The notes under the pieces are model-generated. The model did no database searches and was not told where the DNA came from. It saw nothing but the letters and a program-made list of their open reading frames with translations. From Haloplanus vescus (lineage in GTDB: Archaea > Halobacteriota > Halobacteria > Halobacteriales > Haloferacaceae), in assembly GCF_900107665.1 (NCBI RefSeq), contig NZ_FNQT01000002.1, forward strand, positions 2,286 through 66,285: a stretch of 64,000 nucleotides of DNA. Direction: 5' to 3'. Positions 1-64,000 of the stretch are shown piece by piece. Position 1 is the stretch's first letter; every line of letters begins with the position of its first letter. The translations under genes were made by a program, and so were the position numbers.

Positions 1-165
1 TCGGACGACTCTGACGACTCGGACGACTCTGATGACTCCGACAGTTCGAGCGACGACAGCGACGACTCGGACAGTTCGGACGATGACGACGGCGGCAACA
101 GCGCCGGCGGCAACGGCAACGCTGGCGGGAACGGTGGCGGCAACGGCAACGGTAACGGCCGCTAA
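1..165 (+). CDS. C-terminal end of a Ser/Asp-repeat protein (partial)
   Basis: The window opens inside a reading frame that ends with TAA at 163-165. The visible 54 residues are pure low complexity: first a run of Ser-Asp-Asp units, then a Gly/Asn-rich tail ending in Gly-Arg. The DNA shows a near-perfect 18-bp repeat in its first 40 bases. Such tails occur on secreted or surface-anchored haloarchaeal proteins as flexible acidic stalks, but the folded part lies outside the window, so no function can be given. No transmembrane or sorting motif is seen at the C terminus. Confidence 0.6.
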   Translation, partial: SDDSDDSDDSDDSDSSSDDSDDSDSSDDDDGGNSAGGNGNAGGNGGGNGNGNGR

Positions 166-236
166 CTGAACCGGATTCTCTTTTCGCGGTGCTGGCGGTT
201 TTGACGTGTATTTCGGCCCGCCGAGTGGCAACGCCG

Positions 237-527
237 TTACGATTCCGGTGCGCTGAGCGTGTGGTCGACGACGGTGCCGTCGGGGCGGAGCGTCACCGTC
301 CCGAGGTCGACGCGTTCGCCGGGGTCGGCAACCTCGGTGGCGGTGCGGAGCGTCGGGTCGCGGTCGAGGTGGCTCCAGACGGCCTCTTCGACCAGTCGCT
401 GGAAGGCGTCGCGGTCACGCCAGTCCGCGTCGAGCGCTGAGGGTACGTGGACGAGGAATCGAGCGGCGTCGTCGTCGACGCCGATGCTCACGCCGAAGGT
501 GTCGGCTGGCGCGTCGTCGTCGGTCAT
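237..527 (-). CDS. Small acidic hypothetical protein
   Basis: This 96-residue acidic protein has no family that I recognise. It has no membrane segment, cysteine motif or signal peptide. The start at 527 gives an N terminus beginning MTDDDAP, typical of haloarchaeal soluble proteins; an upstream in-frame start at 587 would add a basic stretch that looks non-coding. The residues around DWRDRDAFQRLVEEAVW suggest one amphipathic helix followed by beta strands ending in LGTVTLRPDGTVVD. It is divergent from ychF with about 110 bp between them, so the two promoters face each other. Confidence 0.6.
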   Translation of the reverse strand: MTDDDAPADTFGVSIGVDDDAARFLVHVPSALDADWRDRDAFQRLVEEAVWSHLDRDPTLRTATEVADPGERVDLGTVTLRPDGTVVDHTLSAPES

Positions 528-636
528 GGGCGGAGTCGGCACGCGAGGCGCATAAGCGAGGCGATTGCGAGTGGGTAACACAGACATACCGCGGCGGGAT
601 AGCGTCGTTTTTGCCCGCCGACAGCGGACGGGTAGT

Positions 637-1827
637 ATGAGCTACTCCATCGGTCTGGTCGGCAAGCCCTCCGTGGGCAAGTCGACGTTCTTCAACGCGG
701 CGACGATGAACGACGTTCCCGAGGGGGCGTATCCGTTCACGACCATCGACCCGAGCGTCGGCGAGGCGTACGTTCGCGTCGAGTGTGCGGCCCCGGAGTT
801 CGACGAGACGTGTACGCCGAGCGTCGGCTACTGCGACGACGGGACCCGCTTCGTCCCCGCGAAACTCGTCGACGTGGCCGGGTTGATTCCGGGCGCTCAC
901 GAGGGGAAGGGCCTCGGCAACCAGTTCTTGAGCGACCTCAACGAGGCGGACGTGTTGGTCCACGTCGTCGACTTCTCGGGCAAGACCGACAGCAAGGGCG
1001 AACAGACCGAGGGTCACGACCCGCGCGACGACATCGACTTCCTCGAAGACGAACTCGACCAGTGGTATCTCGGCGTGCTGGAGAAGGGTATCGAGCGCTT
1101 CGAGACGAAGTACCACGGTGCGGACGCGAGCATTGAGTCCGACCTCGCCGAGCAGATGAGCGCCTTCCGGACGAACGAAGACGAGATCAAGCAGATCATC
1201 CTCGCGGAGGGACTCGACCTCGACCCCGAGACGTGGGACGAGGCCGACCGCGAGTCGCTCGCCCGCGAGATTCGCAAGCGAACGAAGCCGATGGTCATCG
1301 CCGCGAACAAGATAGACGACCCGGCGGCCAAGGAGAACTTCGAGGCCGTGACCGACGACCCCGACTACGACCACCTGACGTTCGTGCCGACGAGCGCGCA
1401 CGCGGAGAAGGCCCTGAAGACGGCCGAAGAGGCGGGCCAAATCGAGTACACGCCCGGAGCCGACGACTTCGACATTGTCGCCGACGTGAGCGCCGAACAG
1501 GAGGCGGGTCTCGACCAGATTCGGTCGCTCCTCGACGACTTCGGCGGGACGGGCGTGCAGGCGTCGCTGGAGGCGGCGCTGTTCGACGCCCTCGACCTCA
1601 TCGCGGTGTTCCCGGGGAGCGACGACGGGTCGACCTCGGAGAAGGGCTCGTTCCGCGATTGTTTCCTCTTGCCCGCGGGGTCGACGACGCAGGACTTTGC
1701 GAACCACATCCACACGGACCTTGGCGACGGGTTGCTCCACGGCATCGACTGCCGGTCCTCGCGCCAGATTGGCGGCGGCCACGAACTCGAGGACCGCGAC
1801 GTCATTGAACTCGTGACGACGACTTAG
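637..1827 (+). CDS. ychF: YchF/OLA1-type redox-regulated ATPase
   Basis: 396 residues, the usual size for archaeal YchF. The P-loop GLVGKPSVGKS lies at about residues 6-16, the DVAGLIPGAHEGKGLG switch region follows, NKID is the base-recognition motif near residue 230, and a TGS-like domain forms the C terminus (ending near HELEDRDVIELVTTT). The family are Obg-like P-loop proteins that hydrolyse ATP, bind ribosomes and act in translation or stress control. ATG at 637 is chosen because MSYSIGLVGKP matches the family N terminus; the upstream extension is not conserved-looking. The stop overlaps the convergent cinA-like gene by 3 bases. Confidence 0.95.
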   Translation: MSYSIGLVGKPSVGKSTFFNAATMNDVPEGAYPFTTIDPSVGEAYVRVECAAPEFDETCTPSVGYCDDGTRFVPAKLVDVAGLIPGAHEGKGLGNQFLSDLNEADVLVHVVDFSGKTDSKGEQTEGHDPRDDIDFLEDELDQWYLGVLEKGIERFETKYHGADASIESDLAEQMSAFRTNEDEIKQIILAEGLDLDPETWDEADRESLAREIRKRTKPMVIAANKIDDPAAKENFEAVTDDPDYDHLTFVPTSAHAEKALKTAEEAGQIEYTPGADDFDIVADVSAEQEAGLDQIRSLLDDFGGTGVQASLEAALFDALDLIAVFPGSDDGSTSEKGSFRDCFLLPAGSTTQDFANHIHTDLGDGLLHGIDCRSSRQIGGGHELEDRDVIELVTTT

Positions 1828-2330
1828 TCCATCACGTCGTCGAGGGTGCGAAGCGCCCACCGGGCGCTCTCGGATTTGACCGTCGAGCGGTCGCCGTCGA
1901 AGACGCGGCGCTCCGCGCGGGCGAAGGAGTCGCCGCTCCCCCACGGGGCGGCGTAGGCGACGCCGACGAAGACGAGGCCGACTGGTTTCTCCTCGGTGCC
2001 GCCGCTTGGCCCGGCGATGCCCGTAGTGGCGACGCCCCACGTCGTCTCGGCGTCGTCGCGGACGCCGCGCGCCATCTCGCGGGCGACGGGCGCGGAGACG
2101 GCGCCGTGGTCGTCGAGCGATTCGCGACTGACACGGAGCGCGTCGAGTTTGGCGTCGTTCGAGTAGGTCACGATGCTCCGGTCGAAGTAGTCGCTGGACC
2201 CGGGCACGTCGGTGAGGAGGGAGCCGACGAGGCCGCCGGTGAGCGATTCGGCGACGGCGACTGTCTCGTCGCGTTCGCGGAGTCGGTCGCCGATTCGGCG
2301 CTCGATTCCGTCCTCGGTATCGGTGGACAT
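1824..2330 (-). CDS. CinA C-terminal domain protein (nicotinamide-nucleotide amidase type)
   Basis: 168 residues consisting only of the CinA C-terminal domain. The hallmarks are AVAESLTGGLVGSLLT near residue 25 (the catalytic Ser region), YSNDAKLDAL, GAVSAPVAREMA and TTGIAGPSGGTEEKPVG near residue 110. Family members deamidate nicotinamide mononucleotide for NAD recycling. The N-terminal molybdopterin-like CinA domain is absent, as in many archaeal PncC-type proteins. ATG at 2330 gives MSTDTEDGIERRIGDRLRE; the longer frame reads through an arginine- and proline-rich stretch that is probably untranslated. It is convergent with ychF and divergent from the dehydrogenase at 2420. Confidence 0.88.
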   Translation of the reverse strand: MSTDTEDGIERRIGDRLRERDETVAVAESLTGGLVGSLLTDVPGSSDYFDRSIVTYSNDAKLDALRVSRESLDDHGAVSAPVAREMARGVRDDAETTWGVATTGIAGPSGGTEEKPVGLVFVGVAYAAPWGSGDSFARAERRVFDGDRSTVKSESARWALRTLDDVMD

Positions 2331-2419
2331 GGAGCGGCGTTGTGGCGCCGCCCCCATCAAGGGTCCCCACGGTCTCTCCTTCCGTCCCATTTATGTCGGG
2401 TCGGTGGCGTGAAATGGGT

Positions 2420-3319
2420 ATGGCAGACGAAACAATCGCTTTCGTCGGACTCGGAATTATGGGTGGACCGATGGCGAAGAACCTGCTGGATGCGGGCTAC
2501 ACCGTCGTCGGCCACAACCGCTCGCAGGGACCGGTCGACGAACACGTCGAAGCGGGTGGCGAGGCGGCCGAGACGCCGAAAGAGGCCGCCGAGCGGGCCG
2601 ACGTGACCATCATGTGTCTGCCCGACCACGACGTGGTCGCCGAGGTAATGCGCAAGGACGACGGCGTCCTCGCCGGCCTGAGCGAGGGCGACGTGGTCAT
2701 CGACAACTCCACCATCTCGCCCATGGTCACCGAGGAACTGGCCGAGGAGGTCCGAGAGCGCGGCGCCCACATGCTCGACGCCCCCATCAGCGGCGGCGAA
2801 GAGGGTGCCATTGAGGCGGAGCTCTCGATTATGGTCGGTGGCGACGAGGACGTGCTGGAACGCTGTCGCCCGATTCTCGACGTGATGGGCGAGACCGTCA
2901 CCCACTGTGGCGACAACGGGGCCGGGCAGGTCACGAAGGCCTGTAACCAAATCGTCGTCGCGGGGACGATGCAGGCCGTTAGCGAGGCCCTCGTCTTCGC
3001 GTATCAGGCCGACGCCGACCTTGAGGCTGTCGTCGACGCCATCAGCGGCGGTGCCGCGGGCTGTTGGGCGCTCGACAACCGCGCGCCGAGCATGATTCAA
3101 GGCGACTTCGACCCCGGCTTCTTCGCCGACTACCAATACAAGGACCTGCGCATCGCGACCGACGCGGGCGAGGCCTACCAGTCGCCGATGCCCCAGACCG
3201 AACTCGTCCACGAGATGTACAAGTCGATGGTCGCCACCGGCCGTGGCAAGGACGACAACTCCGGCGTGATGCAGGTCATCGAGGACATGGCGGGTGTCGA
3301 AGCGCGCGTTGAGGACTGA
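2420..3319 (+). CDS. Beta-hydroxyacid dehydrogenase (HIBADH/GarR family)
   Basis: 299 residues with the family signature at the N terminus, FVGLGIMGGPMAKNLLDAGY, which is the NAD(P) Rossmann loop. DAPISGGEEGA (residues near 120) is the substrate-binding loop, and GQVTKACNQIVV carries the catalytic Lys and Asn. The family reduces or oxidises beta-hydroxyacids such as 3-hydroxyisobutyrate, tartronate semialdehyde or succinic semialdehyde; the substrate cannot be told from sequence. Start is ATG 2420; ATG 2414 in the same frame is possible because TTTATG near 2389 is a likely TATA box, which would make the message leaderless. Confidence 0.9.
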   Translation: MADETIAFVGLGIMGGPMAKNLLDAGYTVVGHNRSQGPVDEHVEAGGEAAETPKEAAERADVTIMCLPDHDVVAEVMRKDDGVLAGLSEGDVVIDNSTISPMVTEELAEEVRERGAHMLDAPISGGEEGAIEAELSIMVGGDEDVLERCRPILDVMGETVTHCGDNGAGQVTKACNQIVVAGTMQAVSEALVFAYQADADLEAVVDAISGGAAGCWALDNRAPSMIQGDFDPGFFADYQYKDLRIATDAGEAYQSPMPQTELVHEMYKSMVATGRGKDDNSGVMQVIEDMAGVEARVED

Positions 3320-3352
3320 GACTCGTCGACTGCAGACGAATCGGTCGACGCC

Positions 3353-3784
3353 TCACTCCACGTCGTCGTGGTCCATGAGGCGTCGCTCGCGGTCCGCCGG
3401 TGCGGGGTCGTAGGTCACGATTTCGAGGAGATTGCCGGAGGGATCGAGGAAGTAGAAGCCCTCGAACTCGCCCCAGTCGTAGGGGCCCTGTTTCGGGAAC
3501 TGGCCCTCTAACTCGTCCATCAGCGACTGGTAGGTGTCGCGGTCGGTCTCGAACGCGATGTGGGCCTTGTCGAGTGGGTGAGCGGGGTCCTTCTCGTTCC
3601 ACTTCTCGGCGCGGCCCGTCTCCATGAGGGTGACGACGGTGCCGGCGCCCGTCTCGAACATGACGTGTGCGCCCTTGAAGTCCTCCGGCGGGCGGAGGAG
3701 GTCCAGGTCGAGGACGTCTTCGTAGAACTCGTGTGCTTCGTGGAGGTCGTCCACGTCGATGTTGATGTGGTCGACGGCGTCCAT
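3353..3784 (-). CDS. VOC-superfamily (glyoxalase/dioxygenase-like) protein
   Basis: 143 residues with the betaalphabetabetabeta vicinal-oxygen-chelate fold twice. Metal ligands are suggested by the first His (VDHINIDVDDL, residue 5), the His in KAHIAFET, and Glu in LLEIVTYD. The PSGNLLEI motif is typical of VOC proteins and extradiol dioxygenases. The precise reaction (lyase, isomerase, dioxygenase or resistance protein) is not visible. ATG at 3784 is preceded by CTATATC at about 3808-3814 on the coding strand, about 27 bp upstream, so the message is probably leaderless. It is divergent from the AOR gene. Confidence 0.85.
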   Translation of the reverse strand: MDAVDHINIDVDDLHEAHEFYEDVLDLDLLRPPEDFKGAHVMFETGAGTVVTLMETGRAEKWNEKDPAHPLDKAHIAFETDRDTYQSLMDELEGQFPKQGPYDWGEFEGFYFLDPSGNLLEIVTYDPAPADRERRLMDHDDVE

Positions 3785-3867
3785 GCCACTACTGGCGAGT
3801 GCCGACCGATATAGGTTTTCCCTACCCTGCGACGAATCTATGTGTCTTCCCCTCGTTCCTCGGAGCG

Positions 3868-5556
3868 ATGCGACACGCACAGGGTCCCCTGCTCTCCATC
3901 GACGTCGGCGCGCGCGAATCGCGGGTCGAATCTATCGACGCGGCGCGCAAGGCGTTCGTCGGCGGACGTGGCCTCGGGACGCGACTGGCCTACGAGCGGA
4001 TTCCGTTCGACGCCGACCCGTTCGGCGCCGAGAACCGCCTCGTGTTCACAGCGGGACCGCTCCAGACGGCGACGACGAGTTTCGCTGGCCGCCTCTCGTG
4101 TACGGGTCTTTCCCCACTGACCGACGGGTTGCTGTCCTCGAACGCCGGGGGCTTCCTCTCCGATAACTTCGTCGCGACGGGCTATTCGGCGGTCGAAATC
4201 GCGGGCGCGAGCGACGACCCCCTCGCTGTCCACGTCCGTGACGACGGCGTCACGTTCGAGTCCGTCCCCGAACTGGCCGGGGAGCCGGTTTCCGCGGTGT
4301 CGTCGTGGGTCCGCGAGCGACACGGCCTCGACGAGAGCCACGTCGCCTGCGTCGGCCCGGCGGGCGAGAATCGCGTTCGCTTCGCGGCCATCATGACCAG
4401 CGACCACCGGGCGTTCGCGCGCGGCGGCCTCGGCGCGGTACTCGGTTCGAAGGGGGTGAAGGTGCTGACCTTCGACGGCGACGCGACGCCCGGCCCGGAC
4501 CTGGACGCCGCGGCGAGCGAGGTTGCGCGCGCGGTCCACCGCGACGCCGCCGAGAGCGACCACGTCATGAAATCGCAGGGGACCCCAAGTCTCACGGCGT
4601 TCGCGAACGAGGCGGACGCCCTCCCCACGCGCTATTTCTCCGAGCAGTCGTTCGAGGGGGCCGACGCCCTGAGCGGCGACGCTGTCGCCGAGAAAAAGCA
4701 GGGTCGGGGGACGTGCTCGCGGTGTGCCTTCGCCTGCAAACTCCCGACTGCCGACGAGGCGACGGGTATCGAGACGGAGGGTCCGGAGTTCGAGACGCTG
4801 ATGGCCTTCGGCAGCAACGCGGGTGTCGACGACCTGCCCGCGGTGATGGAGGCAAACGACCGGTGTGACGAACTCGGTCTCGACACCATCTCGTGTGGCG
4901 ACGTGGTGTCGGCGTATCTCGCCGCGGAGGACGCCTTCGGCGACGCCGACCTGGTCCACGACCTCATCGAGCGCATCGCCCACCGCGAGGGGGTCGGTGA
5001 CCTGTTGGCGGAGGGTATCGCTCGCTGTCACGACGACCTCGGCGTCCCGGACTGGACGATGAAGGGGATGGAGTTCGCCGCCCACGACGGGCGCGCACTC
5101 GCGGGGCAGGCACTCGCCTTCGCCACCTCGAACCGCGGCGCCGACCACCTCTACGGCGGGATGTACGTCTACGAGTATCCGCTCGTCGACCGCGAGGACG
5201 CCCTCCCGGCCGATACGCTCGACGGCAAGGCGGCGGCGCTGGTCGACTCGGAGAACCACAACGCGGCGCTGGATTCGGCCATCGCCTGCCGGTTCTCGCG
5301 CGGGACGCTGACCGACGAGCGACTGCAGACGCTCTTGGACGCCAGTCCGGACGAGTTGGACGCACTCGGCGCTCGCATCGTCGACTTGGAGCGTGGCTTC
5401 AACAACCGCCGCGGGCGGGACCGCCGCGACGACGAAGCGCTCCCCTACGGCGTCGACGGGTTGGACGCGGCGCTGGACGCGTACTACGAACGGCGTGGGT
5501 GGCGAGCCGACGGGACGGTCTCAGAAGAGCGGTGTGGTCGACTCGTCGGTGGCTGA
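3868..5556 (+). CDS. Aldehyde:ferredoxin oxidoreductase family, tungsten/molybdenum pterin enzyme
   Basis: 562 residues, slightly short for the AOR family. GGRGLGTRLAYERIP near residue 32 is the N-terminal bis-pterin binding motif. The [4Fe-4S] ligands are C283, C286 and C290 (CSRCAFAC), with the fourth at C474 (IACRFSRG); GLDTISCGD at 337-345 is the second pterin-binding motif. The family oxidises aldehydes to acids with ferredoxin as acceptor, using a tungsten or molybdenum bis-pterin cofactor in the cytoplasm. ATG 3868 gives MRHAQGPLLSIDVG, matching the family start. It is convergent with the cupin gene 7 bp away. The aldehyde substrate is unknown. Confidence 0.93.
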   Translation: MRHAQGPLLSIDVGARESRVESIDAARKAFVGGRGLGTRLAYERIPFDADPFGAENRLVFTAGPLQTATTSFAGRLSCTGLSPLTDGLLSSNAGGFLSDNFVATGYSAVEIAGASDDPLAVHVRDDGVTFESVPELAGEPVSAVSSWVRERHGLDESHVACVGPAGENRVRFAAIMTSDHRAFARGGLGAVLGSKGVKVLTFDGDATPGPDLDAAASEVARAVHRDAAESDHVMKSQGTPSLTAFANEADALPTRYFSEQSFEGADALSGDAVAEKKQGRGTCSRCAFACKLPTADEATGIETEGPEFETLMAFGSNAGVDDLPAVMEANDRCDELGLDTISCGDVVSAYLAAEDAFGDADLVHDLIERIAHREGVGDLLAEGIARCHDDLGVPDWTMKGMEFAAHDGRALAGQALAFATSNRGADHLYGGMYVYEYPLVDREDALPADTLDGKAAALVDSENHNAALDSAIACRFSRGTLTDERLQTLLDASPDELDALGARIVDLERGFNNRRGRDRRDDEALPYGVDGLDAALDAYYERRGWRADGTVSEERCGRLVGG

Positions 5557-5563
5557 ATCGGAA

Positions 5564-5905
5564 TTAGGACTGTTTCCAGTCCGGGTCGGAGCGGGGCGGT
5601 GAGAGGACGCCGATACCGACTGCGGGTACGTCGCCGCGGTTCTCGGCACCGTGTAGTTCGCCGGCGGTAAACAGATACGAATCGCCCGGTTCGAGCGTTA
5701 TCTCTTCGTCGTCTGTGATTGCCGTGAGCGTCCCCTGAATCATGTAGCCGATTTGCTCGTTATCGTGCCGATGGACGGGAAGGGTCGACCCGGGTTCGAC
5801 TCGCCAGTGTTTCATCGAAGCGCGCTCGCCGGCCGCGAGGTCGGCGAGATACACGCCCGACGCGACTTCCTCGCTCTCTGCCCGCTCGTCGTTGATCCGC
5901 CTCAT
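5564..5905 (-). CDS. Small cupin-domain protein
   Basis: 113 residues forming one cupin barrel. Motif 1 is PVHRHDNEQIGYMIQG with two His and one Glu, and motif 2 is PGDSYLFTAGELHGAENRGD with the last His; together they look able to bind a divalent metal. No DNA-binding domain is attached, so it is likely a small enzyme or ligand binder, not a classical regulator. ATG at 5905 is chosen over an upstream extension that would run through the divergent promoter. It faces the binding-protein-like operon at 5994 across a palindromic promoter, which suggests joint control. Confidence 0.8.
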   Translation of the reverse strand: MRRINDERAESEEVASGVYLADLAAGERASMKHWRVEPGSTLPVHRHDNEQIGYMIQGTLTAITDDEEITLEPGDSYLFTAGELHGAENRGDVPAVGIGVLSPPRSDPDWKQS

Positions 5906-5939
5906 ACAATCTGTCCCCACGTCCCCGATACCGAGGGTA

Positions 5940-5993
5940 ATTAATAAAGGTTCCTGAGGAACTTTTATAATCAACCAGTCGTACCCAATGTGT
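5940..5993. promoter_or_regulatory. Divergent promoter with palindrome, copy A
   Basis: A perfect inverted repeat GTTCCT-G-AGGAAC lies at 5950-5962. On the + side it merges into GAGGAACTTTTAT (5956-5968), a BRE plus TATA box 31 bp before ATG 5994, followed by GTCGTACCC at 5978-5986. On the - side TTTATTAATT (about 5940-5949) can serve the cupin gene. The palindrome therefore sits between two TATA boxes, a natural operator position. The same elements recur with identical spacing at 7904-7941. Confidence 0.65.
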
Positions 5994-6890
5994 ATGTCTG
6001 GCACAGAGACGATCAGGGTGTTCCACCTGCCCTTCTCGTTCATGCTGCCCCAGCGTGTCGCTGCCGAACGTGGCTACTTCGCCGACGAAGGTCTGGACGT
6101 CGAGTTGATAGAGCGCGACCGGACCTGCGTGACGAACAAGTACATCCCCGCAGAGGAGACGCTTACCGATGACAACGACGTTGACCTCTACCCAATCTGC
6201 AAGTGGGAGAGTCTCAAGCGGACGTGGGAGTTCGACGACGGCCGCATCGTCGCCAAGGGGACCTTCGCCGACCAGCCCTACGCGGTGTTCGTTCGCCCCG
6301 ACTCGGACATCGAAGAGCCGGCTGACCTCGCGAACGAACCCGTCGGCGTCAACCTGCGGACGGGACAGGAGTACACCGCGATTCGCGCTCTCGAAGAGCA
6401 CATGGACCCCGACGAGGTGTCCATCGAGGGTCACGGGATGCCGACCGACCGACTGCAGGCGCTCCGCGACGGCGACGTCGAGGCCGTGACCCTGCTCGAC
6501 CCGCACATCACCCTCGCCGAGCATCTCGGCTTCGAGAAGGTACTGGAGTTCGAGAACCACATGGGCGTCGTCGGCGCGGAAGCGCTCGAAGGCGAGACGC
6601 TCGACGCGTTCATGCGCGCGTATCGCCGCGCCGTCGAGACGATCAACGCCGACCCCGACGCCTACCGCGACCAGTATCTCGACATGCTCTGGAAAGACGA
6701 GACGGTCGCGCCCGACCTCTTCGAGGACATCGACACCGACGCCGTCCGCGAGGACATCGACGTGCCGGAGTACGAGGTGCCGGAACTCGCGGATCGCGAG
6801 GACCTCGACTACCACCTCGACTGGATGAAACAGCGCCAGTTGATCGACGACGACGCCGACATCGACGCCATCGTCTCGCCACTCCGCTGA
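5994..6890 (+). CDS. Cytoplasmic NMT1/THI5-fold (periplasmic-binding-protein-like) protein
   Basis: 298 residues with the type-2 binding-protein fold. RVAAERGYFADEGLDVELIERD near residue 25 is the NMT1/THI5 signature, LANEPVGVNLRTGQEYTAIRALEEH is the second-lobe region, and DPDAYRDQYLD is the C-terminal helix. There is no signal peptide or lipobox, so it should stay in the cytosol. The family includes yeast Thi5, transporter binding proteins and decarboxylases. First gene of a run of four such proteins (next starts 3 bp after its stop). A His66-type or Cys-rich Thi5 active site is not visible, so an enzymatic role in pyrimidine synthesis is not supported directly. ATG 5994 is used; ATG 5988 is possible. 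Confidence 0.75.
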   Translation: MSGTETIRVFHLPFSFMLPQRVAAERGYFADEGLDVELIERDRTCVTNKYIPAEETLTDDNDVDLYPICKWESLKRTWEFDDGRIVAKGTFADQPYAVFVRPDSDIEEPADLANEPVGVNLRTGQEYTAIRALEEHMDPDEVSIEGHGMPTDRLQALRDGDVEAVTLLDPHITLAEHLGFEKVLEFENHMGVVGAEALEGETLDAFMRAYRRAVETINADPDAYRDQYLDMLWKDETVAPDLFEDIDTDAVREDIDVPEYEVPELADREDLDYHLDWMKQRQLIDDDADIDAIVSPLR

Positions 6891-6893
6891 CCC

Positions 6894-7895
6894 GTGGACC
6901 GGGACCACATCGAGGTTCAGCAGGCCGCCTTCGACGAGTATCACGACGACCCGGGCGACCGGCCGGTGATGCGCGCCCGCTTCGAGCACAACGGCAGCCC
7001 TCGCTACCTGCTCTACACGATCAAGCGGTTCGGCCTCGACCACGACCACGGTTTCCACCTCGACGTCGAACTCGTCTCCGACGAGCTCGAGAGTGGGATG
7101 GAGACCATCAGGGACCGCCTCCACGAGGGCGACACCGACCTCGTCGACACCGACTACCTCTCGGTCGCGCGGGAACGCGCCGACGGGGCAGCAATCGTCG
7201 CCGTCCACCCCTACGGACGGACCGTCGGCGGTCTGGTCGCTCACGAGGACGGTGACATCGACGGCTTGGCGGACCTCTCGGGGAAGCGCATCGGGGTGAC
7301 GCGCCGCCTCGACAAGAACTGGATACTGACGCGGGCGGCCTGCCGGGAGTTTCACGACTTCGACCCCGACGAGACGGCGACGCTCGTCGAGGCCGACTCT
7401 CGGGCGGACCTCACTCGACTGATTCGCGAGGGGGAGGTCGACGCCGGCTTCCAGTTCTGGCCGCTCGTGCCGGAGCTGACCCGCACCGGTCCCTTCGAGG
7501 AAGTGCTCTCGGTGTCGACGCTGGTCCAGCGACTCTCGGGGGCCGAGGAGAAGGTGCCAATCGCCACCTTCCTCACCGGGGAGTCGTATCTCGACGCGCA
7601 TCCCGACGCAGTCAGCGGGTTCGCGGCGGCGGCGCGGGAGGCGACCGACCGCCTCCGGGCCGACGACGACCTCTGGACGGATATCGGCGACCACCTGATG
7701 CAGACCGACGACCCCGTCGTCGTCCGCGCGGTGCGTGACGGGTGGCGAGACATGGCCGTCCGCGACTGGGACTCGGAGCGCATCGACGCGATGCGTCGCC
7801 TGTTCGACCATCTGAAAACCGTCGCCGGCGCGGACGCCCTCGGCATCGAGGAGATTCCGGACGGGACGCTCCGTCCCGCCGCCACCGAATTATAA
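6894..7895 (+). CDS. Cytoplasmic binding-protein-fold protein, paralogue 1
   Basis: 333 residues, GTG start three bases after the preceding stop. No signal peptide: the chain opens with charged residues (MDRDHIEVQQAAFDEYHDD). It is a close paralogue of the protein at 8031, sharing ARFEHNGSPRYLLYTIKRFG, LSGKRIGV.RRLDKNWIL and DAGFQFW. The YGRTVGGLVA segment and LSGKRIGV correspond to the hinge and ligand-cleft strands of NMT1-like binding proteins. No permease or ATPase is nearby on this strand, so a transport role is doubtful. Function is unknown. A duplicate promoter begins 9 bp after its stop. Confidence 0.75.
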   Translation: MDRDHIEVQQAAFDEYHDDPGDRPVMRARFEHNGSPRYLLYTIKRFGLDHDHGFHLDVELVSDELESGMETIRDRLHEGDTDLVDTDYLSVARERADGAAIVAVHPYGRTVGGLVAHEDGDIDGLADLSGKRIGVTRRLDKNWILTRAACREFHDFDPDETATLVEADSRADLTRLIREGEVDAGFQFWPLVPELTRTGPFEEVLSVSTLVQRLSGAEEKVPIATFLTGESYLDAHPDAVSGFAAAAREATDRLRADDDLWTDIGDHLMQTDDPVVVRAVRDGWRDMAVRDWDSERIDAMRRLFDHLKTVAGADALGIEEIPDGTLRPAATEL

Positions 7896-7903
7896 ACCTT
7901 TCC

Positions 7904-7941
7904 GAGGAACTTTTATCAGGATTCGGTCGTACCCTGCGGGT
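7904..7941 (+). promoter_or_regulatory. Promoter copy B, duplicate of the one at 5956
   Basis: GAGGAACTTTTAT (7904-7916) and GTCGTACCC (7926-7934) repeat copy A with the same 22-bp offset between elements and the same 16-bp offset to the next ATG (7942). The left half of the palindrome is degenerate here (TTTCC instead of GTTCCT). The exact spacing argues that this is a functional duplicate, not chance. Confidence 0.65.
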
Positions 7942-8034
7942 ATGTCGACCGTAACACGTTGTTGGGCGAGATTCGTCGCCCGCGCCGAATCGGAGTCGCC
8001 ACGACGACCGTCCTACGCAGTCTCGCACCGATGA
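7942..8034 (+). CDS. Possible 30-codon leader ORF
   Basis: ATG 7942 sits where the first gene starts relative to promoter copy A. It opens a 30-residue frame (begins MSTVTRCWARFV, basic and Arg-rich) whose TGA at 8032-8034 overlaps the next ATG at 8031 as ATGA. It may be a translated leader coupling translation of the downstream gene, or a scar of a lost first gene after duplication. The peptide itself resembles nothing I know and has unusual composition for a halophile. Confidence 0.35.
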   Translation: MSTVTRCWARFVARAESESPRRPSYAVSHR

Positions 8035-9023
8035 GTCAGGACCACGTCGACGTTCAGCAGGCGGCACTCGACGAGCACCACGAGGACCCGGGCGACTTGC
8101 CGGAGATGCGCGCCCGCTTCGAGCACAACGGCAGTCCGCGCTACCTGCTCTACACCATCAAGCGATTCGGCTTCGACCGTGACCACGGCTTCCACCTCGA
8201 CGTCGAACTCGTCTCCGACGCGCTCGAAGACGGTATCGAGACGGTGGAGGAGCTGCTTCAGGAGGGCCACGCCGACCTCATCGACATCGACTACATCTCC
8301 ATCGCCCGCGAGCGTGCGGGCGGGGCCGATATCGTCGCCTTCCACCCCTACGGGCGGACGGTCGGCGGCCTCGTCGCGCCCGAAGATAGCGACATCGACG
8401 GGCTAGAGGACCTCTCGGGCAAGCGCATCGGCGTCGTCCGCCGTCTCGACAAGAACTGGATTCTGACGCGGGCGGCCTGCCGGGAGTTTCACGACTTCGA
8501 CCCCGACGAGACGGCGACGCCCGTCGAAGCCGGCTCGAAAGTCGAACTCACGCGGATGATTCGCGAGGGCGACGTCGACGCCGGCTTCCAGTTCTGGCAA
8601 ATCATCCCCGAGATAACCGAGACGGGGCCCTACGAGAATGTCCTCCCCGTCTCGGAGTTGGTCCAGCGACTCTCGAAGACGGACAACAAACTCCCCATCG
8701 CCCCGTTCCTCACGAGCGGCGAGTATCTCGACGAGCAGACCGAGACGGTCCGGGCCTTCACCGACGCCTACCGCGACGCCGTCGACAAACTCGTCGAAGA
8801 CGACGAAATCTGGGAGGAGATAAGCGAGGAGTTGATGTCCTATGACGACCCCGAGGTGATGCGCGCGGTGCGTGACGGGTGGCGCGACATGGTCGTCCGC
8901 GACTGGGACGAGGACAGCATCGACGGGATGTATCGCCTGTTCGACCATCTGAAAGCCGTCGCCGGTGCCGACGCACTCGGCGTCGAGGAGATTCCTGAAG
9001 GAACCTTCGAGGTGGACCCATGA
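8031..9023 (+). CDS. Cytoplasmic binding-protein-fold protein, paralogue 2
   Basis: 330 residues, strongly similar along its whole length to the protein at 6894 (shared ARFEHNGSPRYLLYTIKRFG, RRLDKNWILTRAACREFHDF, VRDGWRDM and DALGVEEIPEGT). No signal peptide or membrane segment. The ligand cleft positions differ mildly (for instance QFWQIIPEIT versus QFWPLVPELT), so the two may bind related ligands. Start at ATG 8031 matches the paralogue's N terminus; the longer frame upstream is not conserved. It overlaps the next gene by ATGA (9020-9023), so the two are translationally coupled. Confidence 0.78.
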   Translation: MSQDHVDVQQAALDEHHEDPGDLPEMRARFEHNGSPRYLLYTIKRFGFDRDHGFHLDVELVSDALEDGIETVEELLQEGHADLIDIDYISIARERAGGADIVAFHPYGRTVGGLVAPEDSDIDGLEDLSGKRIGVVRRLDKNWILTRAACREFHDFDPDETATPVEAGSKVELTRMIREGDVDAGFQFWQIIPEITETGPYENVLPVSELVQRLSKTDNKLPIAPFLTSGEYLDEQTETVRAFTDAYRDAVDKLVEDDEIWEEISEELMSYDDPEVMRAVRDGWRDMVVRDWDEDSIDGMYRLFDHLKAVAGADALGVEEIPEGTFEVDP

Positions 9024-9988
9024 CCGACACCGTCACCTTCCAACTGAACTGGGAACCGAACGGCTTCCAAGCACCCTACTTCCTCGCGCGCCGCGAGGGC
9101 TTCTACGACGACGAGGGCCTCGACGTGGAGTTCGTCGAGGGTCACGGCTCTCCCTTCGCCGCCGAACAGACCGCCAAGGGGCGGAGCGACCTCGGCCTCT
9201 CTGGGGGGAGCGCCGTCCTCTCGGTCCGCAGTCAGGGCCTCGAACCGCTTGCCGTCGCCGCGATGAGTCAGAAGACGCCGGCGACTATCTACAGCCTTCG
9301 CGACGTCTTCGGTGAGGCCTTCACCGACCCCGAACAGCTTCGGGGCCGCACCGTCGCGCCGTCGGCGACCAAGACCCGCATCCTCACGCTCCAGTTGCTC
9401 GAAGAGCGGGGGATTCGCGACGAGGTCGAGGTGAAAGACGTACAGAAACACACCCACCACCGCGTCGAACACCAGTTGCTCGACGGCGACGTGGACGCCG
9501 CGGTGGGCGTCGTCACCAACGGGAAGGAACTCGAACGGGAACACGACCGGACGGCGGACGAACTCCTCATCGGGGACTACCTCGACGTCTACGGGATGAC
9601 CGTCGTCACCAACCCCGACTTCGCGGCGTCGAATCCCGAGACGATTCGGTCGTTCCTGCGTGCGACCGCCCGCGGGTGGGAACTGGCGACGAACGACCCG
9701 GACCGCGCCGTCGACGCACTCATCGACCGCAACGCCCAGCTCGAACACAACCGCGAGGTCGAGCGAATGAAGTTCCTCGCGTCCGCCGAGGACCTCCAGT
9801 TCACGGAGTTCGTCCGCGAGGCGGGGTGGGGTCACTTCGATTCCCGTCGCTGGGAGAACCTCGGCGAGATGCTGGCGGAGACAGACCTCTTAGAGTCGCC
9901 GGTTGACCCCAACGAGGCGTGGACGAACGAGTACGTCGACGACTCCGACCCGGTCATCGCGAACTACGCCGAGCGAATCGGTCGCTAG
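9020..9988 (+). CDS. NMT1/THI5-like protein without signal peptide
   Basis: 322 residues. The N terminus is straight into the fold: FQLNWEPNGFQAPYFLARREG is the LNWxPNxxxxPxFxA signature of NMT1/THI5-like proteins, followed by GFYDDEGLDVEFVEGHG. The C-terminal part (AGWGHFDSRRWENL, then WTNEYVDD) is clearly paralogous to the lipoprotein at 21426 (GWGWSRSEPW, then WTNEYLDT) and the HTH fusion at 17868 (GWGWHSADTW). Absence of an export signal separates it from the lipoprotein version. Likely ligand is small and similar across these proteins, but identity is unknown. Last gene of the four-gene run. Confidence 0.8.
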   Translation: MTDTVTFQLNWEPNGFQAPYFLARREGFYDDEGLDVEFVEGHGSPFAAEQTAKGRSDLGLSGGSAVLSVRSQGLEPLAVAAMSQKTPATIYSLRDVFGEAFTDPEQLRGRTVAPSATKTRILTLQLLEERGIRDEVEVKDVQKHTHHRVEHQLLDGDVDAAVGVVTNGKELEREHDRTADELLIGDYLDVYGMTVVTNPDFAASNPETIRSFLRATARGWELATNDPDRAVDALIDRNAQLEHNREVERMKFLASAEDLQFTEFVREAGWGHFDSRRWENLGEMLAETDLLESPVDPNEAWTNEYVDDSDPVIANYAERIGR

Positions 9989-10578
9989 GCGCCCAGTCGC
10001 CACAGCGCCCGGTACACCGTCCACACGTCGTGGTCGGTCCGGGTCGCAACGGCCTGTACTGCGTCGAGATAATTCTCGTAGTCGTCGCTCGTCACGTCGT
10101 CGGGGTACGCGCTGTCGAGTTCGCCCGCCTCGTTCAGCGCGGTCCACTCGCGTTCGCCGATAGCGACACACTCCTCGGGATGGGTGTACGCGAGAAACGC
10201 GGAGGCGATGGGCACGTCGACGCCGGTCAGGGCGGTCAGAGCGTCGATTCGTTCGTCGAGCGCCGTCGCGTCGGCGGCGTCCTGAATCGCGGCGACCATC
10301 GTCTCGTAGTCGTTGTCGAGGAATCGCTCCTCGGCGGCGCGTCGTTCGGCGTCGTCGACGCTGCCCCGGCGGTAGTACCACTGGACGACCCACTCGGCGT
10401 CGCGTCGGCCGATATCGCCGGTGGCGAACGCCGGCGGGAGCGTCTGGACGTGTTCTCGTTCGACGAGGTCGAACGGTTCGTTGTCTTCGTACGCGTCGGC
10501 CAGTTCGGCAACTCGGTCGGCGGTGAGGTCGGTCGCGGGCGAACCCCCACCGTCCGTTCGCGGCCTGTAACCCGTCAT
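9985..10578 (-). CDS. Haloarchaeal conserved hypothetical, all-helical
   Basis: 197 acidic residues, mainly helical. The middle, LTALTGVDVPIASAFLAYTHPEECVAIGE, reads like a helix-hairpin-helix region seen in DNA-glycosylase-like folds (ALTGVGxPxAS plus a HP turn), but catalytic residues of that family are not evident. I do not assign a function. ATG at 10578; its stop overlaps the stop of the convergent gene at 9988 by 3 bases. It is divergent from the formate dehydrogenase gene with 142 bp between. Confidence 0.7.
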   Translation of the reverse strand: MTGYRPRTDGGGSPATDLTADRVAELADAYEDNEPFDLVEREHVQTLPPAFATGDIGRRDAEWVVQWYYRRGSVDDAERRAAEERFLDNDYETMVAAIQDAADATALDERIDALTALTGVDVPIASAFLAYTHPEECVAIGEREWTALNEAGELDSAYPDDVTSDDYENYLDAVQAVATRTDHDVWTVYRALWRLGA

Positions 10579-10693
10579 ACGTACGCATTCGGGCGCCGAT
10601 GCGTGAACGTTTCCTTGTGGGGTCAGTCACCGCAATCTCCGATGTAAGCCCTCGACGATGGGGTTTCGCACGGTACTCGATGACAACATTGAT

Positions 10694-10720
10694 GGTTTAC
10701 CATGTCGATTCTCACGTACG
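10694..10720 (+). promoter_or_regulatory. Likely promoter of the formate dehydrogenase gene
   Basis: GGTTTACC at about 10694-10701 is centred roughly 25 bp before ATG 10721, the usual place of a haloarchaeal TATA box for a leaderless message. It supports the choice of 10721 as start over the in-frame ATG at 10658. Confidence 0.4.
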
Positions 10721-12850
10721 ATGTCATCCGAATCCAGCGACGAATCGGACGGGCCAGTCAAGACTATCTGTCCGTACTGTGGGGTGGGGTGCGGTATCCA
10801 GATAACGAAGGACGACGAGGGCGAAGTCTCCTTCCGACCGTGGGGTGACGCCCCAGTCAACGAAGGGAGTATCTGTATCAAGGGCGGCGCGGCGACCCAG
10901 TCGGTCAATCACGAGGACCGGCTGACTGAGCCGCTCATCCGCGACGACGACGGCGAACTGCAGGAAGTCTCCTGGGACGAGGCGTACGAGTACGTCGTCG
11001 ACAACATGGAACGCATCCGCGAGGAGCACAGCGCCCAGGGGATGGGCTTCTATGGCTGTTCGAAGGCCATGAACGAGGACAACTACCTCATCCAGAAGCT
11101 CGCCCGGCGCTACGGCACCAACAGCATCGACACCTGTACCCGGATGTGTCACTCCTCGACGGTGTACGCGCTCAAAAACAGCCTCGGCGAGGGCGCGATG
11201 ACCAACAGCATGGAGGACCTCGAAGAGTCCGCGGACGTCTTCTGGATTCAGGGCGCTAACCCCGGCGAACAGCACCCCATCGCCAACAGCCAGTACTTCC
11301 GACAGGCCGTCCTCGAGGGTGCGACGGTCATTCAGGTCGACCCCCACGCCAACAAGACGACGCGGTCGTTCGAAATCGACGAGACCGACCGTCACATGCA
11401 TCTCCAGCTCGAGCCGGGCACGGACATCCCGCTGCTCAACATCGTCCTCAAGACGATTCTGGAGAACGACTGGATCGACGAGGAGTTCATCGCCGAGCGC
11501 ACCGAGGGCTTCGAGCACCTGAAAGAGACGCTCGAAGACTTCGACAAGGAGGAGGCCGCCGAGGAGTGTGGCGTCCCGCTCGAAGACATCGAACTCGCCG
11601 CCGAGAAGTACGCGATGGCGAACAACGCCGCTATCTTCACTGGCATGGGGATGAGCCAGCACACCTGCGGCGTCGACAACGTCCAGAACGAAATCAACCT
11701 CGCGCTCATCACGGGCAACCTTGGCCGTCCCGGCACGGGCGTCAACCCGCTCCGCGGGCAGAACAACGTGCAGGGCGCGTCCGACGTGGGCGCGATGCCG
11801 AACGTCCTCCCCGGCTACCGCGACGTGTCCGACCCCGAGGTTCGCGCAGACGTCGAGGAGGTCTGGGACTTCGAGATTCCGGAGACGCCCGGCCTGACGA
11901 ACGTCGAAGTCTCTCACGAAATCGGCGACACCATCCACGGGCTCTACATCATGGGCGAGAACCCGGTGATGAGCGAACCCGACACCAACCAGGTCGAGAA
12001 GCGACTCGAAGAACTCGACTTCATGGTGGTGCAGGACATCTACGAGACGGAGACGGCCGAGTACGCCGACGTGATTCTGCCCGCAACGTCGTGGGCAGAG
12101 CGCGACGGCACCGTCGTCAACACCGACCGCCGCACCCAGCGGATGCGCGGCGTCGGCAAGGTCCACCCGAACACGAAACACGACCAGGAAATCCTGTGTG
12201 ACATCGGCAACCGTCTGTTCGGCGACGGCACCTTCGACTTCGACGGTCCCGAAGAAGTGTTCGAGGAACTCCGACAGGTCGCGCCCATCTTCCACGGCAT
12301 GACCTACGACCGCCTCGGCGAGGAGGGTGTCCACTGGCCCTGCTACGAGCCCGGCGACGAGGGTGACGACTACCTCTACGGCGACGGCTTCACGACCGAG
12401 AGCGGTCTCGGGCAGATAGAGGGCGTCAAACACCAGCCGCCCAAGGAGACGCCCGACGAGGATTACCCGCTCATCCTCACCACGGGTCGTATCATCGAAC
12501 ACTACAACACGGGCACGATGAGTCGGCGCTCCGCGACGCTCAACCGCGTCGAACCGGAGAACTTCGTCGACATCCATCCCAACGACGCCGAGACGTACGG
12601 CGTTGAGGACGGCGAGTACATCACGCTCAAATCTCGACGCGGCGAAATCGAGGTCGAGGCCCGCGTCACCGAGGATATCAAGGAAGGCACGGTGTGGACG
12701 ACGCCGCACTTCCCCGAATCCGGTGGCAACCGCCTCACGAACGACGTGCTCGACGAGCGCGCGAAGATTCCGGAGTTCAAGGCCGCTGCGGCAGAAATCG
12801 AGGTCACGGTAGACACCGACGCCAACGCCGACGCGCCGGCTGACGACTAA
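10721..12850 (+). CDS. Formate dehydrogenase, catalytic (alpha) subunit, Mo-bisMGD, cysteine type
   Basis: 709 residues. C17, C20, C24 and C52 (ICPYCGVGCG then ICIKG) bind the N-terminal [4Fe-4S] cluster. C143 in DTCTRMCHSS is at the metal-ligand position occupied by Sec or Cys in FDH-H. GMGMSQHTCGVDNV, RPGTGVNPLRGQNNVQGASD and the C-terminal TTGRIIEHYNTGTMSRRS are standard bis-MGD motifs. Family members oxidise formate to CO2; close relatives are nitrate reductases, but CHSS and RGQNNVQG favour FDH. There is no Tat signal and no adjacent iron-sulfur or diaphorase subunit, so it probably acts in the cytosol with a separate electron acceptor such as ferredoxin. Confidence 0.88.
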   Translation: MSSESSDESDGPVKTICPYCGVGCGIQITKDDEGEVSFRPWGDAPVNEGSICIKGGAATQSVNHEDRLTEPLIRDDDGELQEVSWDEAYEYVVDNMERIREEHSAQGMGFYGCSKAMNEDNYLIQKLARRYGTNSIDTCTRMCHSSTVYALKNSLGEGAMTNSMEDLEESADVFWIQGANPGEQHPIANSQYFRQAVLEGATVIQVDPHANKTTRSFEIDETDRHMHLQLEPGTDIPLLNIVLKTILENDWIDEEFIAERTEGFEHLKETLEDFDKEEAAEECGVPLEDIELAAEKYAMANNAAIFTGMGMSQHTCGVDNVQNEINLALITGNLGRPGTGVNPLRGQNNVQGASDVGAMPNVLPGYRDVSDPEVRADVEEVWDFEIPETPGLTNVEVSHEIGDTIHGLYIMGENPVMSEPDTNQVEKRLEELDFMVVQDIYETETAEYADVILPATSWAERDGTVVNTDRRTQRMRGVGKVHPNTKHDQEILCDIGNRLFGDGTFDFDGPEEVFEELRQVAPIFHGMTYDRLGEEGVHWPCYEPGDEGDDYLYGDGFTTESGLGQIEGVKHQPPKETPDEDYPLILTTGRIIEHYNTGTMSRRSATLNRVEPENFVDIHPNDAETYGVEDGEYITLKSRRGEIEVEARVTEDIKEGTVWTTPHFPESGGNRLTNDVLDERAKIPEFKAAAAEIEVTVDTDANADAPADD

Positions 12851-13605
12851 CCCAAGTCCTCGATCAACCGCACGTCACACTCGCTGCACGTCGCCATCAA
12901 CACCCGCTCGGATTCGGTACAACACGTTTCGACGGTCTCTGTTTTGTCGCGAACGAGGTCACCATCACACAGCGGACAGTACCCCAGTAGCTTCCGCAGG
13001 TCCCGAAGCGTCGCCACCCGTTCGTCCGGGCCGAGCGACGCCCATGTCTCACCGCCACGCTCGTCGAGGATGGCCGCCGCCGCGGCATCGGCGAGCAGCG
13101 CCGACTCCGAGAGCCACTGTCTGAGGCCCCCGTCGACGACGTAGGCCACGTCGCCGGGGACGCTCGACGCCTCGTCGACGCCGAGCAGCGTCGCCACGTC
13201 GGCGTCCTCGACGCCTCGCTCTCGCATCGTCTCGATGCGGTCGTCCCACGCCGCCGCGAACGACCCGACGAGGCGCCCGCCCTCCGGCGTCGCGCGCACG
13301 GCCACACCCTCGACGGGCGTGAGCGTCTCGCGGAGTTCGAGCTCTTTGCCGAACAGTTCCAGGAGCCACGGCGGGAAATACCGCATCGTGAGTTCCGGCG
13401 TGCCCGGAACCAGGTAGCCACGGAAGTAGATGGCGCTGAGCGCGCCTGTGAAGACGAGGAGCCCACCGACAGGTCCGAGGCCAACTGTCACCACGCCGGC
13501 GGCAATGAGCGCGAGACAGACGTTCACGACCGTACACGGTAGACACCGGTTCTCGCCCGTATACTCCGGGCGACGCAGTCGGTCACCGACTGATTGGAGA
13601 CGCAT
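12847..13605 (-). CDS. Membrane protein with C-terminal zinc-ribbon-like cysteines
   Basis: 252 residues. Two hydrophobic segments at about residues 26-43 and 45-62 suggest a hairpin in the membrane, after an N-terminal CLPC pair. The soluble remainder is acidic and ends with CPLCDGD, a CC pair and CSECD, a probable metal-binding ribbon. I do not recognise the family; similar small membrane proteins with zinc ribbons are common in haloarchaea. Its stop overlaps the convergent formate dehydrogenase stop by 4 bases. No functional link to FDH is visible beyond adjacency. Confidence 0.68.
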   Translation of the reverse strand: MRLQSVGDRLRRPEYTGENRCLPCTVVNVCLALIAAGVVTVGLGPVGGLLVFTGALSAIYFRGYLVPGTPELTMRYFPPWLLELFGKELELRETLTPVEGVAVRATPEGGRLVGSFAAAWDDRIETMRERGVEDADVATLLGVDEASSVPGDVAYVVDGGLRQWLSESALLADAAAAAILDERGGETWASLGPDERVATLRDLRKLLGYCPLCDGDLVRDKTETVETCCTESERVLMATCSECDVRLIEDLG

Positions 13606-13659
13606 CGCTCCGCAGTTAGGAGTACACCTCGAAAAAAGCTGTGAGCGTTAGTCGACGAC

Positions 13660-14280
13660 TTACTCGTCGCTGTCGCGCTTCAGGGCGCCGTAGGTCGCCG
13701 CACCGAGCGCGGTCACTGCTGCGCCGACGCCGAAGCCGGGGCCGCCCCCCGAGGTTTCGCCGCCTTCGCCGCCTTCGCCGCCTTCGCCGCCTTCGCCACC
13801 GCTCTCGGTGGGCGTCGCGGTGCCCATGTCGCCACCTTCGGTGGCCGTCGCGGTGCTCATGTCGCCGCCGGAGACGTTGAAGTCGCCGCCTTCGCCCATG
13901 TGCTCTTCACAGTGATACTGGGAGAGGTTCGCGGCGGCGTTGAACGTCGCCGTGCGACTGACGCCCGTCTGGAAGACGTACTCGCCACGGCGCAGGACGC
14001 CGTCCTCAGTCGCGATGACGAGGTTGTGGCGGGCCGTGCCGGCCTGCGTACTCTCGGGAATGAAACTCGTCGTCCATTCGATGGTATACCGGCTACCAGC
14101 TTCGACTTCCAGCGTCGGGTTGGTCGTCCCCTCGATGCTGGAGGGTGCTCGACCAACGAACCCGTCTTCCGTAAGTTCGAGTTCGAAGGTCTGTGCTTGT
14201 GCGGATGCCGATCCCGCGGCGCCGGCCAGTCCGGTCGTCGCTGCCGCAGCACCGATCAGGAATTGTCTTCGCGTCGCCAT
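13660..14280 (-). CDS. Tat-exported cupredoxin-like protein with C-terminal anchor
   Basis: 206 residues. MATRRQFLIGAAAATTGLAG is a Tat signal. The domain has cupredoxin ligands H85 (ARHNL) and C124/H127 (YHCEEHM). M128 follows the last His directly, whereas classic halocyanins have about four residues between them, so the axial ligand may differ. A Gly-Glu linker (9-bp DNA repeat) leads to a C-terminal PGFG motif, hydrophobic helix and charged tail, resembling PGF-type sorting signals. Likely role: surface-attached copper electron carrier. Next to the PQQ dehydrogenase, so it is a good candidate electron acceptor. Confidence 0.8.
   Translation of the reverse strand: MATRRQFLIGAAAATTGLAGAAGSASAQAQTFELELTEDGFVGRAPSSIEGTTNPTLEVEAGSRYTIEWTTSFIPESTQAGTARHNLVIATEDGVLRRGEYVFQTGVSRTATFNAAANLSQYHCEEHMGEGGDFNVSGGDMSTATATEGGDMGTATPTESGGEGGEGGEGGEGGETSGGGPGFGVGAAVTALGAATYGALKRDSDE
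13760..13798 (-). repeat. 9-bp tandem repeat encoding the Gly-Glu linker
   Basis: About four copies of GCCGCCTTC (plus-strand reading) encode Gly-Gly-Glu units in the cupredoxin linker. It is a likely site of slippage-driven length variation in the protein's stalk. Confidence 0.8.
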
Positions 14281-14302
14281 ACTCGTTCCGTGTATCCCAC
14301 AT

Positions 14303-14352
14303 TAAATAAAATTAGGGGTACTCGGTTAGACAACACACCTCATATTAGGTGT
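14303..14352 (-). promoter_or_regulatory. Promoter and palindrome upstream of the cupredoxin gene
   Basis: TTTATTTAAT (minus strand, about 14303-14312) is a TATA box about 28 bp before ATG 14280. A perfect inverted repeat ACACCT-CATATT-AGGTGT lies at 14335-14352, about 25 bp further upstream and also just beyond the stop of the PQQ dehydrogenase gene. It could be an operator for the cupredoxin gene or a terminator hairpin for the upstream gene; no T-run follows immediately, which favours the operator. Confidence 0.5.
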
Positions 14353-14398
14353 ACACACCGCTATTCGTCGATGCGAAAAAACGGAGAAATCGCGTGTG

Positions 14399-16126
14399 TT
14401 ACTCGCTGAGACCGAAGACGGCGACGGTGGAGCCACGGCGACCGCCGTGGAGCCAACCGGACCCGCCGACCTGGACTGCGACGTACTGCTTGCCCTCGCC
14501 GGGGTCGTACCAGCTGGAGAGCGACGAGCAGATCGGTGCACCGAGCTGGAACTGCCAGAGGCGGTCACCCGTCTCGCCGTCGTAGGCGATCAGGTTCCCG
14601 TTCTGGGTGCCAGCGAAGGTGAGACCGCTCGCGGTCGTGATGGACCCGCCCCAGAGGTAGTCGCTGGTCTCGTCGGCCGAGATCCAGTCACGCCACTCGA
14701 CGTCGCCCGAGACCGGGTCGACGGCGATGATGGCACTGAGGTTGCCGTTCCAGTTGGACGGCTCGCTGACGTCGGGCCAGTCGTTGAGGCCGCCGCCCCA
14801 GTAGGTCTGGCCGGCCTCGTACTGCGCCTCTTCCCAGAAGATTTCGTGCGGCGCGTTGTTCTGGTTGACGTAGACCAGGCCCGTCTCGGGGTTGTACGAC
14901 GGGGGCTGCCAGTCGTTGCCACCGTGCGCACCGGGGACGAAGGAGACCCGACGGTCCTCGTCGACGTGCGGGACCATCTTCCACATGTTGATGTGTTGGG
15001 TCGTCTCGCCCGAGCGCTCGAGCAGCTGACCGTTGCTGGCGTCCATCGTGTAGACCCAGGCCGTCTTGCCGGGGCTGATGACGACGTCGCTCGTCTCGCC
15101 GTCACCCATGTCCATGTCGTTGACACGGATCTTGGGCGCCGAGGAGTCGTAGTCCCACACGTCGTGGGGGGACTCGCCGTAGTGCCACTGGATGGAGCCG
15201 TCTTCGGCGTCCAGGGTCAGCGTCCCGATGGTGTAGCGGTTCGGACCCGGACGGACGGTGCCGTCGAAGTCCGGACCGGGGTTCCCGACCGGCGCGTGGA
15301 TCATGCCGCTCTCGGGGTCGAGCGTCGGCGTCATCCACACGGTACCGGCACCGTGTTCGTGAGAGTCGCCGGCCCACTCTTCGGACGGCGTGGTGTTCGT
15401 TCGCCAGATCTCTTCCCCGTTCGAGGGGTCGAGGGCTGCGACGAACCCGCTGACACCGTACTCGCCACCGGCGGAGCCGGTGATGACCTTGCCCTCGTGG
15501 ACGATCGGTGCCCACGTAGCGGAGTAGCCGACTTCGTGGTCACCGGTCGAGGTGTACCACTCTTCTTCCCCGGTGTAGCGGTTGAGCGCCACGATACCGG
15601 AGTCGAGGGTGGTCATGTAGACCTTGTCGCCGTGAACAGCGAAGCCACGGTTGTTCGCGTCACAGCAGAGAAGCAGCCCCTGCGGGTTCGCGTACGTGTA
15701 ACTCCAGAGGGTCTCACCAGTTCGGGCGTTGATAGCCTTCGCGTGGTTCGGCCCGTTCGTCTGGTACATGACCGGCGGATCGCCGGGCACGACGACCGGA
15801 ACACCCTCCATACTGGAGGCGACGCCACTCTGGACCAGATATTCGAGTTCGAGGTCTTCGACGTTGTCCGGCGTGATGACGTCTGCGCTGGTGTGGCGCT
15901 GCTGCTGATAGTTACCGCCGTACATCAGCCAGCTGGTTTCGTCCTCGACTGCCGAGGCCTCACGCATCTCCTGCGTGACGTCTTTCTGCGGGATCTGGTC
16001 GATGTCGAACTGCTGCGTGATCGACTCCTCGGGGAGGTTGGTCAGCGTATAGCCGTCCTCGACCTCCACCATCTCGATGTTCTGTGCCGCTTCTACCGCT
16101 GCGTCGTGTTGGTGAATGCTAGCCAT
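14399..16126 (-). CDS. PQQ-dependent alcohol dehydrogenase, predicted lanthanide type
   Basis: 575 residues forming the eight-bladed quinoprotein propeller with repeated W-motifs. The vicinal disulfide C154-C155 (LLLCCDANNRG) is characteristic of PQQ alcohol/methanol dehydrogenases. Metal ligands are E222 (GGEYGVSG) and N282 (GNPGPDF). D325 in PHDVWDYD is the catalytic base, and D327 two residues later matches the extra Asp that marks lanthanide enzymes such as XoxF and PedH; calcium enzymes have Ala or Ser there. There is no signal peptide and no fused cytochrome c. Start ATG 16126 lies 3 bp after the stop of the Tat-tagged gene, so the two are co-expressed and probably co-exported. Confidence 0.9.
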   Translation of the reverse strand: MASIHQHDAAVEAAQNIEMVEVEDGYTLTNLPEESITQQFDIDQIPQKDVTQEMREASAVEDETSWLMYGGNYQQQRHTSADVITPDNVEDLELEYLVQSGVASSMEGVPVVVPGDPPVMYQTNGPNHAKAINARTGETLWSYTYANPQGLLLCCDANNRGFAVHGDKVYMTTLDSGIVALNRYTGEEEWYTSTGDHEVGYSATWAPIVHEGKVITGSAGGEYGVSGFVAALDPSNGEEIWRTNTTPSEEWAGDSHEHGAGTVWMTPTLDPESGMIHAPVGNPGPDFDGTVRPGPNRYTIGTLTLDAEDGSIQWHYGESPHDVWDYDSSAPKIRVNDMDMGDGETSDVVISPGKTAWVYTMDASNGQLLERSGETTQHINMWKMVPHVDEDRRVSFVPGAHGGNDWQPPSYNPETGLVYVNQNNAPHEIFWEEAQYEAGQTYWGGGLNDWPDVSEPSNWNGNLSAIIAVDPVSGDVEWRDWISADETSDYLWGGSITTASGLTFAGTQNGNLIAYDGETGDRLWQFQLGAPICSSLSSWYDPGEGKQYVAVQVGGSGWLHGGRRGSTVAVFGLSE

Positions 16127-16129
16127 GCG

Positions 16130-17062
16130 TTACGCACCTCCCGTGCGTGGGGCGCGCATTTCGTCCGTGATGCGCATCACGTCATTCGTCAGGTCTTCCT
16201 GTCCGACGATCATCATCGCTGCGCCGGCAGACAGCGCAGCCGTCAGCTGCGCGTCGTTGAGTTCCTGAGAACCCGCGAGATCTTCGGCCGCGTTCGCGAG
16301 CAGGTGCAGGCCGGCGTACATCTGCTTGAGGTCGCCGTAGTTGTTGTCGAGGATCGTGTCCGTCATGAGTACCTCGTTCTGCCAGAGGTACGTGTCGAGG
16401 TAGTCCGTCCACAGCAGGACACCGGCCGACGCTCGCTGGTGGAGCGGGGCGATGTTTGCTGGGTCGAACCCTTCGACGCCGGCCGGGATGTTCTTCGTCG
16501 GCACCCACATGGCCAGGCGCTCCTTGTTGTTGACGACGTTGACGACCGTCGACGTCAGCTCTTCCTCGCTGTACCCGAGTTCGTTCAGCGCGGACGCGAG
16601 TGCGCCCGTGTTGATGAACTCGCGTGCCGTCGCACCGATGTGCTCGGGCGTGAACTCCGGCAGGTGCTCTTCCACGCTCTCGAAGAAGCCGACTTCCGTG
16701 AGATGCTCGTGGATAGCCCAGCCGGGCTCGGCGAGCTGTTGATACTCTGTGCTCTCCTCGGCCGGAACGCCCATCGCCCGCAGCTCGGGCAGACGCTCGA
16801 TCTGGCCTTCGAGGGAGGCGAGCTCGCTACCGAGCAGACCTGCGTCGAGCGTGCCGACGAGGTCGCTGCGAATGGATTCGCCCATAGCGGCGAGTTCCCC
16901 CGCCGTTTCCCCTTCTATTTCGCCCCTGAGGTCGCTCAGGGTGAACTCGCTGCCTGCTGCCACTGCGCCGGTGAGCCCGACGACCTTGAGGAACTGTCGA
17001 CGATCCTCTTGGCCGATCTGGGGCATTCCGTTTACATATTGCGACATGCCATACCACTCCAT
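16130..17062 (-). CDS. Tat-signal partner protein of the PQQ dehydrogenase
   Basis: 310 residues. A twin-arginine motif (DRRQFLKVVGLTGAVAAG, RR at 21-22) is followed by an acidic, almost wholly helical protein with no cysteines, haem motif or other known signature; I do not recognise the family. It is encoded directly upstream of the signal-less dehydrogenase. By analogy with known Tat complexes, it may carry the folded quinoprotein out of the cell as a hitchhiker (inference). ATG 17062 is 24 bp from a TATA box; ATG 17047 and 17029 are in-frame alternatives that would still keep the RR motif. Confidence 0.7.
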   Translation of the reverse strand: MEWYGMSQYVNGMPQIGQEDRRQFLKVVGLTGAVAAGSEFTLSDLRGEIEGETAGELAAMGESIRSDLVGTLDAGLLGSELASLEGQIERLPELRAMGVPAEESTEYQQLAEPGWAIHEHLTEVGFFESVEEHLPEFTPEHIGATAREFINTGALASALNELGYSEEELTSTVVNVVNNKERLAMWVPTKNIPAGVEGFDPANIAPLHQRASAGVLLWTDYLDTYLWQNEVLMTDTILDNNYGDLKQMYAGLHLLANAAEDLAGSQELNDAQLTAALSAGAAMMIVGQEDLTNDVMRITDEMRAPRTGGA

Positions 17063-17080
17063 ACGAACCGTAGTAATTGT

Positions 17081-17110
17081 CTATATTTAACTTTGTGATA
17101 TATTTCACAA
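17081..17110 (-). promoter_or_regulatory. Promoter with palindromic operator of the PQQ module
   Basis: TTAAATATAG on the minus strand (17081-17090) is the TATA box for the Tat-partner/dehydrogenase operon. Immediately upstream is a perfect inverted repeat TTGTGA-TATATT-TCACAA at 17093-17110, overlapping the BRE position. That placement suits a repressor or a co-activator. The half-site TTGTGA resembles generic dimeric HTH operators, but the cognate protein is unknown. Confidence 0.6.
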
Positions 17111-17202
17111 TTGAGGCGCTTAATTAAACTTAGTTGTATAAGGATGTATCCAGACAACTAGCGTACAGGGGAGAACGGAGGCGTCTGAACGCCGTTTGCG
17201 AG

Positions 17203-17724
17203 TTATCGGACCGTGATACTAGCGACCATGCCCGACGACGCGTGCGGGACACAGACGTAGGTGTACTCGCCCGTTGTCTCGAAGGTGTGGCGATACGTCG
17301 AGCCAGCCTGATTGAGTGAGAGGTGGTTGATTTTGCTCCCAGAGATGTCGTAGCTCGCCCAGGGGTCGGCACCCTCGGGCAGTTCGACGTCCGAGTGTGC
17401 GTCGGGATGACCCGAGACGTTGTGACCGCCGGAGTCGAAGACGAATTCGACCGTGTCGCCCTGCGAGACTCGGAGGCTCGACGGCTCGAACTGGAGGCTG
17501 CCACCCGGACCGACCGTAACCGTCGCGTCCGCCTCTTCGGCCGGCGTCGACGTCGCCGTCGCCGTCGGCTCCGACGTTTCCGTGGCCGTTGCCGTCGCCG
17601 TCGCTTCGCCGCCGTTGTCACCGTTGCCGCCGCTACAACCCGCGAGACCAGCCAGAACAGCGCTACTCAGCGTGGCTGCAAACTTTCGCCGCGACAGGAA
17701 CTTCTTCGACTGTTTTGAGACCAT
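17203..17724 (-). CDS. Halocyanin-like blue copper lipoprotein
   Basis: 173 residues. SRRKF at 11-15 followed by LAGLAGC (lipobox Cys30) makes this a Tat-exported lipoprotein. A Thr/Glu-rich linker precedes a plastocyanin domain with the complete type-1 copper set: H101 (GGHNVSGH), C158, H161 and M166 (CVPHASSGM). Halocyanins shuttle electrons at the outer face of the membrane. A TATA box at about 17747-17756 lies 27 bp before ATG 17724. Its place beside the PQQ operon suggests that it passes electrons from the quinoprotein to the respiratory chain. Confidence 0.88.
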   Translation of the reverse strand: MVSKQSKKFLSRRKFAATLSSAVLAGLAGCSGGNGDNGGEATATATATETSEPTATATSTPAEEADATVTVGPGGSLQFEPSSLRVSQGDTVEFVFDSGGHNVSGHPDAHSDVELPEGADPWASYDISGSKINHLSLNQAGSTYRHTFETTGEYTYVCVPHASSGMVASITVR

Positions 17725-17836
17725 CGAGTCGAACCTTTGGTTTCGATATAATAAATGTGGTGAATTTGCGTCAGGCACTCCCACACACGCCCACTCGTGT
17801 ACGTTTCAGAACAACATCTCCCCGAGGCGCACGCAG

Positions 17837-17845
17837 TTTATATAT
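17837..17845 (+). promoter_or_regulatory. TATA box of the HTH-binding-protein fusion operon
   Basis: TTTATATAT is centred about 26 bp before GTG 17868. This fixes the GTG as the probable leaderless start, although the open frame runs much further upstream. Confidence 0.55.
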
Positions 17846-17867
17846 CCCCTGGCGTCAACGTACGGAC

Positions 17868-19130
17868 GTGCGAGTTCGAGAGTTCCCCATCCTCGGTGAC
17901 GAGGACGAGCCGATGATCGAGGCGTTCGCTACCGGCCTCGACCGCGAAGCGGCGCGCGTCCTCGCCTACCTGGTGGGCCGCGAGGAGTCCGAGCGATTCT
18001 CCGGCGAAGCGGCCTCTCGGTTGGCCGTCCGCGTCGGCGTAGACCTCGGCCGCGGTCGCGTCTCGGACGTGCTGGGAACCCTCACGGACCTGGAGCTGGT
18101 CACGGAGACGACCGTCGACAGCGAAGCCCCTGGCCGCCCCCCGAAGGGGTGGCGCGCCGACGCCGGCCGCGCCGACACCATCGCCCGCGTCCGCGCCGCC
18201 CACGCCGACGCTCTCCTCGAACAGGCGGCCACCGTCGCCTCGACGCTCGGCGACGACGTCGACACGACCCGCGAGACGACTGGAGCCGACGACGCGTCCG
18301 TCTCGGTCGGCCTGAACTGGGACCCGAACGGCCTCCACGCCCCCCTGTTCGCGGGGACGTACGACGCCGACGTGACGTTCACGGGCTGTCGGGGGTCACG
18401 GGCCGCGCTCTCTGCCGTCGCCGACGGCGACGTGGACGTCGGGCTGACGGGCGCTGCCACACTTCTACGCGCGCACGCGGATGGACACGATATCGTACCG
18501 CTCGCGCTATACTACCAGCGTGCGATGGTCGTCCTCTACACGACCCGGTCGGCCTTCGACGGCCCACTCCGAAGCGTCGAGGACGTCCGCGGCCGCCGTG
18601 TCGCCATGCCCGCGGGGTCTGAAACCGGCGCCCTCGGCCGTCTCTTCCTCGCTCAGGCCGGCGTCGTCGACGACGTGACCACCGTCCGGGCCGACGGCGA
18701 GGAACGCGCCGCGTTGCTCGACGGCGACGCCGACGTGGCGACCGGCGTCTTCACCGACCCCCTCGAACTGGAGGGGATGGGTCACGACGTGGACTCGGTG
18801 TTGCTGGCCGACCACTTTCCCGTCCCCGGGCCGGCCTTCGTCGTCCGCCGCGAGACGCTTCGGGACCGTCCCGACGCACTCCGGGGCTTCCTCGAAGGCG
18901 CGATGGACGGCTGGGCGACGGCACGGACCGACCCCGCCGCCGCCACACAGGCCGTCGCCGAAGCATGTGGGTCGCCGCTCGACGACGAGCGCCGCAAACT
19001 CGAACAGGCGCTCGACAGGTTCGCCGGCGGCGACGCCGTCGAGAAGAACGGTTGGGGGTGGCACTCCGCCGACACCTGGGAGCGTCTCCGCGTCGCCCTC
19101 GAACAGGCCGAAGCAATCGGTCGAACATGA
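17868..19130 (+). CDS. HTH domain fused to NMT1/THI5-type ligand-binding domain (putative regulator)
   Basis: 420 residues. The first ~130 residues (FATGLDREAARVLAYLVGREE, then GRVSDVLGTLTDLELVTE and PPKGWRA) read as a TrmB-like winged helix with dimerising helix. From about residue 145, VSVGLNWDPNGLHAPLFAGTY begins a binding-protein domain lacking any export signal, ending with NGWGWHSADTW. It is the first gene of an ABC-transporter operon and overlaps the ATPase gene by ATGA. It most likely senses the same ligand as the importer and controls its genes (inference). GTG start is set by the TATA box at 17837. Confidence 0.75.
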   Translation: MRVREFPILGDEDEPMIEAFATGLDREAARVLAYLVGREESERFSGEAASRLAVRVGVDLGRGRVSDVLGTLTDLELVTETTVDSEAPGRPPKGWRADAGRADTIARVRAAHADALLEQAATVASTLGDDVDTTRETTGADDASVSVGLNWDPNGLHAPLFAGTYDADVTFTGCRGSRAALSAVADGDVDVGLTGAATLLRAHADGHDIVPLALYYQRAMVVLYTTRSAFDGPLRSVEDVRGRRVAMPAGSETGALGRLFLAQAGVVDDVTTVRADGEERAALLDGDADVATGVFTDPLELEGMGHDVDSVLLADHFPVPGPAFVVRRETLRDRPDALRGFLEGAMDGWATARTDPAAATQAVAEACGSPLDDERRKLEQALDRFAGGDAVEKNGWGWHSADTWERLRVALEQAEAIGRT

Positions 19131-19879
19131 TTCACGTCGAGAACCTCTCGGTCACGTACGGTGACCTCCGCGCGCTCGACGACGTCTCGGTCGATATCGA
19201 CGATGGCGAGTTCGTCACCGTCGTCGGTCCCTCCGGCTGTGGGAAGACCACCCTCCTCCGGACCATCGGGGGGCTGGAGACGCCGACGACCGGGTCGGTC
19301 AGCGTCGACGGCGACCCGCCGGCCGTCGCCCAGTCCGACGCCCGCCTCGGCTTCGTCTTCCAAGACCACACCCTCCTGCCCTGGAAGACGGCCGTCGAGA
19401 ACGTGACTTTCCTCCGCCGGATGGCTGGCAAGGACCCGGACCCCGACGGCGCGCGCGACCTGTTGGCGACGACGGGTCTCGACGGCTTCGAGGACACTCG
19501 GCCCGCCGAACTCTCCGGCGGCATGAAACAGCGTGTCGCCATCGCCCGCGCCATCCACCTCGGTGCCGACGTGTTGCTCATGGACGAACCGTTCGGCGAA
19601 CTCGACGAAATCACGCGCGACGAGATGGGCGTCGAAATCCTTCGCCTGTGGCGCGAGAACCGCAAGACCGTCGTGTTCGTCACCCACAGCGTCCCCGAGG
19701 CCGTCTTCCTCGGCGACCGCTGTCTCGTCGTCTCCGGCGCCTCGGCTGGCGGTGCGGGGCGAATCGTCGGCGAGTTCGACATCGACCTGCCGCGCCCCCG
19801 CGACGAGTCCGTCTTCGGAAGCGAGGCGTTCGGCACGCAGGTCACCCGCGTCCGGAGCGCGCTCCACGACGACGCATGA
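19127..19879 (+). CDS. ABC transporter ATPase (nitrate/sulfonate/taurine/pyrimidine class)
   Basis: 250 residues with Walker A GPSGCGKTT (near residue 37), Q-loop VFQDHTLLPW, signature LSGGMKQRVAIARA, Walker B VLLMDEPFGELDE and switch His in VTHSVPEA. LLPWKTAVENV is typical of the SsuB/TauB/ThiZ group. It overlaps the regulator upstream (ATGA) and the permease downstream (ATGA), so the three are made together. It is the only ATPase near two permeases, and probably energises one importer with a heterodimeric membrane domain. Confidence 0.92.
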   Translation: MIHVENLSVTYGDLRALDDVSVDIDDGEFVTVVGPSGCGKTTLLRTIGGLETPTTGSVSVDGDPPAVAQSDARLGFVFQDHTLLPWKTAVENVTFLRRMAGKDPDPDGARDLLATTGLDGFEDTRPAELSGGMKQRVAIARAIHLGADVLLMDEPFGELDEITRDEMGVEILRLWRENRKTVVFVTHSVPEAVFLGDRCLVVSGASAGGAGRIVGEFDIDLPRPRDESVFGSEAFGTQVTRVRSALHDDA

Positions 19880-20625
19880 CCGTCGCTCGACGCGCACCCA
19901 GCGTCGTCCTCCCACTCGCTGCCCTCGTCGTCGCCGTCGGCGTCTGGTGGGCGCTCACCGTCGCCCTCGCCATCCCCCCATTCCTCCTCCCCTCGCCGGC
20001 CGCCGTCGTCGCCCGCCTCGCCGGCAATCCCGACCTGTACCTGACGAACGCCGTCGCGACGCTCCGGAAGGTGCTCGTCGGCGGCGCGGCCGGTATCACC
20101 GCCGGCTTCACGCTCGCGCTCGTCGTCTGGGCGGTTCCGGTCCTCGAACGGGCCGTCTACCCCTACCTCGTCGCCCTGCGCGTCCTGCCGAAAATCGCCG
20201 TCGCGCCCATTTTCCTCATCTACTTCGGCGTCGGCTTCGACACCGCCGTCGTCTTCGTCGCGCTCATCGTCTTCTTCCCCATCGTCGTCGGCACCGCGGC
20301 GGGACTGGACCGGACGCCCGACTCACACCTTGACCTGCTTCAGTCGGTCGATGCCGGTGCGGTGCAGACGTTCCTCGCCGTGCGGCTACCCCACGCGCTC
20401 CCCGACGTCTTCGCAGGCGTGAAACAGTCCGTCACGCTCGCCGTCGTCGGCGCCGTCGTCGCCGAGTGGATTCTCGCGAACGACGGCCTCGGCTCGCTGA
20501 TTCTCGCCGCGTCCGAGAACGTGCAGGTGGACGTGATGCTCGCCGCGCTGACCGTCCTCCTCGCCATCGGTCTCTGTCTCTACGGCGGCGTCGCGCTGTG
20601 TTACCGGCGCGTCGCGTGGCAGTAG
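19876..20625 (+). CDS. ABC transporter permease (SsuC/ThiX type)
   Basis: 249 residues with about six membrane helices. The coupling-loop signature lies in SVDAGAVQTFLAVRLPHALPDVFAGVK (EAAxxxG-like loop), as in BPD_transp_1 permeases of the sulfonate/nitrate/HMP class. Start ATG 19876 overlaps the ATPase stop. It ends convergently, one base from the second permease on the opposite strand; the two are paralogues (shared VQTFL...AGVK and LPSP/LPGP motifs) and might form a heterodimer. Confidence 0.9.
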   Translation: MTVARRAPSVVLPLAALVVAVGVWWALTVALAIPPFLLPSPAAVVARLAGNPDLYLTNAVATLRKVLVGGAAGITAGFTLALVVWAVPVLERAVYPYLVALRVLPKIAVAPIFLIYFGVGFDTAVVFVALIVFFPIVVGTAAGLDRTPDSHLDLLQSVDAGAVQTFLAVRLPHALPDVFAGVKQSVTLAVVGAVVAEWILANDGLGSLILAASENVQVDVMLAALTVLLAIGLCLYGGVALCYRRVAWQ

Positions 20626-21426
20626 TTACCAGTCAAGTCGGCGCTCCACCGCCGCCGGAAGCAGGTAGAACGCGAGGCCGAGGAGCGTGAGTACGCCGAG
20701 TGCGGCGAAGGTCTGACTCGTCTGGAGATACTCCGCGGTGTGAAACAAGTGATAGCCGATGCCCGCCTGCAGGGTGAGAAACTCCGCGACGACGGTGCCG
20801 ACGACGGCCAGCGCCGCCGCGAGTTTCACGCCCGCGAACACGCTCGGTGCGGCGGCGGGGACGTGAATCCACAGGAAGGTCTGCACCGCACTGGCGTCGA
20901 CCGATTCCGCGAGGTCCGTGTACTCCTCGGGAACCGCTCGGAGGCCGTCGACCGACGCGATGGCGACGGGGAAGACGGTCATCGTCGCGACGAGCGACGC
21001 CCGTGCGAGGATGCCGTCGCCAATCCAGAGGAAGACGAGCGGCGCGATGGCGATGAGCGGCGCGATGCGAAGTGCGATGAGATACGGGTGGACGACCGCT
21101 GCCACGGTCCGTGAGCCGACCATGGCGAACGCGAGCGAGAGGCCGACGACGATACCCGCCGCTAGCCCGAGCGCCGCCGTCGTCGCCGTCGTCGCCGCTG
21201 CGGCCAGCAGCGTCGCGTACGTGTCCATCCCCGCCGCGAGCACGTCGCCCGGTCCGGGGAGGACGACCGGCGGCACGCCCGTCGCGCGCACGAACCACGC
21301 CCACGCGACGACGACGGCGACGGCGACGACAGTCGGCGGCCAGAGTCGGCGAAGCGCCGCGCTCACGGCCCGACCGCTGGTCCCGGGCAGCGTCACCGCC
21401 GAGAGTCGCCGGTCGCTCGTGGCCAT
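20626..21426 (-). CDS. ABC transporter permease, second copy
   Basis: 266 residues with about six membrane segments and the coupling motif ESVDASAVQTFLWIHVPAAAPSVFAGVK. It is a paralogue of the permease on the other strand. ATG 21426 overlaps the stop of the binding-protein gene by one base, so the two form an operon. No ATPase is encoded on this strand, which implies that the ATPase at 19127 serves this permease too. Confidence 0.9.
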   Translation of the reverse strand: MATSDRRLSAVTLPGTSGRAVSAALRRLWPPTVVAVAVVVAWAWFVRATGVPPVVLPGPGDVLAAGMDTYATLLAAAATTATTAALGLAAGIVVGLSLAFAMVGSRTVAAVVHPYLIALRIAPLIAIAPLVFLWIGDGILARASLVATMTVFPVAIASVDGLRAVPEEYTDLAESVDASAVQTFLWIHVPAAAPSVFAGVKLAAALAVVGTVVAEFLTLQAGIGYHLFHTAEYLQTSQTFAALGVLTLLGLAFYLLPAAVERRLDW

Positions 21427-22496
21427 CAGACGGCGTCGCTGTACGAACCGATATACTGGTAGTCGGTATCGAGATACTCGTTCGTCCAGACGGTCGACGG
21501 GTCCACCTCGCCGCCGAGGGCGTCGGCGCTCGCGAGGGCGTCGTGGGTGACCTGCCACGGTTCGCTCCGACTCCACCCCCAGCCGTGTTCGGCGACGGCG
21601 TCGCCGGTCATGAACTCCGTAGCCATCCGCTCCCACTTCGCTCGCTGCTGATCCCGTGACTCCTCGAGGACGCCGTTGGCCTCGACGAGGAGGTCGGTCG
21701 CCTCGCCGGGGCGTTGCTGTGCCCACGCCGCCCCGCGGGCGGTGCCGCGGAGGAAGGCCCGCACCGCCGCTTCGTTCTCACTCGCCCACGACTGCTCGAC
21801 GGCAAGGACGTGCCCGTAGGAGGGGACGCTGTCGCCGACGCGGATGCTGTCGACGGTGTAGCCCTGCGCCTCTGCGCTGATGGCGTCGCCGAAGACGCCG
21901 CCCGCGGCATCGATTTCACCCGAGAGGAGCTGTTGGACGGTGTCGTACCCCGTATCCACCAGTTCCACGTCCTCGCGGACGCCCGCCTCTTCGAGGAGTA
22001 GCGTCGTCAGCGTCCGGACCATCCCCGGCCCGGTGCCCACCGTCTTCCCCGCCAGCTGGTCGGCGCTCGTCAACTCCCCGCCGAAGGTGTCCCGCGTCGA
22101 GAACACCACCATCGGGCTCTTCTGCATCACGACGCCCACCGACTGCGGCGAGAGGTTGCGGCTGTTGACGTTCAGCACTTGGTCACCGCTCGTCACCGCG
22201 AAGTCGACGTTCCCGAGGCCGGCCTGCTTGGCCGAGAAGGTCGACCCCTCGCCCGTCTGGATGGACGAGAGCGTCAGCCCCTCTTCCTCGTAGAACCCGT
22301 TCGCCTTTGCCGCGAAGTAGGGCACGTGAAGCCCGCTCGGCTTCCAGTTGAGAAGGAGTGAAGAGTCGCCCGGAACCGCGGTGCCCGTCGTCGTCCCGGT
22401 GTCCGCCCCGCCCGTGCCGCCGAGACAGCCGGCCAGCCCGCTCGCGCCCACGCCGGCAGCGGCGAGAAACGCGCGTCGCGTCGCTGTTCGTCTCAT
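21426..22496 (-). CDS. ABC transporter substrate-binding lipoprotein (NMT1/THI5 family)
   Basis: 356 residues. RRTATRRAFLAAAG with a lipobox ending at Cys24 (SGLAGC) gives a Tat lipoprotein. LLNWKPSGLHVPYFAAKANG (near residue 48) is the NMT1/THI5 signature; GKTVGTGPGMVRTLTTLLLEEAG and AEHGWGWSRSEPW follow. The family binds small organics: thiamine pyrimidines, sulfonates, nitrate, riboflavin; the ligand cannot be told. TATTATAC on the coding strand near 22525 is about 29 bp from ATG 22496. It shares the fold and C-terminal motif with the cytosolic proteins at 9020 and 17868. Confidence 0.9.
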   Translation of the reverse strand: MRRTATRRAFLAAAGVGASGLAGCLGGTGGADTGTTTGTAVPGDSSLLLNWKPSGLHVPYFAAKANGFYEEEGLTLSSIQTGEGSTFSAKQAGLGNVDFAVTSGDQVLNVNSRNLSPQSVGVVMQKSPMVVFSTRDTFGGELTSADQLAGKTVGTGPGMVRTLTTLLLEEAGVREDVELVDTGYDTVQQLLSGEIDAAGGVFGDAISAEAQGYTVDSIRVGDSVPSYGHVLAVEQSWASENEAAVRAFLRGTARGAAWAQQRPGEATDLLVEANGVLEESRDQQRAKWERMATEFMTGDAVAEHGWGWSRSEPWQVTHDALASADALGGEVDPSTVWTNEYLDTDYQYIGSYSDAV

Positions 22497-22553
22497 ACGC
22501 GGCTATCAGGACAGGATTAGTATAATAATTCCGGTGAAACGTTTATACGTCTC

Positions 22554-22844
22554 TCAGTTCACGCCGAGTTCGTCCTCCGAGGGCGACCACTCGAACTCCA
22601 GTTCGAGTTCGAGTTGGCGGTGGGTTTCGCCGACGAACTCCACCTCGACTTCGATGGGTTCGTCGAACTCGAAGGGAATCTCCCACTCGTCGGTCGAGAT
22701 GGTCAGGCGGGGTTCGGACTCGATTTGGTCGGCGAGGTCACGGAGAAACGCCGCGGTCCCCTCTCGCGAGAGTCGCACCTCTCGCTCGAAGTAGCCGTCG
22801 GTGACGGTTCGTGGCCCGTCGTTCGCGTCGGGTAGGTCAGCCAT
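22554..22844 (-). CDS. Amphi-Trp domain protein
   Basis: 96 acidic residues. It fits the small amphi-Trp family of halophiles: an N-terminal SREGTAAFLRDLADQIES helix, the strand WEIPFEFDEPIEVEVEF, and alternating Glu/hydrophobic strands ending in LELELEFEW. Family function is unknown. It is divergent from the ArsR-type gene, with 56 bp between starts, and is transcribed towards the binding-protein gene. Confidence 0.8.
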   Translation of the reverse strand: MADLPDANDGPRTVTDGYFEREVRLSREGTAAFLRDLADQIESEPRLTISTDEWEIPFEFDEPIEVEVEFVGETHRQLELELEFEWSPSEDELGVN

Positions 22845-22900
22845 ACTTCGTCTATAGAGGAGAGAGGTAAAATAGTGTGCGCCCCTAGAGCCGGCAACCG

Positions 22901-23182
22901 ATGTCTCTCTTCGACGTTCTCGGGAGCAAGGCGCGGCTCAAGATTATCCGCGAACTATCGAGCGAGCCGCGGTACGTCTCCGAGCTCGCGGACCGAGTCG
23001 GGATGGACGGCAAGACGGCAGTCCATCACCTCTCGACGCTGGAGGAGGCGGGCATCGTCGAGAGCTACCGGACCAGTCGGCGGAAGTACTACCGCCTGAC
23101 AAAGCGCATCGAACTTCGAGCCTCGCCCGGCCCGGACCCCATGTTTCTACTCCACGCCGACGAGGTAGAGGAGACGGATTAA
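22901..23182 (+). CDS. ArsR-type winged-helix transcriptional regulator
   Basis: 93 residues forming one winged helix: LGSKARLKIIRELSSEPRYV, ELADRVGMDGKTAVHHLSTL (recognition helix) and the wing YRTSRRKYYRLTKRIEL. No metal-binding cysteines are present, so it is not a classical metalloid sensor. The stop overlaps that of the CaCA-type antiporter gene at 23179 by 4 bases. It is the only regulator beside the three antiporters and may control them (inference). Confidence 0.85.
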   Translation: MSLFDVLGSKARLKIIRELSSEPRYVSELADRVGMDGKTAVHHLSTLEEAGIVESYRTSRRKYYRLTKRIELRASPGPDPMFLLHADEVEETD

Positions 23183-24330
23183 CCCTCGACGGGAAGCGTC
23201 GCGAAGTAGCGAATGTTGATCGCGAGATAGAGGACGTACATCCCGAGCAACAGCGCCCCGTGTCGCCGGGTCACTTCGCCCCTGTGGAAGAGATAGCCCG
23301 CGATGCCGGCGAACACGAAGAGCGTCGGCAGGTGGAAGAAGACCGTCTCCCACCGGAAGTTGATGGTCCCCACGAGGCCGATGATGCCGACGTTCGCGGT
23401 GACGAAAAACAGGAGGCTCCCGATGACGCCCCCGACGGCGACGTCGTAGTAGCCCAGTCGGAGCGGTTCGACTATCAGGAGCAGGTCGTCGAGGGTGAGC
23501 AACACCGTCACCAGCGTGACGCCGATGAACGTGCCGGTGAGGTTCCACGTCGCCTGAATCCCCTCGACGCCTGTCGATGCGCCCTCGGCGCCGACGACGA
23601 TGCCGCCGATACCGACCAACAGCATCGCCGGCCAGAACCACTTGAACTCGGTCAGCGTCTGGATTGGGCCGGGCACGTACGACGGCACGCTCGCTTCGCC
23701 CTGCCCGTCCGTCGTCGTGGCGATGTCTTTCACCTCGTCGGCCTCCATGAACGTCCGGTCCATCTGCCCCTCGCGACGGAGGATGTACGCGAAGATGAGG
23801 ACGTAGGCGGCGATGAACAGAATCGACAGCGTCGGCGTCAGCGACCCCGACAGCAAGGGTGGAATCAGGAGTAAGGGCGACCCGACCATCAACACCAGAT
23901 AGTCTCTGGGTACGTCGACGGTGAACGGAATCGCGATGGCGCCGAGTGCGAGTGTCATCCCGAAAATCGAGACGGAGTTCCCGATGGCGAGGCCAAAGGC
24001 GACGTTCTGCATCTCCGCGAACCCAGTAAAGAGGCCGAAGGCCACGTTGTCGAACTCCCACCCCGAGAAGATGACCGCGAGGACGAACGCCGAGACGCCG
24101 AACCGGAGCGCCGTCCGTATCAGCGCGTGAATCAGGAGTTCGATGCTCGCGAGGAGGATGAGCGACCCGAGGAGCAGCGTCGCCACCGCGGCCCACCCCG
24201 ATACTTCGAGGAGTTCACCGCTCTCGCCGCCCTCTTCTTCCGCTTGCGCGGCGACGACCCCCGTCCCCACCGCCGACAACAGTAGTACAACTATCAACAC
24301 GACGCCCAGACGACGGTTCGCAAATCGCAT
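23179..24330 (-). CDS. CaCA-type (sodium/calcium exchanger-like) membrane protein 1
   Basis: 383 residues with an N-terminal signal (VVLIVVLLLSAVGTGVVAAQA) and about ten further membrane segments in two inverted halves. The first half has SGWEFDNVAFGL and AIGNSVSIFGMTL; the second has LLTLDDLLLIVEPLRLG and GGVIGSLLFFVTANVG, matching the alpha-repeat positions of Na+/Ca2+ exchangers. The usual GTSxPE is replaced by acidic variants, so this is a divergent branch and the ion is uncertain. A TATA-like TATAAC lies about 27 bp before ATG 24330. Confidence 0.8.
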   Translation of the reverse strand: MRFANRRLGVVLIVVLLLSAVGTGVVAAQAEEEGGESGELLEVSGWAAVATLLLGSLILLASIELLIHALIRTALRFGVSAFVLAVIFSGWEFDNVAFGLFTGFAEMQNVAFGLAIGNSVSIFGMTLALGAIAIPFTVDVPRDYLVLMVGSPLLLIPPLLSGSLTPTLSILFIAAYVLIFAYILRREGQMDRTFMEADEVKDIATTTDGQGEASVPSYVPGPIQTLTEFKWFWPAMLLVGIGGIVVGAEGASTGVEGIQATWNLTGTFIGVTLVTVLLTLDDLLLIVEPLRLGYYDVAVGGVIGSLLFFVTANVGIIGLVGTINFRWETVFFHLPTLFVFAGIAGYLFHRGEVTRRHGALLLGMYVLYLAINIRYFATLPVEG

Positions 24331-24570
24331 CGCCGGTCGTTACCGGTGGGGTCTGTTATATCTCCTCATCCGTGTAGGTTCGTACGTTGAATTATTATAC
24401 ATGGTGTAGTTCGGTACCGGAGAGTCCCATTCGGCGGCTTCTCTCTCCGGATTTCGGGTCCCGTTTGCATGTATCGTCGTTCACCGTACCCAGTTCGTGT
24501 GCGCTGGTTCGGCGTACGTCCGTACCCCAGAACGGAGGTATAAGCCCCCTGTTGCCAGACCTTTGGGCGA
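24331..24570. promoter_or_regulatory. Divergent promoter region between antiporters 1 and 2
   Basis: 240 bp with no credible gene. AGATATAACAG on the minus strand (about 24353-24360) serves the gene starting at 24330, and GGTATAAG (about 24537-24544) is about 30 bp before ATG 24571. A CGTACG palindrome and AT-rich GAATTATTATACATG near 24395-24410 lie between them and may hold regulator sites. Confidence 0.45.
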
Positions 24571-25827
24571 ATGCCAGCACACGGTCGCACTCTCGTTACG
24601 GTCGCACTATTGCTGTCGCTGCTCGTTGCCTCGCCCGCGGCATCTGCCGTCGCAACCGACCTCGGCGCCGACGCCCCCGTCGGCACCGTCGCCGCCCAGT
24701 CGCCCGACGACGGTGGGAACGGAGCGGGCGCCGACGAGGGCGGCGAGGAAGAGGAAGGCGGCATCGAAGGCGCCATCTCCGGGTTCGTCGAGGCACAGGG
24801 GACCATCGGGGCTGTCATCGTCCTTCTCGGTGGGATTCTCCTTCTCACCGCCTGTACGGAGAAACTCATCAGTTACCTCGCGCGCGCATCGCTCAACACG
24901 CGGATGTCGCTGTTCGCGCTTGCCATCGTCTTCACCGGCTTCGAGTTCGACGATACGATTCTCGCGCTCGTCCTCTCCGGCGGCGGCCTCGAACAGGCCG
25001 CGCTCGGGTCGGCGCTCGGGACGGGCCTCGCTATCATTGGTGTGACGCTCGCCATCGCCGCCATCGTCAAGCCGTTCCCCGTGGACCTGCCGACCGACTA
25101 CATCGTCATCTTCGGCCTCGCGCCGCTGATTCTGGTCCCCTTTGCCCTCATCGGGACACTCACCTTCGTCCACGGCGTCGTCCTGACCGCCTTCTTCCTT
25201 TTCGCCTTCGGCTACTTCATCGTCCGCGAACGCCAGCGCGACATCCCCGTCTTCCGGGATACGGAGCTCGGCAAAGAGCTGCAACCGGACGGCGGCGTCG
25301 CTCGACCCCACTCGCTCGACGAAATCCCCGAGGACCGGATTCTCGGTGACCTCGCCGACTCCGGGTTCGTCTGGATTGGCCTCTCCATCGTCGCCCTCGC
25401 GGGTATCGTCTTCGCCGCCATGCTGCTGGAGGGCGGGTCGGAAGTCGTCATCGAGGGGTTCGGAATCGGTGAAACCGTCTTCGGCGCCACCTTCCTCACC
25501 CTCATCCTGACCTTCGAGGACATCATGCTCACGCTCGAACCGGTCCGCCGCGGGTTCCCGGAAATCGGCGTCGGCAACGTCATCGGGAGCGTGCTGTTCT
25601 CCGTGACTGGCAACGTCGGCGTCGTCATGTTCCTCAGCGACGTGACCATCTCCTCGTCGGTGCTCACCTTCCACCTCCCCTTCATGATTCTCGTGACGGC
25701 GCTGGCCGCCTACTTCTTCTACACGAAGAACGTGCGGCGGTGGCACGGCGTCGTCCTCGGGGGCCTGTACGTCGCCTACTGGGTCATCTCGCTCGTCGTC
25801 CTCAGCGGGGTGCCAGTCGGGGAGTAG
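24571..25827 (+). CDS. CaCA-type membrane protein 2
   Basis: 418 residues. A signal peptide (TLVTVALLLSLLVASPAASA) and a Gly/Glu-rich stretch precede two membrane halves. Alpha-repeat-like motifs are TGFEFDDTILALVLSGGG with GSALGTGLAIIG, and LTFEDIMLTLEPVRRGFPEIG with GNVIGSVLFSVTGNVG. A cytosolic loop (residues ~205-260, VRERQRDIPVFRDTELGK) separates the halves. It is clearly paralogous to the genes on either side. Start ATG 24571 has a TATA box 30 bp upstream. Confidence 0.8.
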   Translation: MPAHGRTLVTVALLLSLLVASPAASAVATDLGADAPVGTVAAQSPDDGGNGAGADEGGEEEEGGIEGAISGFVEAQGTIGAVIVLLGGILLLTACTEKLISYLARASLNTRMSLFALAIVFTGFEFDDTILALVLSGGGLEQAALGSALGTGLAIIGVTLAIAAIVKPFPVDLPTDYIVIFGLAPLILVPFALIGTLTFVHGVVLTAFFLFAFGYFIVRERQRDIPVFRDTELGKELQPDGGVARPHSLDEIPEDRILGDLADSGFVWIGLSIVALAGIVFAAMLLEGGSEVVIEGFGIGETVFGATFLTLILTFEDIMLTLEPVRRGFPEIGVGNVIGSVLFSVTGNVGVVMFLSDVTISSSVLTFHLPFMILVTALAAYFFYTKNVRRWHGVVLGGLYVAYWVISLVVLSGVPVGE

Positions 25828-25828
25828 G

Positions 25829-26890
25829 TCACACCGCGTAGTTCGCCACCCAGTACGCCGCGTAGATGCCGAGGAGGAGGACGCCCGTGGGGCGCCCGAC
25901 CTTCCCGCGGAAGAACGCGCCGGCGACGACGAGAAGCGAGACGAAGAAGAACGGCCAGTGGACGGTCATGACCGCGCCCGCCGTGTTCAACGGGTGGACG
26001 AGCGCGATGAGTCCCGCGTTGGCGCTGACGAAAAAGAGCATGCTCCCGACGACGTTGCCGACGCCGATGTGGGGGCGCCCCTGCCGGACGGGTTCGACCG
26101 TCAGGAACAGTTCCTCCAGCGACGCGATGAAGCTCATGACCGTCGCGCCGAAGGCCAGTCCCGTCACGCCGAGGAGCGCGAGCAAGTCTTCGGCCCCTGA
26201 GACAGCGAGTTCCGACCCGACCGTCATGCCCACCGTGGCGACGAGGGCGATGGCGAGAAACGCCGGCCCCTCGTAGCGTTCGGGGACGTGCTCTTCGACG
26301 AAGTCGTCGACGTCGATATCCAAATCGAGGTCGAGCAACCCTTCGTCCTCCTCCGCTTCCTCCGCTTTCTCACGCTCGCGCACCTCTTCTTCCATGATTT
26401 CGACCTCCTCGGCCGACAGGTAGCGCGTGTCCGTGTAGCGTTCGAGCGTGTAGATGATGGCGAGGTAGGGGATGAACGTCGCGGTGAGAATCGCCCCGTC
26501 GAACCGGGAGAGCGTGCCGTCGAGTGCGAGGCCGAAGAAGAGAAACGGAGCGAGAAGCGTGATGCCGAGGTAGTTCCGTGGCACCTCCGTCTCGAAGGGG
26601 ACGAGGACGCCGGCGATGCCCACGGCGGCCCCGAGGATGAACAGGGCCTCACCGAAGACGGTGCCGAGCGCGAGGTCCGGTAACTCCCCGTACGCCGCCG
26701 CGATGCCGAGGATGACGTTCTCCAAGTCGGTGCCGGCGAGGACGACGGTGAGGAAGAATCCCGAGACGCCGAGGGCCAGTGCGCCCTCCGCCACCGCTTC
26801 GATGAACGTCTCCACGCTCACGATGACGATGGTGACGCCGACCAGGAACAACACGACCGAGACCAGCTCTCCGGACAGTCCGAGCACCAT
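25829..26890 (-). CDS. CaCA-type membrane protein 3
   Basis: 353 residues without the signal-peptide/Glu-rich extension of its two paralogues. Repeat motifs are LAGTDLENVILGIAAAYGEL and ASLEELFLTVEPVRQGRPHIG followed by GNVVGSMLFFVSANAG. A charged cytosolic loop of Glu/Lys (residues ~175-210) lies in the middle. It ends one base after the stop of the convergent paralogue 2. The conserved EPVRxGxPxIGVGNVxGS motif seems to mark this subfamily. Confidence 0.8.
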   Translation of the reverse strand: MVLGLSGELVSVVLFLVGVTIVIVSVETFIEAVAEGALALGVSGFFLTVVLAGTDLENVILGIAAAYGELPDLALGTVFGEALFILGAAVGIAGVLVPFETEVPRNYLGITLLAPFLFFGLALDGTLSRFDGAILTATFIPYLAIIYTLERYTDTRYLSAEEVEIMEEEVREREKAEEAEEDEGLLDLDLDIDVDDFVEEHVPERYEGPAFLAIALVATVGMTVGSELAVSGAEDLLALLGVTGLAFGATVMSFIASLEELFLTVEPVRQGRPHIGVGNVVGSMLFFVSANAGLIALVHPLNTAGAVMTVHWPFFFVSLLVVAGAFFRGKVGRPTGVLLLGIYAAYWVANYAV

Positions 26891-26943
26891 GCGAGTTGCA
26901 GGGAGGTACGAAGGACGTCACATAAAACCCCGCGGCACCCGGG

Positions 26944-27732
26944 CTACAGGTTCGAGGCGTGGTCGCCGCCGTCGACGGGGATGGCCGCGCCGTTGACGTA
27001 GCTCGCCCGTTCCGAGCAGAGGAACGCGACTACGTCGCCGAACTCCTCGGGTTGACCGATGCGCTCCTGTGGGTTGCCCGCGCTCCACTCCTCGACGCCC
27101 GTCTCGTAGTCGGGGTAGTCGCCGCGTTCGACGCCCTGTTCGACCAGTTCCTCGATGCGCGGCGTCTCGTGGGTGCCGGGCAGCACCGCGTTCGCGCGCA
27201 CGTCGGGCGCGAGTTCCTCCGAGAGCGTCTTCTCCAAGCCGACGACGCTCATCCGAACCGAGTTCGAGAGGACGAGGCCGTCGATGGCCTCCTTGACGCT
27301 CCCCGAGGCGACGTTGACGATAGTGCCGCCGCCGTCTTGGAGGAGCGGCGCGGCCTCGCGAACCAGTCGCACCACGCTCATCACGAGGAGGTCGTACGCC
27401 TCGTACCAGTCCTCGTCGGTTGTGTCGAGGAAGGGACCGCTCGGCGGGCCACCGGCGCTCGTCACGAGGTGGTCGAGGCCGCCGAACTCCTCGACCGTTC
27501 GCTCGACCAGCGCCGTCACGTCGTCCGGGTCGGTGATGTCGCCCTGGACGCCGACCACGTCGCCCGTCGCCGTCTCGCGGATGTCGTCCACGGCGTCGGC
27601 GAGGCGGTCCGGGTCGCGGCCGTTGACGACGACGTTCGCCCCCTCTGCCGCGAGGGCGGCCGCCGACGCCTTCCCGAGGCCGCTACTGGAAGCCGACACG
27701 AGCGCTGCGTTGCCGTCGAGTCCGAGGTCCAT
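26944..27732 (-). CDS. Short-chain dehydrogenase/reductase family, atypical active site
   Basis: 262 residues with the Rossmann TGxxxGxG equivalent SASSSGLGKASA (near residue 13), NGRDPDRL, and the NNAG-like TSAGGPPSG. The catalytic region reads VASGSVKEAIDGLVLSNSVRMSVVGLEK: where YSASK is expected there is LSNSVR, so the Tyr and the Lys of the classical Ser-Tyr-Lys triad are missing. The frame is intact, so it is a divergent subfamily, not a pseudogene. ATG 27732 is used because the upstream frame is basic and non-halophilic. Substrate unknown. Confidence 0.82.
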   Translation of the reverse strand: MDLGLDGNAALVSASSSGLGKASAAALAAEGANVVVNGRDPDRLADAVDDIRETATGDVVGVQGDITDPDDVTALVERTVEEFGGLDHLVTSAGGPPSGPFLDTTDEDWYEAYDLLVMSVVRLVREAAPLLQDGGGTIVNVASGSVKEAIDGLVLSNSVRMSVVGLEKTLSEELAPDVRANAVLPGTHETPRIEELVEQGVERGDYPDYETGVEEWSAGNPQERIGQPEEFGDVVAFLCSERASYVNGAAIPVDGGDHASNL

Positions 27733-27869
27733 ACGCCGACGTGGCCGGTCGGTCCCCATAGTGTTTACTGGTCCCACCGGGCCGTCGCTCGAAACGATAA
27801 AGTCGGGGCATCTCGTGTGGTGCGTGTGCACACGCGAACGAACACTCTCCCACGTCTCGGAGGGTCGGC

Positions 27870-28514
27870 GTGAGCCTCGTCGCCGTCGCGGAACTCGCGC
27901 ATCCCGACCTCGCGTTGACGCCGACGATTCGCGCCACCGACGCATCGATTCAGGTGGTCTCGCACACCGCCACTGACGCCGAGACGGGCATGTTCTTCTT
28001 TCTCGTCGAGTCGGACTCGTTCCCCGAGTTCGAGGCCGCGCTTGAGGCCGACCACACCGTCTCGGAGTCGTTGATCGTCGCCGAGGCGGAGACGACGCGT
28101 ATCTATCGGCTCGGTCACTCCGACGGGACGAAACTCCTCTCGCCGACGGTGACGGAGATGGGCGGCCTGATGCTCGAAGCCGACAGCACGGCCGACGGCT
28201 GGTCCGTTCGGATGCAACTTCCCGACCGAAAGACGCTCAGTTCGCTCTGGGAGTACTGCGACGAGGAAGATATCGGGTTCGAGTTGGGTCACATCTACAC
28301 GCTCGACGACTTCTCCATCGACGGCGTGGGACTCACCGACGCACAACGAGACGCGCTCGTTACGGCCTACGAGGCGGGATACTTCGAGGAGCCCCGCGAC
28401 ACATCGCTGGAAGAACTCGCCGGCGAACTGGATATCTCCCCGACGGCTGTCGGTGGCCGGATTCGCCGGGGGACCGCTCGACTCATCGAGCAGACGTTGC
28501 TCGACGACTCGTGA
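27870..28514 (+). CDS. Bat/HTH-10 family transcriptional regulator
   Basis: 214 residues starting at GTG 27870. The last ~50 residues carry the bacterioopsin-activator HTH: LTDAQRDALVTAYEAGYFEEPRD then LEELAGELDISPTAVGGRIRRG. The N-terminal ~150 residues are the usual beta-rich sensory region of this family (FLVESDSFPEFEAALEAD, TVTEMGGLMLEAD). This is the nearest dedicated regulator to the betaine cluster, with its stop one base from the convergent Zn-HTH gene, and is a candidate controller of it. Confidence 0.88.
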   Translation: MSLVAVAELAHPDLALTPTIRATDASIQVVSHTATDAETGMFFFLVESDSFPEFEAALEADHTVSESLIVAEAETTRIYRLGHSDGTKLLSPTVTEMGGLMLEADSTADGWSVRMQLPDRKTLSSLWEYCDEEDIGFELGHIYTLDDFSIDGVGLTDAQRDALVTAYEAGYFEEPRDTSLEELAGELDISPTAVGGRIRRGTARLIEQTLLDDS

Positions 28515-28515
28515 A

Positions 28516-28854
28516 TCAGACCGCGGAGACGTAGTCGTCCTGTGGTTCCCAGAGCGCGCCGCGCATCCGGTGGTCGTGGACGGCGTCGAGCGTTTCGCCG
28601 ACCGTCCAGCCCAACTCGCTCATCGCCGCGCTCAGTTCGCCGAGCGGGACGCCCTCCTCGGGGTCCGTGACGAGGCTCTCCACCACCGCGGGCACGTCGT
28701 CGCTCGCGACGCCGAGGGAGGGGGTCTGTTCCCATTCCACGTCGTGGCCCGTCACCGACTGGTGGCGCCGGTAGAAGCGGACGATTTCGTTCGGGTCCGT
28801 CGCTTCCCGACGCTCCTCACAGTCGACACAGGCCGCGACGAACGGTCCCGTCAC
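28516..28854 (-). CDS. Small zinc-finger plus winged-helix-like protein coupled to the Rieske gene
   Basis: 112 residues. The N terminus has CVDCEER and a downstream HQSVTGHDVEW, plausible Cys2-His2 ligands for one metal. The rest, VPLGELSAAMSELGWTVGET followed by LDAVHDHRMRGALWEP, reads like a small winged helix. GTG 28854 overlaps the Rieske stop as GTGA, so translation is coupled. I do not recognise the family; it may be a pathway-specific regulator or an accessory factor of the demethylase. Confidence 0.65.
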   Translation of the reverse strand: MTGPFVAACVDCEERREATDPNEIVRFYRRHQSVTGHDVEWEQTPSLGVASDDVPAVVESLVTDPEEGVPLGELSAAMSELGWTVGETLDAVHDHRMRGALWEPQDDYVSAV

Positions 28855-29993
28855 GTCTCGTACGCCTCCTGCACGAGTCGGTGGAACCGGTGAAGGGTGT
28901 GCTCGTTGGGGCCGAGCTGTGCCTGTGCGAGCGCCCCGGAGCGAAGTCCGTCGTACTGTCGCTCGACGAGTTCGAAGTCCTCCTCTTGCAGCTGCCGGCT
29001 GGTGCGGACGAACTCCTCTTCGGCATCGCTCAGGTCGGGGTCCGCGAAGTAGTAGTCCGCGATGAGCTGGAAGCGCTCCTCGTCGATGGGGTCGATGATG
29101 TACGTCCCGTAACCGTCCGCGGTGCCGTACATGTTGACCGTGAAGTTGGGCCAGAAGTAGTGGAACTGCGCCTCGTGTTCGTCGTGGATGCGGAGTTCGT
29201 CCTCGATGTCCTCCTCGTGGGTGTAGTGGAGGACCCAGTGGTAGTCGTTGACTTCGAGTTCCGACTCGTTGAGCTGGATGCCCTTGATCCAGTCCTGGTG
29301 GTTCGCCTGACAGTGGTCACACTCGGAGTAGTTGCCCGCGAAGGTCTTCCAGTTGCACTCGACCTCCGAGACGTACCGGCGGGCGTGTTCGTACTCCTCG
29401 AGCGGAAGGGATTCGAGGCGCGTCTTCATCTTCCCCGCCTGTTCGTCGAGCGACAGCGACGGGTCGTCGTCGAAGTTGAGGAAGATGAGCGGGCCGATGT
29501 TGTCGGTCTGGACTTCGAGCAGGCCGTTCTCGTCCGGGTCGAGGCCGGACACTTCCTCGTCGTCGAGGTCGGGGTTGAGACTCGCCTCCTCGAAGCTCTT
29601 GGGCGTGCTTCGGAGACTGCCGTCCAGGTCGTACGTCCAGAGGTGGTACGGACACTGGATGCGCCCCATGTTTCCGGGGTCGGTCATCGGTGTGTCCTCG
29701 ACCATCTTCGAGCCACGGTGGGCACAGACGTTGTAGAACACGCGGACCTCGCCCTCCTGGTCGCGGGCGACGATGACTTGCCGGTCGCCGATGGTTCGCG
29801 TGAAGTAGTCGCCCGCCTCGGGGATGCAGTTCTCGTGGCCGGCGTAGAGCCAGTAGTTCGCGAAGATTGTCTCTTTCTCCAACTCCCACACGTCGGGGTC
29901 GGTGAAGCAGTCTGCGGGCAGTGCGTTCGTCTCGTCCGTGATATCGGGGCTCACGGCCTGAGTCTCGTCGGCGCTGTTGGTCCACCGCGTCAT
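28851..29993 (-). CDS. Rieske non-haem iron oxygenase, probable glycine betaine demethylase
   Basis: 380 residues. The Rieske [2Fe-2S] ligands are C90/H92 (NVCAHRGS) and C114/H117 (CPYHLWTY). The mononuclear iron region is GNYSECDHCQANHQDW with two His, about residue 220. The family removes N-methyl groups as formaldehyde using O2 and a reductase. The neighbouring dimethylglycine and sarcosine enzymes make glycine betaine the likely substrate (GbcA-like role); carnitine or stachydrine cannot be excluded. No GbcB-type reductase is encoded nearby. Start ATG 29993 is supported by the promoter element conserved with the gene at 33720. Confidence 0.88.
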   Translation of the reverse strand: MTRWTNSADETQAVSPDITDETNALPADCFTDPDVWELEKETIFANYWLYAGHENCIPEAGDYFTRTIGDRQVIVARDQEGEVRVFYNVCAHRGSKMVEDTPMTDPGNMGRIQCPYHLWTYDLDGSLRSTPKSFEEASLNPDLDDEEVSGLDPDENGLLEVQTDNIGPLIFLNFDDDPSLSLDEQAGKMKTRLESLPLEEYEHARRYVSEVECNWKTFAGNYSECDHCQANHQDWIKGIQLNESELEVNDYHWVLHYTHEEDIEDELRIHDEHEAQFHYFWPNFTVNMYGTADGYGTYIIDPIDEERFQLIADYYFADPDLSDAEEEFVRTSRQLQEEDFELVERQYDGLRSGALAQAQLGPNEHTLHRFHRLVQEAYET

Positions 29994-30017
29994 GGGAACT
30001 CGTACCGCATGAGGGGG

Positions 30018-30053
30018 AATAAGCGTCGGTCCGTCTCATCTGCGGTGTTTAAA
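30018..30053 (-). promoter_or_regulatory. Promoter of the Rieske gene with shared betaine-cluster element
   Basis: On the minus strand TTTAAACACCGCAGATGAG occupies 30053-30035, starting exactly 60 bp before ATG 29993. A TATA box GCTTATTCC follows with its C 30 bp before the ATG. The same two elements with the same distances precede the dimethylglycine dehydrogenase gene (33660-33678), which makes this a probable regulator-binding site plus core promoter. Confidence 0.7.
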
Positions 30054-30109
30054 TGGGTCCCTGCTAACGGCCGCCGCGAGGGCCGGGAGACGCCGCTTTG
30101 GACGACTCG

Positions 30110-30955
30110 CTACCGCTCACCGAGTCGGTCGCGCCGCCACGCTTCGGTGTCGCCGACCTGATTGAAGGTGTAGATGTGGAGGCCGCGAATCCCGTACTCG
30201 GGGTCGGTCGCGTAGGGGGCCAGTCCGTCGACGAGGCCGTCGGGCGTGTACTTCCCGCGCGACCCAACGAGTTGGCGCACGAATCCGAGCACGCCGCTCG
30301 TCTTCCGGAGGAAGCGCACCGAGTCGCCGACACCCACCTTCTGTGAGATATTCAGGAGGCGCTGGTACTTCATCACGCCCGGAATCCCGACTTCCACGGG
30401 GAGGTCGATGCCCCGGTCGCGCACCGTCTCTATCCACTCGGCTATCGCGTCTGGGTCGTAACAGAGCTGGGTCGTGAGATACGTCGCGTGGGGTGCCTTC
30501 CGCTCCATCGCCGCGGCCAGCGTGTCGTCCTCGAGGAACTCGTGGCCCTCGGGGTAGCCGGTGATGCCCACCTCCGCGAACTCGTGGCCGAGGTCGTCGA
30601 GCGCGGTGAGGAGGTCGTACGCCGACTCGAACTCGCCGAGCGGTTCCTCTCGGTCGCCGCCGGGCACGAAGATGTCGGCGATTCCCGCGTCCGCGAGGCG
30701 AGTCGCGACCTCGTCGAGGTGGTCTCGGTCGCGGACGTACCGCGCGGCCACGTGCGGAATCGGCTCGTAGCCGCGGGCCGCCGCCCGCTCGCTCCACTCG
30801 ACCGTCGCGTCGAGGCCGAGCTGTGGCGAGGCCGTGACGGCGATTTCCGCGCCGTCGGGCAACTGTTCCATCTGCCCCTCGAAGCTGTCGAACGGCATCA
30901 GCTCGAAGCGTGGCTCGCGGAGCAGGCTCGTCGCATCGGCGTGGGTGAGGGTCAT
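30110..30955 (-). CDS. Methylenetetrahydrofolate reductase-like protein
   Basis: 281 residues with the MetF TIM-barrel. An N-terminal FELMPFDSFEGQ strand is followed by IAVTASPQLGLDATVEW, IFVPGGDREEPLGEF (the GGD turn typical of MetF) and VGITGYPEGH, TYLTTQLCYD and VEVGIPGVM. It would interconvert methylene- and methyl-tetrahydrofolate, handling one-carbon units released by demethylation. ATG 30955 (MTLTHADATS) is preferred over a TTG nine bases upstream. It lies 24 bp after the GcvT/DmdA-like gene, in the same operon. Confidence 0.85.
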   Translation of the reverse strand: MTLTHADATSLLREPRFELMPFDSFEGQMEQLPDGAEIAVTASPQLGLDATVEWSERAAARGYEPIPHVAARYVRDRDHLDEVATRLADAGIADIFVPGGDREEPLGEFESAYDLLTALDDLGHEFAEVGITGYPEGHEFLEDDTLAAAMERKAPHATYLTTQLCYDPDAIAEWIETVRDRGIDLPVEVGIPGVMKYQRLLNISQKVGVGDSVRFLRKTSGVLGFVRQLVGSRGKYTPDGLVDGLAPYATDPEYGIRGLHIYTFNQVGDTEAWRRDRLGER

Positions 30956-30979
30956 GTCGGACAATACCGCTCGCCCGAA

Positions 30980-32335
30980 TTACTCCTTCCGGGCGTTCAG
31001 CTTCGCCTGTTCGCGCGCGCTCGGGTTTACCGACTCCTTGAACGGCACCTCCGCGACCGTCGCGTACGCGGGTTCGCCCGCTTCCTCGGCGTACTCGTCG
31101 GGAAGGTGGACCCGGAACTCCAGGTCGAGGTCCTGCTCGTAGATTTCGTCGTTGAGTAGAGCGTCGGACTCGGCCTGTAGTTTCTCCGCCGGCACGAACC
31201 CGAGGCCGATGTTCGTCTCGAGGTCCGGATTCCACCACGGCGAGGTCATGTAACCACACTCCTTCCCGGTGTCGGGGTCGGAGATTATCCAGAAGTCGGG
31301 GGCGTAGTCTCGAATCGGTTCGCCCGCAATCTTCAGGCCGACGAGTTTCAGGTTGAACGGGTACTCACCGTCCTCGACGAGCGCTTTCTGCCGTTCGAGT
31401 TCTTCCTTCCCGATGTAGTCACCGGGCTTGTCGTCCGGCACCTGATACCCGAGGTTCACCTGGAACGGCGAGGTTTCGTGGTCCATGTCTTGGCCCCACG
31501 AGAGGATGCCGGCGGCGATGCGGCGGTGGTGGCCCGGCGCAATCTGTCGCCCGCCGTGGTCCTTGACCGACGCCATGACGGGGTCCCAGACGCGTTCGGC
31601 GTTCTCGCTCGCGTCTTGCACGTAGATTTCGAAGCCCTTCTCGCCGGAGAAGCCGGTCTGACTCACCAGCACGTCACAGCCGTTGATCTCCGCGTCCAGC
31701 AGTCCGTAGTAGGGGATGTCGCTGACCTCCTCGCCGACGACGTCGACCAGCACGTCCTCGGAGCGCGGCCCCTGTATCTGCATCGGCGCCACGTCGATTT
31801 CGTCGATTTCCACGTCGAAGTCCATCCCGACGTTGACGCCCTGAAGCCACTGCATGAGCGTCGAGTCCGAGATGGAGAACCAGAACTCGTCCTCGGCGAT
31901 TCGCAGGAGGATGGGGTCGTTCAGGATGCCGCCGTCCTCGTTGCAGAGGATGACGTACTTCCCGTGCATGGGTTCGATGCCAGTCGCGTCGCGGGTGATG
32001 ACGTAGTCGGTGAGTGCCTCGGCATCCGGCCCCTTCACCCGAATCTGTCGCTCGACCGCGACATCCCACAGCGTGACGCTCTCGGTCAGCGCCTCGTACT
32101 CCTTCATCGCGCCGCCGTCTTCGGGTTCGACGAGTCCCCGCGGGTGGTAGATTCGGTTGTAGACGGTACAGCGCCACGCCCCCTCCTCGTTGAACGACTT
32201 GTGGAAGAACGGCGACTTCCGCACGCGCGTCGAGACGAGCATCTCGATGCCGGGGTCGCCGGTCTGTCGCAGATTCCGCGGGAGCGTTCGGTCCGACTGG
32301 TCGATTTCCGGGTGGTTGGGATGGTCGTTAACCAT
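30980..32335 (-). CDS. GcvT-family methyltransferase, DmdA-like
   Basis: 451 residues. The N-terminal STRVRKSPFFHKSFNEEGAW and TVYNRIYHPRGLVEPEDGGA resemble DMSP demethylase (DmdA) more than glycine-cleavage T protein. The folate domain includes LWDVAVERQIRVKGPDAEAL, GILNDPILLRI and SQTGFSGEKGFEIYV. Such enzymes transfer a methyl or methylene group from a substrate to tetrahydrofolate. In this cluster it may demethylate betaine, DMSP or another methylated osmolyte; the sequence cannot decide. It is followed by the MetF-like gene and divergent from sarcosine oxidase. Confidence 0.8.
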   Translation of the reverse strand: MVNDHPNHPEIDQSDRTLPRNLRQTGDPGIEMLVSTRVRKSPFFHKSFNEEGAWRCTVYNRIYHPRGLVEPEDGGAMKEYEALTESVTLWDVAVERQIRVKGPDAEALTDYVITRDATGIEPMHGKYVILCNEDGGILNDPILLRIAEDEFWFSISDSTLMQWLQGVNVGMDFDVEIDEIDVAPMQIQGPRSEDVLVDVVGEEVSDIPYYGLLDAEINGCDVLVSQTGFSGEKGFEIYVQDASENAERVWDPVMASVKDHGGRQIAPGHHRRIAAGILSWGQDMDHETSPFQVNLGYQVPDDKPGDYIGKEELERQKALVEDGEYPFNLKLVGLKIAGEPIRDYAPDFWIISDPDTGKECGYMTSPWWNPDLETNIGLGFVPAEKLQAESDALLNDEIYEQDLDLEFRVHLPDEYAEEAGEPAYATVAEVPFKESVNPSAREQAKLNARKE

Positions 32336-32498
32336 TGTCTATCAAATAGATGCCATGTCCCTATAAGGGTGGACCTCAGTTATCTCAGGCGTATAAGTGC
32401 GGGCGGACACTCGAACTCGAAAATCCGCGCGTGCGCGCCCGTACCGCCGGTTTGTGGCGGTCCCAAGCATCAATACCCTCCCCGTCAAACGGGGGGCT
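32336..32498. promoter_or_regulatory. Divergent promoter between GcvT/DmdA-like and sarcosine oxidase genes
   Basis: Two TATA-like boxes are visible: CTATAAGG near 32361-32368 (serving the minus-strand gene) and GTATAAGT near 32391-32398 (plus strand, giving a leader of about 80 nt before ATG 32499). A short inverted repeat TCTAT-CAA-ATAGA lies at 32338-32350, adjoining the minus-strand start. The TTTAAACACC element of the cluster is not found here. Confidence 0.45.
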
Positions 32499-33641
32499 AT
32501 GAGTCATCGTGACGAGCGACGCGATGTCATCGTCGTCGGCGTCGGTGGCATGGGCAGCGCAACCGCATATCACCTCGCCTCTCGCGGGGTAGACGTTCTG
32601 GGACTGGAGCGATTCGACATCCCGCACACGCAGGGGTCCTCACACGGCATCACGCGCATCATCCGACGCGCGTACTACGAACACCCCTCGTACATCCCCC
32701 TCATCGAACGGGCGTACGAGCTCTGGGACGACTTGGCCGAGGAGACGGGCCGTGAGGTCATCCACCGCACCGGCTCCATCGACGCCGGTCCGCAGGGCAA
32801 CGTCGTCTTCGAGGGGTCGCGGCGCTCCTGCGAGGAACACGACATCCCCCACGAGGTGCTGACGGGCGCGGAACTCAACGAGCGATTCCCCGGCTACAAC
32901 CTCCCCGACGACTACCGCGCGCTCTATCAGGAGGACGGCGGCTTCGTCGTCCCCGAACAGTCCATCGTCGGTCACACCGAGGCGGCACAGGCGGCGGGTG
33001 CCGAGATTCGCGCCCGCGAGGGCGTCCACGACTGGGCGCCGACGCCCGACGGCGGCGTTCGCGTCTGGACCGACACGGACACCTACGAGGCCGACCGCCT
33101 CGTCCTCGCCGCCGGGGCGTGGAACTACAAGCTCGCGGACGCCCTCGACGGCCTCGCCGTTCCCGAACGGCAGGTGCTCGCGTGGTTCCAACCCGAGACG
33201 CCCGAACTGTTCGAACCCGACTCCCTGCCGGTGTGGAACATCGCCGTCCCCGAGGGGCGGTTCTACGGCCTGCCCATCTACGACGTGCCGGGGTTCAAAC
33301 TGGGCAAGTACCATCACCTCGGCGAGGCGGTCAACCCGGACAGCTACGACACCGACCCGCAACCGGCCGACGAAGTGCTCCTCCGTGATTTCACCGAGAA
33401 GTACTTCCCGAAGGCCGCCGGGCCGACGATGCGACTCGCCACCTGTATGTTCACCAACTCCCCGGACGAACACTTCATCCTCGACCAGCTGCCCGACCAC
33501 CCACAGGTGGTCGTCGGCGCTGGGTTCTCGGGCCACGGCTTCAAGTTCGCGACGGTCATCGGCGAAGTGCTCGCCGACCTCGCCGCCGACGGCGAGACGG
33601 CCCATCCCATCGACATGTTCAGTCTCGACCGCTTCGAGTGA
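32499..33641 (+). CDS. Monomeric sarcosine oxidase / N-methyl amino acid oxidase family
   Basis: 380 residues. The FAD-binding motif is VIVVGVGGMGSATAYHLASRG (residues 10-30, GxGxxG), followed by HTQGSSHGITRIIR, the family's Arg-rich loop. C316 in TCMFTNSPDEHFILD aligns with the Cys that holds FAD covalently in MSOX. The enzyme oxidises sarcosine or related N-methyl amino acids to the demethylated amine with formaldehyde and reduced O2 or another acceptor. Context makes it the last step from betaine to glycine. ATG 32499 is chosen because the upstream frame is basic and lacks family similarity. Confidence 0.9.
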   Translation: MSHRDERRDVIVVGVGGMGSATAYHLASRGVDVLGLERFDIPHTQGSSHGITRIIRRAYYEHPSYIPLIERAYELWDDLAEETGREVIHRTGSIDAGPQGNVVFEGSRRSCEEHDIPHEVLTGAELNERFPGYNLPDDYRALYQEDGGFVVPEQSIVGHTEAAQAAGAEIRAREGVHDWAPTPDGGVRVWTDTDTYEADRLVLAAGAWNYKLADALDGLAVPERQVLAWFQPETPELFEPDSLPVWNIAVPEGRFYGLPIYDVPGFKLGKYHHLGEAVNPDSYDTDPQPADEVLLRDFTEKYFPKAAGPTMRLATCMFTNSPDEHFILDQLPDHPQVVVGAGFSGHGFKFATVIGEVLADLAADGETAHPIDMFSLDRFE

Positions 33642-33659
33642 GCGTCTCGGCAGGGGGCG

Positions 33660-33719
33660 TTTAAACACCACAGGTGAGCAACCCCGGGGCTTTTGGATTG
33701 GTCAATGGGATACTACCCC
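33660..33719 (+). promoter_or_regulatory. Promoter of the dimethylglycine dehydrogenase gene with shared element
   Basis: TTTAAACACCACAGGTGAG at 33660-33678 starts 60 bp before ATG 33720, and GCTTTTGG follows with its C 30 bp before the ATG. Both match the Rieske promoter on the opposite strand (two mismatches in 19, identical spacing). This coincidence also supports 33720 as the true start. Confidence 0.7.
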
Positions 33720-36275
33720 ATGAGTAGCGATAGCACGGTACCGTCGTCTGCGGCCACCGTCGTCGTCGGCGCCGGGGCCGTCGGATGTAGCGTCGCGTAC
33801 CACCTCTCGGAGTTGGGCGCTGAGAATATCGTCGTCGTCGACCAGGGACCGCTCCCGGTCACGGGTGGGTCCTCGACGCACGCGCCGGGCATCATGTTCC
33901 AGACGTCGCCGTCGAAGCTGATGACGAAGACGGCCCACTACACGAGTCGGCTTCTCTCCGACGCCGGCGTCTACGACGAGGTGGGTGGCATCGAAGTCGC
34001 CCGCTCCGAGGAGCGGATGGACTTCCTCCAGCGACGGGTCGAACATGCGACGGCGTACGGCCTCCCCGACCCGCAACTCCTCTCGCCCGGCGAGGTGAGC
34101 GACCACTTGCCCTTGGTCGACGAAGACGAAATCCTCGGCGGCTACTACTCCCCGACCGACGGACGGGTCGACGGCGTCGCCGCGCTCCAGTGGTACATGG
34201 AGCAGTCCGACGCAGACTTCTACGGCCACACCACGGTGACGGACCTCGACGTCTCGGGCGGCGAGGTCACCGCCGTCGAGACAGACCGGGGCCGAATCGA
34301 GTGCGGGCGCTGCGTGCTCGCCACCAACAACTGGGGGTATCAGACCGGCCAGTTGGCGGGGCTCGACCTCCCAATCGCGCCCGTCCAGCACCAGTACGCG
34401 GTCACCGAACCCCTCGACGAGCTCGCCGACGAGGCGGTCGCCCCCCGCGTCGACACCGCCGACATGGAGATACCGGGCGACCGCAGCATCGCCGACGCCA
34501 TGAGTCAGGCGCCGACTCGCCCGGTCGGCCGCGACCAAGACCACTCGCTCTACTTCCGCACTCACGGCGACGCCCTCGGACTCGGCTCGTACAACCACGA
34601 GGCGCTCCCTGTCGACCCCCGAAAGATGGGGGGCAACACCGACGAACGGCAGGCGTCGGTCCGGGAGTTCACGGCCGAACACTGGGAGCGGGCCACCCAC
34701 CCCGACCGCGACACGTCACCGAAGCAGGCCTTCGAGGAACTCCTCCCCGTCACCAAGGACATCGACTTCGCGACCACCGAGAACGGCATCTTCGTGTTCA
34801 CGCCCGACGGGATGCCGGTCCTCGGCGAACCCGAAGCCATCGACGACCTCTGGACCGGCCTCGCCATCTGGTGGACACACTCCGGCGGCTACGGGAAGAT
34901 TCTCGCCGAGTGGATGGAGACGGGTGTCCCGAAACTCCCCTCGGGCCCTGTCGAAGTCGGCGGCATCCACGTCGACCGCTTCGAACCCCACGCCGGCAGC
35001 CCGGACTACTTCGTCGACCGCGGGTCGACGCGCTATCGGCAGGTGTACAGCATCGTCGAACCCGGATGGCAACCCGACGACCACCGCGCCCTCCGGCGGA
35101 GTCCGTTCTACCACCACCAGCAGGAGCTCGACGCCGAGTTCACCCAGTCCGGCGGCTGGGAGGTGCCGAAGTGGTACGATTCGAACGCCGACTTGGTCGA
35201 CCGCTACGCCGACCAGATTCCCGAGCGAGAGGGGTGGCGGGGAATCAACCGCTCGCCCATCCAGGGGGCCGAACACCTCCACACCCGCGAGCACGTCTCG
35301 ATGTACGACATGACCTCGTTCAGTTCCATCGTCGTCGAGGGAGCCGACGCCGCGGCCTTCCTCCAGCGGATGTGTACGAACGACGTCGACATTGACCCCG
35401 GCCGGGTGCGGTACTCCCTGCTCTGTAACGAGGGCGGAACCGCCCTCGGCGACGTGACTGTCGTCCGCCTCGACACCGACGAGTTCCTCGTGACGACCGG
35501 CGGCGGCAACTCGCCCGGCATCCACGGTGGCTGGCTGAAAGACCACGCCCCGGAGACGGTGTCGGTCACTATCGAGGAAGGGTCGCGAGCGACGGTCGGC
35601 CTCTGGGGGCCGAAATCTCGGCTCCTCCTCCAGCGCGTGACCGACGCCGACGTGTCCGCCGAGTCGTTCCCCTACTTCAGCGCGAAGCAAATCTACGTCG
35701 GCGACGTGCCCGTCCTTGCGCTCCGGGTGTCCTATGTCGGCGAACTTGGCTGGGAGCTGTGGGCGCCGTCGGAGTACGGCGGCCGCCTCTGGGAGACGCT
35801 CTGGGAGGCCGGCCAGGACCTCGACGTACGGCCAATGGGGAGTGGCGCCCTCGAATCCATGCGTCTCGAGAAGGGCTACCGGCTCTGGGGGACGGACCTC
35901 GACACCGACAGCGACCCCTTCGCCGCGGGACTGTCCTTCGCCGTCGACATGGACACCGACTTCGTCGGCAAGGACGCGCTGGCCGACATCCAGCGCGACG
36001 GCCCCGACAGCCGACTCGTCCCGATGACACTCGACGACGCCACGGACGCCGTCCTCGGCGGCCGGCCCGTTCTCGACGACGGGTCAGCGCTTGGCTACGT
36101 CGTCGCCGGTGACTACGGCTACAGCCTCGGCGAGTCCATCGCCTACGCTTACCTCCCCACCGACTACGCGGAGTCGGGGACCAGCGTCCAGATTCGTTGC
36201 GAGGGGACCACCTACGACGCCACGGTGCGCGACGAACCGCTCTTCGACCCGGGCCGCTCGAAGATCCTGCGATAA
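33720..36275 (+). CDS. Dimethylglycine dehydrogenase, FAD oxidase plus GcvT domains
   Basis: 851 residues. The N-terminal half is a DAO-type flavoprotein: TVVVGAGAVGCSVAYHLSEL with GxGxxG, then SSTHAPGIMF where H54 is the expected covalent FAD site. From about residue 460 a GcvT fold follows (MYDMTSFSSIVVEGADAAAF, VLALRVSYVGELGWELWAP, GLSFAVDMDTDFVGKDAL), which binds tetrahydrofolate and channels the one-carbon unit. The enzyme converts dimethylglycine to sarcosine. Start ATG 33720 is fixed by promoter spacing. It is preceded by sarcosine oxidase and followed by the BCCT transporter, all on the same strand. Confidence 0.9.
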   Translation: MSSDSTVPSSAATVVVGAGAVGCSVAYHLSELGAENIVVVDQGPLPVTGGSSTHAPGIMFQTSPSKLMTKTAHYTSRLLSDAGVYDEVGGIEVARSEERMDFLQRRVEHATAYGLPDPQLLSPGEVSDHLPLVDEDEILGGYYSPTDGRVDGVAALQWYMEQSDADFYGHTTVTDLDVSGGEVTAVETDRGRIECGRCVLATNNWGYQTGQLAGLDLPIAPVQHQYAVTEPLDELADEAVAPRVDTADMEIPGDRSIADAMSQAPTRPVGRDQDHSLYFRTHGDALGLGSYNHEALPVDPRKMGGNTDERQASVREFTAEHWERATHPDRDTSPKQAFEELLPVTKDIDFATTENGIFVFTPDGMPVLGEPEAIDDLWTGLAIWWTHSGGYGKILAEWMETGVPKLPSGPVEVGGIHVDRFEPHAGSPDYFVDRGSTRYRQVYSIVEPGWQPDDHRALRRSPFYHHQQELDAEFTQSGGWEVPKWYDSNADLVDRYADQIPEREGWRGINRSPIQGAEHLHTREHVSMYDMTSFSSIVVEGADAAAFLQRMCTNDVDIDPGRVRYSLLCNEGGTALGDVTVVRLDTDEFLVTTGGGNSPGIHGGWLKDHAPETVSVTIEEGSRATVGLWGPKSRLLLQRVTDADVSAESFPYFSAKQIYVGDVPVLALRVSYVGELGWELWAPSEYGGRLWETLWEAGQDLDVRPMGSGALESMRLEKGYRLWGTDLDTDSDPFAAGLSFAVDMDTDFVGKDALADIQRDGPDSRLVPMTLDDATDAVLGGRPVLDDGSALGYVVAGDYGYSLGESIAYAYLPTDYAESGTSVQIRCEGTTYDATVRDEPLFDPGRSKILR

Positions 36276-36305
36276 GCGACACAACCTTTATTTGACACAA
36301 TGAAA

Positions 36306-36337
36306 AGTCACTATGTGACTCTATCCCATGGGGATAG
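36306..36337. promoter_or_regulatory. Two adjacent perfect palindromes upstream of the BCCT gene
   Basis: AGTCAC-TAT-GTGACT (36306-36320) is directly followed by CTATCCC-ATG-GGGATAG (36321-36337); each has a 3-base spacer. They lie 31 bp beyond the dimethylglycine dehydrogenase stop, next to CTTTATTTGAC (about 36287-36297), a possible TATA box. They might be two operators controlling betaine uptake, or hairpins in the transporter's roughly 150-nt leader. Confidence 0.6.
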
Positions 36338-36456
36338 GAACCGATACTCGTGGAGAGGAGTAATTCGCGCGGCCGCCGGCACGCGACTGCGAACCAACCG
36401 ACGGACAGACACACGCACATGAGAGACCGACATCGACCTATCGGCGACTGTCGAAC

Positions 36457-36462
36457 GGAGGT
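36457..36462 (+). promoter_or_regulatory. Shine-Dalgarno site of the BCCT gene
   Basis: GGAGGT ends 5 bases before ATG 36468. Many genes in this window look leaderless, so a strong ribosome-binding site here fits a long 5' leader. It also decides for ATG 36468 over the out-of-frame ATG at 36463. Confidence 0.7.
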
Positions 36463-36467
36463 ATGGG

Positions 36468-38219
36468 ATGGCTGATTCAGACGAGCGACCGGGCGAGATG
36501 TCCGAGGGGCTGCAGGTGGAGTTGTTCCACCCCGAATCGGACCGCGAACCCGGGGATACGAACATCCAGGCGCTGGGGTTCGACATCCACCCCGTCGTCT
36601 TCCCGGTGGCGCTGGTGCTTATCGGGCTGTTCGTCCTCGTGACGCTCGCCCTCGGCGAGCAGGCGTCGTCGATGTACACCGCCCTGTTCAACTTCATCGG
36701 CGACAACTTCGGCTGGTTCTACCTCCTCGCGGTGAACCTGTTCATCGTCGTCCTCCTGTACTTCGCGTTCAGCAAGTACGGCAAAATCCGAATCGGCGGC
36801 GTCGAGGCCGAAAAGGAGTTCAGCGACTTCTCGTGGATGGCCATGCTGTTCAGCGCGGGCATGGGCATCGGCCTCATGTTCTTCAGCGTCTCCGAACCGC
36901 TGTACTACTTCCAGAACGTTCCGGGCTTCTGGGGCGCCCAGCCCGAAACCGGCGCCGCGGGGTCCGCGGCGATGGCTCAGACGTTCTTCCACTGGGGATT
37001 CCACCCGTGGGCCGTCTACGGCCTCGTCGGCCTCGGCCTCGCCTTCTTCTCGTTCAACCGCGGCCTGCCGCTGACCTTCCGGTCCATCTTCTGGCCGCTA
37101 CTCGGTGACCGCATCTACGGCTGGCCCGGCCACATCATCGACCTCGTGACGGTCTTCGCGACGCTGTTCGGCCTCGCTACCTCGCTCGGCCTCGGCGTCA
37201 AACAGGTCAACACTGGCCTCTCGTACGTGGGTGGTGACATGCTCGGTGTCGCTTCCGTCCCCACTAACCCCTTCGTGCAGATACTGCTCATCGGGGGTAT
37301 CACCCTCATCGCGACACTCTCCGTCGCCGCCGGCCTCGACGGCGGCGTCAAGCGCCTGAGCACCATCAACCTCTACTTGATGTTCGCGTTGCTCGGCTTC
37401 CTCCTGATCGCCGGCCCCACCGTGTTCATCCTCGGGACGTGGGTGGAGGGTCTCGGCGCGTATTTCAACAACATCCTCGCCCTCGGCTTCTTCCGTGGCA
37501 CCCTCGCGCCCGGCGGCGGCACCGTCACCGCGTGGACCGTCTTCTACTGGGGCTGGTGGATAGCGTGGTCGCCCTTCGTCGGGATGTTCATCGCCCGTAT
37601 CTCGAAGGGACGGACCGTCCGCGAGTTCGTCATGGGCGTGCTGGTGCTGCCGGCGCTGTTCTCCACCATCTGGCTCTCGACGTTCGGCGGGAGCGCCCTG
37701 TTCAACTCGCTGCAGGGTAACGGCGCCGCGCTCGCGACGTACAACGATGTCGGTCAGACCGTCGCCATGTTCGCCATGCTCGAACAGTTCCCGCTCGGGG
37801 CGCTCTCGGGTATCTTGGCGACGCTGCTCGTCGTCACCTTCTTCGTCACGTCCTCGGACTCGGGGTCGCTCGTCATCGACCACCTGACCTCCGGCGGGAA
37901 ACACGACGTGCCGCGCGTCCAGCGAATCTTCTGGGCGCTCGTCGAGGGCCTCGTCGCGGCAATCCTGCTCTGGGGTGGCGGCCTGACCGCCCTCCAGACG
38001 GCCGCCATCACCACGGGACTACCCTTCGCCGCCATCCTCTGTCTGATGTGTTACACCGTCTACCTCGGCCTCAGCAACGAGTACGAAATCCTCGAATCTG
38101 AGGAGTTCGCCGAGTCCATTGAGGAGCTCTCCGACAACGAGAACGTCGACGTCGTCACCGCGGGCGACGAGATGGTGACCGACGTCAAGGAGAACGACGA
38201 CCCGGCGAGCAGCGACTGA
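36468..38219 (+). CDS. BCCT-family transporter (glycine betaine/choline/carnitine)
   Basis: 583 residues with twelve membrane segments. The glycine stretch SAGMGIGLMFFSVSEPLYYF (TM3) and the TM8 signature FYWGWWIAWSPFVGMFIARI then SKGRTVREF are diagnostic of BCCT carriers. The GMGIG form suits Na+-coupled betaine carriers such as BetP. Charged N and C tails (C-terminal ~50 residues strongly acidic) may act as osmosensors. It imports the substrate for the catabolic genes upstream; in a halophile it could also serve osmoprotection. Confidence 0.93.
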   Translation: MADSDERPGEMSEGLQVELFHPESDREPGDTNIQALGFDIHPVVFPVALVLIGLFVLVTLALGEQASSMYTALFNFIGDNFGWFYLLAVNLFIVVLLYFAFSKYGKIRIGGVEAEKEFSDFSWMAMLFSAGMGIGLMFFSVSEPLYYFQNVPGFWGAQPETGAAGSAAMAQTFFHWGFHPWAVYGLVGLGLAFFSFNRGLPLTFRSIFWPLLGDRIYGWPGHIIDLVTVFATLFGLATSLGLGVKQVNTGLSYVGGDMLGVASVPTNPFVQILLIGGITLIATLSVAAGLDGGVKRLSTINLYLMFALLGFLLIAGPTVFILGTWVEGLGAYFNNILALGFFRGTLAPGGGTVTAWTVFYWGWWIAWSPFVGMFIARISKGRTVREFVMGVLVLPALFSTIWLSTFGGSALFNSLQGNGAALATYNDVGQTVAMFAMLEQFPLGALSGILATLLVVTFFVTSSDSGSLVIDHLTSGGKHDVPRVQRIFWALVEGLVAAILLWGGGLTALQTAAITTGLPFAAILCLMCYTVYLGLSNEYEILESEEFAESIEELSDNENVDVVTAGDEMVTDVKENDDPASSD

Positions 38220-38249
38220 CTTATGCTGATTCCAGCCTGAGTTTCGCGC

Positions 38250-38696
38250 GTGGGCGACGACTCACACGGCCTCGCGCGAGCGCTCGGGGTCGCGGGCGGC
38301 CGTCTGCTCGCGTCGCTCCGGTGGCTCGGCGAGCGTCTACTCGCACCGTTACGCACCAACGACGGCCCCAACGAGTTCCGCCTGTCGAGCGTGGAGACAC
38401 ACACGACGACCATCGACGGTGACACCGGGTGGGCCTACCGCCCGCCCGCGACGCTTCGGTGCCCCGAGTGCGGCGACGACGTGTTGCAGGCCGACGCCCG
38501 CGACGCCATCGACTGCCCCAGCTGTCGGGTCGACCTGCCGCCCGAGCGTTTCACCGAGCTCGAGGTACTCGCGCTCACCTGCCCAGTCTGTCGGTCAGGG
38601 ATGCAGTACGGGCGGCGCCACCCGCAGTTCGGCGTCCCCGAGTGGGCCACCTGCCCGAACTGCCAGTACCACTGGGAGTTCAAACACGCCTACTAG
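38250..38696 (+). CDS. Zinc-ribbon protein, hypothetical
   Basis: 148 residues from GTG 38250. The N-terminal ~40 residues are a basic amphipathic stretch (GLARALGVAGGRLLASLRWLGE) that could sit on the membrane. Four CxxC knuckles follow: CPEC (near 72), CPSC (near 90), CPVC (near 110) and CPNC (near 136), enough for two zinc ribbons. No family recognised. Its stop overlaps that of the convergent UspA gene by 4 bases. Confidence 0.7.
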   Translation: MGDDSHGLARALGVAGGRLLASLRWLGERLLAPLRTNDGPNEFRLSSVETHTTTIDGDTGWAYRPPATLRCPECGDDVLQADARDAIDCPSCRVDLPPERFTELEVLALTCPVCRSGMQYGRRHPQFGVPEWATCPNCQYHWEFKHAY

Positions 38697-39133
38697 TCGT
38701 TCATCTGCTGGCGGACGGTGATGACCGGCGACTCCGCGGTCCGGACCACCTTCTCAGCCGTGCTCCCGAGAATCGCGCGGAACTTCCCGCGGTACGCGCT
38801 CCCGAGGACGATGGCGCCCATATCGTGTTCCTTGGCGTAGTCGACGATTTCCTCGCCCGGTGACCCGGTTCGGACTGCCGTGGTACACTCGACGCCGGCG
38901 TCGTTCGCCATCTCACAGAGTTCGGTCGTGACCTCCTCACCGTACTCGTGGTAGCGTTCCCGCATCTCGTCCTCGTCGTCGCGGAGATACAGCGTCCGCG
39001 GCGCGCCCGGCAAGTCGATGACGTACAGCGCGTGGACCGTCGCGCCACACGTCGCCGCGAGGTCGATGCCGTGGTTCGCACCCTTCCTCGCCTCGTCGCT
39101 TCCGTCGAACGGAATCAGAATGGTATCGTACAT
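38693..39133 (-). CDS. Universal stress protein (UspA family)
   Basis: 146 residues. YDTILIPFDGSDEA opens the fold; the ATP-binding loop near the C terminus reads IVLGSAYRGKFRAILGSTAE then VVRTAESPVITV, matching the G-2x-G-9x-G(S/T) pattern of ATP-binding Usp proteins. Role: cytosolic stress-related nucleotide-binding protein, partners unknown. ATG 39133 is set by the conserved MYDTILIP start. Confidence 0.93.
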   Translation of the reverse strand: MYDTILIPFDGSDEARKGANHGIDLAATCGATVHALYVIDLPGAPRTLYLRDDEDEMRERYHEYGEEVTTELCEMANDAGVECTTAVRTGSPGEEIVDYAKEHDMGAIVLGSAYRGKFRAILGSTAEKVVRTAESPVITVRQQMND

Positions 39134-39205
39134 CAGGTCGTCCCATCCTCGTCGTTCACCTGAGAACTGCAAATAAGTTGGGGCGAACGCGCCGTTTCGG
39201 GCGAC

Positions 39206-40237
39206 TCACTCCGCCGACTCCGGGAACGACCAGTCGGCGAAGGGCGCGTTCACGACGGTGTCCTCTTCGAACGTGAGGTGGATGAACGGCTGGGTGTGAC
39301 CGTTCGGCAGCTGATACGCCGTGTTCACCGCCTCGTGGACCGGGCCGTCCGCGCCGACCGTTATCGGCGGGACGATGACCTGCGTGTGGTGGGCCTGCCC
39401 GCTGAACGTCTCGTCCGGCGCGAGGGGCATCTCGGATTCGAGGGCTATCGTCTCGTCCGATTTCCGCATGTTGGCCACCGTCATCGCGTGAACGACCTTG
39501 TTCTCGTCGACGACGTCGCCCTCCACGACCACGTCACAGATACCCCAGAACGCCGCGTACGTGTACGTCCGCGGCAAGAGGGGTGACTCCGTCCCCGTCG
39601 TGCCGTGAATCCACGTGTCCGTGACGACGCCCCCGCCCGTCTCCCACGTCGGAATCGGCGGCTGAATCGTGTGCTTGACGTCGAGGCTGTAGCGGGCGCC
39701 GTTGGGGTCGGTGAACCGGATGTCGAAATCGACGCTGTCTGGTGACTCGCCGTACGACGCGGGCAGATCGTACGGGCGACGGTCACGGTAGCGGGCGTCG
39801 ACCTCCCCCGAGACGCGAACCACGTTGTCGCTGAACGGCGTCGGGACCGCGGTCTGTGTGTACGCCTCTCCGTCGCCGGTCGTCTCTCTGGCCTCCGGCG
39901 GCAGGCCGACCAGAATCGGCAACTCCTCGAGTAACGTCGCCACCGGCCCGTCGTCCAGTAGGTCGAGGACCGGTGCGAGCGTCGCTTGGGGGTGTTCCGG
40001 GGTGCCGAAGACCATCTGCCCCAATCGTCGTTTCCCCGGGAGCGACCAGTGGACGACGCCCTCTCGTTGCCGAGCGATTACGTCTACCCCCGCGTCGCTC
40101 TCCGAGCGTCCCCCACCGTTTTGGGCGGCGACGCGACCACCGAGGCCGGCCGCGATGCCACTGGCACCGATGGCCTGCAGGACGCGCCGTCGGTCACACG
40201 CTGCGTCGATCGACTCCCGAACGTCGTTCGGAACCAT
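39206..40237 (-). CDS. Tat-exported hypothetical protein
   Basis: 343 residues. CDRRRVLQAIGASGIAAGLGGRVAAQ (residues ~14-39) is a Tat signal without lipobox, predicting release to the outside. The mature part is beta-rich with His pairs in GQAHHTQVIV and PFIHLTFEED and the segment DIRFTDPNGARYSLDVKHTIQPP. I recognise no family; the composition suggests a copper- or metal-binding beta-sandwich, but that is a guess. It is monocistronic. Confidence 0.72.
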   Translation of the reverse strand: MVPNDVRESIDAACDRRRVLQAIGASGIAAGLGGRVAAQNGGGRSESDAGVDVIARQREGVVHWSLPGKRRLGQMVFGTPEHPQATLAPVLDLLDDGPVATLLEELPILVGLPPEARETTGDGEAYTQTAVPTPFSDNVVRVSGEVDARYRDRRPYDLPASYGESPDSVDFDIRFTDPNGARYSLDVKHTIQPPIPTWETGGGVVTDTWIHGTTGTESPLLPRTYTYAAFWGICDVVVEGDVVDENKVVHAMTVANMRKSDETIALESEMPLAPDETFSGQAHHTQVIVPPITVGADGPVHEAVNTAYQLPNGHTQPFIHLTFEEDTVVNAPFADWSFPESAE

Positions 40238-40387
40238 GCTGATAGATTATGTTGTTTTTCCATTGAGCGTTGGCGCGAACATGTTCTCTGTTTGGACTAT
40301 CGACGCAGGAGTCATCGACTCACGGCGCGAGCGCACCGCTATGGGAGTAAAACGCAGTATCCCTCGCGCCGGTCGCGAGGAGACACG

Positions 40388-40421
40388 AAAAACGTTGGTG
40401 GAGTCCATCGCCTGAAGGCGA
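40388..40421 (-). terminator. Possible terminator of the cold-shock gene
   Basis: Just past the cspA stop a perfect hairpin TCGCCT-GA-AGGCGA (40408-40421) is followed on the minus strand by a T5 run (40392-40388). Archaeal termination depends mainly on T-runs, so the assignment is modest. Confidence 0.4.
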
Positions 40422-40435
40422 CGGGCAACGCCTAA

Positions 40436-40630
40436 TTATACGCGAACGACGTTCGTCGCGCGCGGGCCCTTGGGGGCCTGTTCGATATCGAATTCGATTT
40501 CAGTGCCTTCCGTCAGATCCTCACCGCCAACGTCCTCCATGTGGAAGAAAACGTCGTCGTCAGCATCCTCAGTCTCGATGAAACCGTAGCCGCCAGTGTC
40601 GTTGAAGAAATCAACCTTACCGTTTGCCAT
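40436..40630 (-). CDS. cspA: Cold-shock domain protein
   Basis: 64 residues: GKVDFFNDTGGYGFIET and DDVFFHMEDV contain the RNP1 (GYGFI) and RNP2 (VFFH) motifs, and PKGPRATNVVRV is the standard end. It binds single-stranded RNA or DNA in the cytosol as an RNA chaperone. ATG 40630 matches the family start; the longer frame is not conserved. Confidence 0.96.
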   Translation of the reverse strand: MANGKVDFFNDTGGYGFIETEDADDDVFFHMEDVGGEDLTEGTEIEFDIEQAPKGPRATNVVRV

Positions 40631-40867
40631 TGCAATTACAGAGACACCGACCACACGGTTAAGGGTTGTGTATCCGTTTTCGCATCGGGAACTATAGAAA
40701 ACGAACGTCTCGAATCGGTCGTATATAGAGTACATTCGTCAACTACAGCAGTTCTCTGCCTATTCACCGACTGTTCCGTCACTGAATCTCGGAACTTCCG
40801 ACGATACTCGAATTCCACGTCTCTTTTCGAGCAGACGTTCTTTAGGCGTCGGCTGCGAGTCGCGGGC

Positions 40868-41593
40868 ATGGCGCGTGCTGCGGACCTTGACCGCCTGTAC
40901 GAACTGCTCGCCGACCTCGAACGACGCGTCGGGGGCACACGAAAGCTCAAGAACTGCACCGGATACATGGACTGGCCCGACCGCGGCGTCTACGTCTTCC
41001 TCGAACCCGGCGAGACGCGTGCCTCCGGCCAGCGTCGCGTCACGCGCGTCGGTACACACGCCGTCTCGGCGGGCAGTTCCACCTCGCTCTGGGACCGACT
41101 CAAACAGCACTACGGCACCGGAAATCGAAGCGCCGACCACCCACACGGCGGGAATCATCGCGGCTCGGTCTATCGCAAGCGCGTCGGCGAGGCGATAATC
41201 GAAAAGTACGGGCTCCACGACGACTACCCCGACTGGGGCGAGCGCTGGTCGACCATCGACCGCGACCGAACCGAGGTTCGCGACGAGGAGTACCCGCTCG
41301 AACGTCGCGTGAGCACCTACATCCGCGAGCAGCCGTTCCTCTGGGTCGCACTCGACGACGAACCGAGCCCGGACAGCGACCGCGCGTTCGTCGAGCGCAA
41401 CGCCATCGCCCTGCTCAGCAACGTCGACTCCGCCACGCTCGACCCGCGTCCCGACGACTGGCTCGGCCACCACAGTCGAAGCCGACAGATTCGGGCGTCC
41501 GGCCTGTGGAACGTGGCCCATACCGAGGACGCGTACGACCCGCGCTTCTTGGACCGACTGGAGCGCGCTGTCGCCGAGACGGGGACGCGCTGA
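40868..41593 (+). CDS. GIY-YIG-like nuclease-fold protein
   Basis: 241 residues. RGVYVFLEPGETRASG resembles the GVY/YIG strand of the GIY-YIG fold, followed by RVTRVGTHAVS (with the conserved Arg) and SLWDRLKQHYGT. A C-terminal Glu (ERNAIALLSN, near residue 180) could be the metal-binding residue. The family spans repair, restriction and mobile nucleases; this one has no second domain. ATG 40868 is chosen since the frame upstream crosses the cspA promoter region. It adjoins the accessory patch at 41.6-45.8 kb. Confidence 0.62.
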   Translation: MARAADLDRLYELLADLERRVGGTRKLKNCTGYMDWPDRGVYVFLEPGETRASGQRRVTRVGTHAVSAGSSTSLWDRLKQHYGTGNRSADHPHGGNHRGSVYRKRVGEAIIEKYGLHDDYPDWGERWSTIDRDRTEVRDEEYPLERRVSTYIREQPFLWVALDDEPSPDSDRAFVERNAIALLSNVDSATLDPRPDDWLGHHSRSRQIRASGLWNVAHTEDAYDPRFLDRLERAVAETGTR

Positions 41594-41602
41594 CTCGGCG
41601 TC

Positions 41603-43393
41603 TTACTCCTCCTGCGAGGCGAGGCCCTGCTTGATTCCGCGAACGAGCGCCTCCAAATCGTCGGCGTCGGCGTCGATGTCGAGCGAGAGGGTGTGTGGCT
41701 GCGTCGCTGGCGGTGATTCGCCGCTGTTCCCCGATTCCTGTTGGACCACGCTCCGGGCTTCGGCCGCCGCCTCTCGTGCCTCCTCGGCCGCTTGTTTGGC
41801 CTCGGTCGCCGCGTCCGCGAGCGTTTCGACGAGTTCCCCCGTCGATTCTACGTCGTCGAGGCTCTCAGCGTCCAATTCCGCCGGCGTCGCCGACGCCGCG
41901 CCGGCCTCGTCGTCCGCCGTCTCATCCGTACCCGCTTCGTCCGCTGTGTCCGCGCTCGTCTCGTCTCCAGTCTCCTCGTCTTCCGCCTCGTCCGCAGTCT
42001 CGGCCTCTGCTTCGCCTGCTGTGTCCTTGCCGGCCTTGTCGGCTTCTTCAGTCTCCGATTCCTCCTCAGTCTCGGTCCCCTCGGTACGCTCGGTGTCGTC
42101 ACCCTCGTCACCGACGGCAATCGTGATTCCGGGACCGGCATCGACGTCGATGTGGACGGTATCGCCCTCGCGACGCAGTTCGATGCCGTCGCCGTCGTCG
42201 CTCGTCTCCTCGACGCCGCCATCCGGTTCGAGATTGTCAGAGGCCTCGCCCGCCTGTCCGCCGGTTTCGAGGTCGACACCCTCCGGGAAGTCCACCCCTT
42301 GCAGGTCGACGTCGGGGTCGACTCGAATCTCGACGCCGGACTCCTCGTCGAATCCGATTTCGACCCCGGAGTCGTCGCCGAGGGAGATTTCCACCGCGTC
42401 CACGTCCTCCAACAGGTCCTGTGTCACGTCGGCCGCCGTCTGCTCGACTGCCTCACTGGTCTCGTCGGTCGCCTCGGATAGCGTCTCTTCCGCCCGGGCC
42501 GTGGAGTCGTCCGTCTCCTCGGCGCTCTCTCCGTCGCCTACCGCTCCCGTTTCGGCTATCGGTTCGGTCTCCGCTCGGTCGACGTATTCGGCGACGTCGT
42601 CGGCTGCCTCTGCGGCGTCGCTCGCGGTTTCCGCGGCCCGTTCGGCGGTCTCTGCGGCATCCGCGAGTTCGTCCGCGGCCTCCGTGACGACGGTTTCGGC
42701 CGTCCGTTCGGCGACCGCTTCGGCCGTCTCCGACGCGGCGGCCGTCGCGGCGTCGGCTGCCACCTCCTCGGCGACGTCTTCCGCGACCGTTCGAGCCGCG
42801 TCCTCGGCCGCTTCGCGTGCTACTTCCTCGACGGTCTGTTCGGGCGTCTCGCCGACTTCGGCCAATTCACTCTCACCGGCCGATTCGGTGTCACCCGACT
42901 CCGGCAGCCGGTATCGGTCCTCCTCGTCTCGGTCCAAGATTCCGGCCCACTCGTAGCAGTCGAGTAGCGTCGTGATGCCCGTCGTCACACGGCTGGCTTC
43001 GGGATTCTGCTCGGCCAATCCGGAGACGATTGCGGCGAGTTCCGATTCCGCCATCGGATTCCCGTCGAGCACGCCCCGAATTTCGTCGGTCAGGTCCCAG
43101 TCGTCGAGCATCTCGGCGGCCTCCGCCCGGGCGTCTGCCTCGTCGCCCTCTGCGAGCGCCGTCGCCAGTCGCTCGCCGGCCTCGGTCAGTCGGTGTTGCT
43201 GGCGATGGGGTTCGAGGACGCCTATCTCCTCGAGGAAGCGACTCTGTCGCCCCACGGCGTCGGAGACGCTCGTGACCTCCTCGACGGCCGAGGTGTATTC
43301 TGGCGACTCGTCGGCCCCCACTTCGGCCCACCCGGCGACGATTTCCTGGAGGGTATCCAGACTCACACCCTTCGGAACGTGGTGCCCAGTCAT
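41603..43393 (-). CDS. Large acidic Ala/Glu-rich protein with N-terminal winged-helix domains
   Basis: 596 residues. The first ~160 form two helical HTH-like segments (VSLDTLQEIVAGWAEVG; TDEIRGVLDGNPMAESELAA then TTLLDCYEWAGIL). The remaining ~430 are extremely acidic, Ala/Glu/Thr-rich heptad-like coil (AEDAARTVAEDVAEEVAADA) interrupted by a beta-rich patch VEISLGDDSGVEIGFDEES and IHIDV-like repeats. Function unknown; it is the last of three minus-strand genes after the methylase and may be a scaffold or regulator of that locus. ATG 43393 preferred over GTG 43402. Confidence 0.7.
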   Translation of the reverse strand: MTGHHVPKGVSLDTLQEIVAGWAEVGADESPEYTSAVEEVTSVSDAVGRQSRFLEEIGVLEPHRQQHRLTEAGERLATALAEGDEADARAEAAEMLDDWDLTDEIRGVLDGNPMAESELAAIVSGLAEQNPEASRVTTGITTLLDCYEWAGILDRDEEDRYRLPESGDTESAGESELAEVGETPEQTVEEVAREAAEDAARTVAEDVAEEVAADAATAAASETAEAVAERTAETVVTEAADELADAAETAERAAETASDAAEAADDVAEYVDRAETEPIAETGAVGDGESAEETDDSTARAEETLSEATDETSEAVEQTAADVTQDLLEDVDAVEISLGDDSGVEIGFDEESGVEIRVDPDVDLQGVDFPEGVDLETGGQAGEASDNLEPDGGVEETSDDGDGIELRREGDTVHIDVDAGPGITIAVGDEGDDTERTEGTETEEESETEEADKAGKDTAGEAEAETADEAEDEETGDETSADTADEAGTDETADDEAGAASATPAELDAESLDDVESTGELVETLADAATEAKQAAEEAREAAAEARSVVQQESGNSGESPPATQPHTLSLDIDADADDLEALVRGIKQGLASQEE

Positions 43394-43464
43394 CGACCCC
43401 ACGTTCGGCGACCGCTTCCAAAAAACGCCGACCTAGCGGCGACGCCGACCAATCCCGAGGTGAC

Positions 43465-44253
43465 TCAGAATTCGCTCAGCGAGGTGTGGTTGGTGTTGTG
43501 CTCTGGGAACACGTCGTCTTCCAGGGCGTCCACCGTAGATTCGAACACCTCTTTCGCGTTCTCGTTCAGGTCTCCGAGGACCGCCTCGCGACCGAGGCCA
43601 GCCGCTCCGATGCCGACACTGCCCGACCCGGCCAGCGGGTCGAACACTTTGTCGCCCGGTTCGGAGAAGTGTTCGAGTAACACGCCGACCACTTCGAGCG
43701 GCAATCGCGTCGGATATTTCGGCATCTCCTTCAGATAGTTGCGTTTGATGTCCAGCAACGAGAGGTTCGCCTCTCCCTCTTGGCAGTGGTCGAACGAGCA
43801 TTCGTTCGAGTAGGACCACTCGTCTCCTTTCACCATCCAGAACAGCTCGTAGATGTTGTGTGCGGGGCGTTTCTTGCAGTACGGCGCGAAGTTGTAGGCC
43901 CAGTACAGTTTCCCCTCCAGACGCCACGTGTCGTGGTCGAGGACTGTCTGGTGGAGGAGGTGACTGTTGTCCATCCCCGAGAAGACGATGGCCTGTCCCG
44001 TCTCGGTCGTGTTCCGCGCGAGGGTATCGAGCAGCTTGGTCGCTTTGTCGCAGTACTCGTCGGTGTCCCACTCGACGTAGCCGTCCACGACCCGCGACCG
44101 GTCGCGGTTGTAATTGCTGGCTTTGCCGTCGAATTCGAGGCCGAACGGCGGGTCCGAAATCGCGATGTCAGCGTCTACGTCCTCCCACTCTCCCATGTCC
44201 TGTAATTCGTAGACGAGGTCGCCGCGAGACTTCGCGGCGGGCACATCACTCAT
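43465..44253 (-). CDS. Beta-class DNA (N4-cytosine/N6-adenine) methyltransferase
   Basis: 262 residues. Catalytic motif IV SDPPFG is at 33-38 and the SAM-binding motif I DPLAGSG at 205-211; the order IV before I defines the beta class. YELFWMVKG and KRPAHNIYE lie between. It methylates an exocyclic amine in a specific DNA site; the site is unknown. It is 72 bp downstream of a gene with a possible PD-(D/E)xK motif, suggesting a type II restriction-modification pair. Base composition is less GC-rich than the neighbouring core genes. Confidence 0.87.
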   Translation of the reverse strand: MSDVPAAKSRGDLVYELQDMGEWEDVDADIAISDPPFGLEFDGKASNYNRDRSRVVDGYVEWDTDEYCDKATKLLDTLARNTTETGQAIVFSGMDNSHLLHQTVLDHDTWRLEGKLYWAYNFAPYCKKRPAHNIYELFWMVKGDEWSYSNECSFDHCQEGEANLSLLDIKRNYLKEMPKYPTRLPLEVVGVLLEHFSEPGDKVFDPLAGSGSVGIGAAGLGREAVLGDLNENAKEVFESTVDALEDDVFPEHNTNHTSLSEF

Positions 44254-44325
44254 ACTCTATCGAGACGAAATCAGGGGATAAATCTATTGTTGACCGCGAC
44301 GAGCGACGCCGATTTTCTAACAGGT

Positions 44326-44928
44326 TCAGTCGTTCACCTCGGCGCCGATGGATTCGATGAGTCGCATCTGCATCTCCATCTTCCGCTCCTTGTAGTTGAT
44401 CTCCCGTGTCTGTATCGCGCCGATATCGTCCGGACTGAACGCAATCTCGATTTCGTCGAAGTAGAAGTCGCCCTTCACTACGTCGGCGTCGAACTCGAGT
44501 TCCGATTTCGTCTCGTCGCTGAATATCGTCGGTTTCGAGATGACGCCCATCGCGTCCTGTTGCCCCAGGACGAAGAAGTCGGCCAACTCGTCGGGGTCGA
44601 TTTCGTTTTTCTCGCCGAGGTTGTTGATCAGTCGCGGGTTGGGGTCGCGCGGGTCCCCGCGGACCTTCGTGTACAGCATATCCGTCTCGTATTTGAACTC
44701 GACGTCAACGCCCCGCTCCGTGTCGACGAAATCCCGTTTGACGTCGTCGACCCACTTCAGGCGGCCGTCGCTGTAGACCTCCAAGCACCGCTCGATGATG
44801 TCTGATTTGTCGAACCGGTCTTTCCGCCCGTTCAGTTGGTCGCCGACCGACGCGACCAGCGTCGCGTATCGCTGTCTATCGATTGCGTCTCGCAGCTCTG
44901 TCGCGTACTGTTCGGCGGTAATGGTCAT
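44326..44928 (-). CDS. Hypothetical protein, possible restriction endonuclease partner of the methylase
   Basis: 200 residues. DVEFKYETD gives D75-x-E77-x-K79, and D61/D62 lie 15 residues before; together they could form the PD-(D/E)xK nuclease core. The rest is mixed alpha/beta: KSDIIERCLEVYSDG near 41-55, INNLGEKNEIDPDELADFFV near 115, and ends in a charged helix. No family recognised. Position directly upstream of a beta-class methylase is the main argument for a restriction role; an alternative is a small DNA-binding partner. Confidence 0.5.
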   Translation of the reverse strand: MTITAEQYATELRDAIDRQRYATLVASVGDQLNGRKDRFDKSDIIERCLEVYSDGRLKWVDDVKRDFVDTERGVDVEFKYETDMLYTKVRGDPRDPNPRLINNLGEKNEIDPDELADFFVLGQQDAMGVISKPTIFSDETKSELEFDADVVKGDFYFDEIEIAFSPDDIGAIQTREINYKERKMEMQMRLIESIGAEVND

Positions 44929-45080
44929 GGAACCTATCCTCTGTGGTAACTTACCAATCTTACTGTCGGCCGTTCAGAAAGAGTGAGGCACGGGTGCGTG
45001 GAGAGCGATGTGTGGGCTGTTCGGTCTGGCCGAATTCTTCAGGCATGTGATTAGCGTGTCGATAGAATTCGCTCGTTCCG

Positions 45081-45551
45081 TTACTGCTCGTCCAACATCT
45101 GGATTCCGCGTTCCACCACTGCCTCGGTCACGAAGAGACTCGTCTCACGTTGGAGTGCTCGCATACGCGATGCCGCTTCGTCTCTGTCGAGCAATCCATG
45201 GCTGTAACTGAGTGCAATGACGCCGATAGAGCCGTGTACTTCGACATCTGTCTCCGATGCTGCCTTTCGGGCGGCGAGGTCGTCGCTTAGGAGGACGATT
45301 CCCCGCTCGTCTGCAATCGCAAGCGCAGCGCGTTCTCCAGCATCCAGTTCTTCCGCTTCGATTCGACTTTCGTCGGCTTCGACGAGTTCGTACGAGAGGT
45401 CGGCCAACCCGTCCGGGACACCACCGGCGTCGATTTCCTCGTAAACCGTCTCTGGAACGAGGAGCGTGTCAACTGCCGAGAGAAGTTCGAGTGAATCGAT
45501 TTCGGCGAGGTGGATGAGCGGCCCCGCGTCCGAGACAGTCGCGAGCGTCAC
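45081..45551 (-). CDS. PIN-domain protein (VapC-like toxin)
   Basis: 156 residues. VSDAGPLIHLAEID holds the first acidic residue of the PIN site, ETVYEEID the second, ELDAGERAALAIADERG the central Glu, and LLSDDLAARKAA the last Asp pair. Such proteins cleave RNA and are held inactive by a partner. GTG 45551 overlaps the stop of the antitoxin-like gene (GTGA), the usual vapBC order and coupling. Confidence 0.82.
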   Translation of the reverse strand: MTLATVSDAGPLIHLAEIDSLELLSAVDTLLVPETVYEEIDAGGVPDGLADLSYELVEADESRIEAEELDAGERAALAIADERGIVLLSDDLAARKAASETDVEVHGSIGVIALSYSHGLLDRDEAASRMRALQRETSLFVTEAVVERGIQMLDEQ

Positions 45552-45799
45552 GCGTTCAGGCCCCAGTCCACGTCCTCCTCAACGACTGCCTGCTCTCGTT
45601 CTGCCCGCTCGACTTTCGTCCGACCGACACGTTCGATGGCCTCCTCGCGGCCGAGTTCGCCGTCGAGGTACCGTGCGAGAACGAGGTCTTCCCACAGGTC
45701 TTTGAGGCCGCGTTCGAGTGCACGCTCGAACACCTCGGACTCCGGAAGGCCGCGAGCCTCGGCGAGCTCTCGAATCCGGTCGGAAATTTCAGCGGCCAT
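45548..45799 (-). CDS. VapB-like antitoxin
   Basis: 83 residues. AEISDRIRELAEARGLPESE reads as a ribbon-helix-helix-like N terminus for DNA binding. DLVLARYLDGELGREEAIER and VVEEDVDWGLNA form the flexible toxin-wrapping tail. ATG 45799 is preferred over 45826 because an AT-rich ATTTAT at about 45826-45831 is then a TATA box about 30 bp upstream. Partner of the PIN protein downstream. Confidence 0.75.
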   Translation of the reverse strand: MAAEISDRIRELAEARGLPESEVFERALERGLKDLWEDLVLARYLDGELGREEAIERVGRTKVERAEREQAVVEEDVDWGLNA

Positions 45800-46040
45800 A
45801 TGATGTGATTGCTCGCCAACGTTCATAAATCCGTGTCTGCTCCTCGGTGGACATCTGACCGGGGCCTATGTCTACTGTGGCCATAATCAGGCACCTCAGA
45901 GACGCCGTCTACCGTCAAAAGTGGCGGCCTCGGCACTCATAGGGCTCGTCACTGTCGGGAGCCACCCCGGCTCGGAGTGGTGCGCTCGTCATCGGCCACC
46001 CGACATTCCGGCCGCCGGCCTCAAACACGTTTCTGTCCGC
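45800..46040. other. Gene-free stretch of about 240 bp
   Basis: Apart from the antitoxin promoter at its left end I see no gene, RNA or repeat here. It separates the accessory patch from the hypusine operon. Confidence 0.4.
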
Positions 46041-47054
46041 TCATTCGAGTCGGTCGCGCGCCGCCGCCACGAGGAGGGGGAGCGTAATCGTCGCGTCACC
46101 GAGGACGGTGACGTTCTTCGCGGACTTCTCGAGTTTGCCCCACGACCGCGCTTCGTCGAGTGTCGCACCGGAGAGCCCGCCCGTCGATGCGGGGTCGGTC
46201 GTGAGTTGGACGCCGTAGTCGTACGCGTCGGGGACGGTGAGCATCGTCTGGAGGACGAAGTTCTTCGGGACGCCGCCGCCGACGACGGTGGCACCCGCCT
46301 TCTCGGCGTCGAACGCCACGTCCGTGATGTTCGTCAGGTCCCCGAGGGCGTCGAGCGTAAAGGCCGATACCTGCGAGTGCATCCACGCCTGAATCCCGAG
46401 GACGGAATCCTGAATCGCGGGCACGAACACGGGCACGTCGTGTTCGTAGGCCGCGGCGGCGATGCCCGCGTCCTCGTCAACGCCGTTCTCGTCGTTCGCG
46501 GCGAGGTTCGCCCGCCCCAGTTCGCGCGTGAACTCGCTGGTGGCGACGACGCCATCGAACTCGTCGAAGACGCGGTCGCGGAGGTGGTTCTCGAACAGGG
46601 TGAAGTGTTCCTGCGGGAGGTAGACGTTGTAGATGCGGTCGACGCCCTCGTCGCGCAGTTGCTCGTCGTGGTCGCGTTCGTGGCCGGAGTCGGCGGTCCG
46701 GCCGTGGTGGTGTTTCCCGCCGATGGCCTCGATGGAGTCGTGGGTGAGGTTCGCGCCCGTCGTCACCAGCGCGTCGATGTGGCCGTCCCGAATCAGGTCG
46801 GTCACGACTTTCCGCATCCCGCCGGGAACCATCGCGCCCGCGAGGCCGAAGAAGTTGGTCACGTCGTCTCGCTCCAGCATCTCGGTGTACACGTCGACAG
46901 CGCGGCTCATCTCCGCGGCGCCGATGCCGGCCTTGCCGTACTCGGTGGCGAGGTCACCGACGCTCATGCCCGCCCACACGTCGGCGTGGCCGAGCGGGTC
47001 CTCGTGAAACTCCTCGCGCGGGTGCGTGTCGGCCGCGTCCTCGTCGTCGGTCAT
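46041..47054 (-). CDS. dys: Deoxyhypusine synthase
   Basis: 337 residues. FFGLAGAMVPGGMRKVV and VTTGANLTHDSIEAIGG are the NAD-binding region; VPAIQDSVLG and VVGGGVPKNFVLQT follow; SGATLDEARSWGKL carries the active-site Lys and DATITLPLLVAA ends the fold. The enzyme attaches the aminobutyl group (or agmatine-derived group in some haloarchaea) to a Lys of aIF5A. It is the last gene of a four-gene operon beginning with aIF5A, which makes the assignment firm. Confidence 0.95.
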   Translation of the reverse strand: MTDDEDAADTHPREEFHEDPLGHADVWAGMSVGDLATEYGKAGIGAAEMSRAVDVYTEMLERDDVTNFFGLAGAMVPGGMRKVVTDLIRDGHIDALVTTGANLTHDSIEAIGGKHHHGRTADSGHERDHDEQLRDEGVDRIYNVYLPQEHFTLFENHLRDRVFDEFDGVVATSEFTRELGRANLAANDENGVDEDAGIAAAAYEHDVPVFVPAIQDSVLGIQAWMHSQVSAFTLDALGDLTNITDVAFDAEKAGATVVGGGVPKNFVLQTMLTVPDAYDYGVQLTTDPASTGGLSGATLDEARSWGKLEKSAKNVTVLGDATITLPLLVAAARDRLE

Positions 47055-47104
47055 TGGCCCGTGATGGGCGCTCCAGCGGTTTCAACGACGCGGTCCGGCG
47101 TCAA

Positions 47105-47863
47105 TCAGAGTCCAGTCGGGTGGTCGATGTACGTCGTCTCCAGACCCCACTCCTCGGCGAGGTCGCCGAGCGCTCGAACGCCGAACGTCTCCGTCGCGTA
47201 GTGGCCGGCGAGGAAGACGTTCAGCCCCCGGTCCCGCGCCTCGTGATACGCCTGCTGTTTCCCCTCGCCCGTCACGAGGGCGTCCAGTCCCGCCTCGGCC
47301 GCTGCTTCTATCCAGTCGACGCCGCTTCCGGTGACGACGCCTACCTCTCGAATCTCCTCGGGACCGAACGGGAGCACCTGCGTCTCGGTGTCGAGCTCCC
47401 GGTCCAGTCGACTCGCCAGTCCGTCGGCGTCGTACGGTTCCGCCGCCACGCCCTGCGTTCCGATGACCTCTGGGCCGTACTCGCCGAACGGCGCCCGGTC
47501 GGTCAGGTCCAGTACGTCCGCGACGCCGGCGCCGTTGCCGAGTTCTTGGTGGCCGTCCAGTGGCAGGTGCGAGACGTACAGCGACACGTCGTTCGCGACC
47601 AGTGGTTCGATGCGGTCGTAATGCAGGCCGGTGAGGCGGTCGAACCCGCCCCACGCGAGGCCGTGGTGGACGACCAGCACGTCGGCGTCGCGGTCGACCG
47701 CTTCCTCGATGGTGGTCTCCGCGGCGTCGACGGCGAGGGCGACGCTGTCGACTTCCCCCGACCTGCGCCCCACCTGCAGGCCGTTCGCGCTCGCGTCCAC
47801 GTCCGCGTAGTCGTCGGTGCGGAGTCGCTCGTCCAGTCGGTCGACGAACTCGCTGCGGTCCAT
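47105..47863 (-). CDS. Nif3-like dinuclear metal-centre protein
   Basis: 252 residues. ANGLQVGR near the N terminus, VVHHGLAWGG (metal His pair), YVSHLPLDGH and the C-terminal VFLAGHYATETFGV are the Nif3/YbgI/DUF34 signature, with His and Glu metal ligands. Family function is unsettled (GTP cyclohydrolase-type annotation is common but unproven). It sits in the aIF5A-agmatinase-DHS operon, so a role in that pathway or in metal supply is possible. Confidence 0.9.
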   Translation of the reverse strand: MDRSEFVDRLDERLRTDDYADVDASANGLQVGRRSGEVDSVALAVDAAETTIEEAVDRDADVLVVHHGLAWGGFDRLTGLHYDRIEPLVANDVSLYVSHLPLDGHQELGNGAGVADVLDLTDRAPFGEYGPEVIGTQGVAAEPYDADGLASRLDRELDTETQVLPFGPEEIREVGVVTGSGVDWIEAAAEAGLDALVTGEGKQQAYHEARDRGLNVFLAGHYATETFGVRALGDLAEEWGLETTYIDHPTGL

Positions 47864-47894
47864 ACCTCCGCCTCGGCCGGCACGGGTTTGTAAC

Positions 47895-48734
47895 CTAGGA
47901 CTCGGCGGCGTGGGCGAAGACGGCGTCGCGGAGGAGTTTCGCCCCGAGTGTCGCCGCCTGTCCGTCGTCTCGGTCGTTGACTTCGACGATATCGGCGCCG
48001 TCGACGCGCGGCGCGACTGACCGCACTACGTCGCGCATCTCTCGGGCCGACAGGCCACCGGGTTCCATCGTCCCCGTTCCCGGTGCGACGCCGGGGTCTG
48101 CGGCGTCGATGTCGACGCTCAGATACGTCGTCGCGCTGGCGGGGTCGTTGACGGCAGCGGCGATGGCGTCGCGAACCGCCTCGGCTCCGTCTTCGGCGAC
48201 AGCCTCGGGCGTGACGAGGGTCACGTCCTCTGCCGCCGCCCGCTCCCATTCGGCTTCGCTTCCAGCGCGCGCGCCGACCACGACGGCGTGGTCTGCTGTC
48301 TGTAGCGCTCGTCGGGTCACGCAGGCGTGACTCCACGGGTCGCCGTCGAACTCGGTCCGCAGGTCGAGGTGGGCGTCCAGACAGACGAACAGGTCGGGGT
48401 CGACGGCCCGCACGCCCGCGACGGTGACGGTGTGTTCTCCGCCGAGGAGGAGTGGGGTGGCGTCGTCGGCCCGAACGTCACGGAGGGTGCCGGCGAGGTA
48501 GTCGATATACTCGGCGGCGTCGCTCCAGGCGTGAACGTCGCCCGCATCGTGGACCGAGAGTGCGGAGAAGTGCTGGTCGGTTCGGTGGTCGTAATCCTCG
48601 AACGACCCGGCGAACTGCCGGATTCGGTCGGGACCGAACCGGGTCCCGGGTTGAAACGTCGTCGAGACATCGAGCGGTGCGCCGACGATGACGTAGTCCG
48701 CGGCGTCGCGGTCGACGGTCGCACCGGGAAACAT
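47895..48734 (-). CDS. speB: Agmatinase/ureohydrolase family protein
   Basis: 279 residues. Binuclear manganese motifs: GGEHTVTV (H near residue 100; canonical GGDHS has Asp), CLDAHLDLR and SVDIDAADPGVAPGTG. GTRFGPDRIRQ is the N-terminal family motif. It would hydrolyse agmatine or an agmatine-like adduct to the putrescine or deoxyhypusine form. It lies six bases downstream of the aIF5A gene, consistent with the known haloarchaeal route in which agmatine modifies aIF5A. Confidence 0.92.
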   Translation of the reverse strand: MFPGATVDRDAADYVIVGAPLDVSTTFQPGTRFGPDRIRQFAGSFEDYDHRTDQHFSALSVHDAGDVHAWSDAAEYIDYLAGTLRDVRADDATPLLLGGEHTVTVAGVRAVDPDLFVCLDAHLDLRTEFDGDPWSHACVTRRALQTADHAVVVGARAGSEAEWERAAAEDVTLVTPEAVAEDGAEAVRDAIAAAVNDPASATTYLSVDIDAADPGVAPGTGTMEPGGLSAREMRDVVRSVAPRVDGADIVEVNDRDDGQAATLGAKLLRDAVFAHAAES

Positions 48735-48740
48735 GGCCGC

Positions 48741-49115
48741 TCAGACGATTTTCCGCTGGCCTTCGTACTCCAGATACTCGATTTCGTCGTCGGGCGAGAG
48801 GTCCGCGTCCTCCGGGACGCGCATCGTGAACGTCTCGAAGTTGTCGAGGTCCATAATCTGGGCGTCGTCACCAGAGACGGAGACGACCTGCCCGCCCTTC
48901 CGTTCGACGATAGGGACCCACACCTTCGCGTCGACCGGCTGGCTGAGCGAGCGCTTCCTGTCGTCGAAGACACCCTTGCCCTCGATTCGTGCCTTGGCGC
49001 TGCCGTGTTTCCCCGGCTTGGCCGTACTGTACGAATTGATTTTGCAGGGGACGTCTTCCATCATGACGTAGCTCCCCTCCTGCAGTTCCCGCACTTGCTT
49101 TTGCTCTCGCGCCAT
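48741..49115 (-). CDS. eif5A: Translation factor aIF5A
   Basis: 124 residues. The hypusination loop is [14 protein letters not shown] with the modified Lys at KPGKHG (around residue 37), and [13 protein letters not shown] precedes it. The C-terminal OB-fold is acidic ([21 protein letters not shown]). It aids peptide-bond formation and termination. First gene of the operon with agmatinase, Nif3-like protein and deoxyhypusine synthase. Confidence 0.97.
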
Positions 49116-49138
49116 ACCGTTCGATAACGGAAGGCGGT

Positions 49139-49146
49139 GTATAAAC
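49139..49146 (-). promoter_or_regulatory. TATA box of the aIF5A operon
   Basis: GTTTATAC on the minus strand lies about 27 bp before ATG 49115, giving a leaderless message. It also lies just downstream of the UbiB-like gene's stop at 49170. Confidence 0.55.
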
Positions 49147-49169
49147 GGTTTGGAACGCCGTTGTGGCGA

Positions 49170-50843
49170 CTATTCCTCGCGTCGCCGCCGCATCTCCTGC
49201 CGCGTGAACTGCGGTCGGGCTTTGACCCCTTTCTTCCGGCGGAGCGACCGATAGAGCAGGATTCCGACGGGAATCGTTACCGCGCCGGCGACGGCGGCCG
49301 CCTCCGGCGTCTCGTTGAACGAGTAGAGGATGGCCGTCGAGAGGATGCCCACCGCCACGAGGATGCTGTAGGCGATGCGCTTTGCCAACTGGTCGAGCAC
49401 GTCGTGTTCGTCGTCGAGACGCACCTCGACGGTCAGGTCGTCGCGGTTGACTCGGTCCAGCGTCTCGTCGAGTTTCGGCGGGACGGTCACCAGCGACCGC
49501 GCCGTCTCCTCCAGTTGGTCACCTGCGGATTCGACCGCCTGCCGGACGCCCTCCTCCCGATACCCCTGCTCGGTGAGGTAGTCGGTGGCGACACTGATGA
49601 AGTCGAAGTCGGGGTCGAGCGTGATGCAGACGCCCTCGACCACCGTCGCCACTCGCAGGATGAGCGCGAAGTTCCGCGGCAGGCGCAGGGGGAACTCGTA
49701 GATGGTGTCCTCGACCTGTTGGATGACCTGCTGGACGCGGTACTGCTCTATGTCCTCGCCGCGAACGTCGGCGATGGCGAGCTCCATCACGTTGCCCATC
49801 ACCTGCCGGTCGGCGTTCGGGCTGAGCGTCCCCATCTCGACCATCGCGTCGAGGATGCCGTCGATGTCCTGATTCGCCACCGCGACGTAGAACTCGACGA
49901 TTTTGTCTTGGAAGAACGCGTCGACGCGCCCGCTCATCCCGAAGTCGTAGAAGATGATGGCGCCGTCCTCGTCCACCGAGAGGTTGCCCGGATGAGGGTC
50001 GGCGTGGAAGACGCCGTCCTCGATTATCATCTGGAGGTAAATTCGCTGGAGGCTCTCGGCGAGTTCGCTCCGGTCCAGTCCCTGTTCGTCCAGCGCGGTC
50101 ACGTCGTTGATTTTCGTGCCCGCGAGATACTCCATCGCCAACACCCGCTCGCCGGACAGTTCGGGAATCGGGTCGGGGATGCGGATGCGGTCGTTGCCCT
50201 CGAAGTTCTCGCGAATCTCGCTGAGCATCCGCCGCTCGCGGTTGTAATCCATCTCTTCACGGATGGTGGTGTCGAACTCCTCGGCGAGATTCGACAGCGA
50301 GAAGCGCCGCGCCTCGTCGGTGAACCGGAGCAGGAGGGGGAGAAGCCACTTGAGCGCGCGCAGGTCGGATTCGACGAGGGCCTCCACGCCCGGTCGACGC
50401 ACCTTGATGGCGATTTCCTCGCCTTCGTAGGTGGCGCGATACACTTGGCCGAGGCTCGCACCGCTGATGGCCTCTCGCTCGAAGTCGTCGAACACCTCGT
50501 CCACCGGGCCTACCTCGGCTTCGAGGACGGGCCTCGTCTCGTCCCACGGCGCCGGCGGCACGTCGTCTTGCAGACTGCTCAGCACGTCGATGTAGGACGG
50601 TGGGAGCACGTCCGGCCGCGTCGACAGCAGTTGCCCGAGTTTGATGAACGTCGGCCCGAGGGTGAGTAGCGAGGTGAGCAGGCGGTCCGCCCGCTCTCGC
50701 TGTGTCTCTGGCCCGACGGAGCGCGGCCCGCCGAACAGGAGGTACTTCCGTCGGTCGCGGGCGTACGTGACGATGAGCGGTAGGAACTGGTGGAGGACGC
50801 GAACGAACCGCCAGTACGCACGGAGGTTGACCAGCGTGACCAC
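49170..50843 (-). CDS. ABC1/UbiB-family atypical protein kinase
   Basis: 557 residues. The KxGQ motif FIKLGQLLSTRPDVLPP is near residue 65, the Ala-rich/Gly loop GASLGQVYRATYEGEEIAIK includes the ATP-binding Lys, EEMDYNRE follows, and DGVFHADPHPGN (catalytic His-Asp) with IFYDFGMSGR is the activation site. Two hydrophobic C-terminal helices (near 495-535) anchor it to the membrane. UbiB proteins support quinone/lipid synthesis through ATPase activity. GTG 50843 starts 6 bp after the Hsp20 stop. Confidence 0.92.
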   Translation of the reverse strand: MVTLVNLRAYWRFVRVLHQFLPLIVTYARDRRKYLLFGGPRSVGPETQRERADRLLTSLLTLGPTFIKLGQLLSTRPDVLPPSYIDVLSSLQDDVPPAPWDETRPVLEAEVGPVDEVFDDFEREAISGASLGQVYRATYEGEEIAIKVRRPGVEALVESDLRALKWLLPLLLRFTDEARRFSLSNLAEEFDTTIREEMDYNRERRMLSEIRENFEGNDRIRIPDPIPELSGERVLAMEYLAGTKINDVTALDEQGLDRSELAESLQRIYLQMIIEDGVFHADPHPGNLSVDEDGAIIFYDFGMSGRVDAFFQDKIVEFYVAVANQDIDGILDAMVEMGTLSPNADRQVMGNVMELAIADVRGEDIEQYRVQQVIQQVEDTIYEFPLRLPRNFALILRVATVVEGVCITLDPDFDFISVATDYLTEQGYREEGVRQAVESAGDQLEETARSLVTVPPKLDETLDRVNRDDLTVEVRLDDEHDVLDQLAKRIAYSILVAVGILSTAILYSFNETPEAAAVAGAVTIPVGILLYRSLRRKKGVKARPQFTRQEMRRRREE

Positions 50844-50849
50844 CCGGGC

Positions 50850-51206
50850 TTACGCGTCCTCGATGGGAACCGATTGCTCCGGTGCGGCCTCGTGTTTCGG
50901 CAGTCGGAGTTCGAGGACGCCCCGCTCCATCGACCCCTCCGCGCCTGCGCCCGTCGCGTCCGGCGGCAGGGGGAGTTCGGCGTCGAGGAACAGCGAGCGG
51001 TCCTCGCGGACGTAGTCGAACGACGCCGGGAGCGTCTTCTCGCGGCGCGCCTCGACGAAGAGCCGCCCCATCTCGACCCGCGCGTCGACCGTTGCTGCCG
51101 TCGCGCCGGGGAGGTCGATGACGAGCAAGTAGGCGTCGTCGCTCTCGAGCAAGTCCGCGAACACCGCCTCGGGCAAGTCTCGGAGCGCATCCCGCAGTGC
51201 TGACAT
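50850..51206 (-). CDS. Hsp20/alpha-crystallin family protein
   Basis: 118 residues. A single alpha-crystallin domain: YLLVIDLPGATAATVDARVEMGRLFVEA, EDRSLFLDAELPLPPDAT and the C-terminal GVLELRLPKHEA (the GVLxxxxPK signature). No IxI tail is obvious. It would act as a cytosolic holdase chaperone. It precedes the UbiB-like gene in one operon. Confidence 0.88.
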   Translation of the reverse strand: MSALRDALRDLPEAVFADLLESDDAYLLVIDLPGATAATVDARVEMGRLFVEARREKTLPASFDYVREDRSLFLDAELPLPPDATGAGAEGSMERGVLELRLPKHEAAPEQSVPIEDA

Positions 51207-51302
51207 GGGACGGGGTAAGGCGCGGGCATCGAAAAAGGCCGCGGTGTGTTCGACCCCCGTCGCCAGCTACGGGTTTTTGTATCCCCGAGCGCAAAGGCGG
51301 GT

Positions 51303-52523
51303 ATGAGCCACGACGACCTCGAACACGCGGGCTTCAAGGACCGAACCCGGGTCGCCGAGGCCCTCGAGACGGTCCGCGAAGCCGTCTCGGGACACGACCG
51401 AACCGAGCGGGTCGCCCTCGGCCGTGCCGACGGCCGCACCCTCGCCGAACGCGTGGTCGCCCCTGCGCCCGTTCCGGGCTACGACCGCGCCGCGATGGAC
51501 GGTTACGCCGTCCGCGCCGAGGATACCTTCGGCGCGACGGGCCGGTCCCCGACCGTCCTCCGCGAGAGCGAGGGCGGCGTCGCCCCCGGCGAAGCCGTCC
51601 GCGTCCACACCGGGAGCGACCTACCCGACGGCGCCGACGCCGTCGTCATGATAGAGGAAACGGAGCGCGTCGGCGACGACGTCGAGGTGTTCGACGCCGT
51701 CGCGGAGGGCGAGAACGTCGGCGAAGTCGGCGAAGACGTCGCCGAGGGCGCCGAACTCTACGAACCCGGCCACCGGATTCGCCCCTCCGACCTCGGCCTC
51801 CTGAAGTCCGTCGGCGTCGACCAGGTCACCGTCTACGAACCGCCGACCGTCGGCGTCGTCCCGACGGGCGAGGAACTCGTCCAGCGCGACCCCGGCCCCG
51901 GCGAGGTCATCGAGACGAACGGCCTCACCGTCTCCCGGATGGTCGACCGCTGGGGCGGCGTCGCCAGTTACCGCAACGTCGTCGACGACGACCCCAACGC
52001 CATCCGCGCGGCCATCGAGCGCGATTTGGCGAAAGACGTCGTCGTCACCACCGGCGGCTCCTCCGTCGGCGAACGCGACTACACCCCCGAAGTCGTCGAC
52101 GAGTTGGGCGAGGTGCTCGTCCACGGCGTCGCCCTCAAGCCCGGGCACCCCGTCGCCCTCGGCGTCGTCGAGGACACGCCGGTCATCATGCTCCCCGGCT
52201 ACCCCGTCGCCTGCATCATCAACGCCGTCCAGTTCCTCCGGCCGGTGCTGAAGCTCGCGGGCAACATGCCCGTCCCCTCGCATCCGACCGTCGAGGCGCG
52301 ACTCGACCGCAAGATATCGAGCGAACCGGGAACGCGGACGTTCGCCCGCGTCCGCCTGCGCGAGGCGGACGGCGAACGCGTCGCCGAACCCACCCGCGCC
52401 AGCGGGTCGGGGGTCCTCTCCAGCGTCGCCCTCGCCGACGGCTGGGTCGTCGTCCCCGAGGGCCGCGAGGGGTACGACGCCGGCGAGACCGTCGCCGTCG
52501 AAAATTGGGAGTGGTCCGCGTGA
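51303..52523 (+). CDS. moeA: Molybdopterin molybdenumtransferase MoeA, copy 1
   Basis: 406 residues. PVPGYDRAAMDGYAVRAEDT is the MoeA N-terminal signature; HTGSDLPDGADAVVMIEE, TVGVVPTGEELV, TTGGSSVGERDY and PGHPVALGVVEDTPVIMLPGYP mark the catalytic domain. It inserts molybdate into adenylylated molybdopterin, supplying enzymes such as the FDH and AOR encoded earlier. ATG 51303 has a TATA-like GTTTTTGTAT about 25 bp upstream. It is in an operon with the second, longer paralogue. Confidence 0.93.
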   Translation: MSHDDLEHAGFKDRTRVAEALETVREAVSGHDRTERVALGRADGRTLAERVVAPAPVPGYDRAAMDGYAVRAEDTFGATGRSPTVLRESEGGVAPGEAVRVHTGSDLPDGADAVVMIEETERVGDDVEVFDAVAEGENVGEVGEDVAEGAELYEPGHRIRPSDLGLLKSVGVDQVTVYEPPTVGVVPTGEELVQRDPGPGEVIETNGLTVSRMVDRWGGVASYRNVVDDDPNAIRAAIERDLAKDVVVTTGGSSVGERDYTPEVVDELGEVLVHGVALKPGHPVALGVVEDTPVIMLPGYPVACIINAVQFLRPVLKLAGNMPVPSHPTVEARLDRKISSEPGTRTFARVRLREADGERVAEPTRASGSGVLSSVALADGWVVVPEGREGYDAGETVAVENWEWSA

Positions 52524-52534
52524 GCGCGGCGTTC

Positions 52535-52540
52535 GGAGGT
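52535..52540 (+). promoter_or_regulatory. Shine-Dalgarno of the second moeA gene
   Basis: GGAGGT ends 8 bases before ATG 52549 and lies in the 25-bp gap after moeA copy 1, indicating translation from the same message. Confidence 0.7.
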
Positions 52541-52548
52541 GGTCGCCG

Positions 52549-54435
52549 ATGAGCGACCGCCGCGAGTTCCGTGACCTCGCCTCGCCCGCCGAGGCCCGCG
52601 AGGCCATCGACAGCCTCGACCTCTCGCCCGCCGACGAGACGGTCTCCCTCGACGAGGCGCGGGGGCGCGTCCTCGCCGGGCGAATCGACGCCGCCCTCGA
52701 CGTGCCGGGGTTCGACCGCGCGAGCATGGACGGCTACGCCGTCCGCGCCCGCGACACCTTCGGCGCCGACGAGGCGGACCCCGCCGTCCTCGACCAGATT
52801 GGTGCCGTCCACGCCGGCGCCGAACCCGACGTGGAGGTCACCGAGGGGACCTGTGCCGAAATCTCGACCGGCGCGGTGATGCCCCCGGGCGCCGACGCCG
52901 TCGTGAAAGTCGAGCGCACCGACGAAGTCGACGCGGGCGTCGCCATCCGCACCTCCGTCGCCCCCGGCGACGCCGTGATGGTCGCGGGCGCGGACGTGGC
53001 CGCCGGGTCGCGTGCGCTCGGTCCCGGCACACTCCTCACGCCCCGCGAAATCGGCCTGCTGTCGGCGCTGGGCGTCGACGAGGTGCCCGTCCGCGGGCGC
53101 CCGACGGTCGGCATCGTCTCGACCGGCGACGAACTCGTCCGCCCGGGCGGCGACCTGAACAGTGACGCCGGCCAGATTTACGACGTGAACTCCTACACCA
53201 TCGCCGCGGGCGTCGAGGAGGCGGGCGGCGAAGCCGTCCTCTACCCCCACGCCGGCGACGACTACGACGAGATGGAACGCCTCCTCGTCGAGGCCGCCGA
53301 GGAGTGTGACCTCGTCCTCTCCTCCGGGTCCACCTCCGCCAGCGCCGTCGACGTCATCTATCGCGTCATCGAGACCGAGGGCGACCTCCTCCTGCACGGC
53401 GTCTCCGTCAAACCCGGCAAGCCGATGCTCGTCGGCCGCCTCGACGACTCGGCGTACATCGGCCTGCCCGGCTACCCCGTCTCCGCGCTCACCATCTTCC
53501 AGACGTTCGTCGCACCCGCCATCCGCGAGGCTGCGGCGCTCCCGGAGCCACGGACCGCGACCGTCGAGGGCGAGATGGCCGTACAGGAACGCTACGGCGA
53601 GGGCCGCACCCGACTCATGCCCGTCGGCCTCGTTGACGACGCCGACGGCACCCGTCTCGTCTACCCCGTCGACAAGGGGAGCGGCGCGACGACGAGTCTG
53701 GTCGAAGCCGACGGCGTGGTCGAAGTCGACGCCGACACGGCCTACCTCGCCGCCGGAGAGCAGGTGACGGTCCAACTCTTCTCGCCCGACGTGCGCCCGC
53801 CTGCCCTCTTCGGCGTCGGCGAGGACGACCCCGCGCTCTCGCGCTTGCTCGATCACGTCTCCCAGCCCCGTTACCTCGACGTGGGGAGTCGTCAGGGTCG
53901 GCGGCGCCTCCGCGACGGCGTGCCCGACGTGGCCGTCGTCTCCGGCCCCTCGGACCGCGACCTCGATGCCGTCGAACTCGGCGGGTGGACCCGCGAGTGG
54001 GGCCTCGTCGTCCCGCCCGGCAACCCCGACGACGTGGACGGCCTCGCCGACCTCGTGGACCGCGACCTCCGGTTCGTCAATCGCGCCGTCGACGCCGGCC
54101 TGCGCGCCAGCCTCGACGCCGAACTCGAACGACTGGCCGACGAACGCGACACGGACCGCCGCGACCTGACCGACGCCATCGACGGCTACGACCTGACAGT
54201 CAAGGGCTTCGAGAGCCCCGCGCGCAAGGTGCTCGCCGGCGACGCCGCGGTCGGCCTCGGCCTCCGGGAGACGGCGGAGACGCTCGACTGTGGCTTCGTC
54301 CCTCTCGGCACCGAGTCCGTCACCGTCTTGGCCGACCCCGACCGGGCGGCCAAGCCCGGCGTCGAATCACTCCAGCAGGCGCTCGACACCCGTCTTGACG
54401 ACGTGGTGGATTCGCTGTCGGGCTACGACGCCTGA
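52549..54435 (+). CDS. MoeA fused to a C-terminal periplasmic-binding-like domain
   Basis: 628 residues. Residues ~1-410 are MoeA (VPGFDRASMDGYAVRARDT, STGAVMPPGADAVV, VGIVSTGDELV, SSGSTSASAVD, LPGYPVSA). SSGSTSAS replaces the TTGGSSVG of copy 1, as in the archaeal MoeA2 type. The last ~200 residues (RYLDVGSRQGRRRL, WGLVVPPGNPDDV, LAGDAAVGLGL) are the PBP-like domain often fused to such MoeA proteins, which may bind tungstate, molybdate or another ligand. Possibly specialised for the other metal of the Mo/W pair. Confidence 0.92.
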   Translation: MSDRREFRDLASPAEAREAIDSLDLSPADETVSLDEARGRVLAGRIDAALDVPGFDRASMDGYAVRARDTFGADEADPAVLDQIGAVHAGAEPDVEVTEGTCAEISTGAVMPPGADAVVKVERTDEVDAGVAIRTSVAPGDAVMVAGADVAAGSRALGPGTLLTPREIGLLSALGVDEVPVRGRPTVGIVSTGDELVRPGGDLNSDAGQIYDVNSYTIAAGVEEAGGEAVLYPHAGDDYDEMERLLVEAAEECDLVLSSGSTSASAVDVIYRVIETEGDLLLHGVSVKPGKPMLVGRLDDSAYIGLPGYPVSALTIFQTFVAPAIREAAALPEPRTATVEGEMAVQERYGEGRTRLMPVGLVDDADGTRLVYPVDKGSGATTSLVEADGVVEVDADTAYLAAGEQVTVQLFSPDVRPPALFGVGEDDPALSRLLDHVSQPRYLDVGSRQGRRRLRDGVPDVAVVSGPSDRDLDAVELGGWTREWGLVVPPGNPDDVDGLADLVDRDLRFVNRAVDAGLRASLDAELERLADERDTDRRDLTDAIDGYDLTVKGFESPARKVLAGDAAVGLGLRETAETLDCGFVPLGTESVTVLADPDRAAKPGVESLQQALDTRLDDVVDSLSGYDA

Positions 54436-54448
54436 GGGCCGCGGAGAA

Positions 54449-55102
54449 TCAGTCGCTCGCGACGCGGGCCGCGCGTCGCAGTTCGTCGAACGATTGGACG
54501 CGATAGTCACCGAGCACGCAGCGACCGCGTCGCTGCGGGTCGTGGCGTTCGACGTGGATGCCGTCGAGGCCGGCGTTCCACGCCGCGCCGATGTCGTTCG
54601 GGCCGTCCCCCGCGAGGACGCCCGTGGCGTCGTCGCCGACGTTCAGGTCGGACATGGCCAGATACACCGGCGCGGGATCGGGCTTCCACCCGATGTCGTG
54701 GGTGCAGGAGACGACCGTGTCGAACCAGTCGCGGATGTCGAGTTGGTCGAGCACCGGGTCGACCAGATACTCCTGACAGTGCGTGACGAGGCCGACCGGT
54801 CGGTCGAGGTCGGCGACGAAGTCGGCGTCGTCGTGGAGGAAGGTTGCCTCGGCGCGTTCCGTCGGGTCTTCGGCCTCGTGGAGCGCCGCCCAGAACGCCT
54901 CGGGGTCGATGCCCCACTCGCGCAGCTGCGGCGTTCGCTCCCCCGACAGGCCGTGCCAGAGCACTTCGACCTCGCGCTCGGAGAAGGAGCGCCCCAACTG
55001 GTCTCCCACGCGGTCGAACACCGCATCGGCGTAGTCGGGGTCGACGTCCACCAGCGTCCCGTCGAGGTCGAACAGCCAGAAGTCGTAGGCGTGTGCGACC
55101 AT
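54449..55102 (-). CDS. HAD-superfamily hydrolase
   Basis: 217 residues. FDLDGTLVD (motif I nucleophile Asp at about residue 12), GLVTHCQ (motif II), KPDPAPV (motif III Lys) and AGDGPNDIGAAWNAG (motif IV) complete the HAD set, with a helical cap. Family members dephosphorylate small phosphoesters such as phosphoglycolate; substrate not evident. It lies downstream of the four-way-junction element. Confidence 0.9.
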   Translation of the reverse strand: MVAHAYDFWLFDLDGTLVDVDPDYADAVFDRVGDQLGRSFSEREVEVLWHGLSGERTPQLREWGIDPEAFWAALHEAEDPTERAEATFLHDDADFVADLDRPVGLVTHCQEYLVDPVLDQLDIRDWFDTVVSCTHDIGWKPDPAPVYLAMSDLNVGDDATGVLAGDGPNDIGAAWNAGLDGIHVERHDPQRRGRCVLGDYRVQSFDELRRAARVASD

Positions 55103-55186
55103 TCACGCTCGAATACGCGCGGCCCAAACAAGTGTGTTCCGCCGCTACTACTGATACTGTTCAGAATCGCGCGATTTCGTCGGTGA

Positions 55187-55439
55187 CACCTCGAAAGCCC
55201 CGCCGCGCTGGAGTCGGGGGGCTCGCTGCGCGCGCTCCCTGCGGTCGCGTGCTTACGTCGCCCGCCTTCCTCCAGCGCGGCGCCCCTTTCAGTCCCACCC
55301 ACAGCGGCTGGCCAATCAAGCGGCGCGGGTGGGACTGAAAGGGGCCGGCGGTTCGGCGAACCCGGATGACGCAAGCACCGCAACGGAGTGAGGAGCGCAG
55401 CGAGGCCCGGGAGCCGAACCGTCGGGGGCTTTCGAGGTG
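55187..55439. repeat. 253-bp nested palindromic element forming a four-way junction
   Basis: Four stems meet without any unpaired base. Outer stem: 55187-55201 with 55425-55439 (15 bp). Arm 1: 55202-55213 with 55270-55281 (12 bp). Arm 2: 55282-55300 with 55327-55345 (19 bp, containing TTTCAGTCCCACCC). Arm 3: 55346-55357 with 55413-55424 (12 bp, one G-T pair), extended by 55361-55365 with 55407-55411. The surrounding 55103-55473 region holds no credible gene. It may be a small mobile repeat or a structured RNA; strand and copy number cannot be judged here. Confidence 0.85.
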
Positions 55440-55473
55440 GTCTCGGTTTCAATCTGCATATCTGAGCGTTATC

Positions 55474-55833
55474 CTACGATTCGACGCGAATCGAACTCCC
55501 GAGGTGGGCGTGCAACACCTGCTGGGGGGTGTCGTCGAAGGCGTCGCTCTCCGCGATGGCGTCCCGAAGCGCGTCGAGATACGCCTCGTCGGCGCGCAAC
55601 TCGCTGAACGTCACGTCCCGAACGGGGACGCCGAGCCAGTCTTCGGCCAGCGACCGGAGATGTGCCTCGTCGCTCGCCTCGCCGCGCCAACACGCCGCCT
55701 CGAAGAAACGCCAGTCGTCGGTGTCCGGTTCGGCGGCGGGCTTTCGCACCACCGTCTCGAAGGTGTCGGGGTCGGCGGCGACGCCCGACGCGTCGAGTTC
55801 GAAGGTGACCCGGAAGACGTACGCGGCGTTCAT
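55474..55833 (-). CDS. Small haloarchaeal protein, probably LWR-salt family
   Basis: 119 acidic residues. YVFRVTFELDASGVAADPDT and then DWRFFEAACWRGEASDEAHL; the WRG(E) motif after an aromatic pair resembles the haloarchaeal LWR-salt family, though the Leu is Cys here. No function known. ATG 55833 overlaps the stop of the pterin dehydratase gene, so it is the last gene of the hemA operon. Confidence 0.6.
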   Translation of the reverse strand: MNAAYVFRVTFELDASGVAADPDTFETVVRKPAAEPDTDDWRFFEAACWRGEASDEAHLRSLAEDWLGVPVRDVTFSELRADEAYLDALRDAIAESDAFDDTPQQVLHAHLGSSIRVES

Positions 55834-56108
55834 GCGCGTTCGTCGTCGAACAGGTTGGCGAGGCGGATGTCCGTCTCGGTGATACCGCCCGCTTCGTGGC
55901 TCGTGAGTCGGACCTCCACCTCGTCGTAGCGGATGCGAATCTCGGGGTGGTGGAACTCCTCGTCGGCCACCTCGCCGACGTGGGTGGCGAAGGTGACGCC
56001 GTCAAGGTAGTCGTCGAAGGGGTAGACGCGGACGATTTCGTCGCCGTCGCGCTCCCACCCATCGGGGAGTTGGCGGTCGATTTCGTCGTCGTCAAGCGTG
56101 TCGGCCAT
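55830..56108 (-). CDS. 4a-hydroxytetrahydrobiopterin dehydratase-like protein
   Basis: 92 residues. The PCD/DCoH active-site motif EEFHHPEIRIRYDEVEVRL is near residue 50 with the His pair, followed by TSHEAGGITETDIRLA. The enzyme dehydrates 4a-carbinolamine pterins; haloarchaeal homologues may act on other pterins. It lies between hemA and the small acidic gene in one operon. Confidence 0.93.
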   Translation of the reverse strand: MADTLDDDEIDRQLPDGWERDGDEIVRVYPFDDYLDGVTFATHVGEVADEEFHHPEIRIRYDEVEVRLTSHEAGGITETDIRLANLFDDERA

Positions 56109-56145
56109 GCCGGCACGTCGGCCGGCCGAAAAATAACGGTTGGGC

Positions 56146-57477
56146 CTACTCGTCGCCGACGCGGTCGACGGCGTGTGGGGGACGCTCGCCGTCCATCCCC
56201 TCTCGGGGGCGGTCGGCCGCCGGCGGCTGTGAGTCGTCGCCGAACTCGGGGTCGAACAGGTCGAGTGCGGTCTGAATCGTCGTCCAGTCGTCCTCGGCGG
56301 CGGCGTCGCGGAGGCTCTTCGTCGGCGCCGCGAGCAACTGTCCGACGAGGGCGTCGGCGAGGTCCTCGACCGTCTCGCGTTGCGCCTCGGTCACCTCGCC
56401 CTGTGCTTCGAGACGGGAGAGCGCGGTCCGCAGCTCGCGTTCCTTGACGAGCTCGGCGCTCTCGTACATCGTGCTGATGGCTTCGTCGGCCTGCTGGCGC
56501 TTGAACGAGTCGAGCAGGCGGTCGAGTTCGTCGTCGATCATCTCCTCGACGGCGGCCGCGGCCTCCCGGCGCTGTTCCCGCGTCTCGTCGGTGATGGCCT
56601 CCAGCGAGTCGATGTCGTAGGCGTCCACGTCGTCCAGACTGCTCACCGACGGCGCCACGTCTCGGGGCTGTGCGAGGTCGATGACCAGCGTCGACCCGGC
56701 GTCGTCGAGGTCGTCGCCATCGAGCACCGGGTCGGGGCTGTTCGTCGCGGTGACGAGGACGTCAGCCGTGGTGGCGGCGTCGGCCGTCGCGTCGAGCGGA
56801 ACCGCGCTCGCGTCCGCGTCCACCTCGTCGGCGAGGCTGGTGGCCTTCGACACCGTCCGGTTGGCGATGACGAGCGTCGACACGCCCGCATCGTCGAACG
56901 CGCGGGCGGCAATGCGACCCATCTCGCCCGCGCCGACGACGAGCGCCGTCGCGCCCCGAAGCCGGCGCTGTCGGGCGGCGAGTTCGACCGCCGCGCTCCC
57001 GAGCGAGACGACGCCTTCGTTTATCTGTGTCTCCGTCCGCGCTCGCTCGCCCACGTGTAGCGCCTTCGTGATGGCGGGGTCGAGGACGGGGCCGATGCCG
57101 CCGGCGCCCCGCGCCGTCTCGAAGGCCGAGCGCAGTTGACCGATGATCTGGTCTTCGCCGAGGACGAGCGATTCCAGCCCTGCGGCGACGCGCATCAGGT
57201 GCCGGAGACTCGTCTCGTGGTCCATCTCGTGGACCGCGCCGTCGCGAAGGTCCGGCGCGAAGTCGTCGAGCGCCGCCCGGCCAGCGGCGGCCGATTCGGC
57301 GACGACGTACACTTCCGCACGGTTACAGGTTTGGAGGGCGAACGCCTCGTCGACGCCGTCTCGGGTCAGCAAATCGCGGACAGCCGTCTCCTCGTCGGCC
57401 GTCGTCGCCGACTCGATCTCGTCGACCGTCGCGCGCTGGTGAGCGACGGTCACGCCACGAATGACTCCCGTCGTCAC
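56146..57477 (-). CDS. hemA: Glutamyl-tRNA reductase
   Basis: 443 residues. The catalytic Cys is in ALQTCNRAEVYVV (near residue 51). HLMRVAAGLESLVLGEDQIIGQ and the NADPH loop LVVGAGEMGRIAARAF follow, and a C-terminal helical dimer domain starts near EEMIDDELDRLL. It makes glutamate-1-semialdehyde for haem synthesis. GTG 57477 is used; a second GTG nine codons on is less likely because TTGVIRGVTVAHQ fits the family N terminus. hemL is not in the window. Confidence 0.96.
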   Translation of the reverse strand: MTTGVIRGVTVAHQRATVDEIESATTADEETAVRDLLTRDGVDEAFALQTCNRAEVYVVAESAAAGRAALDDFAPDLRDGAVHEMDHETSLRHLMRVAAGLESLVLGEDQIIGQLRSAFETARGAGGIGPVLDPAITKALHVGERARTETQINEGVVSLGSAAVELAARQRRLRGATALVVGAGEMGRIAARAFDDAGVSTLVIANRTVSKATSLADEVDADASAVPLDATADAATTADVLVTATNSPDPVLDGDDLDDAGSTLVIDLAQPRDVAPSVSSLDDVDAYDIDSLEAITDETREQRREAAAAVEEMIDDELDRLLDSFKRQQADEAISTMYESAELVKERELRTALSRLEAQGEVTEAQRETVEDLADALVGQLLAAPTKSLRDAAAEDDWTTIQTALDLFDPEFGDDSQPPAADRPREGMDGERPPHAVDRVGDE

Positions 57478-57760
57478 AGTGAATCACTCCGAGACACGCC
57501 TATCATGTCGTCCGTTTCGGGTCCGGCTTTGCGCCCGTCCTACCTAAACTCTTCCAATGACGCCGCCACGGCGGCGTGTCGACGCTCTCGGGGCGTCTCG
57601 ACGCCGCCCGCCCGTCCGACTGGCGAGCCTCACGGAACCGTTGCATGGACCCACCTCCACGGTGCGGACGCTTAAACGTCCCGTCGTCTCCCAGCGGGTG
57701 ACAACCGGCCGACGACTGGCTGGCAGAAGTCTCATGCCGATTCGATACCTACCGCCGCTA

Positions 57761-58480
57761 ATGACCCGCTCTCGACGTGCCGTCCTCGCGAGTACCGGCG
57801 TCGCGCTCGGTTCGCTCGCCGGTTGCCTCGGCGGCAGTAGTGGTAGCGCCTCCAATCTCGACGGCTACCAGACAATCAGCGTCGACGGACAGTCGGTACC
57901 GCTCGCGCCCCTCTCGGACGTTCACGCGTGGTACGAATCCGACCGGGCCCGCTTCGCCGACGCCCGCTCGCAGACGGCGTACGCCGAGTCACACATCGAC
58001 GGGGCCGTCTGGAGTCCGGCCCGCAACGGCCAGTCGTCCGACGACCCCGTGGAGTCGTGGGACACCGACACGCTCATCGTCACCTACTGTGGCTGTCCGC
58101 ATCACCTCTCGTCGATGCGGGCCGCGTCGCTCATCGACGCTGGCTACGAGAACGTCGTCGCCCTCGACGACGGCTTCTGGGCGTGGCAGGACGCCGGCTA
58201 CCCCGTCGTCGGCGGCAACCCCGACTACGAACCGCCGCTTCGCGTCGTCGAGGGCCAGACCGACCCGGCCTTCGCGGGCGAGATGGCGTGGGCGCGTCAC
58301 GACCCCTCCGGGCAGCGCGAAGTCACGCCCATCGCCGACGACGGGTCGTACGCCCTCAACGTCCGCTTCGCAGGCGTCGCCGACGAGGACCCGATTCGAC
58401 TCACGACGCCCGCGTACGAACTGTCCGCACCGCTCGGCGAACTCGCTGCCGGCGTCGTCAGCGCGGCGGGCCGACTCTAA
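57761..58480 (+). CDS. Rhodanese-domain Tat lipoprotein
   Basis: 239 residues. SRRAVLASTGVALGSLAGC is a Tat signal with lipobox Cys22. A rhodanese domain follows: SDVHAWYESDR, SHIDGAVWSP, and VTYCGCPHHLSS with active-site C110, then LDDGFWAWQDAGYPVVGG. A second, beta-rich domain fills the last ~90 residues. It would act outside the cell in sulfur-transfer or thiol chemistry. ATG 57761 is the first Met giving the signal. The 283-bp gap to hemA carries divergent promoters only. Confidence 0.88.
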   Translation: MTRSRRAVLASTGVALGSLAGCLGGSSGSASNLDGYQTISVDGQSVPLAPLSDVHAWYESDRARFADARSQTAYAESHIDGAVWSPARNGQSSDDPVESWDTDTLIVTYCGCPHHLSSMRAASLIDAGYENVVALDDGFWAWQDAGYPVVGGNPDYEPPLRVVEGQTDPAFAGEMAWARHDPSGQREVTPIADDGSYALNVRFAGVADEDPIRLTTPAYELSAPLGELAAGVVSAAGRL

Positions 58481-58914
58481 ACTTCGCTCGCGGACATCTC
58501 GTCGTCCTCGTCGAGGACGACACTCGTCACGTCGTACCCTCGGTCGTTGATGTCCTCCACGAGGGCCTCTTGGTCGGCGTCGGCCTCGTAGTAGAACACG
58601 ATGTCGAAGGTACCCTCGCGGAGGAGTTGCTGGCACTCCCAGACGAACTCGTCGCCGTCGAGGGTGCGACCCTGGAACTGGTTCGAGGAGAAGTTGGGGT
58701 CGTCGTTGCCGGCGTGGATGTACGTCTCGCCTTTCCCGGCGTGGGCGGCGATGACCTCGTTGAGTTCGACTGTCAGTTCCTGCATCTCAAGGTCCTCCTG
58801 CCCGGAGAGGTCGGTGTGGACGATGGCGCCCGCGAGGTCGATGTCGCCCGGTTCGAGGAGGGATTTCGTGCGTCGGTAGAGGTCGTCGTCGATAACGTCG
58901 GACTGACTGCTCAT
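58477..58914 (-). CDS. Conserved haloarchaeal protein (DUF5778-like)
   Basis: 145 residues, acidic, mixed alpha/beta: SLLEPGDIDLAGAIVHTDLS, THIHAGN-like ETYIHAGNDDPNFSSNQFQG and FDIVFYYEADADQEALVEDI. It resembles a widespread haloarchaeal family of unknown function; the family name is from memory and not checked. No cysteine motif or membrane segment. It is convergent with the rhodanese gene by a 4-base overlap. Confidence 0.7.
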   Translation of the reverse strand: MSSQSDVIDDDLYRRTKSLLEPGDIDLAGAIVHTDLSGQEDLEMQELTVELNEVIAAHAGKGETYIHAGNDDPNFSSNQFQGRTLDGDEFVWECQQLLREGTFDIVFYYEADADQEALVEDINDRGYDVTSVVLDEDDEMSASEV

Positions 58915-58954
58915 ACTTCACATCCGGACGGCGGTGATTTACCGATGACGATTT

Positions 58955-59368
58955 TCAGCCCGTCTGCTCGTTGAGAATCAGTCGGGTCTTCGTGTTTTGC
59001 ACCTCGTCTAAGTCCCGCGCTTTCGTGATGAGGTCGTTCACCGCGCCCGTGTCCGCGGCGTCGACGACCATGACGATGTCCGCCTCGCCCGAGACTTGCC
59101 ACACGAAGTCGACTTCGTTCCACTCGGCCATCCGCCCCGACACGTCGGCGGTATCCACGTCGACGGCGACCGACACCTCGATCATCGCCTTCACGTTGCC
59201 GGTACGGGTGGCGACGGTGAATCGCTCGATGATGCCCTCGTCGACGAGGCGTTCGACCCGGTTGCGGACCGTCCCCTCGGAGGTCCCGACTTGGTCCGCA
59301 ATCTCCGTGTAGGGCGTCCGCGAGTCTCGCCGGAGGATTCCCAGAATCCGCCGGTCCAGATCGTCCAT
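58955..59368 (-). CDS. lrp: Lrp/AsnC-family transcriptional regulator
   Basis: 137 residues. N-terminal HTH LDRRILGILRRDSRTPYTEI then TSEGTVRNRVERLVDEGII; C-terminal RAM effector domain with VSGEADIVMVVDA and GAVNDLITKARDLDEVQNT. It is divergent from carA with a 15-bp palindrome in between, overlapping its own promoter, which suggests autoregulation and control of carA. ATG 59368 is the family start. Confidence 0.95.
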   Translation of the reverse strand: MDDLDRRILGILRRDSRTPYTEIADQVGTSEGTVRNRVERLVDEGIIERFTVATRTGNVKAMIEVSVAVDVDTADVSGRMAEWNEVDFVWQVSGEADIVMVVDAADTGAVNDLITKARDLDEVQNTKTRLILNEQTG

Positions 59369-59392
59369 ACGGCCGGTACTGCTGGCAGTGAC

Positions 59393-59440
59393 TTACCGAT
59401 TACGAAATTCGTAACTCAACTACGAAAGGAAGGCTTAATG
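59393..59440. promoter_or_regulatory. Lrp/carA divergent promoter with palindromic operator
   Basis: A perfect palindrome TTACGAA-A-TTCGTAA lies at 59400-59414, with a further half-site TACGAAA at 59421-59427, one 20-bp step (two helical turns) downstream. GCTTAATG (about 59433-59440) is the TATA box about 30 bp before carA ATG 59466. On the other strand the palindrome overlaps the likely lrp TATA region. Confidence 0.65.
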
Positions 59441-59465
59441 GCCGCGGCTCACTGTGTTTCTCGTA

Positions 59466-60530
59466 ATGTCGGACGCCTACCTTGCCTTGGAGGACGGCCG
59501 CGTCGTCGAGGCGCGTGGCCGTGCTCCGGGTCGGACCCGCGGCGAACTGGTCTTTACGACCGCATACACTGGCTACGAGGAGAGTCTGACCGACCCCTCA
59601 TACGAGGAGCAGGTCCTCACCTTCTCGTACCCCCTCATCGGCAACTACGGCGTCCGATCCGAGCGATTCGAATCCGACCGCGTCCACCCTCGCGCGGCCA
59701 TCGCCCGCGAGTTCACCGAAGACGTCGTCGAGTGGCTGGACGAGGAGGGCATCCCCGCCATCGACCACCTCGACACGCGAGAACTCGTCACCTCCATCCG
59801 CGAGGAAGGGGCGATGAAGTGTGGCATCGCCGTCGGCCCGGACGCCACCCCCGAGGACGCCAAGGAAGAACTCGCCGCCTGCAAGGGCATGAGCGAACAC
59901 GTCGACATCGGCGCGCAGGTGAGCGTCGACGAAGCCGAAGTCTACGAGGGTGGCTCGGCCGCGACGGTCGCACTCGTCGACTGCGGCGCCAAGGGCTCCA
60001 TCATCGAGTCCCTGTGTGACCGCGACGCGACGGTGCACGTCCTGCCCTACGACGCGACGCCCGAGGACGTCGAAGCCGTCGACCCCGACGTGCTCTTCAT
60101 CTCGAACGGCCCCGGCGACCCGAAGAACTTCGAGGCCGCCGAGTCGCTGGTCGACGCCTACCTCGGCGACCTGCCCATCGCCGGCATCTGTCTCGGCCAG
60201 CAGGTGGTCGCCAACGCCCTCGGTGGCTCCACCGAGAAGATGGCCTTCGGTCACCGCGGCGTCAACCAACCGGTCCGTGACTTAGACTCCGGGCGCGTCG
60301 TCATGACGACCCAGAACCACGGCTACACCGTAGGCGAACCCGGTGACCGCCTCGACGTGACGCAGGTGAACGTCAACGACGGCACCGCGGAGGGCCTCGC
60401 CAACGACGAACTCGACGTCATCACGCGCCAGTACCACCCCGAGGCCAACCCCGGTCCCCACGACTCGCTCGACTTCTTCGACGAGGTGCTCGACATGGCG
60501 CCGGACACCACCGTCGCCACGTCGGACTGA
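59466..60530 (+). CDS. carA: Carbamoyl-phosphate synthase small subunit
   Basis: 354 residues. N-terminal CPSase domain GELVFTTAYTGYEESLTDPS then QVLTFSYPLIGNYG; C-terminal class I glutaminase with the nucleophile in GICLGQQVV and His/Glu in RQYHPEANPGPHDS. It supplies ammonia for carbamoyl phosphate in arginine and pyrimidine synthesis. No carB follows; the large subunit must lie elsewhere. Start ATG 59466 is leaderless from the TATA box at 59433. Confidence 0.96.
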   Translation: MSDAYLALEDGRVVEARGRAPGRTRGELVFTTAYTGYEESLTDPSYEEQVLTFSYPLIGNYGVRSERFESDRVHPRAAIAREFTEDVVEWLDEEGIPAIDHLDTRELVTSIREEGAMKCGIAVGPDATPEDAKEELAACKGMSEHVDIGAQVSVDEAEVYEGGSAATVALVDCGAKGSIIESLCDRDATVHVLPYDATPEDVEAVDPDVLFISNGPGDPKNFEAAESLVDAYLGDLPIAGICLGQQVVANALGGSTEKMAFGHRGVNQPVRDLDSGRVVMTTQNHGYTVGEPGDRLDVTQVNVNDGTAEGLANDELDVITRQYHPEANPGPHDSLDFFDEVLDMAPDTTVATSD

Positions 60531-61844
60531 TTACGCGCGGCCTTTCATCCGTTCGAGCAACAACCCGACGACTGGCAGGACGACCACGGCGCCGGCGACG
60601 AAGGGCGACCAGTACGCGAGCGCGTACAGCCCCGCCGCCACCGGCGGCCCGACGGTCCGGCCCAGACTCCCCGCGCCCTGCGTGACGCCGAAGGCGGTCC
60701 CCTGTTTGCTCGCGTCGGCACTCGACGACACCAGCGCCGCCAGCGACGGGTTCAGGAGGCCGTTCCCGACCGAGAGCACGGCGAGAATCCCGAGGAGCGT
60801 GACCAGCTCGGGAGTGAGCCACGCCGGGCCACTGACCGAGGGCAAGAAGCCACCCAGTGCCGGGGCGAAGGGGAGCGCCGCGAGGGCGACGGCGAGCAGT
60901 CCGGCGCCGACGACGGCGAGGCGCCCCGACCCGAACCGGTCGGCCAGTCGTCCCACGAGCAGTCCTTGATTGACCGCGCCGAGGACGCCCACGTACGTGA
61001 GCAAGAGCGCCGCGGCGGCGGCGTCGAAGCGATAGGCTGCGGCGTCGGCGACAAAGGGGATGAACATGACCTGAATCCCCGCGAACGCGACGGAGACGAG
61101 GAAAAAGGAGAGGACGAGGCCCCGGAGGTCGGGGTCGCGAAGCGCCGTGACGAAGTCGGAGACGAGCGACGACCGCTCGCCGCTCGTCCGCCGTCGTTCG
61201 GGTTCCTCCAGCGCGAACAGCGCGACGGCGAGGGCGACGAGACTCATCGCCGCCGCGCCGAACGCGGGGAGCGAAAAGGGCGTGGCGGGAATCGGGAGCG
61301 GCGCCGCCAGCCGAACCGCCGTGTCGCTCGCCAGCGCGCCGCCGATGGCCGGGCCGAAGATGAACCCGAGGCTGAACGAGGCGCCGACGAGGCCGAGCGC
61401 CGCGGCGCGTCGCTCTCGCGGCGTCACGTCCGCGACGTACGCCTGCGCCGCCGCGATGTTCCCGCCCATCGCGCCGGCAAGCGCTCGTGAGCAAAAGAGG
61501 ACGGCGACGCCGGCGAGCGGTCCCGCCGCGTCGCCGACGGGGTCGCCGAGGCCGAAGACGGTCCACGCGACGGCGCTCCCGGCCAGCGAGAGCGTGATGA
61601 CCGGGCGCCGCCCCCAGCGGTCCGAGGCGCGGCCGAGCGCGGGCGCCGCGAGGAACTGCGTGAGCGAGTACGTCGCGGCCAGCAGGCCGATGAACACGTC
61701 GCCGACGCCGAAGCTCCGGACGTAGTACGGGAGGATGGGGACGACGATGCCGAAGCCCACCAGATCGAGGAAGACGACGAACACGACGGTCCCGACGGCC
61801 CGGCGGGGGCGGTCGAGCTGTGCCGTCGCCCCGGCGATTGCCAT
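60531..61844 (-). CDS. MFS transporter, TetA/multidrug-like
   Basis: 437 residues and twelve membrane helices. MFS motif A is GRASDRWGRRPVITLSLAG after TM2, GRLADRFGSGR repeats it after TM8, and GASFSLGFIFGPAIGG is the drug:H+ antiporter motif C in TM5. Such carriers export drugs or metabolites; substrate unknown. ATG 61844 gives a short cytosolic tail before TM1, with a TATA box about 27 bp upstream. Confidence 0.9.
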   Translation of the reverse strand: MAIAGATAQLDRPRRAVGTVVFVVFLDLVGFGIVVPILPYYVRSFGVGDVFIGLLAATYSLTQFLAAPALGRASDRWGRRPVITLSLAGSAVAWTVFGLGDPVGDAAGPLAGVAVLFCSRALAGAMGGNIAAAQAYVADVTPRERRAAALGLVGASFSLGFIFGPAIGGALASDTAVRLAAPLPIPATPFSLPAFGAAAMSLVALAVALFALEEPERRRTSGERSSLVSDFVTALRDPDLRGLVLSFFLVSVAFAGIQVMFIPFVADAAAYRFDAAAAALLLTYVGVLGAVNQGLLVGRLADRFGSGRLAVVGAGLLAVALAALPFAPALGGFLPSVSGPAWLTPELVTLLGILAVLSVGNGLLNPSLAALVSSSADASKQGTAFGVTQGAGSLGRTVGPPVAAGLYALAYWSPFVAGAVVVLPVVGLLLERMKGRA

Positions 61845-61939
61845 ACCCACACCGGCGCCGCCAGCGGGGTATAAGTTGGCCCGGTTCACCCGCCGAACCC
61901 TTCGGCAGGTTTTTGACCCGACTCGCGCAACTCCGGGGC
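61845..61939. promoter_or_regulatory. Divergent promoters of the MFS and thrB genes
   Basis: CTTATACC on the minus strand (about 61868-61875) serves the MFS gene, and GGTTTTTGAC (about 61907-61914) is about 30 bp before thrB ATG 61940. No palindrome is evident between. Confidence 0.45.
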
Positions 61940-62824
61940 ATGGTTACGGTCAGGGCTCCGGCCACGAGTGCGAACCTCGGTAGCGGGTTCGACGTGTTCG
62001 GCGCGGCCCTCGGCCGACCGGCGGACGTCGTCCGCGTTGAGAAAGCCGACCGGACGACTATCGACGTGACGGGTTACGGGAGCGAGTTCATCCCCGAAGA
62101 CCCGGACGCGAACACCGTCGGCGCGGTCGCCGAGGCGCTCGACGCCCCGGCACACATCCGGATCGACAAGGGGATTCGTCCCTCGTCCGGACTCGGGTCG
62201 TCCGGTGCCAGCGCCGCCGCTGCGGCGCTCGCACTCAACGAACTCTACGACCGAGGCCTCTCGCGACGCGACCTCGTCCCCATCGCCGGCAAGGGCGAGG
62301 CCACCGTCTCCGGCGAGGTCCACCTCGACAACGTCGCGCCCGCACTCCTCGGCGGCTTCACCGTCGCCACGGGGCGGGACGTGACCGTCGTCGACGCGGA
62401 CATCCCCCTCGTGGCCTGTCTTCCCGAGATAGCAATCTCGACGCGCGACGCCCGCGACGTGGTGCCCGCGGGCGCTACGATGGACCAGTTGGTATACACC
62501 GTCGGCCGGGCCGCCACGCTGACGACCGGTATGTGTCGCGACGACCCGCGATTAGTGGGGAAGGGCATGCACGACCGCCTCGTCACGCCCGCCCGGGCCG
62601 ACCTCATCTCCGGATACAACGAGGTTCGGGAGGCCGCCCTCGCCGCGGGCGCGACGGGCGTCACCGTCTCCGGTGCCGGGCCGGGCGTCCTCGCCGCCTG
62701 CTACCCCGACGACCGACACGACATCGCGTCGGCGATGGTCGGCGCCTTCTCCGAGGCGGGCGTCGACGCCAGAGCCTATCAGACGAAAATCGGACGCGGG
62801 GCGACGCTGTATCCCGACGACTAA
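61940..62824 (+). CDS. thrB: Homoserine kinase
   Basis: 294 residues of the GHMP fold. RAPATSANLGSGFDVFGAAL is the N-terminal substrate motif, RPSSGLGSSGASAAAAALAL the ATP-binding motif 2, and GVTVSGAGPGVLAAC motif 3. It phosphorylates homoserine for threonine synthesis. ATG 61940 matches the conserved MVTVRAPATSAN start. It is followed 42 bp later by a small membrane-anchored gene. Confidence 0.95.
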   Translation: MVTVRAPATSANLGSGFDVFGAALGRPADVVRVEKADRTTIDVTGYGSEFIPEDPDANTVGAVAEALDAPAHIRIDKGIRPSSGLGSSGASAAAAALALNELYDRGLSRRDLVPIAGKGEATVSGEVHLDNVAPALLGGFTVATGRDVTVVDADIPLVACLPEIAISTRDARDVVPAGATMDQLVYTVGRAATLTTGMCRDDPRLVGKGMHDRLVTPARADLISGYNEVREAALAAGATGVTVSGAGPGVLAACYPDDRHDIASAMVGAFSEAGVDARAYQTKIGRGATLYPDD

Positions 62825-62866
62825 CTCGTCCCAAGACGTTTCTTTTCGCGCGGTGTGTCCCCGCCC

Positions 62867-63247
62867 GTGGATTCGAACAGCCTCCCGATGGTCCCCGACC
62901 TCCGGGTCGTCTCCAAGCCGGTTCGGTACCTCGTCTTGGGCGTCCTCGGTGCCGGCGTCCTCCTGTTCGCCGTGCTGGTGGTGCTCGGAACGCTGAGTAC
63001 GCCGACGGTCACCGTGGAGGCCACCGTCGTCGATTCGGTCCCGGCCGACGCGACGGACGAGGACGTATCTTCGCTGTCCGACTTCCCCGCCGACAGCCCG
63101 ATTCGGGCGGTCGTCGAGGATGCGCTCGAAAACGGTACCGCGTCGGCGACGGCGACGACGGCGGAGATTCGGGCCGCCGACGCTCCGGGAACGGAATGGT
63201 ACGTCAGACACGACGGACGAGTCGTTCGGGTCGAAGTGAACGCCTGA
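62867..63247 (+). CDS. Small single-span membrane protein, hypothetical
   Basis: About 126 residues. One membrane helix (YLVLGVLGAGVLLFAVLVVL) near the N terminus is followed by a ~90-residue acidic outer domain rich in Val, Thr and Ala. No family recognised. Start is uncertain: GTG 62867 fits a promoter near TTTCTTTTCG (about 62838), but GTG 62855 and ATG 62888 are in the same frame. Convergent with pdxS, 9 bp apart. Confidence 0.6.
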   Translation: MDSNSLPMVPDLRVVSKPVRYLVLGVLGAGVLLFAVLVVLGTLSTPTVTVEATVVDSVPADATDEDVSSLSDFPADSPIRAVVEDALENGTASATATTAEIRAADAPGTEWYVRHDGRVVRVEVNA

Positions 63248-63256
63248 TTGCCGGCC

Positions 63257-64000
63257 TCAGACGCCGCGACCCTGCAGCTTCTCCTCGTCGGCCATGTCGG
63301 CGTTCGACTGGCCTTTCATCCCCTTGCCGACGTTCGTCGCGATATCGGCGAGGCGGTCGGGGTCGTCCCAGTTGTTGACCGCCTCGACGATGGCGGTGCC
63401 CATCGCTTCGGGGTTCTCGGCGCCGAAGATGCCCGACCCGACGAAGATGCCGTCACAGCCGTGGTGCATCATGAGCGCCGCGTCCGCGGGCGTCGCGATG
63501 CCGCCGGCGGCGAAGTTGACGACCGGCAGGCGACCCATCTCCGCCGTCTCGTGGACCAAGTCGCGGGGTGCGCCGTGCTCGCGGGCCCAGCGCTCGCGCT
63601 CCTCGTAGGCCATGCCCTCCAGCTGTCGGATAGCGCCTTTGATGGCGCGCTGGTGGGTGACGGCCTGGTTCACGTCGCCGGTGCCCGCTTCGCCTTTGGT
63701 GCGAATCATCGCCGCGCCCTCGTCGATGCGGCGGAGCGCCTCGCCGAGGTTGCGCGCGCCACAGACGAACGGCGCGGTGAAGTCGCGCTTGTCGATGTGG
63801 TAGTCGTCGTCGGCGGGCGTGAGTACCTCGCTCTCGTCTATCATGTCGGCGCCCGTCGCCTGCAGAATCTCGGCTTCCTTCTGGTGGCCGATGCGGGCCT
63901 TCCCCATGACGGGGATGGACACTTCCTCCAGAATCTCGGTGAGGGCCGCGGGGTCGGCCATCCGGGCGACGCCGCCTCGCTTGCGGATGTCCGCCGGGAC
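63257..64000 (-). CDS. pdxS: Pyridoxal 5'-phosphate synthase subunit PdxS (partial, N terminus outside window)
   Basis: The reading frame runs off the window's right end; 247 residues are visible, about 85 percent of the protein. [14 protein letters not shown] at the edge continues into [50 protein letters not shown] with the second catalytic Lys, and [19 protein letters not shown]. PdxS makes PLP from ribose 5-phosphate, glyceraldehyde 3-phosphate and ammonia from PdxT, which is not in the window. Confidence 0.96.

Follow-up and report, generated by a model that had tools for sequence, protein, structure and literature searches.

What is a perfect DNA cloverleaf doing in an intergenic spacer of a haloarchaeal genome, and what keeps its stems paired? 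In the window (the whole 64-kb stretch of DNA analysed here), the 253-nt core at 55187-55439 forms a 15-bp outer stem that encloses three hairpins, whose bases measure 12, 19 and 12 bp; the four stems meet at a junction without an unpaired base. This four-armed arrangement, with each stem starting where the previous one stops, had been described in an earlier note and is reproduced by folding: the minimum free energy is -180.8 kcal/mol, compared with -125.6 +/- 5.1 in 200 dinucleotide shuffles (z -10.9), and 0 of the 200 shuffles is equally good. With its shown and inferred parts taken together, the reading we consider quite probable is that of a MITE-like, non-autonomous transposable element with the cloverleaf as its core.

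The anatomy of the core goes some way toward explaining its regularity. The outer stem (5' side 55187-55201, + strand, CACCTCGAAAGCCCC; 3' side 55425-55439, + strand, GGGGCTTTCGAGGTG) and arm 2 (55282-55345, GCCCCTTTCAGTCCCACCC ... GGGTGGGACTGAAAGGGGC around a 26-nt centre, the inner portion of an interrupted palindrome) are two parts of one 29-bp palindrome, CACCTCGAAAGCCCC^TTTCAGTCCCACCC ... GGGTGGGACTGAAA^GGGGCTTTCGAGGTG. Its halves are interrupted at the same position (^) by arms 1 and 3, between direct repeats of GCCCC on the left (the 3' end of the outer stem's 5' side, recurring at 55282-55286) and GGGGC on the right (the 5' end of its 3' side, recurring at 55341-55345). Both arms are hairpin modules of about 80 bp: arm 1 (55202-55281), 80 bp with a 12-bp perfect base, is of type A and reads outward on the - strand, while arm 3 (55346-55424, + strand), 79 bp with a single G-T pair at its base, is of type B. 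Two hairpins placed opposite each other in one stem produce a closed four-way junction by necessity, which accounts for the pattern that had seemed so striking.

The arms would be hairpin modules inserted into, or losable from, a palindrome; either direction of change fits, and forms without an arm exist. An exact armless form is found at one locus (L129, GAAAGCCCCTTTCAGTCCC), and near-armless forms at six loci of genome G027, with a few bases left, and at L004, with one extra C. Across copies, arms that are not enlarged are mostly 71-93 bp long with basal stems of 10-12 bp, and many arms contain further inserted hairpin pairs. These inserts comprise families of double hairpins (about 50-60 bp, with perfect stems of variable sequence and C-G-closed triloops) nested at recurrent arm sites, as in L044, L055, L120, L121, L131, L133, L134 and others.

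The core is not the whole element. In the alignment of copies, conservation continues past the ends first given, through a left terminal repeat GRTACTGTTCAGATTAG and its right counterpart lying about 34 bp outside, so that the earlier boundaries proved too narrow: the element occupies 55153-55473 (321 bp), 34 bp more on each side. Its 17-bp terminal inverted repeats are of IS6 type, at 55153-55169 on the left (+ strand, GATACTGTTCAGAATCG, consensus GGTACTGTTCAGATTAG) and at 55457-55473 on the right (- strand, GATAACGCTCAGATATG, consensus GGTAGTGTTCAGATAAG). Between these repeats and the core lie unpaired subterminal segments (55170-55186 and 55440-55456, both + strand), of which the left is not common to IS6 elements. 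The contrast that had been drawn with ordinary MITEs thus dissolves, since one pair of terminal repeats is present as in any MITE, only outside the core. Similarly, that no clear target-site duplication had been seen is explained by the boundaries, the real ends lying 34 bp further out on each side; there an 8-bp duplication is present, CTACTACT at 55145-55152 and CTACGATT at 55474-55481, degenerate in this copy with a match at 6 of 8 positions.

Comparison with relatives of the same genus shows that the element is an insertion at this site. Their orthologous spacer, which separates the HAD-hydrolase gene from the adjoining gene, lacks it; the sequence of the empty site in G010 is GCCG-TATTACTC-CACCCGAATCG (beginning CACCC after TATTACTC), with the position of the left duplication retained, whereas the filled site in the window reads GCCG-CTACTACT, then the element, then CTACGATT-C-GACGCGAATCG. 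The element is non-coding, carries no transposase ORF, and lies between the HAD-hydrolase gene (54449-55102, - strand), 50 bp upstream of the start of that gene, and an ORF at 55474-55833 (- strand) that has no Pfam match and whose stop codon falls inside the right target duplication. It may influence the expression of both.

The ends point to the enzyme likely to be involved. The consensus terminal repeats equal the ends of IS6 elements in the genus, several of which end in GGTRCTGTTCAGATTAG / GGTAGTGTTCAGATAAG, a pair of variants that the MITE-like element has as well, and IS6-family proteins (Pfam DDE_Tnp_IS240) are present in all 13 genomes searched. Other IS6-family copies in these genomes have perfect (8/8) 8-bp target duplications; among 34 related elements with clear ends, 31 have duplications matching at 6 or more of 8 positions and 18 are perfect, and even though scoring allowed end shifts of up to 2 bases, which raises chance agreement somewhat, 18 perfect duplications are far beyond chance. 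Related copies range from 320 to 493 bp, within the limit for MITEs (under about 500 bp, with no transposase gene), and the family shows what is expected of an IS6-dependent MITE: IS-like terminal repeats, 8-bp duplications, no transposase ORF in the window copy, several copies, and empty sites in relatives. An IS6-type transposase would then move the whole element in trans, as the common terminal repeats suggest. Origin from an IS6 element by internal deletion is ruled out, because the two show no homology inside the outer 18 bp or so. This genome has a single ORF for an IS6-family transposase (L103:4312-5010, - strand), whose product can be aligned with related proteins no further than residue 187 of 232; given this divergence, the active enzyme may have been lost here.

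Copies elsewhere bear out the suggestion of an interspersed mobile element, which family members, terminal repeats, target duplications and empty sites together support. No second copy occurs within the 64-kb window, as had been noted, and three further copies lie elsewhere in the genome, one of them incomplete and lacking arm 1. A search of haloarchaeal genomes found relatives in 63 of 99 related genomes. More widely, 39 of 391 Halobacteria genomes, from 19 of 86 genera, have the centre motif in both halves, with up to 16 copies, and a single genome can contain up to about 90 instances of the half motif, many of these being single units without IS6 ends. Related units are also found on plasmid records; phage records and viral contigs gave no match to the element, and a pattern scan of genome contigs with a 20-mer of the outer stem returned only three chance matches, in unrelated bacteria.

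The proposal that all related repeats carry IS6 ends was rejected, as the G027 units and many cores from another family (f4) lack them. In G027 (loci L073-L102), a related unit that lacks IS6 ends is present more than 60 times, and downstream of these units the relics GGGGCTTTCGAGG are repeated at a spacing of about 60-65 bp. In the f4 genomes, the same core is found with ends of a related IS6 type, GTGTTTAGTTA, and 12 of 48 cores have CTAG on both flanks, where about 0.02 would be expected per flank (background 0.022 per 70 bp); this flanking pattern suggests a second transposase family. CTAG, a rare tetramer in these genomes, occurs in one or both flanks of the cores L193-L200, L203 and L206-L208. 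The usual definition of a haloarchaeal MITE rests on its ends, but in this family conservation lies in the interior and it is the ends that vary.

The core is also found in either orientation. As to inversion and REARRANGEMENT, when left and right ends are told apart by their terminal and subterminal bases, 17 elements read left-A-B-right and 16 read left-B-A-right, and wherever a type could be assigned to both arms of a core, one was A and the other B. Inversion would proceed by recombination or strand switching between the inverted stems of the core. G003 contains a copy with two left ends (L125, G003:C7:1813841-1814755) and another with two right ends (L126, G003:C7:1576703-1577612), and their matching flanks at C7:1576703-1576969 (+) and C7:1813841-1814106 (-) are contiguous in G002, G006 and G010. 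The arrangement is a 237-kb inversion in G003 with its breakpoints within the two copies. Element copies can evidently serve as sites of large inversions, and core inversion, together with the breakpoints in two copies, appears compatible with resolution by a junction nuclease.

Pairing in the arms is kept while sequence changes. Arm stems vary between copies with compensating changes: 102 distinct 10-bp arm basal stems (a set limited to stems that retain 7 or more of 10 pairs; those left aside came mostly from arms whose base carries nested insertions) show 83 different 5' sides. For type A and related stems (n = 26), 97.1% of cells are paired and 10 of 12 pairs have changed on both sides, with a covariation score of 0.608 against 0.122 in shuffled and at most 0.09 in slid alignments; B stems (n = 27) are 94.8% paired and score 0.298 against 0.118 shuffled. 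Stems entered this analysis with 9 or more of 12 pairs intact, and because the copies are related, the counts do not represent independent events. Of 89 distinct cores, 81 (40/42 and 41/47) retain the complete set of four junction pairs. Pairing is thus preserved through compensating changes.

Whether this pairing matters in DNA or in RNA can be approached through mismatches, since pairing selected in RNA would tolerate G-U and not A-C. Over all stems, G-T and A-C mismatches number 62 and 56; among distinct arm stems read outward they number 20 and 10, an excess that is not significant (two-sided binomial, about 0.1) and might become so in a larger sample. In the A arms, 43 of 61 changes that affect both sides of a pair (about 70%) are transversion pairs, which have no possible G-U intermediate. 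Among 35 nested perfect hairpins of at least 8 bp, which belong to a few families and are not independent, loops of 3 nt occur in 33, in every case closed by C-G, and the rest of the window shows no such peak; a C-G-closed 3-nt hairpin loop is a type favoured in DNA. When hairpins were counted across entire G027 loci, no triloop peak emerged, probably owing to the ordinary sequence that makes up most of these loci. Given the lack of significant G-T bias, the transversion pairs and the DNA-type triloops, pairing is most likely kept as folded DNA that acts or is repaired, and not as RNA. The G-T pair in arm 3 is real, yet the hint of RNA-level selection once seen in it is not supported by the mismatch counts. 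Maintenance might operate on DNA through cruciform or single-strand folding, with hairpin-templated repair, selection or the two together at work; such selection would possibly favour a fold recognised by a protein.

Our more far-reaching proposal is offered tentatively, as something well short of probable: that the four-way junction is itself the persisting unit, a DNA module folded into a closed cruciform that has an arm of each type, A and B, is conserved throughout the class Halobacteria, hitchhikes between different transposon ends and inverts freely within them, promotes chromosomal rearrangement, and is recognised through its fold by a cellular or transposon protein. A possible, if doubtful, alternative is that mutation alone accounts for the structure, the palindromes having no function, being perfected by template switching (quasipalindrome correction) and merely being multiplied by transposition. 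Such a process would account for double changes of every type that show no clear bias toward an intermediate, for perfect stems in so many sequences (the 83 different 5' sides of 102 distinct stems) and for core inversion, which fits template switching. However, the conserved directional loop motifs and the constant A-plus-B make-up suggest recognition by something, and preservation of the closed junction across families likewise argues against mutation alone.

It is rather unlikely that the element is in origin like a REPIN, an inverted pair of hairpins recognised in single-stranded form by a Y1 (HUH) transposase like those of IS200/IS605 elements or the RAYTs, for which the IS6-type ends would be a second route acquired later. 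Two hairpins inverted around a spacer, a core motif reaching about 90 copies per genome with many single units free of IS6 ends, and cores that carry different ends are all features such a history might leave; the terminal repeats and 8-bp duplications in the copies tested are nevertheless of DDE type.

Less likely again is a structured RNA, in which the cloverleaf would be transcribed, its pairing selected in RNA, and the element would spread as its carrier. Strong covariation, very low folding energy, the slight outward G-T excess (20:10) and conserved loop motifs (AAGSAC in 153 of 172 arms, in the same outward direction) are what this would predict, but G-T and A-C mismatches are almost equal over all stems, transversion pairs make up the majority of double changes, and the nested hairpins have C-G-closed triloops. 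Moreover, the outward direction lies on opposite strands for arms A and B, so a single transcript cannot carry both arms outward. The core has no family match in Rfam, and the sole match in the window is the C/D box RNA sR-tMet (RF02163) elsewhere, at 45926-45997 (- strand). RNA-level selection, as suggested earlier, is therefore unsupported. A fixed chromosomal replication or recombination signal, the last of the earlier suggestions, could draw on the copies at recombination breakpoints in one relative and is refuted in practical terms, being extremely improbable given the empty locus in relatives, several copies per genome and insertion-type flanks.

Returning to the MITE-like element with a cloverleaf core, its many natural copies supply compensating changes, both core orientations and armless forms, and because they vary in this way it becomes directly testable whether cells or transposases act on extruded DNA cruciforms. 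Nested hairpin modules may also explain a large part of the repetitive DNA between genes in these genomes. The kinds of mobile element concerned are known (IS-dependent MITEs, nested hairpin repeats, short palindromic repeats lodged in palindromes, and double-hairpin elements); their combination and its conservation are, as far as searched, undescribed, and literature searches with pieces of the sequence returned nothing relevant.

The inverted terminal repeat of parvoviruses (AAV) has an outer stem with inner hairpins, and its inner part occurs in two orientations; the resemblance is of form only, as the element is not terminal and has no virus and no known replication origin. Double-hairpin and other repetitive hairpin-forming elements of fungal and sponge mitochondria likewise consist of modular hairpins that spread in intergenic DNA, but in other hosts and without known IS ends (PMC2800124). 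Bacterial REPINs and BIMEs, as characterised in the parts of the sources drawn on here, share the principle of two inverted palindromic repeats forming one long hairpin, whereas our arms are several times longer, the four-way junction is closed, and DDE-type ends and target duplications are present (PMC3116915, PMC2817692). Among haloarchaea, SMR-A of Haloquadratum is a small mobile repeat with a length of about 110 bp; it has prominent inverted terminal repeats and is inserted, without target duplication, in palindromes of PATEs and IS605-type elements (PMC3119063). Compared by description only, in the relevant portion of that source, it too is a short palindromic module inside another element's palindrome; the arms here differ in their length of mostly 71-93 bp, 5-bp repeat flanks (GCCCC), orientation and host element. 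Haloarchaeal MITEs, including those of Haloquadratum walsbyi, have the terminal repeats and duplication length of an IS and an interior unrelated to it apart from terminal bases (PMC3119063), and the present element resembles them in being short and non-coding with IS-type ends and duplication length. Relative to the H. walsbyi MITEs as described in that part of the same source, what sets it apart is its cloverleaf, the insertion of hairpins on two sides, the inversion of its core, and the occurrence of one and the same core with several kinds of ends.
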